Shown here: positions 1 to 64,000 of the stretch, piece by piece
Position numbering within the stretch: position 1 is the first letter of the stretch
Layout of the letters: every line of letters begins with the position of its first letter
NCBI RefSeq assembly: GCF_024832785.1
Contig: NZ_CP116615.1
Location: 2,108,001-2,172,000, forward strand
DNA length: 64,000 bases
DNA from: Fontisphaera persica
GTDB lineage: Bacteria > Verrucomicrobiota > Verrucomicrobiia > Limisphaerales > Fontisphaeraceae
Direction: 5' to 3'
Program-made: the position numbers and the translations under genes
The notes under the pieces: generated by a model
Seen by the model: only the letters and a program-made list of their open reading frames with translations
Database searches by the model: none
Told to the model about the DNA's origin: nothing

Positions 1-1165
1 GAAACCGAATCAGCTTCTCAGCCGCCTCGATCTCCATCCGAGTGACGTCGGTCATTCCTCGCCTCAATTGCGCGCTGTGAATGAGTTCCTCATACACAGC
101 CGACGTGCTCGGGTTCTGCCGAAGCAGGATGGTTGAGGAGTCCAGCGTTGCCCCCTCCGCGCCGAGAGATCGCAGCAACCGTGTGCTCTCCGCATCAGCT
201 TGCATCACACCTCCGTTGCGTTGGAAGGCCGTTTGGATTCGCTGGAACAGGCCGCTTTCCGTGGCTCCCCGGAGGTCCTGCTAAGGAGTCCCCTTTCTGC
301 GGCTTTAGCACCATATTTGCCAATATACTTGCACAGCTTGGCCCCGTCACCCAGGAAAGGCACCATGCCCACCGCGCTGATTCCCGCATTGCCCCATCCC
401 CCTTCCATGGCATAAAGAAGGGCGTTCAAACCGTCGGCCAACGGGGTCGGCTCAATGACCCCTATCGCATCCAAGCCGGTGTGCCACCGCTCCTTGATTT
501 CTTGCCATACCTCCCGGTCGAACACATACGTGGGCTCGCCCCAACCAAGGTGCACACGGCCAATCTTGATGCCCCAAAGCCCGTGCGGGTCCACGAAGTG
601 GACCGGTTGGTTGTTCACCAGCCCATACAAGTTCAGTCCACCTCCTTCTCCAATTGGGTCGCGGCTGAGCCACCTGCCAGTGTGGGGATGGTAGTAACGG
701 TGGCCGTAGTAATACTGCCCCGTCTCGTCGTCACAAAACTTCGTCGAAAACCGGAACGGATTCACTAACGCCACCGGCCCGGTGGCGCGAATCGGCTCCC
801 CAAACGGCCCATACTCATACTCCGCCGCCCATGCTCCGGTTGCGCCATTCACCAGCCCCACCACATTCCCGTTGCCGTCATACACCGGAAAATACACCCC
901 TGCATCCGGGCCGTTGTGTATCACCGTCGCCACCAAACCACCCACGCCCCCGCCCCGTGCGTCGTCCCCGACAAATCCACCCCCACACGTGCGTGCGCAC
1001 CTCGCCCGTCACTTCTTCGACTTCGGCGATCATGTTCCATCCATCATACACATATTTCCACCGTCTTTGCAACTGCCACACCCCATTCACCCGGTTCGAC
1101 ACCACCTTGCTCACCCGCCGCTCCATCCAATCATACCCAAACCACAACGTCGGCCAGGGGACCAA
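1..1165 (-). pseudogene. Rhs cassette 9: core 3' end plus CT domain, frameshifted and cut by window edge
   Basis: The segment starts with Rhs YD-repeat core (YDWMERRVSKVVSNRVNG, then VRTHVWG). Near 985-1000 a G-run indel breaks the frame, and the core resumes as GGLVATVIHNG, YEYGPFGEPIRATG, YYGHRYYHPHTGRWLSRDPI and NLYGLVNNQPVHFVDPHGL. After DPHGL comes a unique CT domain with a glycine-rich 'NALLYAMEGGWGNAG...MVPFLGDGAK' stretch, seen between core and toxin in many polymorphic toxins. The reading frame ends at 205. The neighbouring frame continues plausibly (GLFQRIQTAFQRNGG, then LRQNPSTSAVYEELIHSAQ) to position 1, so a second indel near 210-280 separates the pre-toxin from the toxin. The toxin activity is not recognised. 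The immunity gene, if any, lies outside the window. Confidence 0.75.
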
Positions 1166-1252
1166 ACCCGGAAATTCAGTCCGAGAGCTTAGCTCTTTCC
1201 TCGTTCAAGGGAAATTAAAGCCGGCATTCTTGGCGACGGGGAGAACAAATAT

Positions 1253-1750
1253 TCAACGTGCCGTGTTCGTTTGTGCAGTCGGCGATATGCTGAGTTGTCC
1301 CGTCCTTTGGGCTTCTGCTAATACCCCAACAATCTTTGGTTTTGGTGGGAGAGCGTTTGCCAAGTCAATGACGGTTCGGCCTGAGTTGTCTTTGCGGTTT
1401 ATATCGGCACCTTTGTCGATCAGGTATTTCACAAGCCCAACAGAATCATCACCCCGACTCACTGCCATCATCAACGGCGTCTCCCCGTCTTTTGACGCTA
1501 AGTTTATATCTGCGCCAGCGGCGAGCAACTCTGGTATGACGTTCGTGTTATTGTGAAACACAGCCGCCAGCAACGGTGTCCAGCCGAACTTCACAGGAGA
1601 CGAGTAGTTCACGTTTGCACCTGCCCTCAGCGCCGCCTTGACTCCCGGAAGGTTGCCCGCCTCAGCAGCATCCAGCAGGTCGATATTCGGGTTGGTCTGG
1701 TTACAGGAGCACAGCAGACAGATCGAAAGAACGCATAACAGTCTTTGCAT
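1253..1750 (-). CDS. Ankyrin-repeat lipoprotein, probable immunity protein of cassette 8
   Basis: 165 aa. The N-terminus is a lipoprotein signal: a hydrophobic run MQRLLCVLSICLLC followed by SCN, with Cys at about residue 16 as the acylation site. Residues ~25-145 contain three to four ankyrin-type repeats (LLDAAEAGNLPGVKAAL, TPLLAAVFHNN, ETPLMMAVSRGD, LIDKGADINRKD). It lies directly downstream of the CT domain of cassette 8, the immunity position in Rhs loci. Ankyrin proteins are established partners of some polymorphic toxins; the immunity role here is inferred from position only. The predicted membrane-anchored periplasmic location would suit a toxin acting in the periplasm. Confidence 0.7.
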   Translation of the reverse strand: MQRLLCVLSICLLCSCNQTNPNIDLLDAAEAGNLPGVKAALRAGANVNYSSPVKFGWTPLLAAVFHNNTNVIPELLAAGADINLASKDGETPLMMAVSRGDDSVGLVKYLIDKGADINRKDNSGRTVIDLANALPPKPKIVGVLAEAQRTGQLSISPTAQTNTAR

Positions 1751-1815
1751 CGTGTCAAATTACGTGACTGAGTTAATTTACTTTGATCCCGTCCGCGTTG
1801 CTGAAACGTACTGCA

Positions 1816-2860
1816 CTACACCATAAGCAGTGCCGGTGCTACGGGTTCCGTTATCCTGGGGAAGGAAATTGTTGGAGTGTATTTGGCGGTTAGCTTCCAA
1901 CGCTTGTTGAGTGTCATCCGGAAATTTGCAGCCGCAGCTCGTGTCACAGGCGCGGTGGTTGTCCCAAAGGCATCAAAATGCGCTTGCCGCCAGCTTCAAA
2001 CTTACCATTGGCGGCGCTGCGAGGCCCGGTTCCACTCACACTGATTAGGCCATTTACTTGGACATCGAATGTTCCAGGGCAATCTTCCTCCCGCAAATAC
2101 AGAAGAATAGTGCCCGCTGATTCTGGCTTGTCCACGGTGTTGCATGCTCCTCCCCAGCATCGCGCGAGGTGATTGTCACTGTTGAATAAGCGAGAGCATC
2201 CGAAATCGTATAACTGCCGTCCGCACACCACCAAGGTTGGCCCCAACGCCCTGATGCTCCTAAAATGGAAGCGTCGCTAGTCGGATCGCCCCTAACAACC
2301 TCGAACTTATATTCAACCAGCCCAAGGATATCAATCAACCTAATAGGATCGTTTCCAACCATTGCATACAGGTTCAAACCTCCTGCTTCCGCAATTGGGT
2401 CCCGTGACAGCCACCTGCCGGAGGTGGGGAGTAGTAACGGTGGCCGTAGTAGTAGAGGCCGGTTTCCCAGTCGTGGTATTTGGTGGAGAAGAGATGATTG
2501 AAGGTCTGGGCCAGGGGGCCGGTAGCGCGGAGAAGTTCGCCAAACGGGCCGTATTCGTATTGGGCAATCATGATGCCGTCAGACGCCCGTACGTAACCCA
2601 TCACATTTCCGTTGCCATCATAAACCGGAAAATACACCCCCGCATTCGGGCCGTTGTGAATCACCGTTGCCACCAAACCACCCACGCCCCCGCCCCGTGC
2701 GTCGTCCCCGACAAATCCACCCCCACACGTGCGTGCGCACCTCGCGCCTTGGCCCATGCACTGCGGGACAATTTTTCTCCTCCACGATTGCCCACCCGCC
2801 TATGGCTTCATTCACCTGCATCTTGTGGCTGACCTCAAACCCAATATCCCCCAAAACCCC
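1816..2860 (-). pseudogene. Rhs cassette 8: core 3' end plus CT domain, several frameshifts
   Basis: It begins at the shared leader (DIGFEVSHKMQVNEAIG), runs through VRTHVWG, then in a shifted frame GGLVATVIHNGPNAG, PVYDGNGNVMGYVRASDG, YEYGPFGELLRATGPLAQ and YYYGHRYYSP. There a missing C breaks the frame again (SPPPAGG instead of SPTxGRWLSRDPI). The core ends at NLYAMVGNDPIRLIDILGL. The CT is split over at least two frames: one carries YKFEVVRGDPTSDASILG, another SAGTILLYLREEDCPGTFDV and SVSGTGPRSAANG, and a third ends at a stop at 1816. I do not recognise the toxin fold. The ankyrin lipoprotein downstream remains intact. Confidence 0.7.
2801..2856 (-). repeat. Cassette leader repeat, copy at cassette 8
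   Basis: Minus-strand block centred on AAGATGCAGGTGAATGAAGC, with GGGATATTGGG upstream of it and CCATAGG downstream. The same block stands 60-100 bp before the VRTHVWG point of the Rhs core in most cassettes of this array. It does not resemble the sequence at that place in the longer core copies at 1165 and 15525. Confidence 0.75.
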
Positions 2861-2979
2861 CTCCCTTCAAGCCCTCATTGCTCCCCCTCTCCGGTCTCCG
2901 TGACTCAAGACTGTGCGGCAAGGCGCGGGTGGCCAGCGAAACAGCACGGCCTTTCCTTTCCTCCGCCCCATCCCAGAGG

Positions 2980-3012
2980 GCGCTAACCTCATTCTCACCT
3001 TTTGGCGGGACA
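2980..3012 (-). repeat. Boundary repeat after immunity gene (cassette 7)
   Basis: Plus-strand form resembles GCGCTAgaTcccTTCACACC followed by TTTTGGCGGGACA. This copy is somewhat diverged. It lies about 31 bp past the stop codon of the immunity gene at 3044. It is part of a longer (~130 bp) flank (2886-3016) that is repeated at 13123-13252. Confidence 0.65.
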
Positions 3013-3043
3013 GCTGCGTTGTGCATTTCTCCTGCAACCTGCG

Positions 3044-3331
3044 TTACCACCATTCGAGCAAATCGAATACGAAAAAGACAATGATCGAAGCCACGACGCA
3101 AATCACCAGCACTATTATCAGACGATTGCTGGTGCGCTTCTCCAGCTTCCACGGCAATCCCGCGTTCCATCCGGGGTCTCCACGGAGGAAGGAAGTCAGG
3201 ACACGCTTAGCTTCTGCGACGGACAACATTTTGGAACAGTAGGCTACATCTGGTTGACCAGGGCGTTTGAATGACATTGCAAACCCTTCGGATACGCAGC
3301 CATTAACGGATATCCATTCTTGGTCGCTCAA
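3044..3331 (-). CDS. Small membrane protein, probable immunity protein of cassette 7
   Basis: 95 aa. The first ~65 residues are soluble and not recognised (MSDQEWISVNGCVSEGF, then DVAYCSKMLSVAEAKRVL). Residues ~69-92 form one strong transmembrane segment (NRLIIVLVICVVASIIVFFV), so it is probably a C-terminally anchored inner-membrane protein. Its ATG overlaps the stop of the preceding short ORF by ATGA, so the two may be translationally coupled. Position downstream of the cassette 7 CT suggests immunity; there is no family match to back this. Confidence 0.55.
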   Translation of the reverse strand: MSDQEWISVNGCVSEGFAMSFKRPGQPDVAYCSKMLSVAEAKRVLTSFLRGDPGWNAGLPWKLEKRTSNRLIIVLVICVVASIIVFFVFDLLEWW

Positions 3332-3462
3332 ATGGAATGTGGCTCTCCCGTTGTATTCCGGGTGGAGCTTTTAAGTATCTCGGACAGTAATTCTTCCGAG
3401 ACCGCGTCCAGCCGCTCTCCGCTTTGCAGTTTAACGAAGGGTTTTGGGCCACTCTCTGTCAT
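3328..3462 (-). CDS. Short ORF upstream of the cassette 7 membrane protein
   Basis: 44 aa starting MTESGPKPFVKLQSGERLD and ending ...TTGEPHSI, coupled by a 4-bp overlap to the next gene. The frame is open further upstream (to about 3660), so this may be the tail of a longer, frameshifted reading frame rather than an independent gene. Another upstream frame also reads plausibly (KVGKRKWEVHREYSINSC). Function unknown; small size makes it uncertain. Confidence 0.3.
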   Translation of the reverse strand: MTESGPKPFVKLQSGERLDAVSEELLSEILKSSTRNTTGEPHSI

Positions 3463-3625
3463 TTGGAGGCTCTTCAGTCGCTTGAGATCGGCGGAGCAAC
3501 ATCGGGTTCGCCTGGCTGCGGAATACCTGCGATGTATCCCCAAGGCGTGCATGAGTTGATGCTGTATTCCCGATGAACCTCCCATTTCCGTTTCCCGACC
3601 TTCACACTGCCCCAATACCTGCCTC

Positions 3626-4681
3626 TTAGCGCGCCGCAAACACGATGGCGCAACGCACATCCGTCAGCGGTGCAAAACAGGCACATCTGATATGCAAACC
3701 GAAAGCCACCTCTTGCCCCAGCCCCAATTTCCACCCCCATAACCGCCCTCCTTCAATAGAAGCTAGCAAACCAATTTCTCCAGAAAATGCAACACACCCG
3801 CCTCCATACGCAGTCTTGTCACAGGTGCTGTAGCCACCGTAGAGCCCGCCAGAACCGCCGATCCGCCCAAAAGCCCATACTCGAACGTAGCAATACCAAG
3901 AGGAATCTTCCGACCTGAGAACTTCATCTCGAGGAGCAAGCCCGCATTGATTGTCGCGGTTTTCCCGAAGCCGCCTTTGGAACAGCAGACCGAACATTCA
4001 GTGTAATCGCCGTGAGTGAAATCCCATCGGTCAATGTTGCTGATCGTGATCAACACGGGATTCATCCATCCCGGAATAGTCAGCGAGGCACGTAGAGCCG
4101 TCCGTTTGCAACCAGAAGTCGCGGTGAACGGGCTCAATCCAAACAAGTCAGCCTCAGAAATCGGATCGTTCTCAACGAATCCGTATAGATTGATGCCGCC
4201 ATCTTCCCCAATGGGATCGCGGGAGAGCCAACGTCCGGTGGTGGGGGAGTAGTAACGGTGGCCGTAGTAAGAGAGGCCGGTTTCCCAGTCAAAGTATTTG
4301 GTGGAGAAGAGATGATTGAAGTCCTTGGCCAGGGGCCCGTGGCACGAAGAAGTTCGCCAAACGGGCCGTATTCATATTGGGCCACTAACACTCCATCAGA
4401 CGCCCGCAAGTAACCCATCACATTCCCATTCCCGTCATACACCAGAAAATACACCCCTGCATTCGGGCCGTAATGAATCACCGTCGCCACCAAACCACCC
4501 ACACCCTCCGCCCCCTGCGTCGTCCCCGACAAATCCACCCCCACACGTGCGTGCGCACTTCGCCCCTTGGCCCACGCACTGCGGGACAATTCCCCTCCTC
4601 CACGATTGCCCATGCGCCTATGGCTTCATTTACCTGCATCTTGTGGCTGACCTCGAACCCAATATCCCCCAAATCCCCCAT
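3626..4681 (-). pseudogene. Rhs cassette 7: core 3' end plus glycine-rich CT domain, frameshifted
   Basis: Leader (MGDLGDIGFEVSHKMQVNEA) is followed by VRTHVWG, GVDLSGTTQGAEGVGG, PVYDGNGNVMGY-type core (here LVYDGNGNVMGYLRASDG) and YEYGPFGELLRATG. One base is then missing in the C-run of GGCCCC (RATGPWPRTS instead of RATGPLAKDF). The core end resumes in another frame near EADLFGLSPF. The CT has a Cys-containing segment (GDYTECSVCCSKGGFGKTA) and a second frame with YGGYSTCDKTAYGGGC, AFSGEIGLLASIEGG and HIRCACFAP, ending at 3626. The alternating glycine/aromatic pattern suggests a beta-rich fold; no toxin family is recognised. Confidence 0.65.
4619..4674 (-). repeat. Cassette leader repeat, copy at cassette 7
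   Basis: Same block as at 2801-2856 with one change in the central 20-mer (AAGATGCAGGTAAATGAAGC), again just upstream of the truncated Rhs core. Confidence 0.75.
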
Positions 4682-4738
4682 CCCTTCAAGCCCTCATTGC
4701 TCCCCTTGCCCCCGGCCTGCGGGACGCAGGCATTACTC

Positions 4739-4758
4739 GCAGGCGAGGACGCCTGCGC
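4739..4758. repeat. REP-like hairpin
   Basis: Perfect 8-bp inverted repeat CGCAGGCG-agga-CGCCTGCG followed by CTAC. A nearly identical copy is at 7261-7280 and an identical one at 10801-10820, all in the spacers of the Rhs array. Confidence 0.7.
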
Positions 4759-4987
4759 TACATGGGTGGACGCCTGCACTACTTGACGCCGCAGTAAGAC
4801 TTTCACCCCCGGCGTCTTTGCGCCTTGGCGTTAATTGAAACCATAACACCACACCCCGACTGCCTCGTTCCATACCACCTTGCTCACCCTCGTCATAGAC
4901 TTTGCCTTGTGGTCTCGGGAGCGCCTGCGTCCCGTCCCGCAAAGCGGGAGCGTCCCGCCGGAGTCAACTCCACCCCAGGCGTCTTTG

Positions 4988-5014
4988 TGGGCTTGCCCCG
5001 GTTTGATGGACACC
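4988..5014 (-). repeat. 27-bp dispersed repeat, copy 1
   Basis: Minus-strand form GGTGTCCATCAAACCGGGGC followed by AAGCCCA. Copies 2 and 3 are at 5590-5616 (two changes) and 11153-11179. Nature unknown; not palindromic. Confidence 0.6.
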
Positions 5015-5289
5015 TTGAGGAGGCGGTGCGCATGGGTTGTATTGAGTGGATTTGGCTCTCAAAGTGCCTAGGGGATGGGTAACCAACCGCGCTGTAGAGC
5101 CGCGTGCGGTTGTTATAAGTTTCAAAAGAGGCGAAGGCGTACGGCTGCGAGTCCGGCCTGCTCCCCGCAGGCCTAATCTTGTTTTACGATGCACCAAGCC
5201 GTGAGCTAGCTGAAACACGCAAGAAACCGAACCGCACCCTCCGACACCTCCCACTCCCCGTCTTCGCGCCTTCGCGCCTTTGCGTGAAT

Positions 5290-5538
5290 TCAAACCAAAC
5301 ACCACACCCCGCCCACCTTGTTCTGCACCACCTTGCTCACCTGCGTCCAAGACTTGGACAACCGGTCTCGGGGAGCGCCTGCGTCTCGTCCCGCAGAGCG
5401 GGAGCGTCCCGCCGACGCCAATCCCACCTGCCTCCTCACACCCACCACCGACGCCGGACGCATCCGCACCTCCCGCGCGTACGTCTCCGATTGCCCACCG
5501 GGGTTTGTCTTCACCGCAACATAAATCACCCGCAACAT
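5290..5538 (-). pseudogene. Remnant of Rhs core
   Basis: An 82-codon open stretch reads VIYVAVKTNPGG, ETYAREVRMRPASVVG, and then after a repeat-like insertion RLSKSWTQVSKVVQNKVGG. The last part matches the 'RRVSKVVSN.VNG' place of the core at 1165 and 14890. No CT domain follows, so this is a leftover of a deleted unit. Confidence 0.45.
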
Positions 5539-5589
5539 CTTGACCCCACGTTACGTGAACTAAAAACCCATGCGCCCCCGCCTTAACCG

Positions 5590-5616
5590 GGTGTCCATCT
5601 AACCGGCGCAAGCCCA
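5590..5616 (+). repeat. 27-bp dispersed repeat, copy 2
   Basis: GGTGTCCATCtAACCGGcGC plus AAGCCCA, opposite orientation to copy 1, same as copy 3 (11153). Confidence 0.55.
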
Positions 5617-5772
5617 GGGTATGACTGCGCCTTTCCCGCAGCTTCCACCAGCAATGCCCAATCGTCGGGTATGCGCAGGCCGGTGGCCTGACGAGGGAAG
5701 AAGAGGATTGGCACTGGTTTGCGCAATTGCAATGGCAGGCTATGTTGTCGTTAGTCCTTGTCCGCTCTTGCG

Positions 5773-6174
5773 CTAATTACTTCTCATGGCCTTCACCTGG
5801 ATCATTTCGCCAGAATACAGCCCTAAATGTCCGTTCCTGTTTGTAGTATATATACCTGCAACCATAACGTACTTACCTTCGTATTTTATAATGTCTTTGC
5901 CTGATACAGTGGATGAATCGATGTCAAACCAAATGGCATTTTTAGTAACGCCATTCAGCGCGTCATCGCGAGAAAGAAATATTGCACATGTTTCGCCTCT
6001 TATCTTAAAGTATCCTTTTATAACGATGCTTCTATTGTGATAGTTGGATTTATTGGCTATAACGTCAATCATTGAAACATACTCCCTTTCAGGAGCAACG
6101 CGGATTGGTTCTGCACCAAATAACAACGTGCAAACGCATGCAAAAATTAAGGCAAACAAGTTCTGATGTTTCAT
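5773..6174 (-). CDS. Exported protein, probable immunity protein of cassette 6
   Basis: 133 aa with a cleavable signal peptide (MKHQNLFALIFACVCTLLFGA, cut near residue 21). The mature part, ~112 aa, has a beta-rich pattern like an OB-fold (VIANKSNYHNRSIVIKGYF, AIFLSRDDALNGVTKNAIWFD, KYVMVAGIYTTNRNGHLGLYSG). From memory, similar small exported proteins sit next to JAB/DUF4329-type Rhs CT domains in other Gram-negatives, which fits the CT just upstream. The start ATG follows the natural end of that CT (stop at 6179) by 4 bp. Base composition is clearly more A+T-rich than the core genes, typical of horizontally moving toxin/immunity pairs. Confidence 0.65.
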   Translation of the reverse strand: MKHQNLFALIFACVCTLLFGAEPIRVAPEREYVSMIDVIANKSNYHNRSIVIKGYFKIRGETCAIFLSRDDALNGVTKNAIWFDIDSSTVSGKDIIKYEGKYVMVAGIYTTNRNGHLGLYSGEMIQVKAMRSN

Positions 6175-6178
6175 AACG

Positions 6179-7204
6179 TTACTTGGATTTTAAGTTAAAC
6201 ACATACTCCGTGTTATTATCGGGATCAAACTAATATACTTTGCCAAGGAAATCGCGCCCTCCCCACCCACATATGATCTTTTCATTCCAAACCACGCCAA
6301 ATCCTTATCCTCTTCGTTGTGGCTGCCTCCGCTCGGATGTGTATGATAATAACCAACCTCTTCGCAGTCTTGCGGGCAAAGAGGCAGTTCGCCTTCGGAT
6401 ATTAATCCTACCACCACTAGGTTAGAATTTCTGTATTTTATCCGAAGTTCCCTTTGCCTTTTCAAGCGATCTTTCCATGAAAATGAGGAGCGCCCCATAG
6501 TGAAAATGTATGACACCTGGCCTCGCCGGCAGCATTTACATATTCTACCACCGTGTTCGCGGTGCTCCGGGTCAGTGCGGGTAAAAAGTGCGCCTCCTGC
6601 AATGCTTGGATTGCTGCTCAATCAATGGCATCATATTCATGAGGGTGTTTCCTCAATATTTGAAGACCAAAAGGATCAACGTTGTTATTTGGATCATTGC
6701 TACCAAAACCGTAGCGGTTCAACCCACCCACTTCTCCAATCGGATCGCGGGAGAGCCACCGGCCGGGGTGGGGAGTAGTAGCGGTGGCCGTAGTAAGAGA
6801 GGCCGGTTTCCCAGTCAAAGTATTTGGTGGAGAAGAGATGATTGAAGGTCTGCGCCAGGGGCCGGTGGCGCGGAGAAGCTCGCCAAACGGGCCGTATTCG
6901 TATTGGGCCACCACGCCACCGTCAGAGGCCCGTACGTAGCCCATCACATTCCCATTCCCGTCATACACCGCAAAATACACCCCCGCATTCGGGCCATTGT
7001 GAATCACCGTCGCCACCAAACCACCCACGCCCCCGCCCCGTGCGTCGTCCCCGACAAATCCACCCCACACGTGCGTGCGCACCGCACCCTTGTCCTATGC
7101 ACTTCGGGACAACTTTCCACCTTCGACACTGCACATGTGCCTATGGCTTCATTCACCTGCATCTTGTGGCTGACCTTGCACCCAATATCCCCCAAATCCC
7201 CCAC
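6179..7204 (-). pseudogene. Rhs cassette 6: core plus JAB/DUF4329-like CT, inactivated
   Basis: Leader, then VDLSGTTHGAG, GGLVATVIHNGPNAG, AVYDGNGNVMGYVRASDG and YEYGPFGELLRATG. A missing base shifts the frame (RATGPWRRPS) and another shift restores GRWLSRDPIGEVGG, YGFGSNDPNNNVDPFGL. The CT frame ends early at 6618 (HEYDAID). The next frame contains KCCRRGQVSYIF, VVGLISEGELPLCPQDC and the motif VGYYHTHPSGGSHNEEDKD, an H-x-H-P...D pattern like the JAB/MPN or DUF4329 fold. Past that, another frame ends naturally at FDPDNNTEYVFNLKSK (stop 6179) but has an in-frame TAG before it. So at least two lesions lie in the CT itself. Toxin family is a motif-based suggestion. Confidence 0.65.
7142..7195 (-). 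repeat. Cassette leader repeat, copy at cassette 6
   Basis: Contains the exact AAGATGCAGGTGAATGAAGC core of the leader, 60-100 bp before the Rhs core fragment. Confidence 0.75.
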
Positions 7205-7260
7205 CCCTTCAAGCCTTCATTCGCCCCTTTGCCCCCAGCCTGCGGGACGCAGGCGGGACT

Positions 7261-7280
7261 CGCAGGCGTGGACGCCTGCG
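7261..7280. repeat. REP-like hairpin
   Basis: CGCAGGCG-tgga-CGCCTGCG followed by CTAC; perfect 8-bp stem, loop differs by one base from the copies at 4739 and 10801. Confidence 0.7.
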
Positions 7281-7367
7281 CTACGCAATCTTTACGCCTT
7301 CGGCCCTTCAGCCAAAGCCAACAACTGGCGCAACTGGCTGACCTTCCTCCGCCGCAGCCTGAGCACC

Positions 7368-7400
7368 GCTAGATCCCTTCACACCGTTAGTGCGGGACAC
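7368..7400 (-). repeat. Boundary repeat after immunity gene (cassette 5)
   Basis: Plus-strand GCTAGATCCCTTCACACCGT followed by TAGTGCGGGACA. It ends 13 bp past the stop codon of the immunity gene at 7413. Confidence 0.7.
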
Positions 7401-7412
7401 CGGCGGGATCAC

Positions 7413-7814
7413 TTATCGATCAGGTCGGAAGCGCTTTGTCGGCAGCCTTTTTCTTAGACTTGGCTTCTTGAAGTTTTTCCGACGCAACTGGACGCACGAT
7501 GTTGTTCGTTGTTCTAGTGAACCATTCGAAATCTTCGGTTCCAGGATCAAACACCATGAAGCTTTCAAAAAGCCATCGCCCTCCTCATCGGATTCCGCCA
7601 TGACAGTCTTCCCGTTGACCCTGAAGGCTCTCGTCCTCTTGCCGCCCTCAGTCATCTCCAAGACAATGCATTGGTTGCCGCGATAGGTTCTTTCAACGGA
7701 AAGTTGTTTCTCGGGAAAGCTCTGTTTCTTCGTTGTGATTTGCAAGTGCTCTGCGGCGTAGGCCGTCAGCAACAAAGTGATTCCAGCAATAAGTATCAGT
7801 CCAAACGTCTTCAT
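7413..7814 (-). CDS. Exported small protein, probable immunity protein of cassette 5
   Basis: Start taken at the ATG at 7814, because it begins a clear signal peptide (MKTFGLILIAGITLLLTAYA, cleavage near residue 20-21); the open frame runs further upstream without merit. 133 aa. The mature part is basic and beta-rich (HLQITTKKQSFPEKQLSVE, QCIVLEMTEGGKRTRAFRVN, KTVMAESDEEGDGFLKASW). It begins 10 bp after the end of the cassette 5 CT. No recognised family; immunity is inferred from position, size and export. Confidence 0.55.
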   Translation of the reverse strand: MKTFGLILIAGITLLLTAYAAEHLQITTKKQSFPEKQLSVERTYRGNQCIVLEMTEGGKRTRAFRVNGKTVMAESDEEGDGFLKASWCLILEPKISNGSLEQRTTSCVQLRRKNFKKPSLRKRLPTKRFRPDR

Positions 7815-7824
7815 AACACGCTCT

Positions 7825-8957
7825 TTATTTCTTCGGCTGCGGCTTTTTCTTCTTCTTGCTCCCTGGAGGATTCTTCCCCATGAATTTCCCCAAGCTACAG
7901 TCGCCACAGTTCAGCATGCAGTTCGCGACCAAGGTCGGCGAGATGTTGCCGTAAAACGCGTCACAAATTGTGTAACAATCGAAATCCGATGGAGCGTCTC
8001 CGCATTTGCAGGCGGCGTTATACCTCTTCACAGCATTTGCAAGGTCTGCCGTGTTGGGAACGCTGGGCGGAATGCTGATGCCTTGTCCAGGAGGGATTCC
8101 CGCAGCCAGCCCCAGCAGGTCAAACTTGTTCGCCGGGTCGTCTCTGACGTAGGTGTATAAGTTTGGACCGTCGTCGGCAAATAGGTCATCCTTTGCCGAG
8201 TCCATTACGCCGCGCACCAGTTCAAGCCCTAGTTCCTCGATGGGGTCTCTACTTAGCCAACCTGCGGCTCGAGCGCAGGCAGGTCTTCGACACGCGGGGT
8301 GACGGCGACGTGTCGTAGCGATAGTTCGCCCGGCCCAAGTGGCGTTCGTGCAGCCTCGCCTCCCATCGCCGGGTTGTTGTAGTTGTAGCCGCGTCGTCAT
8401 CTTACCGTTGTGCCGGGCAGGCGGCGCAATACATCACGATCTTGCCGCCGCAAAACGGTGCTCCGCGGTCCGGCCTCTGCGGGACGCCTGCGCCACCGCT
8501 TGGCCAGCCGTCGGCCCAGCTGGCTCGGCACGGACACTGACCGCCTTGGTATCGCACAACGCGCATCGTAAACCAAGCTCTCCTTGCTTCTGCCCGCACG
8601 TGGCGGCGTCCCCATGGTTGAATGTTCCGATGCGACCCCGCCAAGCCGACCCTTTCGTTGCGGCAGACGCTTCGCCGCGTGCCGGGGACGGCCTCGACCT
8701 GATACATGGACCCTATTACGGGGACCCTCATGGGGTGCGGTTCTCTCAGAGGTTGCCCGGACGCCCCCGCCGCCACCGGTGATCTCAGGCTGGCCCTTGT
8801 TTGGGCTGCGCGGCTATGACCGTGAAGCGTCGGGGCAAAGCGGCGACTGCCTGACTCAATCTGGCCCGCCGCCCAGTTGTTCACCAGGGCGCGGCGCTCC
8901 CGCTTCCCGGGGCGCCGCTCCGTGCCCTTCTGAACAACCTTGGAGACGGTATCAGGC
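7825..8957 (-). pseudogene. Rhs cassette 5: heavily decayed core, intact short Cys-rich CT
   Basis: From about 8950 down to 8300 the minus strand holds scraps of an Rhs-like core (DTVSKVVQKG, VNNWAAGQIESGS) in shifting frames. A readable core end follows: GWLSRDPIEE, an extra segment with MDSAKDDLFADDGPN, then LYTYVRDDPANKFDLLGL. The CT after LLGL is only ~95 aa: a Pro/Gly linker, a region with eight cysteines (YNAACKCGD, DFDCYTICDAFYG, ANCMLNCGDCSLG), and a very basic tail (GSKKKKKPQPKK). It may be a small disulfide-rich or metal-binding domain; no family recognised. Confidence 0.55.
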
Positions 8958-8990
8958 GCGCTAGATCCCTTACACCGTTTGTGCGGGACA
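8958..8990 (-). repeat. Boundary repeat after immunity gene (cassette 4)
   Basis: Plus-strand GCGCTAGATCCCTTACACCG then TTTGTGCGGGACA, ending 10 bp before the stop of the immunity gene at 9001. Confidence 0.7.
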
Positions 8991-9000
8991 GCCGACCTCA

Positions 9001-9390
9001 CTACTTCACAGTCTCGCGTTGTTTCTTGACGTCCCTAACGCGCAACTTGCCAGCAACGGACTCCAAACGGACTTCATACCACGTGTGCTCATCGCCGATG
9101 CGATAGCCCGAACTTGTCAGTTTGTTCTTGGCCGGATCAAAACGCCACAGTCCCCCAAAACCGAAGGTCATTCCGTTCTCGTCGAGCGCGAGGGATTCCA
9201 TGTTTACTACAGCCAACTCGCGTTTGAGTTCGGGCTCAATGGTGCTCTGCGCCGTGATGTAGTTCTGCACGGCCACGCAGATCCCAGCCGCTGTATTCCT
9301 CGCGTCTGAACTGGTTTTCATCGCAGTCTCGTTTGCGCATCCGCAGACCAAGGCCACTGAACAGAGTGCAAACAAATGCCGGATTCTCAT
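9001..9390 (-). CDS. Lipoprotein, probable immunity protein of cassette 4
   Basis: 129 aa. N-terminal lipoprotein signal MRIRHLFALCSVALVCGC, lipobox V-C-G-C with Cys ~18. The mature part reads AVQNYITAQSTIEPELKREL and then a beta-rich stretch (MTFGFGGLWRFDPAKNKL, GDEHTWYEVRLESVAGKLRV). It starts 9 bp after the stop of the HExxH-bearing CT of cassette 4, so it is most likely the cognate immunity protein, placed in the periplasm. No named family recognised. Confidence 0.65.
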   Translation of the reverse strand: MRIRHLFALCSVALVCGCANETAMKTSSDARNTAAGICVAVQNYITAQSTIEPELKRELAVVNMESLALDENGMTFGFGGLWRFDPAKNKLTSSGYRIGDEHTWYEVRLESVAGKLRVRDVKKQRETVK

Positions 9391-10253
9391 GGCGGTCTCC
9401 TACTGGGCTGCGTCCGGACATTTCCATCCGCTGACCACTTTCTTGCCCTTAACATCCTCCTTCCGGTTCTCATAGATAAATGGCGAGTCCGGATTTCTGT
9501 GTGCGTAGGCTTGCTCGACCCACTTCGTAATGGCCTCTTGATTCGGGACGGTCAGCGAAAGGGGAACGATACAAAGGGAAATGGATGTCCGGAATCCGGG
9601 TTCTGCCTCTGGCAAACCCATCTGAATCCGAAACCACTCTTCAGCAATACGCACTTGCACCTCCTCCTCAACGACACTGGGGGCAGTGATCCTGTCGTGT
9701 TCGCATTCGTGGAGCAACGTCGCAGCAGCATCACCGTCGCTCAACGTGTTGTCCACCCAGATTCTCCCGTCGTTCTTCCCTGCCAGATAGTATTCGTGCT
9801 TCCCAAGATACTTTCCCTTCTTCCCGTTCTGCTTCTTCTCGTATTTGTCATACGTGACTTTGATTTCATCGAAACCGATGACTGTTTTCTTTGCGAGACA
9901 GTCGTCCACGACCCACCTGCGACAGCAGCACAGGTATTTTAGAACGCCCTCCTTGGTCCACAGGCCATAGATGTCGAAATCGTTGATTGGGTCATTCAGG
10001 ACGAATGCATAGAGATGCAGCCCACCTTTTTCCTCGAGTGGATCGCGGCTTAGCCAGCGGCCGGGGGTGGGGAGTAGTAGCGGTGGCCGTAATAAGAGAG
10101 GCCAGTTTCCCAATCGTGGTATTTGGTGGAGAAGAGGTGATTGAACGTCTGGGCCAGGGAGCCAGTGGCTCGAAGAAGTTCACCAAACGGGCCGTATTCG
10201 TGTTCTGACGAGCGTTGCTCTGTGGCCGCATTCGACGTGTGGAGGAATAATTT

Positions 10254-10295
10254 CCCTTCGGCGGGACGCCGAAGGGCACACGCCGGAGGCGTGTG
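10254..10295. repeat. REP-like double hairpin inside Rhs core
   Basis: Two adjacent perfect hairpins with the same GGA loop: CCCTTCGGCG-gga-CGCCGAAGGG (10254-10276) and CACACGCC-gga-GGCGTGTG (10277-10295). The pair lies within the core of cassette 4, in a segment that differs from all other core copies. Confidence 0.75.
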
Positions 10296-10462
10296 CTCCC
10301 CGAGACCAACAACGTGCGCCAACCCCGCTTGCAACCCTCCTGAAATCGAACCCGTCCCCTGCGTCGTCCCCGACAAATCCACCCCCATACGTGCGTGCGC
10401 ACCTCGCCCGTTGGCCCATGCACTTCGGGGCGATTTCCCTCCTCCACGACTCTCCACGCGCC

Positions 10463-10517
10463 CATGGCTTCATTCACCTGCATCTTGTGGCTGACCTCGA
10501 ACCCAATATCCCCCAAA
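10463..10517 (-). repeat. Cassette leader repeat, copy at cassette 4
   Basis: Contains exact AAGATGCAGGTGAATGAAGC and the GGGATATTGGG block; same distance to the core as the other copies. Confidence 0.75.
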
Positions 10518-10774
10518 ACCACCTCCCCTTCAAGCCCTCATTCGCCCCCAAATCGGCTTTTGGCTTGCCTCACCTAGGCCATAGGAGCGGTTTCGTAGCG
10601 CAAGGCGTACCCCATGTAGCGTAGGCGTCCCGTCCCGCGCAGCGGATACCGCCTGCGTCTCGCAGGCCAATTCCCACCTTGCGATTCGTGCACGCCTGCG
10701 TTACGGCGCATGAAAGATTAACGCACGGTTTGTTGTTTCCGAACGGGTCCGCTTGACCTTATCAGTTCTGCAAT

Positions 10775-10820
10775 CACGGAGCCGGGAGGCTCCGTGAACC
10801 CGCAGGCGAGGACGCCTGCG
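10775..10820. repeat. REP-like double hairpin
   Basis: CACGGAGCC-ggga-GGCTCCGTG (10775-10796), 4 bp, then CGCAGGCG-agga-CGCCTGCG (10801-10820). Both stems are perfect. Same doublet layout as 10254-10295 but different stem sequences. Confidence 0.75.
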
Positions 10821-11152
10821 CTACAGACCCTCACCTTGGCTTTCTTCTACGATGGGGTAGAGGTCAAAGGGGTCAGAGCGTGTGAAGGGGGAGAGCAACC
10901 ACGAACGAACAGGAATGAACACGAATGTTGAACAGAAGGAAACGAAGGGAACGAAGGGGAAAACCGCCCCTCACCCAAGCCCTCTCCCCGGGGAGAGGGA
11001 GGTTTTAGCTGCGCTCCTCGGCCAGCCGCTTGAAGGCGTCGTCGTAGCGTTTGGCTTGGGGATGGGGTTTGGCCAACCCCGGGGCGGGTTCCTGCGGTTG
11101 GCTGAGGTTGGCTTTTTCATGTACACGGTGTTTCTACCGCACCCGCCCACCG

Positions 11153-11179
11153 GGTGTCCATCAAACCGGGGCAAGCCCA
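11153..11179 (+). repeat. 27-bp dispersed repeat, copy 3
   Basis: GGTGTCCATCAAACCGGGGC plus AAGCCCA; identical to the reverse complement of copy 1 (4988-5014). Confidence 0.6.
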
Positions 11180-11357
11180 GTGTCATGCCTGCGCATGACG
11201 TCACGCATAGGTGTAAGGAGTCGGAAACAGGCGTCCTAAGCGTCCTAAAGCCGCCAACGGGGCTGGCGGTGCGGTTACATACGCCAAACCGATTGCCAGG
11301 GAAAAAGGCAGCAGGGAGGCGGCCGGGGAGTGTTAGCGACTTGCTGGATTTCTCTGC

Positions 11358-11780
11358 TCAAGCGGAATGTATGGAACACGAGCTTTTGTTCGAACCAGTA
11401 GACACGACTCTGAATGCGGGAAAAATTGATTCCGCTGCCGTCTTCCGGTATTTCCCCTTTTCAGCAAGAACGTAAACACCGCGCTCCAACCCGTTCTGCG
11501 ACTCCAAAACAAAAAGCACGCCGGAAAGATAGGGCCTTACTTGAAGCACTCCATTGCTCGCAAAACTAGGAAGCCATAGAGATTTCGGTGCTGGCTGTCC
11601 CTTCAGAGTATTCCAAACCTCGTTCTTTTGCATGTCATTGGCGTAAGTCTTGAGGTTTGAAACGCCAATCGAATCTAAAAATCGTTTCTCTGCAACGAAC
11701 TTAGTGCATGAAACGACGAACATTATGCACAGCAGCGCAAGCCAAAACGGCTTGTGTTTTATACTTAATCGACCAGGCAT
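11358..11780 (-). CDS. Lipoprotein, probable immunity protein against the lysozyme-like CT
   Basis: 140 aa. N-terminus MPGRLSIKHKPFWLALLCIMFVVSC gives a basic n-region, a hydrophobic core and a lipobox ending at Cys ~25. The mature part (EKRFLDSIGVSNLKTYANDM, SLWLPSFASNGVLQVRPYL, GVLFVLESQNGLERGVYVL) is mixed alpha/beta and unrecognised. It starts 21 bp after the stop of the cassette 3 CT, which looks like a peptidoglycan hydrolase. A periplasmic lipoprotein is the expected type of inhibitor for such an enzyme, so position and localisation agree. Confidence 0.65.
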   Translation of the reverse strand: MPGRLSIKHKPFWLALLCIMFVVSCTKFVAEKRFLDSIGVSNLKTYANDMQKNEVWNTLKGQPAPKSLWLPSFASNGVLQVRPYLSGVLFVLESQNGLERGVYVLAEKGKYRKTAAESIFPAFRVVSTGSNKSSCSIHSA

Positions 11781-11801
11781 AAATGAAGCCTTCGTCTCGG
11801 A

Positions 11802-13097
11802 CTAAGGGTCGAAGATGCCGTCCAAGTCCCCGGCCCATAGACCGTGATTGTAGCCGTTCGGCGCCTTGTTTGGAATGTCGTTCACAGTAGTAAGCCTCGG
11901 ACCGTTGTTCCAGACGGAAGACAGCGCTTGAATGAGACACCTGGGAGCATTGTATTTCACGACGTCCTTGCAGGACTTTCCTTTTCGGCAGCAGAAGTTG
12001 GCGAGATTACACCCTGGGGCAACGTCGTTTTTAAAACTCGGAGACATCGTCCCGCTCTCAGCCGACTTGCAAATTTTGTCGAGATAGCCCTTCAACAACC
12101 TCGCGGAGACATCAATGTTGAACTGTGGAACCGTCAGCCATTTCTCAACCTCCGAGTTGTTCCCGTTAAGGGCATGAGGAAACATGTGAGCAGTTGGATC
12201 TCCAGGCCAATGTATCGCGCACATGAAGTCCGGCCCAATTTGGAGAATTCTCTGTTCCTCTTTAGTGAAAAGACCCTCGCGGAAAATGGTGTCGTAGGTG
12301 ATTTGACCTGGCCCTCGTGAGCGTGGTCGCCAATCGAACTCTTGCGTTTCTGTGCGATATTCCTCTTCGCTGTAATCGATCATCTCATTGGCAATGACGG
12401 TAGATAGGAGCTCCTTAAGAACGCAGTGCCGCTCTGCCATCATACTGATAAGCGGCCCGAAAGTGTCCTTGAAATCCTTGAACCACGCATCACGTTCCGC
12501 TTTTGTCCATTTGTTCCAAAAGACGTCCGGGCTGCCAGGATATCGCTTGAGATATAAACCGAACGGGTCAACATAACGAACTGGGTTGTTTTGGACGAAC
12601 CCATAGAGATTCAATCCCCCTTTTCCTCGATGGGGTCTCTGGAAAGCCACCGGCCGGGGTGGGGAATAGTAGCGGTGGCCGTAGTAAGAGAGGCCGGTTT
12701 CCCAGTCAAAGTATTTGGTGGAGAAGAGATGATTGAACGTCTGGGCCAGGGGGCCGGTAGCGCGGAGGAGCTCGCCAAACGGGCCGTATTCGTATTGGGC
12801 AATCATGATGCCGTCAGACGCCCGTACGTAGCCCATCACATTCCCATTCCCGTCATACACCGGAAAATACACCCCCGCATTCGGGCCGTTGTGAATCACC
12901 GTCGCCACCAAACCACCCACACCCCCGCCCCCTGCGTCGTCCCCGACAAATCCACCCCCATACGTGCGTACGCACCGCACCCATTGGCCCATACACTGCG
13001 GGGCTACTCCCTCCTCCACGATTGCCCACGCGCCTATGGCTTCATTCACCTGCATCTTGTGGTTGACCTCGCCACCAATATCCCCAAAAACATCCAT
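11802..13097 (-). CDS. Rhs cassette 3: core 3' end fused to lysozyme-like CT, open reading frame retained
   Basis: 431 codons open from the leader (MDVFGDIGGEVNHKMQVNEA) to the stop. Compared with other copies it reads the wrong frame in two short places (YGGGFVGDDAGGGGVGG, and SPPRPVAFQRPHRGKGG instead of GRWLSRDPIEEKGG). It returns to frame each time through an opposite indel, so core and CT stay joined. Core blocks seen are PVYDGNGNVMGYVRASDG, YEYGPFGELLRATGPLAQ, GLSYYGHRYYS and YGFVQNNPVRYVDPFGL (to about residue 185). The ~245-aa CT has a lysozyme/transglycosylase-like pattern: TVIANEMIDYS with a candidate catalytic Glu, SRGPGQITYDT, and a C-terminal YNHGLWAGDLDG. It lacks the N-terminal Rhs shell and any signal, so it is an orphan CT module. 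The true start, if expressed, is unknown. Confidence 0.6.
   Translation of the reverse strand: MDVFGDIGGEVNHKMQVNEAIGAWAIVEEGVAPQCMGQWVRCVRTYGGGFVGDDAGGGGVGGLVATVIHNGPNAGVYFPVYDGNGNVMGYVRASDGIMIAQYEYGPFGELLRATGPLAQTFNHLFSTKYFDWETGLSYYGHRYYSPPRPVAFQRPHRGKGGLNLYGFVQNNPVRYVDPFGLYLKRYPGSPDVFWNKWTKAERDAWFKDFKDTFGPLISMMAERHCVLKELLSTVIANEMIDYSEEEYRTETQEFDWRPRSRGPGQITYDTIFREGLFTKEEQRILQIGPDFMCAIHWPGDPTAHMFPHALNGNNSEVEKWLTVPQFNIDVSARLLKGYLDKICKSAESGTMSPSFKNDVAPGCNLANFCCRKGKSCKDVVKYNAPRCLIQALSSVWNNGPRLTTVNDIPNKAPNGYNHGLWAGDLDGIFDP
13034..13088 (-). repeat. Cassette leader repeat, copy at cassette 3
   Basis: Exact AAGATGCAGGTGAATGAAGC core; flank slightly diverged (GGTGGCGAGGTCAACC). Confidence 0.75.
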
Positions 13098-13215
13098 CCT
13101 TGCAAGCCCTCATTGCTCCCCCTCCCCCGGCCTCCGTGACTCAAGACTGTGCGGCAGGCGCGGGTGGCCAGCGGAGCGCGAGCGCAGCTTCCTTTCCTCG
13201 CCCCGGCCCAGAGGA

Positions 13216-13249
13216 GCGCTAAATTCCTTCACACCTTTTGGCGGGACAC
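13216..13249 (-). repeat. Boundary repeat after immunity gene (cassette 2)
   Basis: Plus-strand GCGCTAAATTCCTTCACACC followed by TTTTGGCGGGACA. It ends 4 bp before the stop codon of the immunity gene at 13254. Together with 13123-13215 it matches the flank at 2886-3012. Confidence 0.7.
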
Positions 13250-13253
13250 CGCG

Positions 13254-13736
13254 TTACTTCTTCCGAAACTGTTCAACTGCCAAGTAGTCGCCTTGCGCTG
13301 TGCGAACCAATGTTCCCCGGAAGGCGTAGCCGTTCGTTTCCCACTCGCTGCTGAAAGCAGTTTGCGGTTGGGAGATTTTCCGACCGCGCATCATGCCTTG
13401 AACAAACTTCACGGTGTCTTCCAACGGAAGATTCAAATAGCCATTCACCCCCGGCGCTTTCATCGCTGGCATCGAGATGGCCGTAGGAGAGAACAGCCCC
13501 CAAGCGTAGAACCCGGAACTCGGGTCACGCCCGTCGCCGTCAGTGGCATTGACCAGCACAGCGTTGGTCGGGAAAGTGATTCCAACTTTGGCGGACACGT
13601 CCTTCAACGCTTGTTCGTCTTTCGCGCTCACTTGCTCGCTTCCTCCTTGCCCGGTGGATTGGTTGTCGCGACAGCCGGTTACACTGGCCACCGTGAAAGC
13701 TGCGAGCACAGCAACGACAATGGTGGTCACTCTCAT
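13254..13736 (-). CDS. Lipoprotein, probable immunity protein of cassette 2
   Basis: Start taken at the ATG at 13736: it overlaps the stop of the upstream CT as ATGA, and it begins a lipoprotein signal MRVTTIVVAVLAAFTVASVTGC (Cys ~22). An in-frame upstream ATG would only add 20 residues of CT antisense frame. 160 aa. The mature protein has a Ser/Gly/Gln linker, then KVGITFPTNAVLVNATDGDG and LPLEDTVKFVQGMM, followed by a beta stretch near the end (NGYAFRGTLVRTAQGDYLAVE). The pattern resembles small periplasmic beta-alpha-beta proteins. Immunity is inferred from translational coupling to the toxin frame. Confidence 0.65.
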   Translation of the reverse strand: MRVTTIVVAVLAAFTVASVTGCRDNQSTGQGGSEQVSAKDEQALKDVSAKVGITFPTNAVLVNATDGDGRDPSSGFYAWGLFSPTAISMPAMKAPGVNGYLNLPLEDTVKFVQGMMRGRKISQPQTAFSSEWETNGYAFRGTLVRTAQGDYLAVEQFRKK

Positions 13737-15525
13737 CGCCCGCCCTTCTCCGAATCCCAGCCCTCGGTCACTTTGGGCGCTTGCCCCTTCTTCCACTTCA
13801 CCGTTTTCTTCACTGACCCGAACATGTCGAACTCTCGCGCGAGTCCTTGCCGGTGAAACTCACCCATGAACTGGTCGGTGACGACCTGCCCCAGGATGGT
13901 CACTTGCTTGCCGCCATCCCAGTTGTAGCGGTCGTAAAACTTGTATTGGAACTCCAGCGTGTATTCGTCTTTGCAGACAGTCGCGTTGCCTTTGCCCCAC
14001 GCGCTGTAGCCGCCGACAGCGTAGAACCAATTCCAGCTTTCATCCTTCCGATTGTAGCCGCCAGATGGACTCCCTGACGTGATGCTGTGCTTGCCGTCCG
14101 GCAGCGATTCGACGAACGCCTGGGCCAGTGCAAGCTCGCTGTTATAGACGTTCTTTGCCGAAGGCACGTCATCAATCATCTTCTGCAACCGGATGGTGTA
14201 GTCGCTCCCGGAGTTCCCGAAGTAGTGCTGAATGTGATTCACCGCGTCGGGCATTCCCACCCAAACGATTCCAATGTTGTTCACGATGAGTTGCTTCAAC
14301 GCCACGTTGCTCCATGTCCACTCCTCGGAGTCCCAAGCGCCAGCGCCCGCGTCGGGCTTGATGGTTGGGTCATCCGTGCCCTTCTTGTAGTCCTTCAAGC
14401 CGAATGGATCGAATCGGTTGATTGGGTTGTTGTGGATGAATCCGTAAAGGTTCGTACCCCTAATTCCCCAACGGGTCTCTGTTTGGCCACCTGCCAGTGG
14501 GGGATTGTAGTAACGGTGGCCGTAGTAAGAGAGGCCGGTTTCCCAATCGTGGTATTTGGTGGAGAAGAGATGATTGAAGTCCTTGGCCAGGGGCCCGTGG
14601 CGCGGAGAAGCTCGCCAAACGGGCCGTATTCGTATTGGGCCACCATGACCCCGTCAGAGGCCCGCACGTAGCCCATCACATTCCCGTTGCCATCATAAAC
14701 CGGAAAATACACCCCCGCGTTGGTCCCGCTGGGGATCATTACGGCAAGCAACCCACCTACCCCACCTGCCCCTTGCATGGTTCCGCTCAAATCCGTCCCC
14801 CACACAAACGCCGCCTGCAACGCCCCGCTTACCCCGTCCCACACCGCCATCAGGTTCCAGCCCTCGTATAAAAATCGCTGGTCACTCGCCAATTGCCAGC
14901 CGTTGTTGACCCAGTTGCTCACCACTTTGCTCACCCGCCGGCCCTGCCAGTCGTACCCGTACACCAGTTTCTGCCGCGGCACCCCGGCGTTGTACGCCGC
15001 CGGCAACGTCTCCTGTTCCACCAGCCGGTTCTCCCCATCCCACCGGTTCGTCCACTGCCCGTCGCTCGTCAGGTTCCCGTCCGCATCGTACGTGTACACC
15101 TCGGGCGTGCGCGCCACATACAGCCGCCCCGTCACCACCGTCACCACGTCTGGATTGGTTCCCTGGCCGCGCACCCCCACATTCGTCACCGCCAGCCACA
15201 CCGGCCCGCTCCCGTTGGCCACCGCCAACTCCGCCCGGTAATACTCTCCCTTGCGGCTGGTGGCGGAGTGGTTCACCGTCACCGTCGCCGCACTGTGGGC
15301 GCTACCCAAGATGTTCACATAACCCGGCACGCTACGGCTGGTGTATTGGAAAAGGTTGTTCACCACGTAATCGCTTTGCCGCCCGTCTCTTTTAGCCCAC
15401 AAGCGGTTCCCAATCCCGTCATAACTATACGCAAACTGCTGGCCCAAGGCAAGCGTTCCATCGGCCCATTTCCGCACCGCGTTGGTCAACTGCCCCAGGT
15501 AATCATATTGGTACTCCCACCACAT
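13733..15525 (-). pseudogene. Rhs cassette 2: longest core copy plus 221-aa CT, frameshifted
   Basis: The core begins abruptly (in-frame TGA ten codons before the first Met) with YQYDYLGQLTNAVRKWADG and continues through YSYDGIGNRLWAKRDGR, YTYDADGNLTSDGQWTNRWDG, YDWQGRRVSKVVSNWVNNG, FLYEGWNLMAVWDG and VWGTDLSGTMQGAGGVGG. It stays in frame up to YEYGPFGELLRATG, then loses a base (GPWPRTS). The WLSRDP region is also scrambled before NLYGFIHNNPINRFDPFGL. The CT (14398 to 13733) is intact: DAVNHIQHYFGNSGSDY, ESWNWFYAVGGYSAWGKG, FQYKFYDRYNWDGGK, FMGEFHRQGLAREFDMFGS. The ending faintly recalls colicin-M-like bacteriocin C-termini, but I cannot confirm that. Confidence 0.7.
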
Positions 15526-15667
15526 ACTGCCAAACGGTCGCTCATACGATCAGCGCGGTTTGAACTCGTGGCGGCCCAGTCCTGACTAAGGCGCTAATAG
15601 ACGTTTGGGAGGGCAGGAAAGTCATTTAACATACGTTAATCAGAGATTTCGTAGCGTCATCGCGCAA

Positions 15668-15961
15668 TCACCGGGGCTTTCCTCGCTCTTGCCTCATTAC
15701 AACCTTGCCTTCTCTGTCGAAGACCGTTGTGAGTCGCGGTTTCCTCTCCGCGTCGTTTTCATAGACGACTCGCGTCGTCATTTGACCTTGGTCGTCGAAA
15801 AAGGTTTTCTGAACCTCCCGGCGATGCTCATCCAGAATCAGTTCTATCACGGTCACTCCGGTTGTCTTCAACTTGCCAATCCGAGTGAAGCGGCCGTCAG
15901 CATGACGAACCTCTTCAAACACCAAATAGTCCGACTCGAACGGTGAAATCTCCTGCGCCAT
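15668..15961 (-). CDS. Small protein, probable immunity protein of cassette 1
   Basis: 97 aa, no signal peptide (MAQEISPFESDYLVFEEV). The sequence is strand-rich (RFTRIGKLKTTGVTVIELIL, QTFFDD-type and TRVVYENDAERKPRLTTVFD segments) and ends with a basic tail. It starts 6 bp after the stop of the cassette 1 CT, so it was probably translated with it. Unlike most partners in this array it is predicted to be cytoplasmic. Family not recognised. Confidence 0.5.
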   Translation of the reverse strand: MAQEISPFESDYLVFEEVRHADGRFTRIGKLKTTGVTVIELILDEHRREVQKTFFDDQGQMTTRVVYENDAERKPRLTTVFDREGKVVMRQERGKPR

Positions 15962-15967
15962 AGACTC

Positions 15968-16926
15968 TCACCCTCTGTTAAAACGCTGGGGCGACTCGCA
16001 TGCCCACTTGAATAGCGCGTCCTCCCTAACAACCATTGCAGTTCCCACGCCCACGCCAGTTCCGATAAGGATGACTTCGCCGACAACTCCGGAAACAACG
16101 CCGACGGTTTCGATTTGTTGCGGAGTTCCCGGAACGTAGTCTGTCCAGTGTCTGGTTCGCTCTGCCCAAAGCGGCTTTTCTGGCGCTCGCCGATGCGCCT
16201 CAATCAAAACCCAAACGGGGATTGGCTGCTCTCCACCTCCACCGGGACATCTTTTCTTGAACTCATCAATCCACTTTTCCAGACGCTTTTGCTGTTCGTT
16301 AAACTTGTCAATGTGGTTCTGCCAACCAACCAGATCATGCTTGTAGAGGAACTGTTTGTCTGCGAGCAGGTCGTTGTATCGTCCACGGGTATGCCGTGCG
16401 AGTTGCTTGAGGAACTCCAAAATCGCCTCACAACATGCGTTCGCCGGCGGATTTGGCGGCATCGGAACTGAGGCGAGGCCAAGGGCGTCCACGAATCCCA
16501 TGGGGTTGTTCAGCACGTATCCATACATGTTCACGCCCCCTCTTCCTCAATCGGATCCCTGCTCAGCCAGCGGGCGGCGGTGGGGAATAGTAGCGGTGGC
16601 CGTAGTAAGAGAGGCCGGTTTCCCAGTCAAAGTATTTGGTGGAGAAGAGATGATGGAAGGTCTGGGCCAGGGGCCGGTGGCGCGGAGAAGTTCGCCAAAC
16701 GGGCCGTATTCGTATTGGGCAACCATGATGCCGTCAGAGACCCGGACGTAACCCATTACATTCCCGTTCCCGTCATACACCGGAAAATACACCCCCGCAT
16801 CCGGGCCATTATGTATCACCGTCGCCATCCCACCGCGGACGCAACTTTTCTCCCCAGGCCTCATCACCCCACATGGTTTCTATTGCTTGCATCTTCAGGC
16901 TGACCTCTTCCCCAATATCCCCCAAA
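15968..16926 (-). pseudogene. Rhs cassette 1: core fragment plus CT domain, frameshifted
   Basis: The core is shorter than in other units (VRGGMATVIHNGPDAG, PVYDGNGNVMGYVRVSDG, YEYGPFGELLRATG) and loses frame at GPWPRPS. The CT frame is open from the core end NMYGYVLNNPMGFVDALGL (16534) to 15968, 188 aa. It contains a helical block RYNDLLADKQFLYKHDL, W..HIDKFNEQQKRLEKWIDE, KRCPGGGG, common in Rhs/polymorphic CT regions of proteobacteria as I remember them. A glycine/valine-rich stretch that could insert in a membrane (GVVSGVVGEVILIGTGVGVG) follows, then a short tail. Activity unknown. Confidence 0.6.
16871..16926 (-). repeat. Cassette leader repeat, diverged copy at cassette 1
   Basis: Retains GGGGGATATTGGGG and AAGATGCAAGCAATAGAAAC but differs at several positions from the other five copies. 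It is the outermost leader, next to the transposase remnant. Confidence 0.55.
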
Positions 16927-16938
16927 ACAGCCCTCCCT

Positions 16939-17748
16939 TCAAGCCTTCATTCGCCCTTTTGCCCCCTGCGGGCGCATCTCAATTTCTTGCAGGGTGGAAG
17001 GCCGTGTGGGGAAGAAAAGTGACCAGCGGTCGTTGTGCCAGAAGGTTTCCAGACAGAGCAGCGCTTCGTCCCCGGCCGTGCTCCAGAACTGCCCGGGCCG
17101 CTTGAACCGGCACTGCGCCTGCCGACAGGTCGCTTCCACCGCCCCGCTGCCCAGCGGTTCGCCCGCCCGCCGCCCGGCCCGATAGTCCATCCGCGCTTGA
17201 GGCTCCCGCAAGTAGGCGATTTCTTTGGCCACCTCCTCCGCCGTCGGCTCGGTGGGCGAGTAGCCGGTGGTGTCGTCGAGACCCAGGGCGGCATCGGCCG
17301 GGATGCGCCATTGGCGGCAGCGTTGGCAATAGCCGCGGGTGCGTTCCAAAGTGATGTCGCCAAAGCGGGTCTGGAAGGTGCGGGCGTGGCCGGAGGAGCA
17401 CCGGCTTAAGGGTTGGCCGCAGACCGGGCAGCGCGGGGGCGTGGCGTCGGCCTTGGCCTGCGCGGCCCGCCTAAGGGTTTCCCGCAGGAGGGCTTGTAGG
17501 TCATGCTGGAGTTGGGTTTCCAGATGGCCCAAATTCTGATCGGTGGATACCAAGAAGTGCGCCACTGAGGCTTCCAAGGTCCCCACCAAACGGGCCGCCA
17601 GCACGGCCAAGGATTCTGGGGCGGATGGCGCAGGCTGGGTGGGGCGAGCGGGGGCAACGGTGGGGGTGGTAGCCGGGGAGGTAAGCGAAGTTGTTGTCGT
17701 GGCCCCAGTATAGACACCCCTGCAAGAAAATAAGATGCGTCCCGTCAC
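16939..17748 (-). mobile_element. ISKra4-family transposase with internal deletion
   Basis: 269 aa open reading frame. The N-terminal half has a low-complexity Thr/Pro/Ala leader, a helical block, a zinc-ribbon CPVCGQPLSRCSSG and the typical RFGDITLERTRGYCQRC with a further CxxC and a 'P.DAALGL' segment. It then jumps directly to the C-terminal block of the family (RMDYRAGRRAGEPLGSGAVE, ATCRQAQCRFKRPGQFW). ISKra4 transposases usually have over 100 more residues here, carrying the first catalytic acidic residues of the DDE domain, so this copy should be inactive. No clear terminal inverted repeats were found. It marks the right side of the Rhs array. Confidence 0.7.
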
Positions 17749-17826
17749 CTATGATATTTTTCTTGGCATTATCAGCCTATAAAGCTAGTCTTTACACGTT
17801 CATTCAGGTATAGAACATGATCGGTC

Positions 17827-18126
17827 ATGAAGAAGGTTCTTAAAAATTATCGTTTGCCAGTCTCCTTGGTGGAAAAGCTAGACCGCTACGCCGAAGCCTT
17901 GGGCATTGACCGCACTCAATTGATCGAGGAAACCCTGGAGCACTACCTGGATGCACAGGCCCGGAAATTGGCCGGCGAACGTCGGGCAAAACTTGAAAAC
18001 ACCTTCCAATCAACCGCAGCCCGTAAATTCAAGCGTGATGCTGTGAAATCGGAAAAATCACCCCTGCTCTGCCTCAGCCAAATGCCGCCAACGAGGAATG
18101 AAACCATGCTTTTTATTCAAAAATAG
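17827..18126 (+). CDS. Ribbon-helix-helix (CopG/Arc-type) protein
   Basis: 99 aa. The first ~45 residues fit the RHH fold: one strand (VLKNYRLPVSLVEKLDRYA), then two helices around AEALGIDRTQLIEETLEHYL. The rest is a basic linker (RKLAGERRAKLENTF, RKFKRDAVKSEK) and an unrelated-looking tail. RHH proteins bind operators, often as antitoxins or in mobile elements. No toxin gene follows; 110 bp downstream is the tRNA scar, so it may be a leftover accessory gene of the integrated element. No convincing ribosome-binding site is visible. Confidence 0.55.
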   Translation: MKKVLKNYRLPVSLVEKLDRYAEALGIDRTQLIEETLEHYLDAQARKLAGERRAKLENTFQSTAARKFKRDAVKSEKSPLLCLSQMPPTRNETMLFIQK

Positions 18127-18238
18127 CGTGACTCCCTGCGAGGACACTGCGACGGCAAATACTGATTTAAATGACGTTAGCAAAACGTTAGCGAAAAACC
18201 AAAGGTATTATAAAATGGCCGTAAATAAGCATTTCGGG

Positions 18239-18288
18239 CCACAATGGCATTGTGGGGGTCACGAGTTCGAGTCTCGTCGGCTCCACCA
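18239..18288 (+). tRNA. 3' half of tRNA-Ala(GGC), probable attachment-site scar
   Basis: Starting at 18239: anticodon stem CCACA/TGTGG (5 bp) around the loop ATGGCAT (anticodon GGC, U33 present), variable loop GGGTC, T arm ACGAG-TTCGAGT-CTCGT (5 bp), acceptor 3' strand CGGCTCC, discriminator A and CCA. The U at position 70 is the base of the G3-U70 alanine identity pair. No D arm or acceptor 5' strand (expected GGGGCCG) precedes it, so this is not a functional tRNA. A tRNA 3' half starting at the anticodon stem is the classic att left by tyrosine-recombinase elements. Direct repeats ACGTTAGC (18174 and 18186) lie just upstream. No integrase gene is present. Confidence 0.8.
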
Positions 18289-19096
18289 TTTCCTTTTCCC
18301 CTGCAATCTTCGCATCCTGAACAACCAGAACGGTTTGCATGACGTCAGCCAATTGCTGTTTGTCGTTATCCAAGATTCCATGTTGAAGCATAGAGTTTAT
18401 TTAATTAAATACACAGCAAAGACACTCGCGAGCGCGTTAGCACAAGTGCCTCAATCATTACGATGTGAATGGGCTTGACGGTTGGGGCGGGTGAAGGGAG
18501 GGGCTGAGAAGACAAAACCCGCGATAGACTGCCTGCGCGGGGAGGCAACTGATGCCGTTTGGGCCGAAAGACAGCGTTTTTTGGTGGGGCGCGTATCGTC
18601 AGACAGAGCTCCGCCAGACCCGGTCTCTACCGGGACGGCGGTGGGAGGGGGTGAGGGCTCAGCGGGCGGAGGCATCATCCGCTAGCCCCCACCAGATTTG
18701 CAGCGGTCTGGAAAGGCGAATCGTCCACCCCGCTTAAATTGCAAACACCCCAAATAAGCCTCTGAAGGCTCGACGTGCCGACGGAGTTTTGCTCATGGAT
18801 TCCTATTTCGACAATCCCCTTTTCCCGCCCCGCTCTGGGCTGTCTTCTCGTGCGGATGCCCAATCGTGGCTGCGATGTAGGTCGCGCTTTGGCGGGGGCA
18901 TCGCGGCGGTCGGCGGCTGCGTTCCTGGAAGGCGCAAGGTTCGCGGGGGACGTAGCGCCGCGGTTCCTCCTTGCGGCGTACGCTTAACATGATGAAATCT
19001 TGACCACAGGGGGGTCACAATCTACCCAGTCTTTCCCATCGTTGCCTGCATTTTCCTTTGCAGACCGGGCGGCGGCGGTGCATCCTTGTTTTGGCG
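18289..19096. other. Intergenic region, no gene recognised
   Basis: About 800 bp between the tRNA scar and lipA. Short ORFs on both strands (e.g. around 18482-18685 and 18793-19018) are not protein-like. No hairpin or repeat family of the Rhs array was recognised here. It probably holds island flank and the lipA promoter. Confidence 0.4.
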
Positions 19097-19993
19097 ATGA
19101 GCACGACAATGGAGTCCTCCACCAGCCGCCGGCGGTTGCCGGAGTGGCTGCGCTTGCGGTTGCCGCAGACGGCGGCGTTTGCGCATACGCGTAATTTGTT
19201 GCAAGACCAGCGCCTGCATACGGTGTGCGAAAGTGCGCGCTGCCCCAATCACTGGGAATGTTGGAGCAAGGGCACGGCCACGTTCATGATTGGGGGCGAC
19301 CGCTGCACGCGGGCGTGCAAGTTTTGCGCGGTCACCACCGCCAAGCCGCTGCCCTTGGAGCCTACGGAGCCACAGCGCGTGGCGGAGGCGGCCCGTCGGA
19401 TGGGGCTGCGCCACGTGGTCATCACCGGCGTGGCGCGGGATGATTTACCCGACGGCGGCGCGGAGCATTTCCGCCGCACAATTGAAGCGGTGCGCGCGCT
19501 GAATCCGGGGGTGGTTATTGAGGTGTTGACGCCGGATTTCCAAGACCAGGACGCAGCGCTGCGCTGCGTGCTGGCGGGGCGGCCGGAGATTTTCAATCAC
19601 AACCTTGAAACGGTGCGCCGGTTGACGCCCACCGTGCGGCATCGGGCGACGTATGAGCGCTCACTCAGCGTGCTGCGCAAGGTCAAAACGTGGGCGGGCG
19701 AGACGCTCTACACCAAATCGGGCCTGATGCTGGGTTTGGGGGAAACGGAGGAGGAACTACGGGAAGCGTTGCAGGATTTGCGGGCCGCCGGCTGTGACCT
19801 GCTGACCCTCGGCCAATATCTGCAACCCACGCCGGAGCATTTGCCGGTGGTGGAATATGTGTCTCCGGAACGCTTTGCGGCGTATGGACGCCTGGCGCGG
19901 GAAATGGGTTTTGTGCACGTCTCCAGCGCCCCGCTGGTGCGCAGCTCCTATCACGCCGATGACTTTCACCCGGACCGCACCCGGAATGCATAA
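19097..19993 (+). CDS. lipA: Lipoyl synthase
   Basis: Radical-SAM enzyme that inserts two sulfurs into protein-bound octanoyl groups to make lipoyl cofactor. 298 aa from the ATG at 19097 (an in-frame upstream ATG at 19058 adds an unlikely RRRC-rich leader; an alternative ATG lies four codons in). It has the auxiliary cluster motif CESARCPNHWECW, the radical-SAM motif RCTRACKFCAV, GGAEHFRRTIEAVR and LGLGETEEEL, and ends with the conserved SSAPLVRSSYHADDF segment (the Ser supplies a ligand to the auxiliary cluster in characterised LipA). Length is normal. It abuts the DUF554 gene without a gap. lipB is not in the window. Confidence 0.95.
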   Translation: MSTTMESSTSRRRLPEWLRLRLPQTAAFAHTRNLLQDQRLHTVCESARCPNHWECWSKGTATFMIGGDRCTRACKFCAVTTAKPLPLEPTEPQRVAEAARRMGLRHVVITGVARDDLPDGGAEHFRRTIEAVRALNPGVVIEVLTPDFQDQDAALRCVLAGRPEIFNHNLETVRRLTPTVRHRATYERSLSVLRKVKTWAGETLYTKSGLMLGLGETEEELREALQDLRAAGCDLLTLGQYLQPTPEHLPVVEYVSPERFAAYGRLAREMGFVHVSSAPLVRSSYHADDFHPDRTRNA

Positions 19994-20719
19994 ATGATCG
20001 GCACCGCGTTGAATGTGGCGGCGATTGTGGCCGGGGGGCTGGCCGGCAGCAGCCCACGGTGGCGCTTGAGCCAGGGGCGCGAGCAGCAAATCAAGACTTT
20101 TCTCGGCGTGGCGGCTCTGGTGCTGGGGGGAAAACTTTTTTGGGCGGGCACACAAGGGCCGCTTGGCGCCGCCCTCAAGGTGTGGGGGCTGGTGTTGTTG
20201 TCTTTGATGCTGGGCAAGGTTGCCGGCCGACTGCTGGGTCTGCAAAACGCCAGCAACCGCCTGGGCCAATATGCCCTGCAGCGATTGCAGGCGCCGGCCA
20301 AGGCAGCCCACCGCTGGGATCATGCGCTGCTGGTGGGCGCGGCCTTGTTTTGTGCCGCGCCGCTGGCCTTCATCGGCAGCCTGCAGGACGGCCTGCATAA
20401 TTTCTGGTATCTACTAGCGGTCAAGGCGGTGATGGACGGCCTGGCGGCGCAGGCCTTTGTGCCGCTGTTGGGCCGCGGGATTTTGCTGGCAGCGCTGCCG
20501 GTGGCGGCCTGGCAGGGGGTGTTGACCCTGGGCGCGCGCGCCCTGGTGGAAGCAGGCTGGCTTTCCACTTTTGCCCCGGCCACGGCGGCCTTGCATCTGG
20601 TGTGCGGTTTTTTGGCGATTAGTGTGGCGGTGGTGATTTTTGAAGTGCGTAAAATTGAGCTGGCTAACTACCTGCCGGCGCTGGTCATCGCGCCGTTGCT
20701 GGCACGCTGGCTGGTCTGA
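19994..20719 (+). CDS. DUF554 family membrane protein
   Basis: 241 aa, six or seven hydrophobic segments, starting right after the lipA stop (same operon). The N-terminus MIGTALNVAAIVAGGLAGSS, the central HALLVGAALFCAAPLAFIGSLQDGL and YLLAVKAVMDGLAAQAF match the DUF554 (YqgA/YdfK) pattern of 'G(A)xLFCxGxMaIlGsIqdGL' and 'lxvKaxlDgxxs'. The family is a predicted inner-membrane protein, possibly a transporter; function is unknown. Nothing links it to lipoate apart from adjacency. Confidence 0.8.
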   Translation: MIGTALNVAAIVAGGLAGSSPRWRLSQGREQQIKTFLGVAALVLGGKLFWAGTQGPLGAALKVWGLVLLSLMLGKVAGRLLGLQNASNRLGQYALQRLQAPAKAAHRWDHALLVGAALFCAAPLAFIGSLQDGLHNFWYLLAVKAVMDGLAAQAFVPLLGRGILLAALPVAAWQGVLTLGARALVEAGWLSTFAPATAALHLVCGFLAISVAVVIFEVRKIELANYLPALVIAPLLARWLV

Positions 20720-20735
20720 AAGCCCTGCCGCCGGA

Positions 20736-21128
20736 TTATTTCTCCTCCGGCTTGCGTTTGCGGGCGTATTTTTCGATGCCGGCAATCACCGCTTCCAGAC
20801 TGGCAGGCTTGGCGATGAAAGGATAGCCGCCAATGACGCCGTCATGCTCGGCCACGCGGGAGGGTTTGACGGACGCGCTCAGGAAAACGATGGGGTAATC
20901 CTTCAGCTCCGGGTCCGCCTTGAATTGGTTGGCCACGTCTCCGCCAAACATCTGGGGCATGATGACGTCGAGCAGAACGACGTCAGGTTTGAATTGGCGG
21001 GCGGCTTCCACGGCTGCGCCACCCCAGTTTTCCACGCGCACCTCATACTGCCCGGTGCGTTCGAGATTGAGCTTCAACAGCCGCGTGAAGCTTTCTTCGT
21101 CATCCACCAGCAGCACCCGGGTCTTCAT
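20736..21128 (-). CDS. Single-domain response regulator (receiver only)
   Basis: 130 aa, one REC domain and nothing else. Acidic pocket VLLVDDEESF, phospho-acceptor Asp in VVLLDVIMPQM, switch Ser in IVFLSASVKP and the conserved Lys in PFIAKPAS are all present. Without an output domain it would act by protein contact or as a phosphate relay, for example with hybrid kinases. No kinase is adjacent; it lies convergent to the DUF554 gene and downstream of the helicase. Confidence 0.85.
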   Translation of the reverse strand: MKTRVLLVDDEESFTRLLKLNLERTGQYEVRVENWGGAAVEAARQFKPDVVLLDVIMPQMFGGDVANQFKADPELKDYPIVFLSASVKPSRVAEHDGVIGGYPFIAKPASLEAVIAGIEKYARKRKPEEK

Positions 21129-21159
21129 AGTGGGCTAGTTGCAGGACAATATAATCCCC

Positions 21160-23190
21160 TCAGGCTTTGGAGCGCAAGGAGGCTTTCAATTCCGCCAAAA
21201 TACGGCTGCCCTCCTCCACACTGACCGGCTGCTTCCGGCGTTCTTCCGCCCGTTCGATGAGATGGGCGGGCAGCTCCAACAAAAACCGCGAAGGATGCGC
21301 CGGGGTGGGAGCACCGTACTTTTTCCGGGCCAGGCAGTGGCTCAACGTCAGAGTTTGGCGGGCACGGGTGATGCCAACGTAGAACAGGCGGCGCTCCTCG
21401 TCCACCGTTCCCTCCTCCTTGGAGCGGGTGTGCGGCAGCAGTCCCTCCTCCAACCCCACCAAAAACACATGGGGGAATTCCAAGCCCTTGCAGCTATGCA
21501 GGGTAATCAGCGTCACCTGGTCCCCCTCCAGTTCCTCTTCCTCGTCCCGGTCGGCGTCCAAAGTGATTTCCTCCAGAAACCGGTTCAGGCGCTCGCCGGG
21601 CGTGGCGCCGGCGTAGTCCTCGTGGTCCAGGGTGCTCACCAAATCTTTGAGGATGCGGATGCGGTTTTCCGCCGCTTCCGGCGTTTTTTCGCTCGCGCGG
21701 ATTTCCTCCCAATAACCCACCTGGTCCAGCCAGTGCTCGGCCCAGCGCCGCAGGGAAAAACCGGGCACCGGCTGGGCGAGCGTGTGGTGATGCGTTTCCA
21801 CCAGATGCAAAAAACCGCGCACGGCCTCGCGCGCGCGGGCCGGCAGGGCTTCCTGCACATCGGTGTGCCGCATGGCGGTGAACACCGAGCAATGCCGCGC
21901 ATGGCTCAGGGCCAGAAGCCGCTCCATGGTGGCCTCGCTCAAGCCGCGCGCCGGCACATTGGCAATGCGCAGCAGGCTGATGTCATCGTGCGGATGGTGG
22001 AAAGTGCGCAGGTAGGCCAGAAAATCCTTGATTTCGCGCCGGTCAAAATAACTCTGGCCGCCCACCAGGTGGTAGCGGACGCGCGCCGCCCGCAACGCCG
22101 TTTCCAGCGCGCGCGCCTGGTGATTGGTGCGAAACAGAATGGCCTGCTGCTGCCAGGGGATGCGTTTGAATTTGCGGTTGATTTCAATCTGCTCGACGAT
22201 GCCGCGGGCTTCTTCCTCCTCGTTTGCAAAGGTGTGGAGCACGATGGGGCTGCCCTGCCCGTTGCGGCTCCACAATTTCTTGGGCCGGCGGCGGGAGTTG
22301 TGGGTGATCACCGCATTGGCCGCCTCCAGGATGACATTGGTGGAGCGGTAGTTTTGCTCCAGCTTGATGACCTTGACCCGGGGAAAATACTTTTCCATGT
22401 CGAGCAGGTTGGCGATTTCCGCGCCGCGCCAGCCGTAGATGCTCTGGTCGTCATCGCCCACCACGCACAGGTTTTGGTGGTGGGCGGCCAGGAGCCGCAA
22501 AATCTCGAACTGGGCGGCGTTGGTATCTTGGTATTCATCCACCATGATGTAGCGAAAGCGCTGGCGGCACTGGGCCAATACTTCCTTGTCCTTTCGTAAC
22601 AAGGTAAGCGTCAATCCCAGCAAATCATCAAAATCCACCGCATTGCAGGCGCGGAGCGCGGACTCATACCTGGGCAGCAAATGGCGGGCGATTTCATGCA
22701 GCGTATCCTCCCGGCCATCAAAACCGTTTTTAATCCGGCTGATTGCCGCCGCGACGTCAGCCGCGTCCAACGAAACCCCGCGCACATTGAAATGCGAAAG
22801 AATGCGGCGCACCGCGCTCAGGCGCTCCGACTCGCTGTAAATGACAAAGTTGGGCTTGTAACCCAAGCGGTCAATGTATTGGCGGAGCAGGCGCGCCCCC
22901 AGCGCGTGAAAAGTGCAGATGGTGGGCGACTCTGGTTTGGGCTGGCCGGGCGCCACGCGGGGCCGGGGCACCAACTGCGCCACGCGTTCTTTCATTTCGC
23001 GCGCCGCCTTGTTGGTGAAGGTCACCGCCAAAATCTGCCCCGGCGGGACGCCCCGGGCAATCAGGTGCGCCAGCCGGTAGGTGATGACCCGCGTCTTGCC
23101 CGTACCGGCCCCCGCCAGTATCAACACCGGCCCTTCGGTGGTCTCCACCGCCCGGCGTTGTTCTGGATTCAAACTGTTCAAATCCACCAT
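21160..23190 (-). CDS. UvrD/PcrA/Rep-type superfamily 1 DNA helicase
   Basis: 676 aa from the ATG at 23190 (MVDLNSLNPEQRRAVE is the usual N-terminus; the frame extends 13 codons upstream). Motifs in order: Q-motif LNPEQRRAV, Walker A GAGTGKT, Ia TFTNKAAREMKERV, II VDEYQDTN, III GDDDQSIYGWRGA, IV LEQNYRST, V LITLHSCKGLEFPHVFLVGLEEGLLPH, VI EERRLFYVGITRARQTL. It is a 3'-5' ATP-dependent helicase for repair or replication restart. Size (~680 aa) and the lack of a long C-terminal extension are nearer Rep than PcrA; the exact subfamily cannot be fixed by eye. Confidence 0.92.
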   Translation of the reverse strand: MVDLNSLNPEQRRAVETTEGPVLILAGAGTGKTRVITYRLAHLIARGVPPGQILAVTFTNKAAREMKERVAQLVPRPRVAPGQPKPESPTICTFHALGARLLRQYIDRLGYKPNFVIYSESERLSAVRRILSHFNVRGVSLDAADVAAAISRIKNGFDGREDTLHEIARHLLPRYESALRACNAVDFDDLLGLTLTLLRKDKEVLAQCRQRFRYIMVDEYQDTNAAQFEILRLLAAHHQNLCVVGDDDQSIYGWRGAEIANLLDMEKYFPRVKVIKLEQNYRSTNVILEAANAVITHNSRRRPKKLWSRNGQGSPIVLHTFANEEEEARGIVEQIEINRKFKRIPWQQQAILFRTNHQARALETALRAARVRYHLVGGQSYFDRREIKDFLAYLRTFHHPHDDISLLRIANVPARGLSEATMERLLALSHARHCSVFTAMRHTDVQEALPARAREAVRGFLHLVETHHHTLAQPVPGFSLRRWAEHWLDQVGYWEEIRASEKTPEAAENRIRILKDLVSTLDHEDYAGATPGERLNRFLEEITLDADRDEEEELEGDQVTLITLHSCKGLEFPHVFLVGLEEGLLPHTRSKEEGTVDEERRLFYVGITRARQTLTLSHCLARKKYGAPTPAHPSRFLLELPAHLIERAEERRKQPVSVEEGSRILAELKASLRSKA

Positions 23191-23250
23191 GAGTGCGGCG
23201 GAGTGTAGTGGGTGCCGGGCGCAAGGCAAGCAAGGAAGAAAAACGGCCGC

Positions 23251-26139
23251 CTACTGCACGCTCCCCAGACAAGAGCGGTCCACCTCCGCCGGGCGCGCGC
23301 CGGGCATGTCCATGCGCGGGCGTTTTTGCAACAGCTCCAAAACCGGGTCAAAGGTGCGCAGGATGGCCTGGTAATCGGGGTCGTTGGTGTCGGCAAAAAC
23401 TCCGGGGCCGCATTTACCCCAGCCGCCAGCATCGGCGGAGAGCGGCGCCAGCAAGAAGGGGTTGCGCTGCGGATTTTGCAGGCGTGTCCAGAACTGGCGC
23501 GGTATGCGGCCTCCCTCATGACAGGTGGCACAACGCCGGGCCGCCACTTCGGCCAGGGTCTTGTCCAAGTCCGGCGGATAAATTTGGCGGCAGCCTTTTT
23601 TCTCCGGGTAGGCAGTCTCAGAAGTGCCGTAATAAGGGACGTTCAAATCCATCCACATAAAAATCCGGCGCAAGCTGTCGGCATCCATGGTGAAGCGGCG
23701 CTGGCCATTGGTGCTGGGGTGGCCGGAGAGCAGCAACCCGGTCAGTTTGCTGGCGGGCGAGCCCCACTGTTTGGGGGTGATTTGCAGGATGTTCTGCTCC
23801 ATGCCGTTGTAGGTGGGAATCCAGCTCGTGTAGGGGTTGTCCCATTCGGCTTCGCCGGCGCGTTTGCGCCCGCGGGCCAGGACTTCGTAGGAAACATTGA
23901 AGAAGTCGGTCTTGTCGCCGCACAAGTCCAGGTTGCCGGCGGGCTGATTGCCGCTGTGACAGGCCACGCAATAACGGTCGAGCACCGGCTGGACGATGGT
24001 GGAGTAATCAAAGCCCACGCCCTGACCCCACTCCGGCGGGCGCAACGGTTGCGGGGCGGCGAAGCGAAGGGGTTGATGCACGGCCAGGGTGGTTTGCTGG
24101 CGCGGCTCATGGCAGCCCACGCACCCCTGAATCTCGCCGGGCATCAAGTGGGTGAAGGTGCGCATGCGCTGCACCGCGCGCCCCTGGGCATCCAGTGCCA
24201 TGAAATAAATGGGGCGCCGGGCGGGCACTTGAAAACACGCCGAGCCGTCCGGACTGACACTGGCGAACCCCCACACGCGCTTGGCAGCATAAGTGGCACC
24301 ACAGGAGATTACGGGAAATTGAAAACCAAAGGCGCGATGGGCCACGTCGGTGCGCACAGGCTTGTGGACTTCCTCGACCACACAGATTTCGGTGACTTCG
24401 CCGGGACGCACGTGCGGCTCCAAGCCGCGATGCACATTTTGCAACACCACCGTAGCCCATTCCAAAGCTTCATACTCCTCGGAAGTCACCCGTACCTCCC
24501 CCAGCGGCATGAGCACCGGCGGCCGCGGCCGTGGCCGCAACGGCATCGGGCTGTAAAAGCCCAGGCCGCCCCGCGGCGGCAGCACCACGGCCTGCTGGGT
24601 GCCGGCATAGTCCCGCAACAAAATCGTGCCCCGTTTGGATACCAGGAAATAACGGTCATCCAAGGGAAAGGGATTCTCGTAGGGGCCGCGGATGTGGTTA
24701 CCGTCGCCACGGTCCACCCGCCCAATGTCCACCTCCGGGGTGAGATTTTCAATGGCCGCCTGGGCGTTGTTGCCGAGAGCCGGATTGATGATGCCCACGG
24801 CGCCGCGCGCCGGGCCATTGTGGCTGGTCAGGGTGCAGAGCACCCGGGTGGTGCCAGGAATGCTGCGCGCTTCCATGAACGTGGCCGGGCTGAGCACGCG
24901 GTTGCCAAAAAAGCCCGCCAGCCCCGTGCCATCAGGGTGTATTGTCCAGAGGCTTTGAATGGGAATGGCGGGTTTATCCACGTATTCCCAGCGTGAATAA
25001 ATCACGCGCCCGTCCTCCATGACACTGGGCGTGAAATCGTTGACAATGTTTGCCGAAAGCCGCCGCACCTGGCTGCCGTCAGCCTCCATGCGGTACAAAA
25101 TGCCCACGGGCGACACCCAGCAATAAGCAAAGCGCGAGGCGCGCGTGGAAAGAAAGGCGATGCCCCCATCCGGCAACCAGCAGGCATTGTAATTGTGGTG
25201 CGGGCCCTCGGTTAATTGCCGCAGACCGGTGCCGTCGGCCTGGATGACAAACACCTGATATCCGGCCGCCTGTTCCCGCCGCCAACTAAAGAGTATTTTC
25301 CGGCCATCATACGACACGTCGCAATCCAGGATTTGCCCCTGGGGCGACTCGACCAGACAACGCAGTCCGCCGGTGGCAGGCGTGAAAAGGTACAACCCAC
25401 CGCCCGCGCCAAAGTCCTCCACATGGTAGGTGTAAACGTGGCTGGGATTCAGCTCACGGCGCTGAATGACCACCAGCCGCTCAAAGCCCAGCTCACCGCG
25501 GGTCAGTTTGTTTTTGAGCTCTGGCGACTCCACGACCTCTTCGGGCAGCATTGCCGGACGCCCCGGCGGCAGCGGAAAAAACTTGCCCAGGGCGGCCTCC
25601 GGCACATGGCTGGCAAAGACCTGGATTTCCGAGGCGCCAGGATTCATGCCGCCGTAAGAGCTGGTGAATTTAAGAGTCAGTTGTTTGGTTTGAATTGCGT
25701 CCGGCAACGTGATGCGCTGCGGGCCGTGGCCCATGGCCAGACGGCCCCGGTGCATGGGCTGGGCCGCCCCTTCCACCCAAACCTCATAATCCTTCCAGCC
25801 CTCCTCGGCAAACCAGGCGGTGCGGGCATAATAAATGATTTCTGCCACGGTCACCGGCGCCGGCCATTCCAGCGTAAATTCCGCGCCCTGACGGTGTGTC
25901 TGACCCTTCACACACCAAGTCTGGTTGACGTCCTGCTGTGAACCAGCGGGCGGGATTTTGCCGTCGCAGGCGAAGCGGGCCTGGTACTGCGGGCTGTATT
26001 CGGAATGGGCGGTGGCCCTGGCCTTGAGGGCGAGGTTTTCCGGCAGGCCAGCCGGCGCTGCCAGCAGCATGAAGGGCAAGGCCATCGTCACTGCCACCAC
26101 TGCGGCAAGGGCGCACAAACGATGGGAATTACCAATCAT
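23251..26139 (-). CDS. Secreted HzsA-like protein: discoidin, beta-propeller and three c-haem motifs
   Basis: 962 aa with signal peptide (LAAVVAVTMALPFMLLAAPAG). Residues ~35-180 look like an F5/8C discoidin domain (NLALKARATAHSEYSP, ASEIQVFASH). From ~230 to ~560 there are TolB/WD-like propeller blades (DVSYDGRKILFSWRRE, FVIQADGTGLRQLTEG, YRMEADGSQVRRLSANIVND). Three CXXCH haem-attachment sites follow: CVGCH (673-677), CVACH (724-728) and CATCH (870-874). This architecture resembles the hydrazine synthase alpha-like ('HzsA-related') proteins common in Planctomycetes and Verrucomicrobia, which are not thought to make hydrazine. Likely a periplasmic electron-transfer or substrate-binding protein. 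Convergent with the helicase gene? No: both are on the minus strand, with 60 bp between them. Confidence 0.75.
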   Translation of the reverse strand: MIGNSHRLCALAAVVAVTMALPFMLLAAPAGLPENLALKARATAHSEYSPQYQARFACDGKIPPAGSQQDVNQTWCVKGQTHRQGAEFTLEWPAPVTVAEIIYYARTAWFAEEGWKDYEVWVEGAAQPMHRGRLAMGHGPQRITLPDAIQTKQLTLKFTSSYGGMNPGASEIQVFASHVPEAALGKFFPLPPGRPAMLPEEVVESPELKNKLTRGELGFERLVVIQRRELNPSHVYTYHVEDFGAGGGLYLFTPATGGLRCLVESPQGQILDCDVSYDGRKILFSWRREQAAGYQVFVIQADGTGLRQLTEGPHHNYNACWLPDGGIAFLSTRASRFAYCWVSPVGILYRMEADGSQVRRLSANIVNDFTPSVMEDGRVIYSRWEYVDKPAIPIQSLWTIHPDGTGLAGFFGNRVLSPATFMEARSIPGTTRVLCTLTSHNGPARGAVGIINPALGNNAQAAIENLTPEVDIGRVDRGDGNHIRGPYENPFPLDDRYFLVSKRGTILLRDYAGTQQAVVLPPRGGLGFYSPMPLRPRPRPPVLMPLGEVRVTSEEYEALEWATVVLQNVHRGLEPHVRPGEVTEICVVEEVHKPVRTDVAHRAFGFQFPVISCGATYAAKRVWGFASVSPDGSACFQVPARRPIYFMALDAQGRAVQRMRTFTHLMPGEIQGCVGCHEPRQQTTLAVHQPLRFAAPQPLRPPEWGQGVGFDYSTIVQPVLDRYCVACHSGNQPAGNLDLCGDKTDFFNVSYEVLARGRKRAGEAEWDNPYTSWIPTYNGMEQNILQITPKQWGSPASKLTGLLLSGHPSTNGQRRFTMDADSLRRIFMWMDLNVPYYGTSETAYPEKKGCRQIYPPDLDKTLAEVAARRCATCHEGGRIPRQFWTRLQNPQRNPFLLAPLSADAGGWGKCGPGVFADTNDPDYQAILRTFDPVLELLQKRPRMDMPGARPAEVDRSCLGSVQ

Positions 26140-26227
26140 CCATGGCAGACTAACGCGGGGACGATTGGGTCTGCAAGCGGGGAATTCTGCGGTTGCAGCA
26201 CAGCGGGGTTTGCGTTAGAAGTCAGCC

Positions 26228-27547
26228 ATGAAGCACATGCGTTTGCTGTTGCGGGCCGTCCTTGCCGGCTGGCTGTCCTGCAGTCTTTTCCAAGCCCTGG
26301 CCGCCGCGCCACCGCCCGGCTTTGTGGCCTTGTACAATGGCCGCGATTTGTCCGGCTGGTGGGGCACGGGCGACACGGACCCGCGCACCTACATTTTTTT
26401 GAGTCCGGCGGAATACGCCAAGCGCCGCGAGGCCAGCCTGCCCAACATCCAGCGCCATTGGCAGGCCGCGGGCGAGGAATTGGTGAATGATGGGCAGGGT
26501 TTGTTTCTGACCACCGAAAAATTTTTCCGCGATATTGAGCTGTTGATTGACTACAAGACCGTGCCGCGGGCCGACAGCGGCATATACCTCAAAGGCACGC
26601 CCCAGATTCAAATCTGGGATTACACTGACACCAATAAATTCAGGCTGGGCGCCCACAAAGGCTCGGGAGGCTTGTGGAACAACAGCCCTGGCGCACCAGG
26701 CAAGGACCCACTGGTGCTGGCCGACAAGCCTTTCGGCGAATGGAATCATTTTCGCATTCTCCAGCTCGGCACGCGCACCACGGTTTATTTGAACGACCAA
26801 CTGGTGGTGGACAATGCCATCATGGAGAATTATTTCGACCGCACCCGCAAAATGCCGCTGCCGCCCTTCGGGCCCATTCAATTGCAAACGCACGGCGGCG
26901 AAATCCGCTGGCGCCATATTTTTGTGCGCGAAATCCCGGCCGAGGAAGCCAACCGCCGCCTGCGCGGACAGGACGAAGGATTTACCCCCCTGTTCAATGG
27001 CCGCGACTTCACCGGCTGGCAGGGGCCGCTGGATAATTATGAAATCAAGGACGGGGCCATTGTCTGCAAGCCGGGCAAGGGCGGCACGATTTACACCAAA
27101 GAGGAATACGGTGATTTTGTGGTGCGGCTGGAGTTCAAGCTGCCGCCGGGCGGCAACAACGGCCTGGCCATCCGCTACCCCGGCCAGGGGGATACGGCCT
27201 ACGTGGGCATGTGCGAGCTGCAAGTTTTGGATGACAATTATGAGCAGGTGAAAAACACCAAGATTGACCCGCGCCAGGCCCATGGCTCGGCCTATGGCAT
27301 GGTGGCCGCCTACCGGGGCTATCAGCGGCCGGTGGGTGAATGGAATTATCAGGAAGTCACCGTGGTAGGCTCCAAAATCAAGGTGGAATTGAACGGCACC
27401 ATCATTCTGGACTGCGATTTGAGCAAGGTCACCGAATTCATGGGCAACACCCCACACCCGGGCAAGGACCGCACGCGTGGTTACTTTGGCTTTGCCGGGC
27501 ATAATGACCCGGTCATGTTCCGCAACATCGCCATTAAAAAGCTCTAG
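26228..27547 (+). CDS. Secreted protein with two DUF1080 (3-keto-disaccharide hydrolase-type) domains
   Basis: 439 aa with signal peptide (MKHMRLLLRAVLAGWLSCSLFQALAAAP). Two concanavalin-like DUF1080 domains: residues ~32-235 (FVALYNGRDLSGWWGTGD, ADSGIYLKGTPQIQIWDY, PFGEWNHFRILQLG) and ~250-438 (FTPLFNGRDFTGWQGPLD, NNGLAIRYPGQGDTAYVGM, CELQVLDDNYEQ, GEWNYQEVTVVGSKIKV). DUF1080 proteins include 3-keto-glucoside hydrolases, and in Verrucomicrobia they are often near Gfo/Idh/MocA oxidoreductases, as here (next gene, 36 bp gap). Probably part of extracellular or periplasmic glycan breakdown; substrate unknown. Confidence 0.85.
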   Translation: MKHMRLLLRAVLAGWLSCSLFQALAAAPPPGFVALYNGRDLSGWWGTGDTDPRTYIFLSPAEYAKRREASLPNIQRHWQAAGEELVNDGQGLFLTTEKFFRDIELLIDYKTVPRADSGIYLKGTPQIQIWDYTDTNKFRLGAHKGSGGLWNNSPGAPGKDPLVLADKPFGEWNHFRILQLGTRTTVYLNDQLVVDNAIMENYFDRTRKMPLPPFGPIQLQTHGGEIRWRHIFVREIPAEEANRRLRGQDEGFTPLFNGRDFTGWQGPLDNYEIKDGAIVCKPGKGGTIYTKEEYGDFVVRLEFKLPPGGNNGLAIRYPGQGDTAYVGMCELQVLDDNYEQVKNTKIDPRQAHGSAYGMVAAYRGYQRPVGEWNYQEVTVVGSKIKVELNGTIILDCDLSKVTEFMGNTPHPGKDRTRGYFGFAGHNDPVMFRNIAIKKL

Positions 27548-27583
27548 TACCGCAGCGTCAGTCAACGTTGAGCCAAACCTCCT

Positions 27584-28921
27584 ATGAGCACTTCCGCTAT
27601 TGCTTCATTGTCCCGCCGCCGTTTTTTACGGCAGTTTGCCATGGCCGGTCTGGTGGCGCCCTGGGTCACCCGCGATTTGCTGGCGCAATCGGCTTCCGCC
27701 GTGCTGCGTCATGCCGCGGTGGGCGCGGGCGGCATGGGCGCGTCGGACATTCAATCCCTGACTTCGCATCCCGCGGTGAAACTGGTGGCGGTGGCCGACG
27801 TCGAGCTGCGCCGCGCGCAGGCGTTGCAGCAACGTTTCCCGGGCCTCCGCGTCTATCAGGATTGGCGGCTCATGCTGGAGAAGGAACAAGGGCAGATTGA
27901 CTCGGTGAACGTTTCGACTCCTGACCACATGCATGCTCCCGTGGCCATGACCGCCCTGCAAATGGGGTTGCATGTGTACGTTCAAAAACCGCTCTCGCAC
28001 GACATTTACGAAAGCCGCCGCCTGACGGAAGTCGCCCGCGAGAAAAAACGCGTCAGCCAGATGGGCATCCAGATTCACTCCTACAACGAATACCGGCTGG
28101 CGGTGAAGCTGGTGCAGGAGGGCGTCATCGGCAAAATCAAGGAAGTCCACACCTGGAGCAATAAAAAATGGGGCGACCCCGCCCCGCGCCCGGACCGCGC
28201 CGACCCCGTGCCGGAGGGGTTTGACTGGGACTTGTGGCTGGGGGTTTGCGCACCCCGTCCCTTCATTGGCAACGGCTATTATCACCCCGCCAACTGGCGC
28301 AAGCGGCTGGATTTTGGCACCGGCACCTTTGGCGACATGGGCTGCCACATTTACGACCCCGTCTTCAAGGCCCTGGCCCTGACCGCCCCGCTGTCGGTGC
28401 GCTCGGAAGGACCGCCGCCCAATGCCTACAACTGGGCCAATGACGCCAAAATCCTGTATGTCTTTCCAGGCACCCGCTTCACCGAGGGTAAAACGGTGAA
28501 TGTCACCTGGTACGACGGCGACCAGCGCCCGCCGCGTGACATTCAGGCCCTGCTGCCGCGCAACTTGCCGGACCAAGGCTCGATATTTATCGGGACCAAG
28601 GGCATCATGCTCCTCCCCCACATCGCCAAGCCCGAGCTCTATCCCGATGCCGCCTTCCGCGACTTTGTCTATCCCAAGCTGGACCGGGTGGACCATTACC
28701 ATTCGTTTGTGGACGCCTGCCTGGGACGTGGGCAGACGTCCGCCGGCTTCGATTACTCGGGGCCGTTGACAGAGGCCGTGTTGCTCGGTGGCGTGGCCAC
28801 TCGTTTTCCTCAAACCACCCTGAAATGGAATGCGGAGCGGTTGTCGTTTGACCTCAAAAACGCCACCGCGCTGGTCCGGCGTGCTTATCGCAAAGGCTGG
28901 GAGGTCAAAGGGCTGAGTTAA
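27584..28921 (+). CDS. Tat-exported Gfo/Idh/MocA family oxidoreductase
   Basis: 445 aa. Twin-arginine signal (SLSRRRFLRQFAMAGLVAPW, cleavage near AQSA). Rossmann part: HAAVGAGGMGASDIQSL, VAVADVELRRAQAL, DSVNVSTPDHMHAPVA. The family's catalytic 'EKP' appears as QKP (VYVQKPLSHDIYESRRL). The C-terminal half has GVIGKIKEVHTWSNK, FGTGTFGDMGCHIYDPVF and DHYHSFVDACLGRGQTS. NAD(P)-dependent sugar oxidoreductase fold; Tat export implies it folds with tightly bound cofactor before secretion. With the DUF1080 gene upstream it suggests 3-keto-sugar chemistry. The exact substrate cannot be read. Confidence 0.88.
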   Translation: MSTSAIASLSRRRFLRQFAMAGLVAPWVTRDLLAQSASAVLRHAAVGAGGMGASDIQSLTSHPAVKLVAVADVELRRAQALQQRFPGLRVYQDWRLMLEKEQGQIDSVNVSTPDHMHAPVAMTALQMGLHVYVQKPLSHDIYESRRLTEVAREKKRVSQMGIQIHSYNEYRLAVKLVQEGVIGKIKEVHTWSNKKWGDPAPRPDRADPVPEGFDWDLWLGVCAPRPFIGNGYYHPANWRKRLDFGTGTFGDMGCHIYDPVFKALALTAPLSVRSEGPPPNAYNWANDAKILYVFPGTRFTEGKTVNVTWYDGDQRPPRDIQALLPRNLPDQGSIFIGTKGIMLLPHIAKPELYPDAAFRDFVYPKLDRVDHYHSFVDACLGRGQTSAGFDYSGPLTEAVLLGGVATRFPQTTLKWNAERLSFDLKNATALVRRAYRKGWEVKGLS

Positions 28922-29027
28922 GTTCAGGTCCTCGACCTGGCGCCAGCCCAGCGCCAGGCGGCCCGAAACGAACCGATGCCGGCAAACGGCCCATTCAGCC
29001 GGGAGAAAAGGGAGAAACGGAAACTTT

Positions 29028-30134
29028 ATGGCCTTTTACAATGAAGCCAAGCTGCGGGACATTTCGCAGCGCTTTCAAATCTACGGGCAGATTTTGCATG
29101 CCGAGCCCTGCAAAATCGGGCACATCAATGAAACCTACACCGCCACCTATGACCAGGGCGGCGTGAAGGTCCGCTACATTCACCAGAAGATTAACACCAA
29201 TGTCTTCAAGGACCCCGTGGCGGTGATGAGTAACGTCATGCGCGTCACCCGCCATGTGCGCGCCAAGCTGGAGGCAGCGGGGGCCGAGGACATCACCCGC
29301 CGCACGCTCATTGTGGTGCCCACCCGTGATGGCAAGGACTTTTATTTCAACGGCGAGGGCGAGGCGTGGCGCACGTTTATCTTCATTGAAAATGCGCGCA
29401 CTTATGAGTCTGTGCAATCTCCGGCGCAAGCTTACCAGGCGGGCCGGGGATTTGGCACCTTTCAATGCCAGGTGGCCGATTTGCCCGGCGAGCGGCTCCA
29501 CGAAACCATCCCCAATTTTCACAACACCCGCATGCGCTTCAACGCGCTGGTAAAGGCCATTGAAGCGGACCACTTCAACCGCGCCGCCATTGCGAAAAAG
29601 GAAATCAACTTTGCCCTCAAACAGGAGCCGATGGTGGACACGCTGCTCAAGGCGCTGGCCCGCGGCGAAATCCCCGAGCGCATCACCCACAACGACACCA
29701 AGTTCAACAATGTGATGCTTGACGCCCAGACTGGCCAGGCGCTGTGCGTGGTGGATTTGGACACCGTCATGCCCGGCCTGGCGCTGTATGATTTTGGCGA
29801 CATGGTCCGCACCACCACCAGCCCCACCCTGGAGGACGAGCCGGACCTGGGCAAGGTGCGGATGCACATGCCCATCTTCAAAGAGCTGGCCCGCGGCTAC
29901 CTGGAGACGGCCACCTTCCTCACCAAAGCGGAAAAGTCCTACCTGGCCTTTTCCGGCAAGCTCATCACCTTCACCATCGGCGTCCGTTTCCTCACGGACT
30001 TCCTGCAGGGCGACGTTTATTTTCGCGTGCACCGGCCGCAACACAACCTGGACCGCTGCCGCACCCAGTTCAAACTGGTGGAATCCATTCACCGCCAGCA
30101 GGAGGCCATGCAGGCGTTTGTGGACAGCCTCTAG
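29028..30134 (+). CDS. APH-fold sugar kinase, NahK-like (N-acetylhexosamine 1-kinase type)
   Basis: 368 aa, cytoplasmic. N-lobe YGQILHAEPCKIGHINETY and RYIHQKINTNVFKDP. Catalytic loop ITHNDTKFNNVMLD (Asp base and Asn) and metal site CVVDLDTVMPGLALYDFGD identify the aminoglycoside/choline phosphotransferase fold and closely follow the NahK subgroup, which phosphorylates GlcNAc/GalNAc at C1 in the lacto-N-biose/N-glycan salvage routes. The sugar specificity is inferred from family resemblance. It follows the two glycan-related genes on the same strand after a 106-bp gap. Confidence 0.75.
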   Translation: MAFYNEAKLRDISQRFQIYGQILHAEPCKIGHINETYTATYDQGGVKVRYIHQKINTNVFKDPVAVMSNVMRVTRHVRAKLEAAGAEDITRRTLIVVPTRDGKDFYFNGEGEAWRTFIFIENARTYESVQSPAQAYQAGRGFGTFQCQVADLPGERLHETIPNFHNTRMRFNALVKAIEADHFNRAAIAKKEINFALKQEPMVDTLLKALARGEIPERITHNDTKFNNVMLDAQTGQALCVVDLDTVMPGLALYDFGDMVRTTTSPTLEDEPDLGKVRMHMPIFKELARGYLETATFLTKAEKSYLAFSGKLITFTIGVRFLTDFLQGDVYFRVHRPQHNLDRCRTQFKLVESIHRQQEAMQAFVDSL

Positions 30135-30185
30135 CCCCTGATTTTCTCCTTGGCACAACCGTCCGCGGCCCGCAAGCTGACGCGC

Positions 30186-30473
30186 ATGACGGATACCGGC
30201 ATGAACGTCCATCAAGTGGCCCATCTGGCGCGGCTGGAGCTGACCGCCGCCGAGGCCGCCGCTTTTCAAGCCCAGTTGCAGCAGGTGCTGGAGTACGTGG
30301 AGAAACTTAAGCAAGTGGATATTTCCGGCGTCGAACCAACGGCCCACCCCTTCCCTCTGGAAAACGTGACGCGCCCGGATGAAGTGCGGGAATCGCTGCC
30401 CCATGCCGAGGCTTTGCAAAACGCCCCGGCCCGCAGCGAAGGTTTGTTCGTAGTACCGAAAATTGTCGAGTAA
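30186..30473 (+). CDS. gatC: Glutamyl-tRNA(Gln)/Asn amidotransferase subunit C
   Basis: 95 aa from the ATG at 30186 (another ATG at 30201; the frame also extends upstream to a TTG). [48 protein letters not shown]-like ([18 protein letters not shown]) and [17 protein letters not shown] match GatC, the small clamp that stabilises GatAB. It is followed 8 bp later by gatA; gatB is not in the window. Indirect amidation implies the organism lacks GlnRS and/or AsnRS. Confidence 0.93.
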
Positions 30474-30481
30474 CCGCCGCC

Positions 30482-31936
30482 ATGTTGCACACCTCCAACA
30501 TCGTGGACTTGCGGGCGCGGTTGCACCGGCGCGAGGTCAGCGCCCGCGAGGTCATGGCATCCTGCCTGCGCCGCATCGAGGCCGTGGACCGCCAGTTGCA
30601 TGCTTTTCTGCACGTGGACGCAGACGATGCGCTGGCCCAGGCCGAGGCCGCCGACCGGCGGCTGGCCGCGGGGGAAAAACTGCCCTTGGGAGGCATTCCC
30701 GTGGCCATCAAAGACGCCATCGCTGTCCGCGGGCATCCCCTGACCTGCGCTTCGCGCATTTTGGGGCAATTTATTTCCCCCTATGACGCCACGGTCATCG
30801 AAAGATTGAAGGCCGCCGGCGCTGTGGTTTTCGGGCGATTGAACATGGACGAGTTTGCCATGGGCAGTTCCACCGAAAACTCGGCCTTCGGGCCCACCCT
30901 CAATCCATGGCATCCGCAATACGTGGCAGGCGGCTCCTCCGGCGGCTCGGCGGCCGCAGTGGCGGCGGATGAATGTTTGGCGGCGCTTGGCTCGGACACC
31001 GGCGGCTCCATCCGCCAGCCGGCGGCATTTTGCGGATGCGTAGGGCTTAAGCCGACTTACGGGCGCGTGTCGCGCTACGGGCTGGTGGCCTATGCTTCGT
31101 CGCTCGACCAGATTGGCCCGCTCACCAAAACGGTGGCGGATGCCGCCCTGATGCTCGAGGTGCTGGCCGGACATGATCCGCGTGACTCGACCAGCGCGCC
31201 CCGACCCGTGCCCGCCTGCAGCGCCGCGTTGGGACAGCCGGTAAAAGGTTTGCGAGTGGGCCTGCCCAAGGAGTACTTCGTAGGCGGCTTGGAGCCGGTG
31301 GTGAAACAAGCCCTTGCGGAAGCCATTCGCGTGTTGGAATCCCAGGGCGTGGAGTTGCGGGAAATCTCCCTGCCCCACACGGAATACGCCATCGCCACTT
31401 ATTACATTATTGCCACGGCCGAAGCCAGCGCCAACCTGGCGCGTTTTGACGGCATTCGTTACGGTCGGCGGGTGGACGGCGCCGACCCGCTTGAGCTTTA
31501 CTGCCGCACGCGCGGCCAGGGCTTTGGCGCGGAGGTCAAACGACGCATCATCCTCGGCACGTATGTGCTAAGCAGCGGGTACTACGACGCCTACTATTTG
31601 CGCGCCCAAAAGGTGCGTACCCTCATCCGGCAGGATTTCCTGCGCGCGTTTGAGCAGGTGGATGCCATCCTCACCCCCACGGCGCCCACCCCGCCCTTCC
31701 GGCTGGGCGAAAAAACGGCGGACCCATTGCAAATGTATTTGACGGACATTTTCACCATTTCCTGCAATCTCGCCGGCTTGTGCGGCATCAGTGTGCCCTG
31801 CGGTTTTGCGGAGCATCCGCGGCGCCCGATTGGCCTGCAACTGCTGGGGCCGCATTTTGGCGAGGAGACATTGCTCCGGCTGGCTTATGCCTACGAGCAG
31901 GCCACGGACTGGTGGCGGCAGAAACCTCCCCTTTAA
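30482..31936 (+). CDS. gatA: Glutamyl-tRNA(Gln)/Asn amidotransferase subunit A
   Basis: 484 aa, the amidase-signature subunit releasing ammonia from Gln for transamidation. The Ser-cis-Ser-Lys triad is visible: Lys in [11 protein letters not shown], cis-Ser in [16 protein letters not shown], nucleophile Ser in [17 protein letters not shown]. Other marks: [36 protein letters not shown] and the C-terminal [20 protein letters not shown] and SVPCGF. Normal length. It forms an operon with gatC; the next gene starts 3 bp after its stop. Confidence 0.96.
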
Positions 31937-31939
31937 TCC

Positions 31940-32464
31940 ATGACGCTGCGCTGTGTCGGGGGCGGCTGGCTGGCCGCCGTGTGCCTGCTGGCGGCCCACA
32001 TTGCCTGCGGCCAGACTTCAACGCCACCGGTGGAGCGTATCACTGCCTTTGTCTTGCAGGACCAATATGGCACCAATCACACTCTTTCCCTGCCCCTGCG
32101 CCGCCTCACGTTGTTCACCGTGGCTGACAAACAGGGGGCGGACGAAGTGGCGGGGTGGGTCAGTCCCGTTTATCTTCTGTACAGCAATCGCCTGGACATT
32201 GTTGGCATTGCCAACGTCAGTGCGGCGCCGCGCTGGTGGCAAGGGCAGGTCCGCCGCGACATTCGCCGGACCTATGCGCATCCGGTCCTGCTGGATTGGA
32301 CGGGCGCCGTCACCGCGTCCTTTGGGGCCGCCCACACGGCGCTGGCGGTTTTCGTGGCCCGGCCGGATGGCGCCATCATTTATCGGCAGACCGGCCCCGC
32401 CACGGCGGCGGCTTTGGAACGCCTGTTGCAATTATTGGCCGCAGAATTAAAACAACAGCCTTGA
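31940..32464 (+). CDS. Exported protein with thioredoxin-like fold
   Basis: 174 aa. Signal peptide MTLRCVGGGWLAAVCLLAAHIACG; the 'HIACG' end would also allow lipid attachment at Cys ~23. The mature part begins AFVLQDQYGTNHTLSLP (as in redoxin/AhpC-like domains), then LTLFTVADKQGADEVAGWV, a central YLLYSNRLDIVGIANVS, PVLLDWTGAVTASFG and a C-terminal VFVARPDGAIIYRQTGPAT. No CxxC is present, so it would not be a disulfide oxidoreductase. The fold call is by pattern only. It sits between gatA and the sulfatase-like gene in a tight + strand run. Confidence 0.5.
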   Translation: MTLRCVGGGWLAAVCLLAAHIACGQTSTPPVERITAFVLQDQYGTNHTLSLPLRRLTLFTVADKQGADEVAGWVSPVYLLYSNRLDIVGIANVSAAPRWWQGQVRRDIRRTYAHPVLLDWTGAVTASFGAAHTALAVFVARPDGAIIYRQTGPATAAALERLLQLLAAELKQQP

Positions 32465-32486
32465 GCAGTTGAAATTGGGATTTTGC

Positions 32487-33788
32487 ATGATTGTGTGCCT
32501 GTCACTGACGCAGGGTGTCCGCAGCTACTGGCGCCAGGCCGCCCTCGTGCTGGTTTTGTGCCTGGTGGGGGTCCGGCCCCTGGCGGCGGCGCCCCTGCCG
32601 CGGCCGCTGATTAAAAACAGCGCCTACGGACGGCCCAATGTGGTTTTGTTATGGGCTGAAGGGTTGACCTATGGCGATTTGCCGCCCTATGGGGCGACCA
32701 ACCGCCAGATGCCACACTGGCAACAATTGGCGCGCGAAGGCGTACGCTTCGATTGTGCCTATGGCGGCGGCCCGCATCCCCAGCTCTCCGTCCGTCTCTT
32801 GCTGGCAGGACAGGAAGAACAGACGCCTGCGTCCTCCGGCCCATCCCTGCTACCCTCCCGCAAGGAAACGCCGGCGCTGCCCGAATTATTGCGGGAGCAA
32901 GGTTACGTCACCGGGACGCTGGGCTGGTGGCCGCCCGGCGAAAGCTGGCCGCCCTTGAAACACGGATTTGAGGAATGGCTGGGCAGCTTTGACCGTGCGG
33001 AGGCGCAACAGGTGTATCCGCAGTATCTGCATCGCAATGCCATCCGCCACGAGTTTAATCCTCCTGCCACGCCGCAACGATTTGCAGCTCCGCAATTAAT
33101 GGTGACCGCCATGACGAATTTCGTGCGGACTTCACGTCTGTACCCCTTTTACCTGCAAATGATTTATCCGTCCCCCCCCACCAACGCCAGCCGCCAGGAA
33201 TGGTTGGAGCGGCTGGACCGCGACCTGGGCCTTCTCCTGGCCACGTTGCGCCAATACCGCGTGGAAACCCAAACCGTGGTCATCGCGGGGGGCCTGACTC
33301 CTTCCCGCGAAGGCAGGGAAGCACCCAGCACCTTGCGTAGTCCGGCGGGGCTGCTCCGTTGCACCACCAACGCCGTTTATGAGGGCGATTTACGAATCCC
33401 TCTACTGATGCGCTGGCCGGAAAAGTTAAAGGCCGGCGTCACCAACACCCATCCTTTGACCCTGCCGGACCTGCACGCCACCCTGGCAGCGTGGGGCGAT
33501 GTCTCCCTGCCCGAAGAAGCGCGCACGCTCTCGCAAGCGGACTGGCTGGTGCGCGGCAATACCAATCATCTTCAAGCGCGCGGCTGCTGGCTCAACCCTA
33601 ACAATGGAGCAGCCGCCCTGCGCGATGGTCCCTGGAAATTGGTCCGGCCCCATCCCCAGGCGCCGTGGGAACTTTATCATCTGGAGAAGGACCCAGCGGA
33701 GCGCGAAAATCTGGTGGGGCGGCTGCCGGAGGAGCTGAAAAGGATGCAAGCGTTGTGGGAAAAACGGCGCGCGGCCAAGGCGCCCTGA
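32487..33788 (+). CDS. Sulfatase-fold secreted protein lacking sulfatase catalytic residues
   Basis: 433 aa from the ATG at 32487 (a TTG 18 bp earlier is possible). Signal peptide or anchor YWRQAALVLVLCLVGVRPLAAAP. The layout follows type I sulfatases: first strand NVVLLWAEGLTYGDLPPYG, then RQMPHWQQLAREGVRFDCAY, ELLREQGYVTGTLGWW, FYLQMIYPSPPTNASRQE, LRIPLLMRWPEKLKAG, LPDLHATLAAWG, and the closing DGPWKLVRPHPQAPWELYHLEKDP and EELKRMQALWEKR. But the metal-binding Asp-Asp (usually 'ADDLGY') is AEG, and the CxPSR site that gives formylglycine is replaced by GPHPQLSVRLLLAG, with no Cys or Ser in the right place. It is therefore predicted to be a pseudoenzyme. Confidence 0.8.
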   Translation: MIVCLSLTQGVRSYWRQAALVLVLCLVGVRPLAAAPLPRPLIKNSAYGRPNVVLLWAEGLTYGDLPPYGATNRQMPHWQQLAREGVRFDCAYGGGPHPQLSVRLLLAGQEEQTPASSGPSLLPSRKETPALPELLREQGYVTGTLGWWPPGESWPPLKHGFEEWLGSFDRAEAQQVYPQYLHRNAIRHEFNPPATPQRFAAPQLMVTAMTNFVRTSRLYPFYLQMIYPSPPTNASRQEWLERLDRDLGLLLATLRQYRVETQTVVIAGGLTPSREGREAPSTLRSPAGLLRCTTNAVYEGDLRIPLLMRWPEKLKAGVTNTHPLTLPDLHATLAAWGDVSLPEEARTLSQADWLVRGNTNHLQARGCWLNPNNGAAALRDGPWKLVRPHPQAPWELYHLEKDPAERENLVGRLPEELKRMQALWEKRRAAKAP

Positions 33789-33806
33789 GCCGCCGTGCCG
33801 TCTGAG

Positions 33807-34604
33807 CTAGCTCGACTCCTTATTTATCCACCCCCGCCAGCGATACAACGCCCACGCCAGTTTTTCCCGGACATACAGCGACATTTTCACCAATCCTTGG
33901 TACCGCGGCACCAGGTTGAACGAGGGCGGACCTTCCAGACTGACCGAAGTTTTGAAATCACATGGCACGGGAATGACTGGCACCCCCGCTGTTTTGAAAC
34001 AGGCCACGGCCCGCGGCATGTGATACGCGGAGGTAACCAACACCACCTGCTTCCATCCGCGCTCCCGGCAAAGCTGCGCCACTTTCAGCGCCTCCTCGCG
34101 GGTGTTATCACAGCCGCCCAAACTGATGACCGGAGCTTGGGGCAGTTGCCAGGCCTCCAGCCATTTTCGCACCATGTCAGCCTCCACGCGCTTTTGGCCG
34201 TCAGGCAGGGCGGCTTCCGCTCCGCCCAACACCAGGGCGCGCCCCCGGCCCAGGCGCATCAATTCCAAGCCCATGAACAGGCGGTCACCATCAGCCGTGA
34301 CGCCCAGCCCAAAGGCATCCAGCCGGGAAGGCTCAAAGCCGCCGCCCAGCACCACCACGGCATCGGCCACGGGCAATTCAGGCAACGGTGGCGCCAGATG
34401 TTGCTTTTCCAGCCGCCCGAGCAGCCAGCCGGAAAATCCTGTGCTGCCCACGACAAACATCAGCAGGGCCAGCAGCCCTGGCAGGAGCGCCAGCCGCCAG
34501 CGTTTGCGCGACAGGGCCCACAAGGTGAACAACCCCAAGGCAGCCCACACCAGGCCGACCGGCTCCAGAAGGTTGAACACCATCCGTTGCAGATTGGTGA
34601 TCAT
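33807..34604 (-). CDS. DUF218 (YdcF/SanA-like) membrane protein
   Basis: 265 aa from the ATG at 34604, which overlaps the aldehyde dehydrogenase stop (ATGA). Two N-terminal transmembrane segments (GLVWAALGLFTLWALS and LALLPGLLALLMFVVGSTGF), then the DUF218 domain: ADAVVVLGGGFEPSR, RALVLGGAEAALP, EEALKVAQLCRERGW, VVLVTSAYHMPRAVACF. The arrangement with two N-terminal helices resembles ElyC, implicated in envelope biogenesis; the link with the microcompartment genes upstream is only operonic. Confidence 0.8.
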   Translation of the reverse strand: MITNLQRMVFNLLEPVGLVWAALGLFTLWALSRKRWRLALLPGLLALLMFVVGSTGFSGWLLGRLEKQHLAPPLPELPVADAVVVLGGGFEPSRLDAFGLGVTADGDRLFMGLELMRLGRGRALVLGGAEAALPDGQKRVEADMVRKWLEAWQLPQAPVISLGGCDNTREEALKVAQLCRERGWKQVVLVTSAYHMPRAVACFKTAGVPVIPVPCDFKTSVSLEGPPSFNLVPRYQGLVKMSLYVREKLAWALYRWRGWINKESS

Positions 34605-36055
34605 GCCTTCCACACCATGATGCGCCGCTCGGTCATGCCCTCGATGGCGTAACGGACGCCCTCCCGCCCCAAGCCCGACTCCTTCCAACCCCCGTAAGGC
34701 ATCACATCCGCCCGCCAGGTGGGCACATCGTTGACCAGCAAGCCGCCCACTTCGAGCGTCTCAAAGGCCTGCTGAATGGCCGGCATGTCGCGAGTGAAAA
34801 TCCCCGCCTGCAAACCATAGGGAGAATCGTTGATTAACCGCAACGCCTCTGCCCAGTCGCGGTACGGCTCCACCGTGACCACCGGCGCAAATATCTCCTG
34901 GCAATTCACCTTCATGGCGGGGGTGGTGCGCGTTAAAATCATGGGCGGCATCAGGTTGCCGCGAGTTTCGCCGCCCAAAACCACTTTGGCCCCGTCCTGC
35001 AGGGCCTCCTGCACCCACGCCAGGGCGCGGCGGGCCTCCGCTTCGGAAATCATGGGGCCTACGTCCGTTTCCTCGTCCAAGGGATTCCCCACCTTCAGTC
35101 GCCGGGTGCAGGCGATGAATTTCTCCAAGAACGATTCCAGCACCGGCTGATGCACAAAAATGCGCTGTACGCTGATGCAGGTCTGGCCGGCGTAGGCAAA
35201 CCCACCCATGGCGCAGCGCTGGGCGGCGTAGTCCAAATCCGCATCCGAATGCACCGCCACGCCGGCGTTGCCGCCCAGCTCCAGGGCCACTTTCTTGTGA
35301 CCGGCGATGTCCCGCAGCCGCCAGCCCACCTTGCCGCTGCCGGTAAAGCTCAGGTATTTCATGCGCGGGTCGGTGGCCAATACCTCTGCCAGCGCACCCG
35401 GGCAATGCAACACATTGAAACTGCCGGGGGGAGCGCCGGCGTTTTGCAGAATTTCGGCGAGCCGCAGGGAGGTCAAGGGGGGTTGCGAGGCGGGCTTGAG
35501 CACCACCGGATTGCCGCAGGCCAGGGCTGGGGCGACTTTGTGCGCCACCAGATTCAAGGGAAAATTGAACGGGGTGATTGCCGCCACCGGCCCCAGGGGA
35601 AACCGCCGCACCAAGCCTTGGCGGCCCTCGCTGGCGGCGTCCAGGTCCAGCGGCAGCCATTCGCCCCGCAGGCGTTTGGATTCCTCCACCGCATCGGTAA
35701 AAGTCAAAATGGCGCGGGCCACCTCAGCCCGGGCGTACTTCAGCGGCTTGCCCGCCTCCAGGGCTATGAGCCGCGCGATGCCCTCCCGGTCGGCTTTCAA
35801 ACCCGCCACCACGCCTTCCAAAATGGCGGCGCGCTGATGGGTGGGCAGGCGGCGGGTGACGGCAAAGGCGCGCTCCGCGCATTGAATGGCCTGCTCCAGA
35901 TGCGCCGGCGAAGCCCGATGCACCCGCCCCGCCACCGCGCCGTCATAAGGCGAGCGAATGTCCACCACCGCCTCGCCGTCCACCCATTCACCGCCAAGGA
36001 ACAGCCGGAATTCCGGGGGCGCGGCAGGTTCAGCGGGAATGGTGGCATCAGCCAT
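34601..36055 (-). CDS. NAD(P)-dependent aldehyde dehydrogenase, microcompartment-linked
   Basis: 484 aa, full-length ALDH fold. Cofactor site ITPFNFPLNLVAHKVAPALA and SFTGSGKVGW, general base Glu in VALELGGNAG, nucleophilic Cys in YAGQTCISVQR, and the late EIFAPVVTVEPY and NDSPYGLQAGIFT motifs. The Cys context (GQTCIS) is that of classical, non-acylating ALDHs, not of the CoA-acylating PduP/EutE group. It lies 14 bp downstream of a BMC-T shell gene and a PduS-like gene, so it may oxidise an aldehyde inside or at a microcompartment. There is no obvious encapsulation helix; the N-terminus MADATIPAEPAAPPEF is just an Ala/Pro linker. Confidence 0.88.
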   Translation of the reverse strand: MADATIPAEPAAPPEFRLFLGGEWVDGEAVVDIRSPYDGAVAGRVHRASPAHLEQAIQCAERAFAVTRRLPTHQRAAILEGVVAGLKADREGIARLIALEAGKPLKYARAEVARAILTFTDAVEESKRLRGEWLPLDLDAASEGRQGLVRRFPLGPVAAITPFNFPLNLVAHKVAPALACGNPVVLKPASQPPLTSLRLAEILQNAGAPPGSFNVLHCPGALAEVLATDPRMKYLSFTGSGKVGWRLRDIAGHKKVALELGGNAGVAVHSDADLDYAAQRCAMGGFAYAGQTCISVQRIFVHQPVLESFLEKFIACTRRLKVGNPLDEETDVGPMISEAEARRALAWVQEALQDGAKVVLGGETRGNLMPPMILTRTTPAMKVNCQEIFAPVVTVEPYRDWAEALRLINDSPYGLQAGIFTRDMPAIQQAFETLEVGGLLVNDVPTWRADVMPYGGWKESGLGREGVRYAIEGMTERRIMVWKA

Positions 36056-36069
36056 GGGCGGGACAGGCG

Positions 36070-36621
36070 TTAGATGACCTCCCGATATACGTCCGGGTGG
36101 GGCCGGGAAATGACCACCGCGTTGACCAGCACGCCGGCATCAGCGATGATTTTTTTGCCCGCGGCCACCGCCGCCTGTACCGAGCCGACATCGCCAGTCA
36201 TGGTCACAAAAGCCTTGCCCCCCAGCGCCATGGCCAGCCGGATTTCCATCAAGGTCACGCTGGCGGCTTTGGCGGCGGCATCCGCCGCCTGCAACAATGT
36301 GGCCACGTTGAACGATTCCAGAATCCCCAAGGCGCCCGTCGGCTCGCCGGGGTGCGTGCGGCCCAGAGCGGCGATGACGTCCTCATGCACGTTGGTGATG
36401 ACAAACTGGTCAATAAGGCACCCGTTGGCCGCCGCCGCGCCCGATTCCACCGCGCTTCTAACGGCGGCCGCGTCGCCCCCGATGAGCACCATGTACTTGC
36501 CGGAGCAAATGGAGCGCGACAAAATCAACCGCACATTCCCCGCCTTGAGCATGGTGTCGGCCACCTGAAATCCGCTGGCCACACTGGACAACTCAATCAA
36601 ACCAATGGCTCGTTCTTTCAT
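36070..36621 (-). CDS. Tandem-domain bacterial microcompartment shell protein (BMC-T, PduT-like)
   Basis: 183 aa made of two BMC domains: residues ~3-88 (AIGLIELSSVASGFQVADTM and KYMVLIGGDAAAVRSAVESG) and ~95-183 (GALGILESFNVATLLQAADA, KAASVTLMEIRLAMALGGKA, MTGDVGSVQAAVAAGKKI). BMC-T proteins form pseudohexamer shell tiles. Cys39 in SRSICSGKYMVL matches the place where PduT holds a [4Fe-4S] cluster in the central pore (Cys38), which would pass electrons across the shell. The PduS-like gene directly upstream (20 bp) is the known redox partner type. No BMC-H or BMC-P gene occurs in the window. Confidence 0.92.
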   Translation of the reverse strand: MKERAIGLIELSSVASGFQVADTMLKAGNVRLILSRSICSGKYMVLIGGDAAAVRSAVESGAAAANGCLIDQFVITNVHEDVIAALGRTHPGEPTGALGILESFNVATLLQAADAAAKAASVTLMEIRLAMALGGKAFVTMTGDVGSVQAAVAAGKKIIADAGVLVNAVVISRPHPDVYREVI

Positions 36622-36640
36622 GGGATAAAAAAGGGTTGGC

Positions 36641-37957
36641 TCACAAAACCGCCAGGGAAATGCGCTCGGGCGTCACCGCTGCCACCCGCCCCGCCAGCGG
36701 CGCATGCAGCGTGGCGCCCAGGGCGTTGGGGGCAGGCGCCGCGATGATTTGCCCGGCCTTGACGGTGTCCCCCACCTTCACCTGCGGTTGGGCGGGCGCG
36801 CCCGCGTGCTGTTTAAGGAGCAAGTGCAGTTCCCGGGGGCGCCCCTTCCATTCGCGCAGCGGCGCCGGCACATCGTATTCCTGGACGTGCAGCTTGCGGG
36901 TCAGCGCCTGGATGGGCACACGGCGCCCTTCCCGCAAGGGATGCACCTGCACCTCCATTTTGCCGCTCCATTTCTGGTTGGCGCGGCGCATGGCGGCCTT
37001 CGCGTCATCGCAGGCTTCCTTGGGATACAGCTCCTCCGGGCAGGCGTAGAGCGTGCACAAGCCGCAGGAGCAGCAAAGGGCCGCCCACTGGTTCCAGTAT
37101 TCCGCGCCGGTGGCAGTGAAAGCCAGGCTGCGCATCACCTGATGCGGCTCCACGGCGTACCCGAGCAAATACCGCGGGCAAAACTCCGTGCAGTAACGGC
37201 ACTGGTCGCAGGCTGATTTGCCGATTTGCGCCATGCGCGGCTGGGGATTGAGCTTGCGTTGGATGATGTGATGCTCACGCGGCAACACCACCACCCCGGT
37301 GGCGGTCTTGGTCACCGGGGTGTCCAGGTCCAGCGTGGTTTGTCCCATCATCAATCCGCCAATGCACAACACCGGCTCCGCCGTGGTGGCGCCGCCGGCG
37401 GCCTCCAGGCATTCCCGCCACGTGACGCCCACCGGCACCACCAGCGTGCAAGGCTCGCGCACGGCGCCGGCCAGGGTCACCATCTTGTGCGTGACCGGCT
37501 GGCCGCGCGCGGCTCGGGCCACATTGACAAACGTTTCCACGTTATTGACCACCACCCCCACATTCAGCGGAATGCCCTGCGGCGGAATGAGTCTTCCCGT
37601 CACGGTGTACACCAAATCGTATTCATCTCCCGAGGGGTAATAATCCCCCAGCAACTCCAGCCGCAAAGGTGTCCCGGCAATGGCCCGGGTCACGGCCTCG
37701 ATGGCTTTTTTCTTTTTGGCCTTGATGCCAATCACGCCGGTTTGCGCGCCCACCGCTTCCATAGCGAGCAGCATGCCGTCCCGCATCTCCTGCGCCCACT
37801 CCTCCATCACCACCGCGTCTTTGTGGAGCAGCGGCTCGCATTCCGCGCCGTTGGCAATCACGGTATCCGCCTTGGCGGACAGTTTGACGTGGGTGGGAAA
37901 GCCGCCGCCGCCCGCGCCCACCACGCCGGCTTGCCGGACTTGTTCTACCAGGCTCAT
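36641..37957 (-). CDS. PduS-like (RnfC-type) Fe-S flavoprotein
   Basis: 438 aa from the ATG at 37957 (MSLVEQVRQAGVVGAGGGGFP; the open frame runs 47 codons further upstream but that part is not protein-like). RnfC-like features: GAGGGGFPTHVKLSAKADT, INGAECEP-type NGAECEPLLHKD, NVGVVVNNVETFVNVARA; two ferredoxin-type [4Fe-4S] motifs CDQCRYCTEFCP and CCSCGLCTLYACP; and a C-terminal barrel-sandwich domain (VKVGDTVKAGQIIAAPA). In the Pdu system PduS is a cobalamin reductase that binds PduT. Here it is probably an electron carrier for the BMC-T shell protein encoded next; there is no B12 enzyme in the window. Confidence 0.88.
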   Translation of the reverse strand: MSLVEQVRQAGVVGAGGGGFPTHVKLSAKADTVIANGAECEPLLHKDAVVMEEWAQEMRDGMLLAMEAVGAQTGVIGIKAKKKKAIEAVTRAIAGTPLRLELLGDYYPSGDEYDLVYTVTGRLIPPQGIPLNVGVVVNNVETFVNVARAARGQPVTHKMVTLAGAVREPCTLVVPVGVTWRECLEAAGGATTAEPVLCIGGLMMGQTTLDLDTPVTKTATGVVVLPREHHIIQRKLNPQPRMAQIGKSACDQCRYCTEFCPRYLLGYAVEPHQVMRSLAFTATGAEYWNQWAALCCSCGLCTLYACPEELYPKEACDDAKAAMRRANQKWSGKMEVQVHPLREGRRVPIQALTRKLHVQEYDVPAPLREWKGRPRELHLLLKQHAGAPAQPQVKVGDTVKAGQIIAAPAPNALGATLHAPLAGRVAAVTPERISLAVL

Positions 37958-38173
37958 CGTGCGCAAGTGTAGTGGCGGACGAAGAAAACTCAAATCCAAA
38001 GCGCAGGAGGACACTGCCGGTCCCGCGCAGGTGTTTCCCGCCGCCCATGGATTGTCGCTGTCACCCCGCCAGTTGGAGCCAGCCCGGCAAACTGGCAACC
38101 GTCAGTGCACGGCAAAAAATCCACGTGCACTTTGAGCAGAGCAAGCTAATGTTTCGGTCACCTGAACGAACTT

Positions 38174-39385
38174 ATGGGTTTGATTCAACCATTTGCTGCG
38201 GTGCGACCCCGTCCCGAGCTGGCAGCGCGTATTTGCGCCCCGCCTTACGATGTGCTTTCCACCGAAGAGGCTCGGGCCATGGCGGAAGGCAATCCGCTGA
38301 GCTTTCTGCGCGTCAGCAAACCGGAAATTGAATTCCCGCCCCACCAGGACCCCTACGCCCCGGAAGTCTATGCCCGCGCCTGTGAAAATTTCCGCCGCAT
38401 GTTGCGCGAGGGCGCGCTGATGCAGGAGCCTGCGCCAGCCTATTACCTGTACCAGCAACGCATGGGCCGCCACGTGCAGACCGGCCTGGTGGCCGCCGCC
38501 AGTTGCGCCGCCTATCTTGAGGGCAAAATCAAAAAGCACGAGCTGACCCGCCCGGACAAGGAGGACGACCGCCTGCGTCACATCGAAGTGGTGGGCGCGC
38601 AAACCGGCCCCGCCTTTCTGGTGTATCGCTCCCAACCGGCGTTGGACGAGTTCATGGCGCAAAAAACCGCCGTGGCCCCCGAAGTCGAGTTCACGGCGCC
38701 GGACGGCGTACGGCACGCCGCCTGGACGGTGCGCGACCCGTCCGAAATGGATTTCATTGGCCGCGCCTTTGCCGCCCTGTCCGCGCTCTACATTGCGGAC
38801 GGCCATCACCGCACCGCCGCAGCCGCGCGCCTCTATCAAAAACGGGGCAGCGGCCCCGCTGCCTGGTTTCTGGCGGTCATTTTTCCCCATCACCAGTTGC
38901 AAATCCTTCCCTACAATCGCGTGCTCAAAGATTTGAATGGCTTGACGCCTGCCCGATTGTGGGAGCGATTGCAGAACGTGCTGGAGGTTTTGCCCGACCC
39001 CGGGCCCGTGCCGGCCCGAAAACACGAGCTTTGTTTTTATCACGCCGGAAAGTGGCATCGCCTGCGGTGGAAGGACGGCGTGGCCAGCGCGCCCCACGCG
39101 GTGGAGCGCCTGGACGCCGCCCTTTTGCAACAGCACGTGCTCCAGCCGGTGTTTGGCATTGACAACCCCCGCACCAGCGAGCGCATTGCCTTCATCGGGG
39201 GCATCCGAGGCCCTGCCGAGCTGGAGCGGCTGGTGAACTCCGGCGAGTATGCCGCCGCCTTTTCGCTCCATCCCACCACCTTGGAGGACATGATGCAGGT
39301 GGCCGATGAAGGGGGTATCATGCCCCCCAAGAGCACCTGGTTTGAACCCAAGTTGCGCGACGCCCTCTTCATTCACCTGATTTGA
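38174..39385 (+). CDS. DUF1015 family protein
   Basis: 403 aa. The family signature is clear: N-terminal IQPFAAVRPRPELAARICAPPYDVLS, GNPLSFLRVSKPEIEF, YYLYQQRMGRHVQTGLVAAA, YLEGKIKKHELTRPDKEDDR and ALYIADGHHRTAAAARLY (a ParB/sulfiredoxin-like 'DGHHR' motif), ending GGIMPPKSTWFEPKLRDALFI. DUF1015 proteins are widespread in anaerobes and PVC bacteria; the biochemical role is not established (a kinase-like activity by analogy with the ParB/Srx fold has been suggested). The symporter gene starts 3 bp after its stop. Confidence 0.9.
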   Translation: MGLIQPFAAVRPRPELAARICAPPYDVLSTEEARAMAEGNPLSFLRVSKPEIEFPPHQDPYAPEVYARACENFRRMLREGALMQEPAPAYYLYQQRMGRHVQTGLVAAASCAAYLEGKIKKHELTRPDKEDDRLRHIEVVGAQTGPAFLVYRSQPALDEFMAQKTAVAPEVEFTAPDGVRHAAWTVRDPSEMDFIGRAFAALSALYIADGHHRTAAAARLYQKRGSGPAAWFLAVIFPHHQLQILPYNRVLKDLNGLTPARLWERLQNVLEVLPDPGPVPARKHELCFYHAGKWHRLRWKDGVASAPHAVERLDAALLQQHVLQPVFGIDNPRTSERIAFIGGIRGPAELERLVNSGEYAAAFSLHPTTLEDMMQVADEGGIMPPKSTWFEPKLRDALFIHLI

Positions 39386-39388
39386 GCC

Positions 39389-40693
39389 GTGAACCCGGCC
39401 TCACATCGCCTGGGCAGGAATATCCTCGCCGCGCTGGCGGTGGGTCTGATGGCGGGCATCGCCGCCGCATGGCATGGGGAAAGCCATCCCGCCTGGCTGG
39501 CGCAAATCCAAAGCTTTGCCACCGCAGTTTTGGACCCCCTCGGCCGCATTTTTCTGCACCTGCTTTTCTGGGCTGTCGTGCCCCTGGTTTTTGCCACGCT
39601 CGCCCAAGGCGTGCTGCAACTGGGCAACGTGGGAGGATTGGGCCGGCTGAGCTGGCGCGTGGCCCTTCTGTTCGCCGCCAACATGGTGATTGGCGTGGCG
39701 TTGGGCCTGGTGGCCATGAACTGGCTGGCCCCCGGGGCCTCGCTCACCGCGGAAGCCCGCCAGCAATTGTTGCGCGATTTCACCGGCGCCGCCTCCGCCA
39801 CCCTCGAAACGGTGGCCGCGGAGCCCATGACCAGTTTTCGCGCCCTGGTGGACATTTTCCTGCCCCGGAATCTGCTCAAAGCCGTGGTGGAATTTCAACT
39901 GCTGCCCCTCATGCTCTTCGCCCTGCTGGTCGGCGCGGCGGGAGCGCGTCTGCCCGAGGCCAGCCGGCTCCGGTTGCACCAGGCCCTGGAACTCATCACG
40001 GAGCTGATGCTCCGCCTGGTGGGCTGGGCCATGTATCTGGCGCCGCTGGCTGTGCCCGCCATGATTTTCAGCACGGTGGTCAAAGCAGGCCTGCCCGTGG
40101 TGAACGCCCTGCTGGGTTTCGTGCTGGTTTGCCTGGGGGTCATGGCGCTGCACCTGTTCGGCACCCTCTCTCTGTGGCTGAAATGGCTGGCCGGCCGGTC
40201 CCCGTGGGCTTTTTTCAAGGCCATTCGCACCGTCCTGGTGACCGCTTTCTCCACCAGCTCCAGCAGCGCCACCCTCCCGGCCAGTCTGGCGGCCTGCCGC
40301 GAGTCGCTGGGCGTCTCGGCGCCCGTGGCGGGCTTCGTGCTGCCACTGGGTGCCACGCTCAACATGAGCGGCACCGCCTTGTATGAGGGATGTGTGGTCC
40401 TGTTTGTGGCGCAGGTCTATGGCGTGCCGTTGTCCTGGGGGATGCAGGCGCTGCTGCTGGTCATGACCGTGCTCAGCGCCGTGGCCGTGGCCGGCATTCC
40501 TGGCGGTTCTTTGCCCTTGATTGCCGGCCTGTTGCACACCTTTGGGGTCCCGCCGGAGGGGCTGGCGCTGGTGTTGGGGGCAGACCGCCTGCTGGACATG
40601 GCCCGCACCACCGTCAATGTTACGGCTGATTTGGTGACCGCAACGGTGGTGGACCGACACTGGCGGGAATTCCATCCGCCTGGCCCGCTATAA
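39389..40693 (+). CDS. Dicarboxylate/amino acid:cation symporter (DAACS, GltP/DctA type)
   Basis: 434 aa starting at GTG, 3 bp after the DUF1015 gene. About eight transmembrane segments plus two re-entrant loops. Diagnostic blocks: LDPLGRIFLHLLFWAVVPLVF (usually 'lfLnLikMiivPLVf'), the serine-rich hairpin FSTSSSSATLPASLAACRES and GFVLPLGATLNMSGTALYEG, then LPLIAGLLHTFGVPPEGLAL and ADRLLDMARTTVNVTADL with the conserved Asp...Arg substrate-binding residues. Imports acidic amino acids or C4-dicarboxylates with Na+ or H+. Confidence 0.92.
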   Translation: MNPASHRLGRNILAALAVGLMAGIAAAWHGESHPAWLAQIQSFATAVLDPLGRIFLHLLFWAVVPLVFATLAQGVLQLGNVGGLGRLSWRVALLFAANMVIGVALGLVAMNWLAPGASLTAEARQQLLRDFTGAASATLETVAAEPMTSFRALVDIFLPRNLLKAVVEFQLLPLMLFALLVGAAGARLPEASRLRLHQALELITELMLRLVGWAMYLAPLAVPAMIFSTVVKAGLPVVNALLGFVLVCLGVMALHLFGTLSLWLKWLAGRSPWAFFKAIRTVLVTAFSTSSSSATLPASLAACRESLGVSAPVAGFVLPLGATLNMSGTALYEGCVVLFVAQVYGVPLSWGMQALLLVMTVLSAVAVAGIPGGSLPLIAGLLHTFGVPPEGLALVLGADRLLDMARTTVNVTADLVTATVVDRHWREFHPPGPL

Positions 40694-40719
40694 GACACGC
40701 CTTCGCCTGGGCTGTGCCC

Positions 40720-41226
40720 CTATTGGTTGGGGCTGAAACTGGCCTTCTCCACCTGAAGTTTGGGAGTAAAGAACAGGGAAGGCGGCGCCAGGTTACCGGC
40801 CACCGGGTTGGTGCTGTTCGGCTCGGAGGCGGCCCCATGGGGGGAGCCGCCCTGGGCCAACTGTTCAGCAAAGGACGCCGCCCCGCCCACTCCGGCCGCT
40901 GGCGCGGTTATTCCGGGGAGGTTATGCCCCATGGGCAGCAGCGTATTGGCCGCCACCGGGTCGGGTGTCCGCAGCATCATCAACCCACCCACCAAGACGC
41001 CACAGGCGCCCGCCGCCGCCAGGCCGGACCAGAAGGGACGCGCCGTCAAATAATGCCACAAACGCAACACCCAGGCGCTCTCCGCATCACCCTCGACGGC
41101 GTTGATGCGGGCCATGACCTGATGAGAAAAGTTCTGGAAATACCCCGGGGGCGGCTGTTCATGCCGCTTGAGGGCCAGAAGCTGGCGCAACCGTTTGAAC
41201 TCATCCTGTGGTTGAGACATGCTCAT
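40720..41226 (-). CDS. Single-pass membrane protein encoded with an ECF sigma factor, possible anti-sigma factor
   Basis: 168 aa. The N-terminal ~70 residues are soluble and helical (DEFKRLRQLLALKRHEQPPPGYF), one transmembrane helix follows (WSGLAAAGACGVLVGGLMML, ~85-104), then a Pro/Ala/Ser-rich periplasmic tail. The 'P-P-x-Y-F' segment near the N-terminus is typical of small proteins downstream of sigma factors in Verrucomicrobia. Start is 1 bp past the sigma gene stop. No zinc motif (HxxxCxxC) is present, so an anti-sigma role is inferred from position and topology. Confidence 0.6.
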   Translation of the reverse strand: MSMSQPQDEFKRLRQLLALKRHEQPPPGYFQNFSHQVMARINAVEGDAESAWVLRLWHYLTARPFWSGLAAAGACGVLVGGLMMLRTPDPVAANTLLPMGHNLPGITAPAAGVGGAASFAEQLAQGGSPHGAASEPNSTNPVAGNLAPPSLFFTPKLQVEKASFSPNQ

Positions 41227-41227
41227 G

Positions 41228-41860
41228 TCAGGTCAAAAACTCGGCCAAATAGGCTTGCAGTTGTTGCCGCGCATAAAACAGGCGCGAGCGCACGGTGCCC
41301 TCGTTGCAATCCATGATCCGCGCGATCTCCTCGTGCGGCAATCCTTGAATGTCATGCAACGTGACCACCGTTCTATGAGTATCTGACAATTTCATCATGG
41401 CCTTGTTCAATTTTTCCTGCAACTCGGCCAGATGAATGTCCCGGCGGGGGGTTTTATCCGAGATGAGCGCCACCAGCTCAGGGTCATTTTCCACCTGGTT
41501 ATCCAAATCATTGAGGCTCAACTGGAGGCGATTTTTGCGCTGTCGCAGAAAATTCAGCGTCTTGTTGACCGCAATCCGGTACAACCAGGTGAAAAAGGTG
41601 GCATCCCCCTTGAAGGACGGCAGCGCGCGATAAGCCTTGATAAATGTCTCCTGGGCCAGGTCATTGGCGTCCTCGTGATTGGCCGTCATGTGGTAGATGG
41701 CCGCGTAAATGCGCTCCTGATAGCGCTGCACCAGTTGATCAAAGGCGTCCAAATCACCCCGCTGCGCCCGCCGCACCAAGACCAAATCATCCACTGGCTT
41801 GGGGCTGCCACCGCCCGTGGTGGCGGGGGTCGTGGCCCGGCTCGTGGGGGAATCGCTCAT
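41228..41860 (-). CDS. ECF-type RNA polymerase sigma factor
   Basis: 210 aa from the ATG at 41860 (MSDSPTSRATTP; the frame runs upstream into the previous gene, which is spurious). Region 2: VRRAQRGDLDAFDQLVQRYQ, IYAAIYHMTANHEDANDLAQ, ETFIKAYRALPSFKGDATFF, TWLYRIAVNKTLNFLR. Region 4: LNKAMMKLSDTHRTVVTLHD, IQGLPHEEIARIMDCNEGTV, RSRLFYARQQL. RpoE-like group. Encoded between the polyprenyl synthase and a membrane partner. Confidence 0.93.
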   Translation of the reverse strand: MSDSPTSRATTPATTGGGSPKPVDDLVLVRRAQRGDLDAFDQLVQRYQERIYAAIYHMTANHEDANDLAQETFIKAYRALPSFKGDATFFTWLYRIAVNKTLNFLRQRKNRLQLSLNDLDNQVENDPELVALISDKTPRRDIHLAELQEKLNKAMMKLSDTHRTVVTLHDIQGLPHEEIARIMDCNEGTVRSRLFYARQQLQAYLAEFLT

Positions 41861-41873
41861 AACCTTGGGCGCT

Positions 41874-42926
41874 TTATGCCGGATGCCGCAGGGCCGCGGC
41901 CTGTTGCGCCAGCAAATCGGCCAGCCCTTCCAACCCTTGACGGCTGGGCGAAGCCGGCAACTGCCGCAAATGCGCCTTGGCCTCCTGCAATCCCGATTGA
42001 ATGGCCGCCTGGGCCCCCTCCAGCGCTTCATAGCGGGCCATTAACTGCAACAAATCCTGCAACCGCGTCGGCCGCCAGTGCTCAATCCAATCCTGCACCT
42101 TTTGCCGCTGCGCGGCCTCCACCCGCTCGAGGAGGAGCAACACGGGCAGGGTCAATTTCCCCTTGGCCAAATCCGTGCCCAAGGATTTCCGCGCCTCGGC
42201 CTCCGAAGCAAACAAATCCACGCAGTCATCATACACCTGGTAGGCCGTTCCCAGCGCCATGCCAAATGCCCGCAACGCCTCGCGCTGGGCTGCTGAAGCC
42301 CGACTCAAATACGCTCCCATGTCACACGAGAGCGCAAACAACTCGCCGGTCTTCATCCCCACCACTTTGAAGTATTCATCCCGCGAAAAATTAAAGTTGC
42401 GCCGTTGCCGCGTCTGCAAAATCTCGCCCGCGCAAACCGTGTTGGTGGCGGCGGAAACCGCCCGGCAAACTTCCGTGGTGGGAAAACTGGCCGCCAATTT
42501 CAGGGCATGGGCAAAGAGACAATCTCCTACCAGCACCGAAATATCATTGCCCCAATGGGCCGCCAGTGTGGGCTGCCCGCGGCGCATTTGCGCCTCATCC
42601 AGGACATCGTCATGCACCAGCGTGGCCAGATGCACCATCTCAATAATAACCGCCGCCGTGACATGCGCCTCGGTCAACTCCCCCAAGGCCCGCCCGCTCA
42701 ACCCCACCAGAACCGGACGCAACTGCTTGCCCTGGCTCTGCAGCGCCTCGGCGGCGTAGGCCGAAATCTCCGGGTCAAACGCCCCCACCTGCGCCGCCAG
42801 CCGCTCGCTCACCTCCTGCAAAAAAGGGCCCACGGGCGCGGAAAGTGCTTTCCAGGCGTGGGACAATTTTGCCCCGGCTGCCGCCGGCGGGGAGCCTTGG
42901 GCCGCCTTTGTTTCGGCTGCTAACAT
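41874..42926 (-). CDS. Trans-polyprenyl diphosphate synthase
   Basis: 350 aa from the ATG at 42926 (GGGGAATG precedes it; the frame is open 58 codons further but overlaps the neighbouring gene's end). Two aspartate-rich motifs: FARM-like HDDVLDEAQMRRGQPT and SARM YQVYDDCVDLFASE; also GKQLRPVLVGLSGRAL, TVCAGEILQTRQRRNF, KTGELFALSCDMGAYL and KGKLTLPVLLLLE. Chain length (octaprenyl or heptaprenyl for menaquinone/ubiquinone) cannot be read reliably. Possibly operonic with the GT4 gene upstream. Confidence 0.92.
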   Translation of the reverse strand: MLAAETKAAQGSPPAAAGAKLSHAWKALSAPVGPFLQEVSERLAAQVGAFDPEISAYAAEALQSQGKQLRPVLVGLSGRALGELTEAHVTAAVIIEMVHLATLVHDDVLDEAQMRRGQPTLAAHWGNDISVLVGDCLFAHALKLAASFPTTEVCRAVSAATNTVCAGEILQTRQRRNFNFSRDEYFKVVGMKTGELFALSCDMGAYLSRASAAQREALRAFGMALGTAYQVYDDCVDLFASEAEARKSLGTDLAKGKLTLPVLLLLERVEAAQRQKVQDWIEHWRPTRLQDLLQLMARYEALEGAQAAIQSGLQEAKAHLRQLPASPSRQGLEGLADLLAQQAAALRHPA

Positions 42927-42991
42927 TCCCCAAAACTTAAGTGCGCTTGCCCCCCAAGTCAAACCCGGAAACCGCCAACTGCCGGCTGGAT

Positions 42992-44296
42992 TTACGCGGC
43001 TCGAACCTGCCCGACCACCTCTAAAAACATCCGGGCCACCCGCGGCATGGCATACTGGGTATGCACGGCCCGGTGCGCCGCACGGGCCAGTTGCTCCCAC
43101 CGAACGCGGTCCAGCAACAAGCTTTCCATCGCCTCGGCCAGGGCTTCCGCCCGGGGGGCTGCAATCACCCCTCCGCCTGTGGCTTCCACAATTTCCGGAA
43201 AAGCGGCGGTGGCCGGCTGCACCACCGGCACCCCTGCCGCCATGGCCTCCAATAAAAACATGCCAAAGGATTGATTGTACTGCACAGGCACACTGAACAA
43301 GGTCAATCCCTTGAAAAACGCAATCTTTTCCTCCCGGCTTACATTAGCATGAAACGCCACCTCGCCCAAAAGACCGGCCTGCGCCAGCTTGCGCTTTTGT
43401 TCTTCCACCACCGGCTCGTCCGAAGGGCCGCAACCGCCTCCAATTTTCAGCCGCGCCGGAGGCGCCTTGCCACGTTGGCGCAACTGGACAAAGGCATCCA
43501 CCAATACCGGCAGCCCTTTCTCCCGGCACATCCGGGCAAAAAAGCCAATTACCGGCGGCGAAAACTGCGCGGCCGGCGCGGGCGGATAACCTTCCAGGTT
43601 CAGCCCCAGGGGCACCACCTGAATCCGCTCCGGCGGCAGTTGCAGCCGCTCGGCCATCACCTGGGCAAACCAACGCGAAGGAGAAATGAACACATCCACC
43701 ACCCGCGCCTGGGTCTGCACCAGGCGCCAGGCGGCGCTGCGATGCGGCTCCGGCAACCCATCCAAAAAACTGTCTTCACCGGTTAACTGGCAGGCCAGGC
43801 GGGTCTGCAATTCCCGTTTCAAGCGCGGCGCCAGGCCCAACAGCAGAGCATTGGAAAGACATATCATGTCGAGTTGCCCGCGCTCCTTCAACCATCCCAC
43901 CAAGTCCTCCAACTCACACCGCTGGCGGCCCTCCTCGCCTTGCAGCATGGAAACGGTCATGTCGCCCACTTCGCTGGCGCGAGTTTTCGCCGCGCGCCCT
44001 GCCGCCCAGCGCAACAGCGCCGGTGAGGCCAGCAACCGGCGCAAGCCGCGCGGCATGTTTTGCAGCCAGGGAAATTGCTGCTCCAGAAAGACGTTGAGGC
44101 CGCCGAAGAAAACTGGCGTTCCGGCGCTCTGGTCCTCCTCGTCCAGTTTCAAGGGCAGGTACAACGGCACCATCAACGCCTGATGCCCCTGCCGCCGCCA
44201 TTCCGCCACCAGCGCGTTGTCCCGGAAGCAGTTGCCGCAATACATCCCACCGGCGCCGGGGGTAATCTGCACAATATGCCAAGGCCTCGTTCCCAC
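42992..44296 (-). CDS. Glycosyltransferase family 4-type
   Basis: 434 aa, GT-B fold. N-terminal domain with HIVQITPGAGGMYCGNCFRD and an unusual Cys pair. C-terminal domain: PERIQVVPLGLNLEGYPPAP, PVIGFFARMCREKGLPVLVD, GEVAFHANVSREEKIAFFKG and VQYNQSFGMFLLEAMAAGVP with the acidic E-x7-E-type motif (FGMFLLEAMAAG). No signal peptide or TM. The acceptor is unknown; similar 'GGMYCGNC' proteins are frequent in PVC bacteria. It starts 11 bp after ispD. Confidence 0.85.
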   Translation of the reverse strand: MGTRPWHIVQITPGAGGMYCGNCFRDNALVAEWRRQGHQALMVPLYLPLKLDEEDQSAGTPVFFGGLNVFLEQQFPWLQNMPRGLRRLLASPALLRWAAGRAAKTRASEVGDMTVSMLQGEEGRQRCELEDLVGWLKERGQLDMICLSNALLLGLAPRLKRELQTRLACQLTGEDSFLDGLPEPHRSAAWRLVQTQARVVDVFISPSRWFAQVMAERLQLPPERIQVVPLGLNLEGYPPAPAAQFSPPVIGFFARMCREKGLPVLVDAFVQLRQRGKAPPARLKIGGGCGPSDEPVVEEQKRKLAQAGLLGEVAFHANVSREEKIAFFKGLTLFSVPVQYNQSFGMFLLEAMAAGVPVVQPATAAFPEIVEATGGGVIAAPRAEALAEAMESLLLDRVRWEQLARAAHRAVHTQYAMPRVARMFLEVVGQVRAA

Positions 44297-44307
44297 GAGC
44301 CGCCAAA

Positions 44308-44982
44308 TTAGCGCAGTAAACGCTCGGCGTAAAGCAAGTCAGCCGGATAGGTCATTTTGGGATTGGGCATGGGACTGGGCACCAGCACCACCGGCTGCCC
44401 AATCAGCTCACACGCCGCCGTGTCGTCGGTCAAATTCAATCCCCGTTGCCGCGCGGCGCCCAAAGCCCGCCGAATCACCTCCACCCGGAAGGTTTGCGGC
44501 GTCTGCACCGCCCAGAGATGCGTGCGATCCACCGTGCGCCGGATGAACCCCTTCGCATCGGCCTCCTTGAGGGTATCGGTAACCTTCTGCGCGGCCACCG
44601 CCGCCCCATGCACGGCGGCGGCTTTGAAAGTGGCTTCAATTAATTCCAGGGTGACACACGGCCGCGCCCCATCGTGAATGGCTACCAGTTCCACCTCCGG
44701 ATGCAGCGCGGCCAGGCCGTTGGCGACTGAATCCTGTCGCTCCGCCCCGCCGGCAACCACTTGGAAGGGCTTGCCCAGTGAAGCTTCGGCGGCGAGAGCT
44801 TGAAACCGCGCCTGCTGCCCGTCGCGCACCACCACAATGATTTGCTGCACCCACGGGGAGGCGTCAAACTGGCGCCAGGCATGCAGCACCACGGGCTGGC
44901 CGGCCAGCGGTAGAAACAGCTTGTCCACCCCTGGCCCCATGCGCGTGCCTGAACCGGCAGCCACAATGATGGCGGCATTCAT
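44308..44982 (-). CDS. ispD: 2-C-methyl-D-erythritol 4-phosphate cytidylyltransferase
   Basis: 224 aa, third step of the MEP isoprenoid pathway. Nucleotide-binding loop AAIIVAAGSGTRMGPGVDK, then VVAGGAERQDSVANGLAAL, VAIHDGARPCV, AAQKVTDTLKEAD, VDRTHLWAVQTPQTF, and LTDDTAACELIGQPVVLVP with PNPKMTYPADLLYAE. Length normal. The isoprenoid link agrees with the polyprenyl synthase two genes downstream. Confidence 0.95.
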   Translation of the reverse strand: MNAAIIVAAGSGTRMGPGVDKLFLPLAGQPVVLHAWRQFDASPWVQQIIVVVRDGQQARFQALAAEASLGKPFQVVAGGAERQDSVANGLAALHPEVELVAIHDGARPCVTLELIEATFKAAAVHGAAVAAQKVTDTLKEADAKGFIRRTVDRTHLWAVQTPQTFRVEVIRRALGAARQRGLNLTDDTAACELIGQPVVLVPSPMPNPKMTYPADLLYAERLLR

Positions 44983-45015
44983 GCAAACCAGATGCCCCGG
45001 CCTGCGCCGGCGCCG

Positions 45016-45396
45016 TCAGTCTTTGATGGTCAGCTTGTAGGTGGGCGAAAGCTTGCTGTCCTGGCGCGGCTCAGGAAAGGCATTGACCCAATACTCAAAT
45101 TTGAACCGGTAATACACTTCTTTCTGGTCCGCCGGCACCGGAATCAGGGTCTCCCAGCGATTCTTCATCAGGCGCGTGCGCTCCATGGGATACGTCTGCT
45201 CGTTGATCATCACCAGCGGCCGGATGGAATCCTGCCGCAGCGCCTGCTCCCGGTGGTCAAACTTGACTTCCACCGGATACAAGCCGCTGGGATTGCGGGG
45301 CAAACTTGCCGGCGTGAGATTGGTGATCGTATGGCACCCCGCCGCCAGAAGGAGGAGTCCGCCCAAAAAAGCAAGCCGTGCAACGTTTCGCATCAT
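45016..45396 (-). CDS. Small lipoprotein
   Basis: 126 aa. Lipoprotein signal MMRNVARLAFLGGLLLLAAGCHT (LAAGC, Cys ~21). Mature region beta-rich: PSGLYPVEVKFDHREQAL, SIRPLVMINEQTYPMERT, KEVYYRFKFEYWVNAFPEPR, ending KLSPTYKLTIKD. Looks like a small immunoglobulin-like domain. Function unknown; similar proteins seem common in this group. It follows ispD on the same strand order but with its own spacing. Confidence 0.7.
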   Translation of the reverse strand: MMRNVARLAFLGGLLLLAAGCHTITNLTPASLPRNPSGLYPVEVKFDHREQALRQDSIRPLVMINEQTYPMERTRLMKNRWETLIPVPADQKEVYYRFKFEYWVNAFPEPRQDSKLSPTYKLTIKD

Positions 45397-45446
45397 GCGC
45401 CGCAGGGTGGCAAACTCCCCCCGCCTTGTAAAGCCGGATTCACGCC

Positions 45447-46037
45447 CTAGGGCACCATCCAGCGCGAATCATAATCCTGCCCGTTCCAGGTGAACTCCGC
45501 CCGCTTGTGCGTGTCATCCGGAAACAACGCCAGCCAGTCAAACCGCTCCACCGTGGTGATGACCACCGCAAAATTCCGGAAGGCCATCTCGTGCTCCGAT
45601 TCCACCTCCACCTGCGGCGGCAAAAACGCCGGCAAACTCGTGCCCGGCGGCAGGGGGGAAAGATAACGCAGATAATTCAAGTCCGGCCGCGCCCGCCAAA
45701 TTTCCTCCGCCACCGCGTTCTGATGATGCACCACGGCAACCGCCCGCGCCCGCAGTTGGATGCGCTCCGCCGGATCGTAAAACAACCATTCCACCCGGGG
45801 ACGCTCCTGGAGCTGCTGGATTTTGTTGGCCCGCGCATCGGAGTAAAACACCAAGGCGCGCCGCTGCGCATCGGCCGCCCGCAAAACCACCGTGCGCACC
45901 GCCGGACGACCGGCGTCCACCGTGGCCAGCGCCGCCAGATGCCACGAGTCATCCCGGCGCTCGGCGCCGGTTTCCAGTCGTTCCCAGATACCCGCCAGCA
46001 GGGCGGCCAGACTTGGCGTTGTCCAATCCATGTCCAA
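45447..46037 (-). CDS. PNPOx-like split-barrel FMN-binding family protein
   Basis: 196 aa, flavin split-barrel. Recognised by HLAALATVDAGRPAVRTVVL, ALVFYSDARANKIQQLQERP, VEWLFYDPAERIQLRARAVA, and the C-terminal W-x-x-x-RAEF-type ending (DDTHKRAEFTW, DYDSRWMVP). This matches the pyridoxamine-phosphate-oxidase-related (Alr4036-like) group rather than PdxH, which has a different C-terminus. FMN binding is likely; substrate unknown. Confidence 0.8.
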   Translation of the reverse strand: MDMDWTTPSLAALLAGIWERLETGAERRDDSWHLAALATVDAGRPAVRTVVLRAADAQRRALVFYSDARANKIQQLQERPRVEWLFYDPAERIQLRARAVAVVHHQNAVAEEIWRARPDLNYLRYLSPLPPGTSLPAFLPPQVEVESEHEMAFRNFAVVITTVERFDWLALFPDDTHKRAEFTWNGQDYDSRWMVP

Positions 46038-46195
46038 CTTCTGCCCGGCTTTTGTCAGGCAGAATAAGGTCTTTATTCCAACCCCATTGGGCGGACTTCT
46101 TCAAGCCCAAAGCTTTACCCGCATCATCTTTGATGAGAAGGGGTAGCAACCCCGGGGGGCATGGCGGCATGTGAGCCGTCCGGTTGCCAAGATGA

Positions 46196-49100
46196 TTACA
46201 TCTTGCCCGGCGAAGGCGGGGAAGGAGCCACCGGTGGCGCAGCCAAAACCTCCCGCATTTTCACGCTCAGCGTGTAAAGGTTGAAGGGTTTGGGCAGGAA
46301 ATATATGCCGTCTTCCACCACGCCTCGCTCGGCGATGATGTTGGCCGTGTAGCCGGACATGTAGAGGCACTTCAAGCGCGGGTGATATTGCAGCATCTGC
46401 TGATATAATTCGTGCCCATTCATCCCCGGCATGACCACATCGGTGAGCAGCAAATCAATGCCAGTGCGCGCCTGCCGGCCGAGCTTCAAGGCGTCCTCCG
46501 GACCGTGGGCCACCAGCACTCGATATCCCAGGCGTTCCAACTTGGTTTTCACCACCCGCCACACCGCCGCCTCATCCTCGACCAGGAGCACCGTCTCGTG
46601 GCCCATTTCGAGCCTTTTCTTGGTCTGGATGGCAGGCGCCATTGGCGCAGCCACTGGGGCCTCCTCATGCCGTGGAAAATATAGTCGAAAACAGCTTCCC
46701 TTGCCCACGTGGCTTTCCACCTGAATAAAACCATGGTTTTGTTGCATCACCCCATAGACCATGGCCAATCCCAGGCCGGTGCCCTGGCCCACCGGTTTGG
46801 TGGTGAAAAACGGCTCGAAAATGCGCTGCAACACCTCCGGCGTCATGCCGCAGCCGGTATCGCTGACCGCCAGCATCACATAATCGCCGGGCAGGCAATC
46901 CTCCATTTGCGACGCTGTGGCCTCGTCCACCGTTACATTGCGAGTCTCGATGGTCACCTTGCCAGTCCCCACGATGGCGTCCCGGGCATTCACGCACAAA
47001 TTCGTGAGAATTTGATCCAATTGTAACGGGTCAATTTTCACCGGCCATAAATTCGCTCCGGGAATCCACTCCAATCGTATTTCCTCGCCCAGGCTGCGCT
47101 GGAGCATCTTTTGGGTGCTTTCCAAGGCTTCATTCAAATTGAGCAACTTGGGCATGATGGTTTGCTGACGGGAAAACCCCAGCAGCTTGCGCGTCAACTC
47201 CGCCGAGCGCCTCGCGGCGTCGTAAATTTCCTTCAAATGACTTTGCACGGGATGGTGGGGTGGCAAATCCTCCTTGCTCATCTCCGTGTAATTCAAGATG
47301 ACGTGCAGCATGTTGTTGAAATCATGGGCCACCCCACCGGCCAGCCGGCCCACCGATTCCATCTTCTGCGCCTGCAGCAATTGCGCCTGCAACCGGTCCC
47401 GTTCCGCTTCGGCCTTCTTGCGCGCGGTGATGTCCCGCACGGTATTGTAAAGGTGTCTCTCGCCCTTCAACTCAATCTTCACGAGCGTGACCTCCACGGT
47501 CAGGGATTCGCCGTCAAGGCAGCGCGTTTCCCATTCAAAGCGGCAACCTTCCTCCTCACCCCGTTCCAAAAATTGCTGCGCGGCTTCTGCGGAAAGACGG
47601 CCATCCGGCTGTCGTTCCGGGGAAAAATCCACCGGAGTTTTGCCCACGATCTGGCTCTTGTCATGCGCGCGAAACAACCGTATGGCCGCTTTGTTGCAGT
47701 CCACAAAACGGCCGTCTTTCGTGAGCAAAATGGCGTCGGAGGAATCCTCGAACAATTTGCGAAACGTTTCCTCGCTGGCCCGCAACTCCTCGGTGCGCTC
47801 GGCTACTTCAAATTCCAGCCGCGCTTCATAACGGCGCACAAAACCTACCAGCACACCCAGAGCACTGCTAAGGAACAAACCAGCCAACCCTGTAAAAAGG
47901 CCCGCTCGTTTGGGATACAACGCCTCAAAGGCTTTTCCCCCGCAGGCAAGCACCTGGAACACCTGGCCACCAGCCAAAACGACGCCCCCATAAGCCAGAC
48001 ACCCCGGTTCTTTCTCTCCCTTCATTGAACTGATCGTAATCAGGGGTGCGGCATTCGTGGTCCCCAACACACTCCACTCCAGCGGCACCAGCCGATCGGT
48101 AATGACCTGCCGCAAAAAATCCTCCAGCCGCAACGCCGCAAAGGCATAGCCCGACAATTGGCCCGAAGGACTGTCCGAAAATACTGGCCGATAAAATATC
48201 ATGCCCATTTGCCCGGCCTTTTCATGGACCAACTGCAGCGGCTCCGTGGCCGTGGTCAGACCGCTTCGCGCTGCGGCTTCCAATGCGCGGCGCCGCCCCG
48301 GATGCGACCCACCGTCAAAGCCCAAAGCAGCTTGGTTGCCTTCCAAGGGAGCAAGGAAAGTCACCGGATAAAAGACGTCGCGCCCTGCGGCAGGAACACG
48401 ATTTCCCAAGCTGTCCTTTTCCCATATTTCAAAATCCGCCAACCCCTCGCCCCGCATTGCCTGCTCAAAGGGAAGTTTTCGCCAAGGGGATATGGCCGGC
48501 ATCCAACCCCACGCCTGCACTGCCCGGTTGTGAGTCAAGTAATTGGCATACTGTTGAAACTCCTGCCACGTTACCGATTCGCTGCCTTCAAAAAACCTCC
48601 CCAGCCCCTCCAGTTCCAAGTGCACCACATTATCCAGCGCCTTGGCCAGCGTGACCATGCGCATGGCCGACCAATGCTGCAAAACTTGATGCCGGTTGCG
48701 GTACTCGGCCTGATGCGCCAGCCAGGCGCTCAACCCCGTCAGCAGAAGGCCGCAGCCCAAAACAATGCCTGCCTCGAGATAATCCAGCCAGGTCGGCGCG
48801 CGCACGCCCATTGTTCTTCGGTGGTTAAATAACAGAGCGCTCCCCAGGAAAAACCCCGCAGTAAGCAAAGTAAAAAACAACACCGGCATCACGGCCTCGC
48901 GCATAATATTCCACTGCCACGCCCGGGCATCGTAATCCACTCCCAGCACCACTGGCACACCATCCATGCGCCCCGCATTCACCGGAATCAACGCCGTTAC
49001 CCAGGTGCCCCACCGGTCGGTGACCGGGCCTATCACTTGGGGTGTCCACCGCTTAAAAACCTCATGATAGCCCGGGGCAGCTTCAGTGTAGGCCTGCCCC

Positions 49101-49486
49101 GGCGGCGAATAATCGGGTGAGTCTGGCGGCTCACCATCCAGGAAGATAAACAATTGCCCATCCGGCCGACGGCCCAGCAAATAGACAAACCGGCAGCCAG
49201 GCTGGGCTTTTTGAAACATCTGAAACTGCGCCTTGAGCCGGGCGTACACGGGATTGTCCAAATCTTTAGCCCCGCCCATGAGGGAGCGAATGTCGTCCAA
49301 CGGCAAAGTTTGCGCCGCCATTTCCGCGGCTTCCTGAATGTTCAGCCGAAAGTAACGGTCCGTGCGCTGGACCAACAGCCCACCAAGCACCAAGCTGAGA
49401 AACAACAACGCAAGAAAGGCTATCCCAAAAAGAATCCACGGCTTGAAACTGCGTAGCTTGGCCGTTTCCGGGCGCATGACGGGCAT
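46196..49486 (-). CDS. Large membrane hybrid histidine kinase (CHASE, PAS, kinase, receiver)
   Basis: 1096 aa. TM1 ~17-39, an extracytoplasmic sensor (~40-195, with FVYLLGRRPDGQLFIFLDGE), TM2 and TM3 (~197-262), a CHASE-type sensor (~285-480, AWGWMPAISPWRKLPFEQ), TM4 (~535-555), a coiled stretch, a PAS domain (~570-700, FRKLFEDSSDAILLTKDGRF), HisKA with phospho-acceptor His721 in GGVAHDFNNML, HATPase (NARDAIVGTGK, DTGCGMTPEVLQRIFEPFFTT, GLGLAMVYGVMQQN) and a C-terminal receiver with Asp1016 (DLLLTDVVMPGMNG). Two extracytoplasmic sensor modules in series are notable. No regulator gene is adjacent. Confidence 0.9.
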   Translation of the reverse strand: MPVMRPETAKLRSFKPWILFGIAFLALLFLSLVLGGLLVQRTDRYFRLNIQEAAEMAAQTLPLDDIRSLMGGAKDLDNPVYARLKAQFQMFQKAQPGCRFVYLLGRRPDGQLFIFLDGEPPDSPDYSPPGQAYTEAAPGYHEVFKRWTPQVIGPVTDRWGTWVTALIPVNAGRMDGVPVVLGVDYDARAWQWNIMREAVMPVLFFTLLTAGFFLGSALLFNHRRTMGVRAPTWLDYLEAGIVLGCGLLLTGLSAWLAHQAEYRNRHQVLQHWSAMRMVTLAKALDNVVHLELEGLGRFFEGSESVTWQEFQQYANYLTHNRAVQAWGWMPAISPWRKLPFEQAMRGEGLADFEIWEKDSLGNRVPAAGRDVFYPVTFLAPLEGNQAALGFDGGSHPGRRRALEAAARSGLTTATEPLQLVHEKAGQMGMIFYRPVFSDSPSGQLSGYAFAALRLEDFLRQVITDRLVPLEWSVLGTTNAAPLITISSMKGEKEPGCLAYGGVVLAGGQVFQVLACGGKAFEALYPKRAGLFTGLAGLFLSSALGVLVGFVRRYEARLEFEVAERTEELRASEETFRKLFEDSSDAILLTKDGRFVDCNKAAIRLFRAHDKSQIVGKTPVDFSPERQPDGRLSAEAAQQFLERGEEEGCRFEWETRCLDGESLTVEVTLVKIELKGERHLYNTVRDITARKKAEAERDRLQAQLLQAQKMESVGRLAGGVAHDFNNMLHVILNYTEMSKEDLPPHHPVQSHLKEIYDAARRSAELTRKLLGFSRQQTIMPKLLNLNEALESTQKMLQRSLGEEIRLEWIPGANLWPVKIDPLQLDQILTNLCVNARDAIVGTGKVTIETRNVTVDEATASQMEDCLPGDYVMLAVSDTGCGMTPEVLQRIFEPFFTTKPVGQGTGLGLAMVYGVMQQNHGFIQVESHVGKGSCFRLYFPRHEEAPVAAPMAPAIQTKKRLEMGHETVLLVEDEAAVWRVVKTKLERLGYRVLVAHGPEDALKLGRQARTGIDLLLTDVVMPGMNGHELYQQMLQYHPRLKCLYMSGYTANIIAERGVVEDGIYFLPKPFNLYTLSVKMREVLAAPPVAPSPPSPGKM

Positions 49487-49600
49487 TTACATACGATACC
49501 GCCTGCGCCCTAGCAATACCGTTTTCTTGACCTCAGGCCCACCTCGCCAACCGCCCTCATGCCGGGAGGCGCTCAGCCCCATACGCCCTCCCCGCTTCAT

Positions 49601-50113
49601 TCATTCCTTACAGCGTTCAAATTGAATATCATACGTCTCCCCCAACGCTGCTTGATAATAAGTGCCCCGCAGAACATTCTCCCTGCCCGGCTCCAATAAC
49701 AAGGTGTACAGGCAGCCGGGATAACCCACATCCCGTAATTCCACCTCCACCTTCACATAACTGCCCATCCGGCTGGCCCGCGCCCGTGAAACTTGGATTG
49801 GCTGCGGATTGTAGTAGGCGGCCTCCAGGTGTCCGTCCTCTGCGGCGCGCTTGATTTCCAGGACGTAACCCCCATCCGGCCGCAACCAGCGTCCTTCAAG
49901 TTTTTTGAAACTCGACGCCTCCACCGCCACCGCGCTCAGGCTATTGGACCCATGGGCCTGCGGCACCATGGTTCGCTGCCCCAGCCTGCGGCTCCGGTCC
50001 ACCACCAGGACGGTCATCACCACCACCAGCGCCAATAAAAAAAATCCCACCCACCGCTGCTGGACCGGCGCGCTCCCGCCTTGCTTCGTCGAGGCTGCGT
50101 GTTGTTTTTTCAT
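49601..50113 (-). CDS. Single-pass membrane protein coupled to hisA
   Basis: 170 aa from the ATG at 50113, which overlaps the hisA stop (ATGA). After a polar N-terminus (MKKQHAASTKQGG) comes one TM helix (WVGFFLLALVVVMTVLVVD) and a beta-rich outer domain: LEGRWLRPDGGYVLEIKRAA, LEAAYYNPQPIQVSRARAS, YVKVEVELRDVGYPGCLYTL and LRGTYYQAALGETYDIQF. The last part resembles small lipocalin-like or 'extracellular binding' domains. Function unknown. Confidence 0.65.
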   Translation of the reverse strand: MKKQHAASTKQGGSAPVQQRWVGFFLLALVVVMTVLVVDRSRRLGQRTMVPQAHGSNSLSAVAVEASSFKKLEGRWLRPDGGYVLEIKRAAEDGHLEAAYYNPQPIQVSRARASRMGSYVKVEVELRDVGYPGCLYTLLLEPGRENVLRGTYYQAALGETYDIQFERCKE

Positions 50114-50886
50114 ACCCTCTTGCTCGCCTGCCATCGGCGGTTGAATGCCACGCAATCGGCATACCGCACCCCCGTGCCGCCAAAAATATCCAAGGCCGAA
50201 CCAATCGTTAGGTCCACCCGCCCCCCACTCAGTTCGGTCACCCGTTCCAGGTCCGCCAACGATTTCGCCCCGCCCGCATACGTCACCGGCAGGGTTGACC
50301 ATTGACTCAATTGCGCGACCAGCTCCTCATCTATCCCCCGGCACAATCCCTCCACATCCACCGCATGCACCAGAAACTCCGCGCACGATTGGGACAACCG
50401 CTCCAACAAGGCCGGGCCTAATTTCTCCTGCGTCCACTTTTGCCAGCGGTCCGTCACAATAAAATAGCCGTCCCCTTTCTTGCGGCAGCTTAAATCCAAC
50501 ACCAAACGCTCCCGTCCCACCGCTTTCACCAGCGCAGCCAGCCGCTCCCCATCCACCCGGCCTTCACGGAAAACCCAGCTCGTCACAATCACGTGCGAAG
50601 CGCCGGCCTCGAGCCAGCCCCGGGCGTTTTCCGCGTTCACGCCTCCCCCCAGTTGCAAGCCGCCCGGATAAGCCGCCAGCGCTTCCCGGGCCGCCGCCTC
50701 ATTCCCCGGCCCCAACTGGATGACATGCCCGCCCGTCAAATCATCCTTCCGATAGAGCGCGGCGTACCACGAGGCGGGGCGCTCCGAAACAAAATTCGTG
50801 CGCAGGCCGGCGCCGCCTTCCTGCAGCGTGCCCCCGACAATCTGCTTCACCTTGCCCTCATGCAAATCTATGCAGGGTCGAAACAT
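50110..50886 (-). CDS. hisA: Eukaryote-type HisA (ProFAR isomerase, HIS6-like)
   Basis: 258 aa TIM barrel for the fourth step of histidine biosynthesis. It follows the fungal/plant HIS6 type rather than ordinary bacterial HisA: RPCIDLHEGKVKQIVGGTL at the start, TNFVSERPASWYAALYRKDD, HVIQLGPGNEAAAREALAAY, SHVIVTSWVFREGRVD, LVLDLSCRKKGDGYFIVTDRW, FLVHAVDVEGLCRGIDEELV, VTYAGGAKSLADLERV and VDLTIGSALDIFGG. Catalytic acids D7 and the Asp in the VDVEGL segment are present. Other his genes are not in the window. Confidence 0.9.
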   Translation of the reverse strand: MFRPCIDLHEGKVKQIVGGTLQEGGAGLRTNFVSERPASWYAALYRKDDLTGGHVIQLGPGNEAAAREALAAYPGGLQLGGGVNAENARGWLEAGASHVIVTSWVFREGRVDGERLAALVKAVGRERLVLDLSCRKKGDGYFIVTDRWQKWTQEKLGPALLERLSQSCAEFLVHAVDVEGLCRGIDEELVAQLSQWSTLPVTYAGGAKSLADLERVTELSGGRVDLTIGSALDIFGGTGVRYADCVAFNRRWQASKRV

Positions 50887-50959
50887 GCCCGGTCAACTTA
50901 CGCTGGCTTCCCCCTTCCGTCGAGCCTGCCGTGGTCGCTCCCGATAGCCCGCCCTTCCC

Positions 50960-51709
50960 TCAGCGCGGCATTTGAATGTGATTGGCGGGGCGCGTCCCGG
51001 CCGGTGTGCGCACATCGCCGGAGGTAAGCAGGCGATAGGCCGTCGCCATCATCGGCGGCAACTCGGCGTTGCGCGGGCTTTGCACGCTCCCATCCGAAAT
51101 GGCAATGGCGCCGCGCTCACGATGAATGGTGTTCCCCCAATGTATGGGCAAATCCCCCTTCCCCAAATCAATCGCCGGCACACCCGGGTTGGGATAAACA
51201 CTGGTGCACGGGTCGGGCACGCCGCCGCTCAGATGGCGGTCCCCGGCCACGAGGGTGAGGGCCAGTTGTTCAAAGGAATCCAGGCCAATAAAGTAACTCA
51301 TGGCATTGCCGCGGTTGGCCGGATTGGCAAAGCCGAAAGCGTTGGCCGACCAGTCCACCGCCACCGCCGTGATTTCGCTGTCGCTGGGACAAATCAAAAT
51401 CTTGGGCGTGCCCAGTTCATTGGAGGCGCAAATGACATTCCGCCAAATCTCCGCCGCGCGCGGCCCATAGGTGCCGCCTTCATTCCGCCGCAAAAACCAG
51501 GGGTATTTCCCGTCGTGATCCAGCGCAAACAGGCGAAAGGCCAGACTCACCTGCCGCAGGTTGCTGATGCAATGCACACGGCGCGCCCGCTCTTTGGCCG
51601 AGCCTAGCGCGGGCAGCAGCAGGGCCATCAATATGGCAATGATGGCCACCACCAGCAGCAGCTCCACCAGGGTAAAGCCGCGCCCTCGTTCAGCATTGTG
51701 CCACCGCAT
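50960..51709 (-). CDS. Pseudopilin-like protein with prepilin N-terminus
   Basis: 249 aa. Type IV prepilin leader with G/FTLVELL cleavage ([20 protein letters not shown]), then the '[20 protein letters not shown]' and '[20 protein letters not shown]' pattern that is highly expanded in Verrucomicrobia and Planctomycetes. The C-terminal domain ends with [20 protein letters not shown], as in the DUF1559-related group (H-x-G-x-x-N...FxDGSV). Probably a secretion-system or surface pseudopilin; these occur in dozens per genome. Confidence 0.85.
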
Positions 51710-51835
51710 CGTTTATTAACTTACTCCAGGCCACGCGGCCTGCCAACCCTGCAGATGTGTAATTACCTGACAAATCCCACGGCCCCCTTATAATGTTCGC
51801 GTGCAGCTCTGAGCCGCCATAACACCGTGGAATCC

Positions 51836-52924
51836 ATGCCCCTTGCGCTCACTTACGCGCTGGCCGACCAGCACTTTGAACGCACCAAATCGGTGGGTAT
51901 CCTCAACCTTTCCCGCGGGTTGCTGCGCGGCCTGATGCTCCACCCCGCAACGGGCCGACTGACAGTCCTCGCCAATCCCTCCCTGCCGCTGCCCTCACCC
52001 CTGCCGCCTACGGTCGAAGTGCGTCAACACCGCCTGCCCCTGCGGGGCCGCCTGGGCCGCCTAATCTGGGACCAATGGGGTGTGTACACCGCCGCCAAAG
52101 CCGCCGGCCAGCCCTGGCTCCTGCTGCCCAAAGGCTTCGCCTCTTTTTTGCGAACCTGCCCGGTGCAACTGGCCGCGTATGTGCACGATACCATCCCGCT
52201 ATTTTACCGGGAGCGTTACCCGCAGGCCTTTCCGCGCGGTGAGGCCTGGTATTTTACCCGGTGCCTTCACGCCACCCTGCGCCAGGCCAAAATCATTTTC
52301 ACCAACACCGAGTTCACCCGCCAATGCCTTTTGCAGACAGCCCAAAGCGTCGGCCTGCCCATTCCCCCGGTGGTAGTGGCGGGCATTGGCTTCGATGAAC
52401 CGCCCGCCCGCTTTGCATCCCCGGAGAACCGCATCCTCTGCCTTGCCAGCCCCTGGCCCCACAAACTCACCACGCAGGCGGTGGATTTTCTGGAACGCTG
52501 GCGCCAGCAGGAAGATTTCCGCGGTACCATTGAGTTGGTGGGCCGCACTCCCCGGCATCTTGCCCTGCCCTCCTCCCCCGTCTGGCACGCGCATGACCGC
52601 CTGCCCGAGCCGGTTTTCCGTGACCTGCTCACTCGTTCCCGCATTTTGGTTTATTTCAGTGAAATCGAAGGCTTCGGCATGCCCCCGGTCGAAGCCGTCC
52701 TGGCAGGAGTGGTGCCGGTTTATTCCGACATTCCAGCCCACAAGGAGGTCATGGACCACACCGGATGCCCTTTTGCCAATGGCGATTACCCCGCCTTCGT
52801 CCGCGCCATGGAAACAGCCTTCGCTGTCACACCCGAGCAACGGGCGGAATGGCGCACCCATCTGCTGGCCCGGCACCACTGGAATGCCGTCACCAACCGC
52901 GTGATTAACGCCCTGGTTTGCTAA
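51836..52924 (+). CDS. Glycosyltransferase family 4-type
   Basis: 362 aa from ATG 51836 (a GTG at 51827 is equally possible). GT-B C-terminal half: PPVVVAGIGFDEPPARFASP, ILCLASPWPHKLTTQAVDFL, TIELVGRTPRHLALP, FRDLLTRSRILVYFSEIEGF and GMPPVEAVLAGVVPVYSDIP with the conserved Glu. N-terminal half has FERTKSVGILNLSRGLL and YVHDTIPLFYRERYPQAF, as in mannosyltransferase-like GT4 proteins. Acceptor unknown. Confidence 0.8.
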   Translation: MPLALTYALADQHFERTKSVGILNLSRGLLRGLMLHPATGRLTVLANPSLPLPSPLPPTVEVRQHRLPLRGRLGRLIWDQWGVYTAAKAAGQPWLLLPKGFASFLRTCPVQLAAYVHDTIPLFYRERYPQAFPRGEAWYFTRCLHATLRQAKIIFTNTEFTRQCLLQTAQSVGLPIPPVVVAGIGFDEPPARFASPENRILCLASPWPHKLTTQAVDFLERWRQQEDFRGTIELVGRTPRHLALPSSPVWHAHDRLPEPVFRDLLTRSRILVYFSEIEGFGMPPVEAVLAGVVPVYSDIPAHKEVMDHTGCPFANGDYPAFVRAMETAFAVTPEQRAEWRTHLLARHHWNAVTNRVINALVC

Positions 52925-53267
52925 AGCCCCACCTCTGCCTCCAGACGTGCTCCCCACCGTCCGGCCCGGTTTGCACTGACACCACCAATCCCCCTCGTCC
53001 GGCCAAAACAGGCCGGTGTGAAAGGTTGGAAATCCAATTTATCAACCAAACCCGGCCTGTGTTTCCGATTGCGAGCACCGGCGCGTAGTTACGTTTTCCC
53101 GTGGTCAAACTTTTGTCTGCAAGATTTTTCCAGAACCGGCTTCCACGCCTGCAAACACCTCGACTGCTCGCCGACCCCCAAATTTTTCCCAGCCTCAGAC
53201 TGGCCTTGGCCCAAATCTTGGGCTAGAAATATCGCAGCGCTGGAAATACCCCGGCGCCCATAAAACC
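52925..53267. other. Intergenic region, nothing recognised
   Basis: 343 bp between the glycosyltransferase and the FAD oxidoreductase genes. A loose repeat of 'CCGGCCTGTG' near 53011 and 53046 is the only structure noted. Probably holds the promoter of the next gene. Confidence 0.4.
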
Positions 53268-55385
53268 ATGTTCACGTCCAAACCAGTCTGCGGCTGGGCA
53301 TTTGCCCTGGGCATGGCGCTTCCCCTTTGCGGCGCCACCATCATCGAAACCGACCTCTGCGTCTATGGCGGCACCTCGGCCGGCATCATGGCCGCCGTTC
53401 AGGCCAAACGCCTGGGACACTCCGTTGCCCTCGTTGAGCCAGGGCGTTTTCTGGGCGGCCTGACCACCGGCGGCCTCGGCGCCACTGACATCGGAAACAA
53501 AGCCGCCATTGGCGGGCTTTCCCGCGAATTTTACCGCCGCGTGGCCAGGCACTATGCGCAGGCCGCCGCGTGGAAATATGAAACGGCGGAGGAATACTTC
53601 TCCCGCCGCGGCAGCGGCCAGTCCCGCGCCTCGCAGCTTGACGGGCCGGACGCCACCATGTGGACCTTTGAACCCAGTGTGGCCCGCCGTATTTTTGAGG
53701 GTTTCCTCCAGGAATACGACATCCCTGTGTATCGTGAGCACAAACTCACCGCCGCCCGCAAAACGGGCGCGCGCCTCGTCGAACTGGAAACCGACCGCGG
53801 CGTCATCTTCCGCGCCCGCCAGTTTATTGACTGCACCTACGAAGGCGACTTGATGGCCAAAGCCGGCGTGGCCTACACCGTCGGGCGCGAGGCCAACTCT
53901 CTTTATGGCGAAACGCTCAATGGCATCCGGGCCGAGACTCCCAAGCATCAATTCCTGGTGCCCGTGGACCCCTACGTGAAACCTGGCGACCCCTCCAGCG
54001 GTCTCCTGCCCTTCATTCAACCGGGCGACGGCGGCAAGCCCGGGGAAGGCGACCACCGCGTGCAAGCCTACAATTACCGGCTCTGCTTCACCACCAATGC
54101 CGCCAATCGCAAACCCATTGAGCCACCGCCCAACTACGACCCCGCGCAATACGAGCTGCTCGGACGTTACCTCGAAGCGCTGGTGGCCGCCGGACATAAA
54201 CCCACGCTCAGCCAGTTCTGGAATCCCATCTGGATGCCCAACCACAAAACAGACATCAACAACAATGGTGGCTTTTCCACGGATTTCATCGGGATGAATT
54301 ACGATTATCCCGAGGCGGATTATGCCACGCGGGAACGCATTGCGAAGGCACATGAGCACTACATCCGCGGCTTCCTCACCTTCCTGGCCACCAGCCCGCG
54401 GGTGCCGGAAAACATGCGCCGGGAGATGCAGCAATGGGGCATGGCCGCCGATGAATTCACCGAAACCGGCGGCTGGCCGCAGGCCCTGTATGTGCGCGAG
54501 GCCCGCCGCATGATTGGCGCTTACGTCATGACCGAAAAAAATTGCCGGTACCAGGAAACCGTCACCGACTCCGTCGGCCTGGCGGCCTATAACATGGATT
54601 CCCACAACTGCCAGCGCATCGTCAAAAATGGCCGCGTGGAAAATGAAGGCGACGTGCAGGTGCCGCCCATGAAGCCCTATCCCATCAGTTACCGCGCCCT
54701 TACTCCCAAGGCCGAGCAATGCGAAAACCTGCTCGTGCCCGTGTGCCTCTCCGCCTCCCACATTGCCTATGGCTCCATCCGCATGGAGCCGGTTTTTATG
54801 ATTCTGGCTCAAAGCGCCGCCACCGCCGCTTCGCTCGCCTTGCAAAAACAAGTGCCCGTGCAAAAAGTGGACTACCCCACCCTCCGCCAGCGCCTGTTGG
54901 CCGACGGCCAAATCCTCGAATGGACCGCCGCCACGGCAGCCGCAGGGGTGGAGTATAAAAAACTGCCCGGCATCACCGTGGATGACACCGACGCGGAAAA
55001 AGCCGGCTTCTGGCATCCTTCCAGCATGGTCACCGCCCGCCTGCTGGGCATCGGTTACCTCCACGACAACAACGAGCACAAGGGCGAAGCCTCCCTTACC
55101 TACAAACCCGAAGTGCCCAAGGCCGGGGATTACGAAATCATCCTGCTCTCTCCCCCCCACAGCAACCGCGCCACCGCCGTGCCGGTCACGGTCAACATCG
55201 GCGGGCGCGCGCAGACCTTCAAGGTCAACCAGCGCGATTTTGCCTCGCAAGGATTCATCTCTTTGGGCAAATTTACCCTGCCCGCCGGCAAGGGTCTGAC
55301 CGTCACAGTGTCCAATCAGGGCACTGATGGTTTCGTGGTGGCGGACGGTTTGCAGCTCAAACCGGTGGAAGCACCCTCTCCGTAA
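53268..55385 (+). CDS. Secreted FAD-dependent oxidoreductase with golvesin/Xly-type C-terminal domain
   Basis: 705 aa with signal peptide (CGWAFALGMALPLCGATI). FAD-dependent core (PF12831-like): dinucleotide fold DLCVYGGTSAGIMAAVQAKRLGHS, EPGRFLGGLTTGGLGATDIG, central ARQFIDCTYEGDLMAKAGV and YNYRLCFTTNAANR, and the distal LVPVCLSASHIAYGSIRMEP with FMILAQSAATAASLALQ. After ~560 a beta-domain (GYLHDNNEHKGEASLTYKPE, VPVTVNIGGRAQTFKVNQRD, VSNQGTDGFVVADGLQL) matches the golvesin C-terminal/xanthan-lyase CBD-like module. Likely acts on a glycan or sulfated sugar outside the cytoplasm; substrate not determined. Confidence 0.88.
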   Translation: MFTSKPVCGWAFALGMALPLCGATIIETDLCVYGGTSAGIMAAVQAKRLGHSVALVEPGRFLGGLTTGGLGATDIGNKAAIGGLSREFYRRVARHYAQAAAWKYETAEEYFSRRGSGQSRASQLDGPDATMWTFEPSVARRIFEGFLQEYDIPVYREHKLTAARKTGARLVELETDRGVIFRARQFIDCTYEGDLMAKAGVAYTVGREANSLYGETLNGIRAETPKHQFLVPVDPYVKPGDPSSGLLPFIQPGDGGKPGEGDHRVQAYNYRLCFTTNAANRKPIEPPPNYDPAQYELLGRYLEALVAAGHKPTLSQFWNPIWMPNHKTDINNNGGFSTDFIGMNYDYPEADYATRERIAKAHEHYIRGFLTFLATSPRVPENMRREMQQWGMAADEFTETGGWPQALYVREARRMIGAYVMTEKNCRYQETVTDSVGLAAYNMDSHNCQRIVKNGRVENEGDVQVPPMKPYPISYRALTPKAEQCENLLVPVCLSASHIAYGSIRMEPVFMILAQSAATAASLALQKQVPVQKVDYPTLRQRLLADGQILEWTAATAAAGVEYKKLPGITVDDTDAEKAGFWHPSSMVTARLLGIGYLHDNNEHKGEASLTYKPEVPKAGDYEIILLSPPHSNRATAVPVTVNIGGRAQTFKVNQRDFASQGFISLGKFTLPAGKGLTVTVSNQGTDGFVVADGLQLKPVEAPSP

Positions 55386-55411
55386 AAATGGCGCCCGGGG
55401 AGCAATCCTGC

Positions 55412-56026
55412 ATGAATCGTGCACACTTATTGATTGTCCTGTCCGCCCCCTCCGGGGCGGGCAAGACCACGCTCTGCCATAATTTGCTGGCCGTGGACGC
55501 CCAGGTATCCCGCGCCATCACCTGCACCACCCGTCCCCCGCGCCGCGGGGAGGAACACGGGCGCGATTACTATTTCCTGAGCGAGGACGACTTCACCCGC
55601 CAAATCGCTGCCGGCGAATTTCTCGAACATGCCCTGGTGCATGGCCATCGTTACGGCACCCTCAAGAACGAGGTCCTCCGCCACTTTGAAGCTGGCAGGG
55701 ATGTGCTGCTTAACATTGACGTGCAAGGCGCAGCCACTCTCCGGCAGGCCGCCGCCGCGGACCCCCGCCTGGCCGCGTCGCTGGTCACGGTCTTCCTGGC
55801 CACCCGCTCGCTGGCAGAATTGGAAACGCGCCTGCGAAACCGCAACCAGGATGCCCCGGAGGTCATCCAACGCCGCCTGGCTGCCGCCCGCGCCGAGCTG
55901 GCGCAGTGGAAAAACTTTGATTACCTCATCCTCAGCGGCACCATGAGCGAAGACCTACAGCACTTCCAAGCTATCGTCATGGCCGAGCGGCTGCGCACGG
56001 CGCGGGTCCAACCGCCTCCTTGGTAA
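55412..56026 (+). CDS. gmk: Guanylate kinase
   Basis: 204 aa from the ATG at 55412, chosen because GGGGAGC lies 8 bp before it (the frame also opens at 55388). Phosphorylates GMP to GDP. P-loop LSAPSGAGKTTL, GMP site TCTTRPPRRGEEHGRDYYFL, DDFTRQIAAGEFLEHALVHG and YGTLKNEV, NIDVQGAATLRQ, and the lid RNRNQDAPEVIQRRLAAA. Complete and normal in length. Confidence 0.95.
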   Translation: MNRAHLLIVLSAPSGAGKTTLCHNLLAVDAQVSRAITCTTRPPRRGEEHGRDYYFLSEDDFTRQIAAGEFLEHALVHGHRYGTLKNEVLRHFEAGRDVLLNIDVQGAATLRQAAAADPRLAASLVTVFLATRSLAELETRLRNRNQDAPEVIQRRLAAARAELAQWKNFDYLILSGTMSEDLQHFQAIVMAERLRTARVQPPPW

Positions 56027-56036
56027 TTCCGGTTTT

Positions 56037-56618
56037 ATGGACGCAAACCCACCCTCCCCTCCCCCCACTGGCGCCCCAGTGGTCATCCTTGGCGTCACCG
56101 GCAGCATTGCCGCGCACAAAGCCGTGGACCTGGCCAGCCTGCTCACCAAACAAGGCTGCTCCGTCCACGTCGTCATGACGGCCGACGCCCAGCGCTTTGT
56201 CACCGCCCTGCCCTTCAAAGTGCTCTCGCGCAACCCCGTCGTCACCGACCTTTACGACGAGACCGAAGGCTGGAAACCCACCCACATTGAGCTGGCCGAC
56301 GCCGCCGACCTCCTGCTCATCGCGCCGGCCACGGCCAACGTCATTGCCAAAATGGCCGCCGGCCTGGCGGACAACGCCCTCACTTGCATTGCGCTGGCCC
56401 TCAACCCCCAGGCCCGCGTGCTCATTGCCCCCGCCATGAATGGCAAAATGTGGTTGCACCCCGCCACCCGCCAAAACGTGGCCACCCTCACCGCCCGCGG
56501 CGCCGAGTTTATAGGCCCGGAAGAAGGCCTGCTCTCATGTGGGTACGAAGGCATCGGCCGCCTCTGGCCCGTGGAGAAAATTGCTGAACGTGCCCTCGCT
56601 TTGCTGCGCAAAACTTGA
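56037..56618 (+). CDS. coaC: Stand-alone phosphopantothenoylcysteine decarboxylase (CoaC-type flavoprotein)
   Basis: 193 aa, homo-oligomeric flavin-containing Cys decarboxylase fold. FMN site VILGVTGSIAAHKAVDLASL and LLIAPATANVIAKMAAGLAD, catalytic His in THIELADAAD, substrate clamp PAMNGKMWLHPATRQNVATL, and the conserved Cys in GLLSCGYEGIGRL. It ends after the decarboxylase; most bacteria fuse this to the CoaB synthetase, so CoaB must be encoded elsewhere. It follows gmk by 10 bp. It supplies CoA synthesis together with panC at 59-60 kb. Confidence 0.88.
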   Translation: MDANPPSPPPTGAPVVILGVTGSIAAHKAVDLASLLTKQGCSVHVVMTADAQRFVTALPFKVLSRNPVVTDLYDETEGWKPTHIELADAADLLLIAPATANVIAKMAAGLADNALTCIALALNPQARVLIAPAMNGKMWLHPATRQNVATLTARGAEFIGPEEGLLSCGYEGIGRLWPVEKIAERALALLRKT

Positions 56619-56662
56619 CCCGCGTCAAACGGCAGTCCTCGCCCCCGGCCTAGTTTGATACC

Positions 56663-57007
56663 ATGAGCGAGCAACCTTTGGTGAAAACGGACGTTGGCCA
56701 GGTGTTGAATCTGGCCCAGGAAACTCAATTTGCCCCCAATGGCATCGTCAGCCGCACCCTGCTCAAGGGGCCAAACGTCCGGGTAATTCTCTTTGGTTTT
56801 GCCCAGGGACAGGAACTCACCGAGCACACCTCCCCGCATCGGGCCTTGGTTCAAATCCTCAGCGGTGAATGCGAATTTGCCCTCGGCCCAGAATGGCATA
56901 AACTCAAAGCCGGCGACTGGCTCCACATGCCCCCCAACCTGCCGCACGCTGTCCGCGCCACCCAGGCCTTCTCCATGCTCCTGACGTTGATTAAAGCCGA
57001 GGCCTGA
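56663..57007 (+). CDS. Small cupin-domain protein
   Basis: 114 aa, single cupin barrel. Motif 1 GQELTEHTSPHRALVQILSG with two His and a Glu (metal ligands), motif 2 GDWLHMPPNLPHAVRA with the third His. MSEQPLVKTDVGQVLNL at the N-terminus, hydrophobic FSMLLTLIKAEA at the C-terminus. Role unknown: small cupins of this type are often metal-dependent regulators or dioxygenase-like. Convergent with pyrF. Confidence 0.85.
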   Translation: MSEQPLVKTDVGQVLNLAQETQFAPNGIVSRTLLKGPNVRVILFGFAQGQELTEHTSPHRALVQILSGECEFALGPEWHKLKAGDWLHMPPNLPHAVRATQAFSMLLTLIKAEA

Positions 57008-57033
57008 CCTGCCGCCGGCAGGCCGGCCGGGGC

Positions 57034-57747
57034 TCAATTCAACGAAGCCAAAATTTTCTCCGCCGCCGCCCGCGGGTCCGGCGCCGCGCAGATGGGCCGG
57101 CCAATAACCAGATAATTCGCCCCGGCCTCCATCGCCTCGCGCGCGCTGAGCACCCGCTTTTGGTCCCCCAGCGCGTCCTCCGGCCCGCGAATGCCCGGCG
57201 TCACGAGTTGAAACCCCCGCGGCGCCATGCTCCGCAGCATCGTCAACTCCAGCGGACTGCATACCAGCCCACGCAGCCCCGCTTCCCACGCCAGCGAGGC
57301 CAGCCGCTCCACCTGATGCCCCACCGACTGGCCCACGCCCACCCGCGCCAGCTCCTGCGTGTCCATGCTCGTCAAAACCGTAACTCCCAGCACCAACGGC
57401 ACGCGGTCCTGCCCGGCCTGCAACGCCGTCTGCCGGGCGGCTTCTTCCGCCGCCTTCATCATCGCCAGTCCGCCACTGGTGTGGATGGTCAACATGGAAA
57501 CCTCCAGCCGCACCGCCGCCGCCACCGCGCGCGCCACCGTGTTGGGAATGTCATGAAACTTCAAGTCCAGGAAAACCTGAGCCCCCAAACCTCGCAGTTG
57601 CCGGACCACTTCCGGCCCGGCTGCGGTGAACAATTCGCTACCCACTTTGAAGGCCCCGACCACCGGCGCCAGTTGCCGCGCCAGCGCCATGGCCTGTTCC
57701 CCCGTCGGCACATCCAGCGCCACGATGATAGGATTGTAACTCGCCAT
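57034..57747 (-). CDS. pyrF: Orotidine 5'-phosphate decarboxylase, type 1
   Basis: 237 aa TIM barrel for the last step of UMP synthesis. IIVALDVPTGEQAMALARQL, VFLDLKFHDIPNTVARAVAA (catalytic D-K-D array), LTIHTSGGLAMMKAAEEAA, VLGVTVLTSMDTQEL, LVCSPLELTMLR, VTPGIRGPEDALGDQKRV and NYLVIGRPICAAPDPRAA (phosphate site). Complete. Confidence 0.95.
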   Translation of the reverse strand: MASYNPIIVALDVPTGEQAMALARQLAPVVGAFKVGSELFTAAGPEVVRQLRGLGAQVFLDLKFHDIPNTVARAVAAAVRLEVSMLTIHTSGGLAMMKAAEEAARQTALQAGQDRVPLVLGVTVLTSMDTQELARVGVGQSVGHQVERLASLAWEAGLRGLVCSPLELTMLRSMAPRGFQLVTPGIRGPEDALGDQKRVLSAREAMEAGANYLVIGRPICAAPDPRAAAEKILASLN

Positions 57748-57805
57748 GAGCAGACGTTAGGCGGCCCCCTGCCTTTTGTAAAGCCAGGCCCTAAACCGGA
57801 TGCGC

Positions 57806-59056
57806 CTACTCCGGAACCCGATACTGAATCAATACCATGATGCCCGGCCAGTTGATTTCCGCCCCATGCACCATCTGGCCGTCATATTTGGGCGTCAGGC
57901 CCGTCTTCAACACGTTCTCCCCCCTCCGCAAACAACTCAAATCCGGCACCGGCATGCGATGCAGATAAAACGCATAGCGCGGCCCCTCGCGCTCAATCAC
58001 CCGTTGGTCATTGATGAAAAGACCGTGCAGATACCCGGGACTCCAACTGCAAAAAACCAGCCGCGCCGCCACCGCCTGCCGCACATCACCCTGCACCCGA
58101 AATTTTTGGCTCAGCTCCGCGCGGCGGGTCACCCAGCGAGGCGGCACTTCATAAGGCTGGCACAGTTCCACCGAAAACCCGGGCCGGCGAAAAGTCAGCC
58201 CGCCCACCGCCGAAGTAAAAAAAATCAGCCCGGTGGCATCGGTTATCCAGGCGGCCAGTTCAAACGGCTCCGGCTGGTCCGGCACCCATGAGGTATCCCA
58301 GAGGCATGTCCACGGCTCCGCTTCCGCGGCCCCCAGATAATTGGTGAGCTGGCCGCGCACATAATGGTAGTGCCATTGGACATACTGGCCGTCCCCCTCC
58401 CAGTTCACATCCAGATGCCGCCCCACAAACACCACCCGCTGCACGGGGCCGTTGGGACTGCGTGCCTCCGCCTGCAAGGTCACTCGCCGCCCCAGCGTCT
58501 CGCCTTGAACCGGCGACAACACCCGACCTTGGGGATGAACCTTTTGCGCCGGGTCGTAATACACCCGCAAGTGCACACCATAAATTAAATTTTGCGGCCA
58601 GTTCCAAGGATGCTCCGGCGCGACCTTCAACCGAAAGTGATTGCCACGGCCCGCCCGCAACTGGCGCAAGGGCACCGCCACCACGGGATAGGTATGATGT
58701 TGATAGTCCCAGGCGTTGGTCGGCATTCCTTTGGCAGCCGGCACCTGCAGCCACTCATTGCTGTTCACGGAGATGGCCAGTCCGCGCGTGCCGTCATGAC
58801 ACAGCAATTTCTCGAGCACCACCTCCGCCTTGACCGCGTGCTCCAGGTCCAGCGAGTGCGCCCAGTAAATCGGCCCACCGCCATAATCCAGCTTGCCCCC
58901 CACCCGCAGGAAGCCGTCACCCTCGCGCTGAGGATTGGTCCAGTAATACTCGCGAAGAACGTCGCCCGGCTGTGGTTGTGCGGCCACTCGCTGGCCACCT
59001 GCCCAGATACCTGCAATAATCACCAGCCCTGATAATACTTGGGATAGGCGCTGCAT
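57806..59056 (-). CDS. Secreted beta-rich protein of unknown function
   Basis: 416 aa with signal peptide (LSQVLSGLVIIAGIWAGGQRVAAQ). The body is a series of beta-sandwich-like modules: REYYWTNPQREGDGFLRVGG, RGLAISVNSNEWLQVPAA, NLIYGVHLRVYYDPAQKVHP, VTLQAEARSPNGPVQRVVFV, and a CBM-like end (LHGLFINDQRVIEREGPRY, ENVLKTGLTPKYDGQMVHGA). The pattern suits a glycan-binding or structural protein outside the cell. No catalytic family recognised. Confidence 0.65.
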   Translation of the reverse strand: MQRLSQVLSGLVIIAGIWAGGQRVAAQPQPGDVLREYYWTNPQREGDGFLRVGGKLDYGGGPIYWAHSLDLEHAVKAEVVLEKLLCHDGTRGLAISVNSNEWLQVPAAKGMPTNAWDYQHHTYPVVAVPLRQLRAGRGNHFRLKVAPEHPWNWPQNLIYGVHLRVYYDPAQKVHPQGRVLSPVQGETLGRRVTLQAEARSPNGPVQRVVFVGRHLDVNWEGDGQYVQWHYHYVRGQLTNYLGAAEAEPWTCLWDTSWVPDQPEPFELAAWITDATGLIFFTSAVGGLTFRRPGFSVELCQPYEVPPRWVTRRAELSQKFRVQGDVRQAVAARLVFCSWSPGYLHGLFINDQRVIEREGPRYAFYLHRMPVPDLSCLRRGENVLKTGLTPKYDGQMVHGAEINWPGIMVLIQYRVPE

Positions 59057-59164
59057 AATCCATCAAGGTTGGCCGCCACGGAATAAATGGGCAAGGCACT
59101 ATCTGCCGGCGCTTCCGCGCCAGACGCCGGCATTGCGGCGAGGCTGTCGTGCGGCATGCTGCGC

Positions 59165-60031
59165 TTAAAGCGCCGCATTGTCAATCAAACGCGTCGTCCC
59201 CACCCACACCGCCAGCGCCATGCGATGCCCCGGCATCACCCGGGCTTGCGGCCGCAAGGTGTCAGGGTCAAAAAACTCAATGTAGTCCACCCGCGCCTCC
59301 GGCCGAGCCTCAATTTCCTGCCGCAACTTGATGCGCAATTGATGCGCGTCCACTGGATGCGGCGCCTGCCGCACAATCTCCCGCGCATGGCACAGAGCGC
59401 GGTACAAACACACCGCCTGCTGCCGCTGTTCCGGTGTCAGGTATTTGTTGCGCGAACTCATTGCCAGTCCGTCCGCCTCGCGGCACGTCGGAGCAACAAC
59501 AATCCGCAGGGGAAAGTTCAAATCCCGGGTCATCCGCCGGATGATGGCTGCCTGCTGATAATCTTTCTCGCCAAACACCGCCACGTGCGGCTGCACCAGC
59601 AAAAACAACTTGGCCACCACTGTGGTTACCCCGCGGAAATGGGTGGGCCGCGAAGCCCCCTCCATGCCCCGCGACAACTGCTCCTCCACCACATAGGTGC
59701 TGTAATCGCCCGTGGCCCGGCCGGGGTACATCGCTTCATCCGACGGCGTGAACACCACATCCACCCCGGCGCCGCGGCAAAGCTGCAAATCCCTGGGCAA
59801 ATCGCGCGGGTAGCGCGCCAAATCCTCCTGCGGCCCAAATTGCGTGGGATTGACATAAATGCTCACCACCACCACTCCGTTCGGCCCCACCGCCCGCCGC
59901 GCCCGGCGCACCAGGCTCAGGTGCCCTTCATGCAAGTAGCCCATCGTGGGCACAAAACCAATGGTCCGCCTTTCCGCGCGCCATTTCAGCGCCTGGCGTT
60001 GCATGGCCTGCAACGATTGAATGACCCTCAT
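59165..60031 (-). CDS. panC: Pantothenate synthetase
   Basis: 288 aa, joins pantoate and beta-alanine using ATP. HIGH-like PTMGYLHEGHLSLVRRAR, IYVNPTQFGPQEDLARYPRD, FRGVTTVVAKLFLLVQPH, VAVFGEKDYQQAAIIRRMTR, PTCREADGLAMSSRNKYL (KMSKS-like SSRN) and a C-terminal dimer domain ending TTRLIDNAAL. Complete; start ATG at 60031. Confidence 0.95.
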   Translation of the reverse strand: MRVIQSLQAMQRQALKWRAERRTIGFVPTMGYLHEGHLSLVRRARRAVGPNGVVVVSIYVNPTQFGPQEDLARYPRDLPRDLQLCRGAGVDVVFTPSDEAMYPGRATGDYSTYVVEEQLSRGMEGASRPTHFRGVTTVVAKLFLLVQPHVAVFGEKDYQQAAIIRRMTRDLNFPLRIVVAPTCREADGLAMSSRNKYLTPEQRQQAVCLYRALCHAREIVRQAPHPVDAHQLRIKLRQEIEARPEARVDYIEFFDPDTLRPQARVMPGHRMALAVWVGTTRLIDNAAL

Positions 60032-60182
60032 GCGCCCAATAGATGCCGCATCCCCGCCCCGCGCACAAACGAAAAGTGTCCGATACCTGCGCCTAAACGC
60101 TTCCTCAGGCTTGCGCCCAGGCGCCCATGTCCGCTGGCTTTGGCATTGCTTTCAACGGAACATCTGCCAAAGTGCACTTAAA

Positions 60183-60782
60183 ATGCAAATCATCAGCACC
60201 CAGTCCATCTCTGACCTCCTGCAGCAGCAGGAGTCTTCCACGCCCGAATTTGCTGCCATGCTGTTGATGAACGCCATGGCCAACCAGGGTTTTATCATCG
60301 TGTATGCCGTCCGGCCCCAAATGGCAATGGAGCTGGGATTGGATGAGGGGGCTTGGTGCCCTGATGAGGCGGAATCGCCAGAAGCCCATGCCAACGAAGC
60401 CATGGTGGCTGCCGCGGCTAGCCTGTTGGCCATTGTGAATCAATTCACTGACCAACTGCCCACCATTACCCCCGCCAAGCTTATCCAGGTCGAGCAGGCT
60501 TTGCAGCCGGCCTTGCTTGTTCTGGCCACAACAAAGAATGCCACCGACGATGACCTCATTGGGTTGCTGTTGGACCGTTGCCGCCAGAAAGATTTGCTCG
60601 ATTTCGGGTTGGACATCCTCTGCATGCATAAAGAATCGCTAAGTAAATCAGCAACACCAGCCTCTGCCAAAGAATCCCAATCCGTTAACCTGCGGGAACT
60701 CATCAAAATGCGCGTCATCGTGGATGCCATAGACCAGATGACGGGCGAACAGCCACAATCTCCAGAAGTAAAGCAAAACTAG
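60183..60782 (+). CDS. Conserved-looking hypothetical protein
   Basis: 199 aa from the ATG at 60183 (the open frame begins earlier, overlapping panC antisense). Mostly helical and acidic: TQSISDLLQQQESSTPEF, QPALLVLATTKNATDDD, DRCRQKDLLDFGLDILC; Gln- and Ser-rich C-terminal end. No signal peptide or TM. I do not recognise it. Codon use is less GC-biased than in neighbours, so it may be a recent arrival. Confidence 0.55.
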   Translation: MQIISTQSISDLLQQQESSTPEFAAMLLMNAMANQGFIIVYAVRPQMAMELGLDEGAWCPDEAESPEAHANEAMVAAAASLLAIVNQFTDQLPTITPAKLIQVEQALQPALLVLATTKNATDDDLIGLLLDRCRQKDLLDFGLDILCMHKESLSKSATPASAKESQSVNLRELIKMRVIVDAIDQMTGEQPQSPEVKQN

Positions 60783-60842
60783 GGCACCTTTTAGGGTACT
60801 CTGAAGGCAAAATTGTTTCTTATTGCGTCATACCATGCCATT

Positions 60843-60871
60843 TTGGCGCAACACAATAACTGTCTTAGTAT
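60843..60871 (+). promoter_or_regulatory. Possible sigma-70-type promoter upstream of htpX
   Basis: TTGGCG, 17-bp spacer, TAGTAT, 145 bp before the htpX start. The surrounding 230-bp gap is clearly A+T-rich relative to the rest of the window, as expected of a promoter region. htpX is often heat- or envelope-stress-controlled; no heat-shock element was identified with confidence. Confidence 0.35.
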
Positions 60872-61016
60872 AGGTTATTTTACAACTTGCTCATCATCAG
60901 CATTTTGCATCGGTATATCAACGGCACGATTCCCGCTGGCGAAATCAAGTGCTCGGAGCTAAAATACTCCGGCCAGGGGCCACAAAGCCCTTGTCCAGTA
61001 GCATGGAAAACGAACT

Positions 61017-61910
61017 ATGAAACGCATCATTTTATTTGTGCTGACTAATGTGGCCGTGCTCGCGGTGCTGGCCATCGCCGCCCACCTGCTGGGGGTGGAT
61101 AAATACCTTACCGCCGCGGGGCTGAATCTGCCGATGCTCCTGGTTTTCTCGGCCATCCTTGGCTTTAGCGGCAGTATTATTTCCCTGCTGATTTCCAAGT
61201 GGATGGCCAAGATGGCCTACAGCATCCACATCATTGACCGGCCTCAGGATGCGGCGGAGGCCTGGCTGGTCAATACCGTGGCGCGCTTTGCCGAACAGGC
61301 GGGCATCCGCACGCCGGAAGTGGGCATCTATGAAAGCCCGGAGGTCAACGCCTTTGCCACCGGCCCCTCGCGTAACAATGCCCTGGTGGCGGTCAGCTCC
61401 GGCCTCCTGCGCCAGATGAACCAGCGGCAGGCCGAAGCCGTGCTGGCCCATGAAGTCGCCCATGTGGCGAACGGTGACATGGTAACCATGACGTTGTTGC
61501 AGGGCGTGCTCAACACTTTCGTGGTCTTCCTGTCCCGGGTGTTTGGGTTCCTTATTGACGCTGCCCTGCGCCGCGACAACGACCGCGGCGGTGTGGGCAT
61601 AGGTTATTTCCTGGGCAGCATTATCTGCCAGATTGTGCTTGGCATCCTGGCCACCATGATTGTCATGGCCTACTCGCGGCGGCGTGAATACCGCGCAGAC
61701 GCCATGGGGGCGCAACTGGCCGGCCGCAGCAACATGATTAGCGCGCTGCAGCGTCTGAATGAAATCATGCACGGCGGCGGCGTGCTGGATGACCGCTCGC
61801 CGGCCTTGAGCGCCTTCAAAATCAACAACAAACCCTCAGGTTTCCTGGCGCTGTTTGCCTCCCACCCGCCGCTGGAAAAGCGCATCGAGGCCCTGCAGCG
61901 CATGGCGTAA
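61017..61910 (+). CDS. htpX: HtpX-type membrane zinc metalloprotease
   Basis: 297 aa M48B peptidase for membrane-protein quality control. Two N-terminal TM segments ([20 protein letters not shown] and [20 protein letters not shown]), [21 protein letters not shown], the zinc site [20 protein letters not shown], two more hydrophobic segments ([20 protein letters not shown] and [20 protein letters not shown]), [18 protein letters not shown] carrying the third ligand Glu, and [16 protein letters not shown] at the end. Normal length. Confidence 0.94.
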
Positions 61911-61934
61911 GCGCGGTCACCGCACTCCATCTGT

Positions 61935-61968
61935 GAAGGGACGCCTGCCACGGCGTCCCTTCTGTTTT
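61935..61968 (+). terminator. Rho-independent terminator between htpX and lpxA
   Basis: Perfect 11-bp stem GAAGGGACGCC / GGCGTCCCTTC with a 6-nt loop (TGCCAC), followed by TGTTTTA. It lies 24 bp past the htpX stop and between convergent genes. On the other strand it overlaps the end of lpxA's reading frame and lacks a U-run, so it serves htpX. Confidence 0.8.
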
Positions 61969-62785
61969 ACTCCCCGGCCTCCTCCTCAGCTTCCGCGCCG
62001 CCCACCGCGCCCCGACGGGCGCGGTCCGAACATATCCCCCGCCGTGTCCCCTCGACAAATTCAATCACCGCCAGGGCCGCCGGACTGCTAAACTGCGCGC
62101 GCGCCTCTTGCAAGGCATCCCGCAATTTTTTGGGACTGCGGAAGAGCGCGTGGTACAGGCGGCGCAACTCCAGCCGTTGCGCGCTGGTCAGCCCGGCGCG
62201 GCGCAAACCCACCACATTCAATCCACAAATGGTGTTGGGGCCGCGCACGATGCAGTATGGCGGCACATCCAGACTCACCCGGCTGCCGCCCTGCATCAGG
62301 GCCAGCGTGCCGATGCGGGTGAACTGATGCACCAGGCAATTGCCGGAAATAAACACGCGGTCCTGCACCTGCACGTGCCCGCCCAACAGGGCCCCGTTGG
62401 CCAGGATGACGTAATCCCCCAGCACGCTGTTGTGCCCCACGTGGCTGCCCGCCATCAAAAAATTGTTTGAGCCAATCACCGTCTCGCCCTCCAGCGTGGT
62501 GGAGCGATGGACCGTGACGTTTTCCCGGAAAACGTTGTTGTCGCCAATCCGCAGCCGGGTGGGCTCGCCGCGGTATTTCAAATCCTGGGGCGCATCCCCA
62601 ATGACCGCCCCGGTGTGGAAACGGTTGCCCGCGCCAATCACCGTCTGCCCGGTAAGATGCACATGCGGGCCAACCACACAATGCGGCCCCACCCGCACCC
62701 CGGCATCAATGAGGGCGTACGGCCCCACCATGACGGTGCTGTCCACTTCGGCTTTGGGATCAATAATTGCCGTCGGATGAATCAT
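61967..62785 (-). CDS. lpxA: UDP-N-acetylglucosamine acyltransferase (LpxA)
   Basis: 272 aa from the ATG at 62785 (MIHPTAIIDPKAEVDSTVMV is the canonical N-terminus; 76 upstream codons are spurious). First step of lipid A synthesis. Left-handed beta-helix hexapeptides (VGPYALIDAGVRVGPHCVVG, VIGSNNFLMAGSHVGHNSVL) and the catalytic His of MAGSHVGHN. It then has HQFTRIGTLALMQGGSRVSL, YCIVRGPNTICGLNVVGLRR, and the helical C-terminus with RLYHALFRSPKKLRDALQ, plus an acidic tail after GICSDRARRG that is longer than usual. Supports an LPS-bearing outer membrane. Confidence 0.94.
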   Translation of the reverse strand: MIHPTAIIDPKAEVDSTVMVGPYALIDAGVRVGPHCVVGPHVHLTGQTVIGAGNRFHTGAVIGDAPQDLKYRGEPTRLRIGDNNVFRENVTVHRSTTLEGETVIGSNNFLMAGSHVGHNSVLGDYVILANGALLGGHVQVQDRVFISGNCLVHQFTRIGTLALMQGGSRVSLDVPPYCIVRGPNTICGLNVVGLRRAGLTSAQRLELRRLYHALFRSPKKLRDALQEARAQFSSPAALAVIEFVEGTRRGICSDRARRGAVGGAEAEEEAGE

Positions 62786-62877
62786 GCGCCGAGTGTGCCT
62801 GAAATTCCGCACCCCGGCAACCTCGGGAAACTTTGAAGATTGAGCGGCACGCCGCCGCAGTCTAAACTCAGCCTGCT

Positions 62878-63795
62878 TTGTCCAGCGAAACCAAAGTTGA
62901 ATCAACCGCAATCCTGGCGGCACATAGCCGGAGATGGTATTCCTCGGGTGTCTGGCGCGCCGGCCGGCGTTCGGCCGGATGGCTGCCTCGCCGCGTGGCC
63001 TTGGCATTGGCACAAACCTTGGGGATATGCTGGTGGGCGCTGGCCCCGCAACGCCGCCGGGCCGTGGTGGCCAACCTGGTGCCCGTCACCGGCAACCTGC
63101 CCGCCGCCCGCGCTGGTGCGCGCCGGATGTTTCAGGAGTTTGCCTGCAAGCTGGTGGACTTATGGCAATTTGAAAATGGCGCCAACACCGCCAGCCTGTT
63201 TTGCGAGCTGCAAGGATGGGAGCATGTGCTTGCCGCCCAAAACCAGGGACTGGGACAGCTACTCGTTTCCCCTCACCTCGGCAACTGGGAGTTGGGCGCG
63301 CCTTTGCTCGCCAGCCGGGGCGTGACCTTGACGGTCATCACCCGCCCCGAGCCGGAAGGTTTGACCCGCTTGCGAGAGCAGGCCCGCGCCAGATGGGGCA
63401 TTCAAACGGTGGTGGTGGGCAACGGCGCTTTTGGTTTCGTGGAAGTCATCCGTTGTCTGGAAAAAGGCGCCTGCGTGGCCTTGCTGGTGGACCGGCCTGC
63501 CCCCGAATCCGCGGTCACCGTGGAGCTTTTTGGTCGTCCCTTCCTGGCGTCGGTGGCCCCGGCCGAACTGGCACGCGCCAGCGGCTGCGCCATTCTGCCA
63601 ACCACCATTGTCCGCACGCCGGCCGGCTATCGGGGCGTGGCCGCCCCTCCAATACCCTACGAGCGGGCCGCCCTGCGCCAAGCCCATGCCCGGCAGCAAC
63701 TCATCCAAAACCTCATGAACGCCTTGGCGCCCGTCATTGCCGCCCATCCCGAACAATGGTTTCATTTCGCGCCCATCTGGCCCAAAGCGGATTAA
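62878..63795 (+). CDS. Lipid A biosynthesis acyltransferase family (LpxL/HtrB-like)
   Basis: 305 aa if started at the TTG at 62878; no ATG exists before residue ~84, so a TTG or GTG start is likely. Family marks: RMFQEFACKLVDLWQFENGA, QGLGQLLVSPHLGNWELGAP (the catalytic H-x4-E/D site; here HLGNWE), LTVITRPEPEGLTRLREQAR, GACVALLVDRPAPESAVTVE (cf. 'vgllpDQ'), LFGRPFLASVAPAELARASG and the C-terminal HPEQWFHFAPIW. Transfers a fatty acid onto lipid A. Divergent from lpxA with a 92-bp gap. Confidence 0.88.
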   Translation: MSSETKVESTAILAAHSRRWYSSGVWRAGRRSAGWLPRRVALALAQTLGICWWALAPQRRRAVVANLVPVTGNLPAARAGARRMFQEFACKLVDLWQFENGANTASLFCELQGWEHVLAAQNQGLGQLLVSPHLGNWELGAPLLASRGVTLTVITRPEPEGLTRLREQARARWGIQTVVVGNGAFGFVEVIRCLEKGACVALLVDRPAPESAVTVELFGRPFLASVAPAELARASGCAILPTTIVRTPAGYRGVAAPPIPYERAALRQAHARQQLIQNLMNALAPVIAAHPEQWFHFAPIWPKAD

Positions 63796-63806
63796 TCGTT
63801 ATCCTG

Positions 63807-64000
63807 ATGAACCAGCCACACCCCCTCCCTTTCACCTGTTTCCTTTCCTTCTTCATTCGCCCCAGGCAGCGGAGACCCGCCGGGGGGGTTAAGGGTAAGA
63901 CTTCAACCAAACACCGCTCATCCACGGCTCTTGGCCTGTTTCTGCCCGTGCTGCTCCTGCTCGCACCCGGCCATGGCCGCGTGCAAGCTGCGGAAAGCCC
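63807..64000 (+). CDS. N-terminus of a secreted protein, cut by window end
   Basis: From the ATG at 63807 the frame stays open for 64 codons to the end. Its first ~40 residues are polar/basic, followed by a signal-peptide-like stretch (ALGLFLPVLLLLAPGHG, then RVQAAES). The real start may be closer to the signal. No family call is possible. Confidence 0.45.
   Translation, partial: MNQPHPLPFTCFLSFFIRPRQRRPAGGVKGKTSTKHRSSTALGLFLPVLLLLAPGHGRVQAAES

Follow-up and report, generated by a model that had tools for sequence, protein, structure and literature searches.

A satellite PduS-PduT gene pair in Fontisphaera persica and its proposed role in electron export from the PVM fucose/rhamnose microcompartment

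The window analysed here is a stretch of 64,000 nucleotides of the Fontisphaera persica genome. Four genes on the same strand, all found as first described, occupy its positions 33807-37957 (Table 1). The tight packing noted in the preliminary description is real: PduS and PduT are separated by 19 bases, PduT and the aldehyde dehydrogenase (ALDH) gene by 14, and the ALDH and DUF218 genes then overlap by 4. The start of PduS was placed at the ATG where the alignment with Ilyobacter PduS begins, the mechanical open reading frame starting further upstream, at 38098. For the DUF218 protein, the internal ATG at 34604, which gives the overlap with the ALDH stop, is likelier than the mechanical start at 34688.

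Table 1. The four-gene stretch, numbered from the first base of the window.
Gene product	Position	Strand	Length	Remark
PduS-like NADH:FMN / 2x[4Fe-4S] electron-transfer protein (putative)	36641..37957	-	438 aa	
PduT-like BMC-T shell protein	36070..36621	-	183 aa	pore Cys39
Conventional (probably non-acylating) aldehyde dehydrogenase	34601..36055	-	484 aa	
DUF218 (ElyC-like) protein	33807..34604	-		Pfam DUF218; likely start overlaps ALDH stop

The first protein carries the Pfam domains Complex1_51K (E = 1.9e-45), SLBB, Fer4_17 and a C-terminal RnfC_N, in the order of PduS, which bears out its early assignment as an electron-transfer protein. It aligns collinearly, end to end, with the PduS of an Ilyobacter PDU locus (38% identity over 436 aa). 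The glycine loop and the motifs CxxCxxCxxxCP and CxxCxxCxxxxCP are intact in 35 of 36 PduS sequences, the one from the window included and the broken copy of genome G164 left out. The tetracysteine motifs CxxCxxCxxxC and CxxCxxCxxxxC are those given for PduS in a section of PMC2982820, which reports the biochemistry of C. freundii PduS and PduT. The TIGR01945 rnfC model scores above its cut-off on the window protein (255.8 versus 245.95). A true RnfC of a membrane Rnf complex was nevertheless rejected, because the RnfC_N barrel is C-terminal rather than N-terminal and the domains follow the PduS order. Since the rnfC model passes its cut-off on PduS, automatic annotation may hide the PduS-PduT unit.

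The second protein has two BMC domains (Pfam, 7.1e-44), as expected of the BMC-T with a candidate Fe-S cysteine proposed earlier. Its AlphaFold model (pLDDT 91.3) superposes in Foldseek on 3nwg, a solved BMC-T, with a TM score of 0.93, and on PduT 3pac with 0.88. Cys39 is at the cluster-ligand position and is invariant in the 27 PduT proteins that were aligned, out of 37 relatives. The pore motif of the window protein, CSGKY, fits the pattern C-P/S/A-G-K/R/S-Y/F given for PduT in part of PMC6325248. The score against the NCBIfam TIGR02526 equivalog is below the cut-off (130.1 versus 250.3 bits), and so is that of the PduT of the Ilyobacter PDU locus (133.4 bits). We conclude that the two genes are a genuine PduS-PduT pair.

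The third protein is a clear member of the ALDH family (Pfam Aldedh, E = 1.4e-143). It keeps the motifs ELGG and GQTC, which we take to be the usual Glu and Cys signatures of the family; they make its earlier description as non-acylating reasonable, though they do not prove it. Its top PDB match is ALDH21, and the lactaldehyde dehydrogenase of M. jannaschii comes fifth. Among the NCBIfam models listed it scores best against the lactaldehyde dehydrogenase equivalog, at 452.3, below the cut-off of 650. Unlike the ALDH of the PVM operon, it lacks an N-terminal extension made of a helix and a linker; its last 30 residues include an amphipathic 15-mer (moment 0.53), which sits where the Aldedh domain ends and has no linker. 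The DUF218 protein (E = 5e-23) scores 54.6 bits against the PRK10494 ElyC model, under the cut-off of 205. Both genes adjoin PduS-PduT in only 2 of 37 PduT genomes (G000 and G013), both of the same genus as the window; among 80 named loci, none has the ALDH beside PduT, although in 8 of them the sequence stops less than 700 b from PduT. In the sister genus, a relative of the ALDH, 69% identical, is on another contig than PduS-PduT. By its position the ALDH is probably co-transcribed with PduS-PduT. Since the adjacency is limited to this genus, however, the two genes are probably lineage-specific operon companions, bystanders rather than the module parts they had been thought to be: the ALDH is probably not part of a compartment, and the DUF218 protein is probably unrelated to one.

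Had no other BMC gene been present, no shell could form; the genome does hold such genes. Three BMC-H and three BMC-P genes map to 131.7-137.1 kb of the contig, 2.0 Mb from PduS-PduT, and the search for aldolase and PduL genes, suggested in the preliminary description, found both at this same locus. Besides the shell genes it encodes a class II aldolase (PF00596, E = 1.1e-42), an EutE/PduP-type ALDH (PRK15398, 566.5 bits for a cut-off of 403), acetate kinase, PduL and a DeoR regulator. The aldolase reached no NCBIfam equivalog cut-off, and the substrate is therefore assigned from the company of the other PVM genes; an L-rhamnose isomerase is encoded in the genome (PF06134, E = 1.3e-197). No lactate/malate dehydrogenase (LDH) was found in the 18 kb fetched around the locus. 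Judged from its gene content, this is a PVM (fucose/rhamnose) microcompartment locus, the sole one in the genome. Genome-wide there are five PF00936 matches, two of them within the window PduT, and three PF03319 matches. A second BMC type is ruled out, as no shell match exists beyond the PVM locus and the window PduT.

Because the only other shell genes form this one PVM locus, and 10 of 37 PduT genomes have the pair linked to PVM genes, it is strongly supported that PduS-PduT is a satellite of the fucose/rhamnose compartment. Of the two possibilities left by the preliminary description, the satellite redox module therefore stands, restricted to PduS-PduT, and the different BMC type falls. Axen 2014 defines a satellite locus as an incomplete contiguous set of shell genes in a genome that has a full BMC locus at another place, and the window locus is of this kind; with PduS adjoining, that scheme would probably class it as "satellite-like". 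We also looked for an operator shared between the pair and the main promoter, and found none. The repeated main-promoter element, present in at least 2 copies before PduL in 24 of 35 PduS-PduT genomes (out of 37), was upstream of PduS in none of the same 35; as the pattern was chosen from PduL upstream regions, only the zero for PduS is informative. Pairs linked to the PVM operon may use another promoter.

PduT of this kind was found in 37 of 384 genomes of the class. PduS adjoins it in all 37, although two pairs are broken: in G106 and G164, the copies are split or frameshifted. In the 80 named loci, which overlap the 37-genome set, PduS is beside PduT in 79, and the remaining locus is cut 100 b upstream. 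BMC-P genes occur in 128 of all 384 genomes but in 36 of the 37 with PduT; in the exception, G318, a contig end truncates the PVM locus. In 10 genomes (and 24 of the 80 named loci) the pair is linked to PVM genes, either within the operon or adjoining it, and three layouts of this kind occur; in the other 27 genomes it is found elsewhere. A 387-genome sample of the phylum, own class included, gave at E <= 1e-25 seven matches in the class and one 34% match outside. Plasmid matches came to 17 records, all below 60% identity, from Salmonella, Escherichia, Listeria and the like. The congruence test covered 33 of the 37 genomes.

In PVM operons, an LDH is otherwise predicted to recycle NAD+. Main loci were fetched for 125 of the 128 BMC-P genomes (G112, G217 and G379 left out) and for G318, 126 in total. 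Ten without aldolase, three without PVM ALDH and five ending less than 900 b after the aldolase were dropped; of the 108 kept, G260, with neither trait, had too few genes for the tree, leaving 107. An LDH gene counted as present wherever it lay in the sequence fetched. G106, with its decayed pair, was counted as PduS-PduT negative, and G164, decayed and LDH positive, was lost by a contig end. LDH was present in 54 of the 107 loci: 7 of the 32 from PduS-PduT genomes and 47 of the remaining 75 (Fisher p = 1.3e-4). A Pagel test gave a likelihood ratio of 11.3, reached by 9 of 400 simulated nulls (tree-simulated p about 0.02); an independent-pairs test was not significant (median p 0.25). PduS-PduT and the operon LDH thus tend to exclude each other. 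As 7 of 32 loci have both and 28 of 75 have neither, neither is indispensable.

We propose, with a probability of about 0.6, that PduS-PduT serves the PVM fucose/rhamnose microcompartment as an accessory unit for electron export, and that in this genome the unit is a satellite. The class II aldolase would yield lactaldehyde in the lumen, and the encapsulated CoA-acylating ALDH would convert it to lactyl-CoA, forming NADH inside the shell. PduT would assemble into the PVM shell with PduS docked on its inner face; electrons from NADH would pass via FMN and two [4Fe-4S] clusters of PduS to a [4Fe-4S] cluster held by three Cys39 in the PduT pore, to be taken up by a cytosolic acceptor. Lumenal NAD+ would be regenerated with no need to sacrifice half of the lactaldehyde by reduction to 1,2-propanediol, so that the pair may replace the dehydrogenase of the PVM operon, whose job this propanediol-forming recycling would otherwise be. 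More tentatively, and at somewhat less than even odds, PVM compartments may be of two redox types: one is closed, with LDH recycling NAD+ and lactaldehyde wasted as propanediol, the other open and electrically connected, with PduS-PduT wiring the lumen to cytosolic acceptors so that all lactaldehyde can be oxidised. The PduS and PduT clusters are reported as O2-labile in parts of PMC6325248 and PMC2982820, and PVM degradation has been described as aerobic, which counts against electron export. The decay of the pair in G106 and G164 likewise speaks against it, and so do the missing operator match, the loci with both traits or neither, the non-significant independent-pairs test and the aldolase scores below the equivalog cut-offs.

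The pair could sit in the PVM shell but carry electrons inward, to reduce a lumenal enzyme or repair a cofactor. PduS reduces cobalamin in PDU, according to a section of PMC2982820, a passage of PMC6325248 suggests, for GRM, an involvement in reducing the activase, and a PFL-like glycyl-radical enzyme is encoded somewhere in 13 of the 37 genomes. In each of these 13, however, it is on a contig that carries neither PduT nor any of the listed BMC-P; in the window's own genome neither this enzyme (PF02901) nor diol dehydratase (PF02286) was found. The latter matched none of the 37 genomes in a search in which no control matched either; seven of them were searched again, with the same outcome, beside a positive control that did match, and PduS as cobalamin reductase for a diol dehydratase was therefore rejected. 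Inward flow in general we consider unlikely. Rather improbable is a PduT that chiefly alters shell permeability, with electron flow secondary: this function is proposed in general for satellite shell proteins (PMC8217296, in part), but PduT was not observed without PduS where the contig allowed the call (37/37 and 79/79), and Cys39 does not vary.

If all four genes formed one unit, the conventional ALDH would make lactate from leaked or lumenal lactaldehyde and pass NADH to PduS. Tight spacing, the scores with lactaldehyde dehydrogenases of NCBIfam and PDB and the C-terminal amphipathic 15-mer are in its favour; the adjacency confined to G000 and G013, the separate contig in the sister genus, the equivalog score under cut-off, the missing N-terminal extension and the location of the 15-mer inside the Aldedh end, without linker, leave it with little probability. 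That PduS-PduT is a relic under relaxed selection would account for the broken copies in G106 and G164, yet the cofactor motifs are intact in 35/36 PduS and 27/27 PduT at 54-98% identity to the window, and we hold this to be very improbable.

The role of PduS and PduT has been hard to settle, as known compartments with them also hold B12-dependent or glycyl-radical enzymes, that is, other possible jobs. Here the compartment that the pair accompanies has an aldolase, and neither of those enzymes was found in the genome, so that electron transfer across the shell is the simplest role, and a testable one. We found no description in the literature of a PduS-PduT kit for a fucose/rhamnose-degrading organelle; the survey in PMC8217296 gathered, in the part consulted, neighbours of any shell gene. 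A kit known from other organelles thus probably carries electrons out of the fucose/rhamnose organelle in some Verrucomicrobia. If true, this changes the redox balance and the products to be predicted for Verrucomicrobia feeding on polysaccharides rich in fucose and rhamnose.

Among known systems, GRM5 (fucose/rhamnose) shares with this genome a fuculose/rhamnulose-phosphate aldolase, here putative, together with PduS/PduT, present in 57/57 GRM5 loci in the relevant section of PMC6325248; it differs in dehydrating 1,2-propanediol by a glycyl-radical enzyme, none of which was found here. With the PduS-PduT of PDU and GRM in general, the tandem pduS-pduT, domain order, Cys ligands and PduT fold are common, whereas the signature enzyme here is an aldolase rather than a B12 diol dehydratase or glycyl-radical enzyme, and the pair is most often off-operon. 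The PVM microcompartment has the same aldolase, ALDH, PduL, acetate kinase, three BMC-P, BMC-H and DeoR regulator. Its shell is given as BMC-H and BMC-P only in an excerpt of the review PMC11346464; F. persica differs in that its own operon lacks the LDH predicted as NAD+ recycler, and in that its genome adds PduS and a BMC-T.

Four minus-strand genes of the cluster are present where the preliminary description had placed them, and they belong to the claimed families: PduS-like, PduT-like, ALDH and DUF218. They are separated by gaps of 19 and 14 bases, then by a likely 4-base overlap. The ATG at 37957 was adopted as the PduS start, because from this ATG the protein aligns with a PDU-locus PduS starting at the first residue of each.

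The window PduS and PduT are genuine family members. PduS has the Pfam domain order 51K, SLBB, Fer4_17 and C-terminal RnfC_N. It shares 38% identity across 436 residues with an Ilyobacter polytropus PduS whose PDU locus has a diol dehydratase annotated nearby. Among the 36 PduS sequences examined, a set that includes the window PduS and leaves out the frameshifted G164 copy, 35 have the glycine-rich loop and the two tetracysteine motifs; the sole exception is the split copy of genome G106. PduT and its Ilyobacter counterpart share 40% identity across 173 residues, and the model predicted for the window PduT (pLDDT 91.3) matches the solved BMC-T structures 3nwg (TM 0.93) and 3pac, a PduT (TM 0.88). 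Its Cys39 is aligned with the cysteine of solved relatives, and is invariant in all 27 PduT aligned, taken from 37 orthologues. NCBIfam scores are misleading here: the window PduS exceeds the rnfC cut-off (PduS of G162 falls slightly below, 233.3 versus 245.95) and the window PduT misses that of the PduT equivalog, but the Ilyobacter pair likewise passes rnfC with its PduS and fails the PduT equivalog.

The genome search proposed in the preliminary description, for BMC-H, BMC-P, aldolase and PduL, found all of them in one locus, 2.0 Mb from PduS-PduT, which contains all other shell genes of the genome; the refuting case named there, a genome with no other BMC gene, does not apply. The gene order is PduL, BMC-H, BMC-H, acetate kinase, BMC-H, BMC-P, ALDH, BMC-P, BMC-P, class II aldolase and x19; a gene for a DeoR regulator adjoins the locus. 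Based on this content (PduL, BMC-H, BMC-P, acetate kinase, ALDH, aldolase, DeoR), the locus carries the PVM gene set. The operon ALDH belongs to subfamily PRK15398 (566.5 bits, cut-off 403), which we take to be EutE/PduP, and begins with an amphipathic helix followed by a Pro-Ala linker. The class II aldolase, which reached no equivalog cut-off, has a weaker C-terminal helix behind a Pro-Ala stretch. An L-rhamnose isomerase is also encoded in the genome.

Features of the satellite cluster and of the PVM locus (L006) of the F. persica genome
Feature	Position	Position in own genome	Remark
Four-gene cluster	window 33807-37957		minus strand
x19, unknown gene	L006:9318-10595	C1:129318-130595	likely start overlaps aldolase gene end
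23S rRNA-intervening-sequence-protein gene (PF05635)	L006:14765-15181		within operon, acetate kinase/BMC-H interval
Repeated element	before PduL gene at L006:17167-17892		

Of 107 usable PVM loci, 37 contain x19, for which a Pfam search gave no match. The x19 model, of low confidence (pLDDT 67), is similar to the barrels of class I aldolases, for example ADH synthase and LsrF. At its end a helix follows a disordered, Pro-rich linker, as in an encapsulation peptide; judging from this model, x19 is possibly a second encapsulated aldolase-like enzyme. Many PVM loci have repeats resembling AGATxTTG / TTGxAAGAT ahead of PduL. At least two copies occur in 51 of 117 PduL upstreams versus 0.6% of base-shuffled ones, the pattern having been derived from the same upstream sequences that were then scored. 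The repeat is a candidate DeoR-type operator.

Among 384 genomes of the class, 47 matched PduT at E ≤ 1e-15, and 37 were counted as having orthologues (identity at least 54%), two decayed ones included. Of the ten other matches, six arose from tandem BMC-H genes translated through their stops, and four, at 28-34% identity, were BMC-T proteins from another kind of BMC locus (L057, L058, L213 and L219, in G254, G005, G021 and G055). That locus type comprises BMC-H, BMC-P, ALDH, its own BMC-T and additional BMC-P, and no PVM aldolase was recognised within the four stretches. BMC loci L115, L253 and L257 (G024, G290, G320) have an aldolase homologue, three BMC-P and four BMC-H hits, with no PVM ALDH, PduL or acetate kinase recognisable in these stretches.

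PduS adjoins PduT in all 37 genomes, in pieces in G106 and G164, where the pair is decaying (split or frameshifted; L055, L056) and the PVM locus is retained. BMC-P is present in 36 of the 37, versus 128 of 384 overall, and the 37th (G318) has PduL and two BMC-H genes at a contig end. Ten genomes have the pair within the PVM operon or next to it: behind the aldolase in 3, ahead of PduL in 2 and beyond the DeoR gene in 5. At least six layout changes fall on the tree of PduS-PduT itself. Distances of pair and operon are correlated (Mantel r 0.45, 33 genomes; 0 of 2000 permutations as high). Relatives are encoded in at least 487 named stretches; the best 80 of these are by title 71 Verrucomicrobia or groups within the phylum, 7 "bacterium" only and 2 Latescibacterota. 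PduS is adjacent in 79 of these 80 (the remaining locus is cut off 100 bases upstream), and linkage to PVM genes is seen in 24. These counts are not independent of the 37-genome ones, because some records seem to belong to both sets. Close pairs (PduT identity 72-73%) at L181 and L192, in MAGs titled Candidatus Latescibacterota, could reflect transfer, misbinning or mislabelling. Its distribution ties PduS-PduT to the PVM compartment, and the proposal of a satellite module of the fucose/rhamnose compartment is strongly supported for this pair.

It is not supported for the ALDH and DUF218, which adjoin the pair in 2 of 37 genomes only, F. persica and its genus-mate. This ALDH was not seen beside PduT in the best 80 of the at least 487 named loci (8 ending within 700 b), and in the sister genus an ALDH relative (69%) and PduT are on different contigs. 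The satellite ALDH shows no N-terminal extension of the helix-linker type seen in the operon ALDH, and an amphipathic 15-mer among its last 30 residues lies within the enzyme's own end. In our reading, both genes are transcriptional companions.

What could the pair do? A role in cobalamin reduction does not fit, as no diol dehydratase was found in the 37 genomes (in 7 the search was repeated with the positive control detected; the full run was without control signal). Neither does a glycyl-radical role, since the F. persica genome has no such enzyme in a search whose controls were detected; a PFL-like enzyme occurs in 13 of 37 genomes, always off the contigs of PduT and of the listed BMC-P. 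The PVM compartment needs NAD+ recycling, for which, as Axen 2014 reports, a lactate/malate dehydrogenase was predicted. Given these two misfits, this need and the dehydrogenase pattern that follows, we favour the reading that PduS-PduT would re-oxidise NADH and export electrons.

Main loci were fetched for 125 of the 128 BMC-P genomes and G318, and 107 were usable. Where PduS-PduT is intact, 7 of 32 loci contain the dehydrogenase, versus 47 of the 75 other loci (Fisher p 1.3e-4), and F. persica has the pair and no dehydrogenase in its operon. Correction for descent weakens the association: the correlated-evolution LR of 11.3, obtained on a FastTree tree of compartment genes and not a species tree, was reached in 9 of 400 simulations of independence, and the independent-pairs test (10 pairs) was not significant (median p 0.25). 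The fitted model gives PduS-PduT a loss rate about 7 times higher where the dehydrogenase is present, and the dehydrogenase a gain rate about 6 times lower where PduS-PduT is present. Loci with both systems (7) or neither (28) count against electron export. So does the satellite promoter, which has the repeated element in 0 of 35 genomes, versus at least two copies before PduL in 24 of 35, leaving co-regulation unsupported. The reported oxygen lability of the PduS and PduT clusters is also awkward for export under aerobic use. In L059, L061, L063, L075, L078 and L116, LutA-like (CCG) genes stand close to the PVM operon or to PduS-PduT, as do LutB-like genes in five of these six (homology clusters, one or two members scanned); they fit lactate as the product of the pathway.

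In titles and abstract openings of the papers listed for PduS/PduT or PVM BMC-T, we found no report of PduS-PduT in PVM, and the accessible part of Axen 2014 does not connect the two. Priority is not certain, because supplements and most subscription papers were outside the search and the supplement of PMC8217296, a study which collected the neighbours of any shell gene, may hold such satellites. For GRM compartments, the role of PduS is unsettled according to PMC6325248. In the PDU compartment, according to PMC2982820, PduS, an NADH-dependent flavoprotein containing two [4Fe-4S] clusters, reduces cobalamin; it binds PduT, whose cluster is at +99 mV, and could send electrons out.
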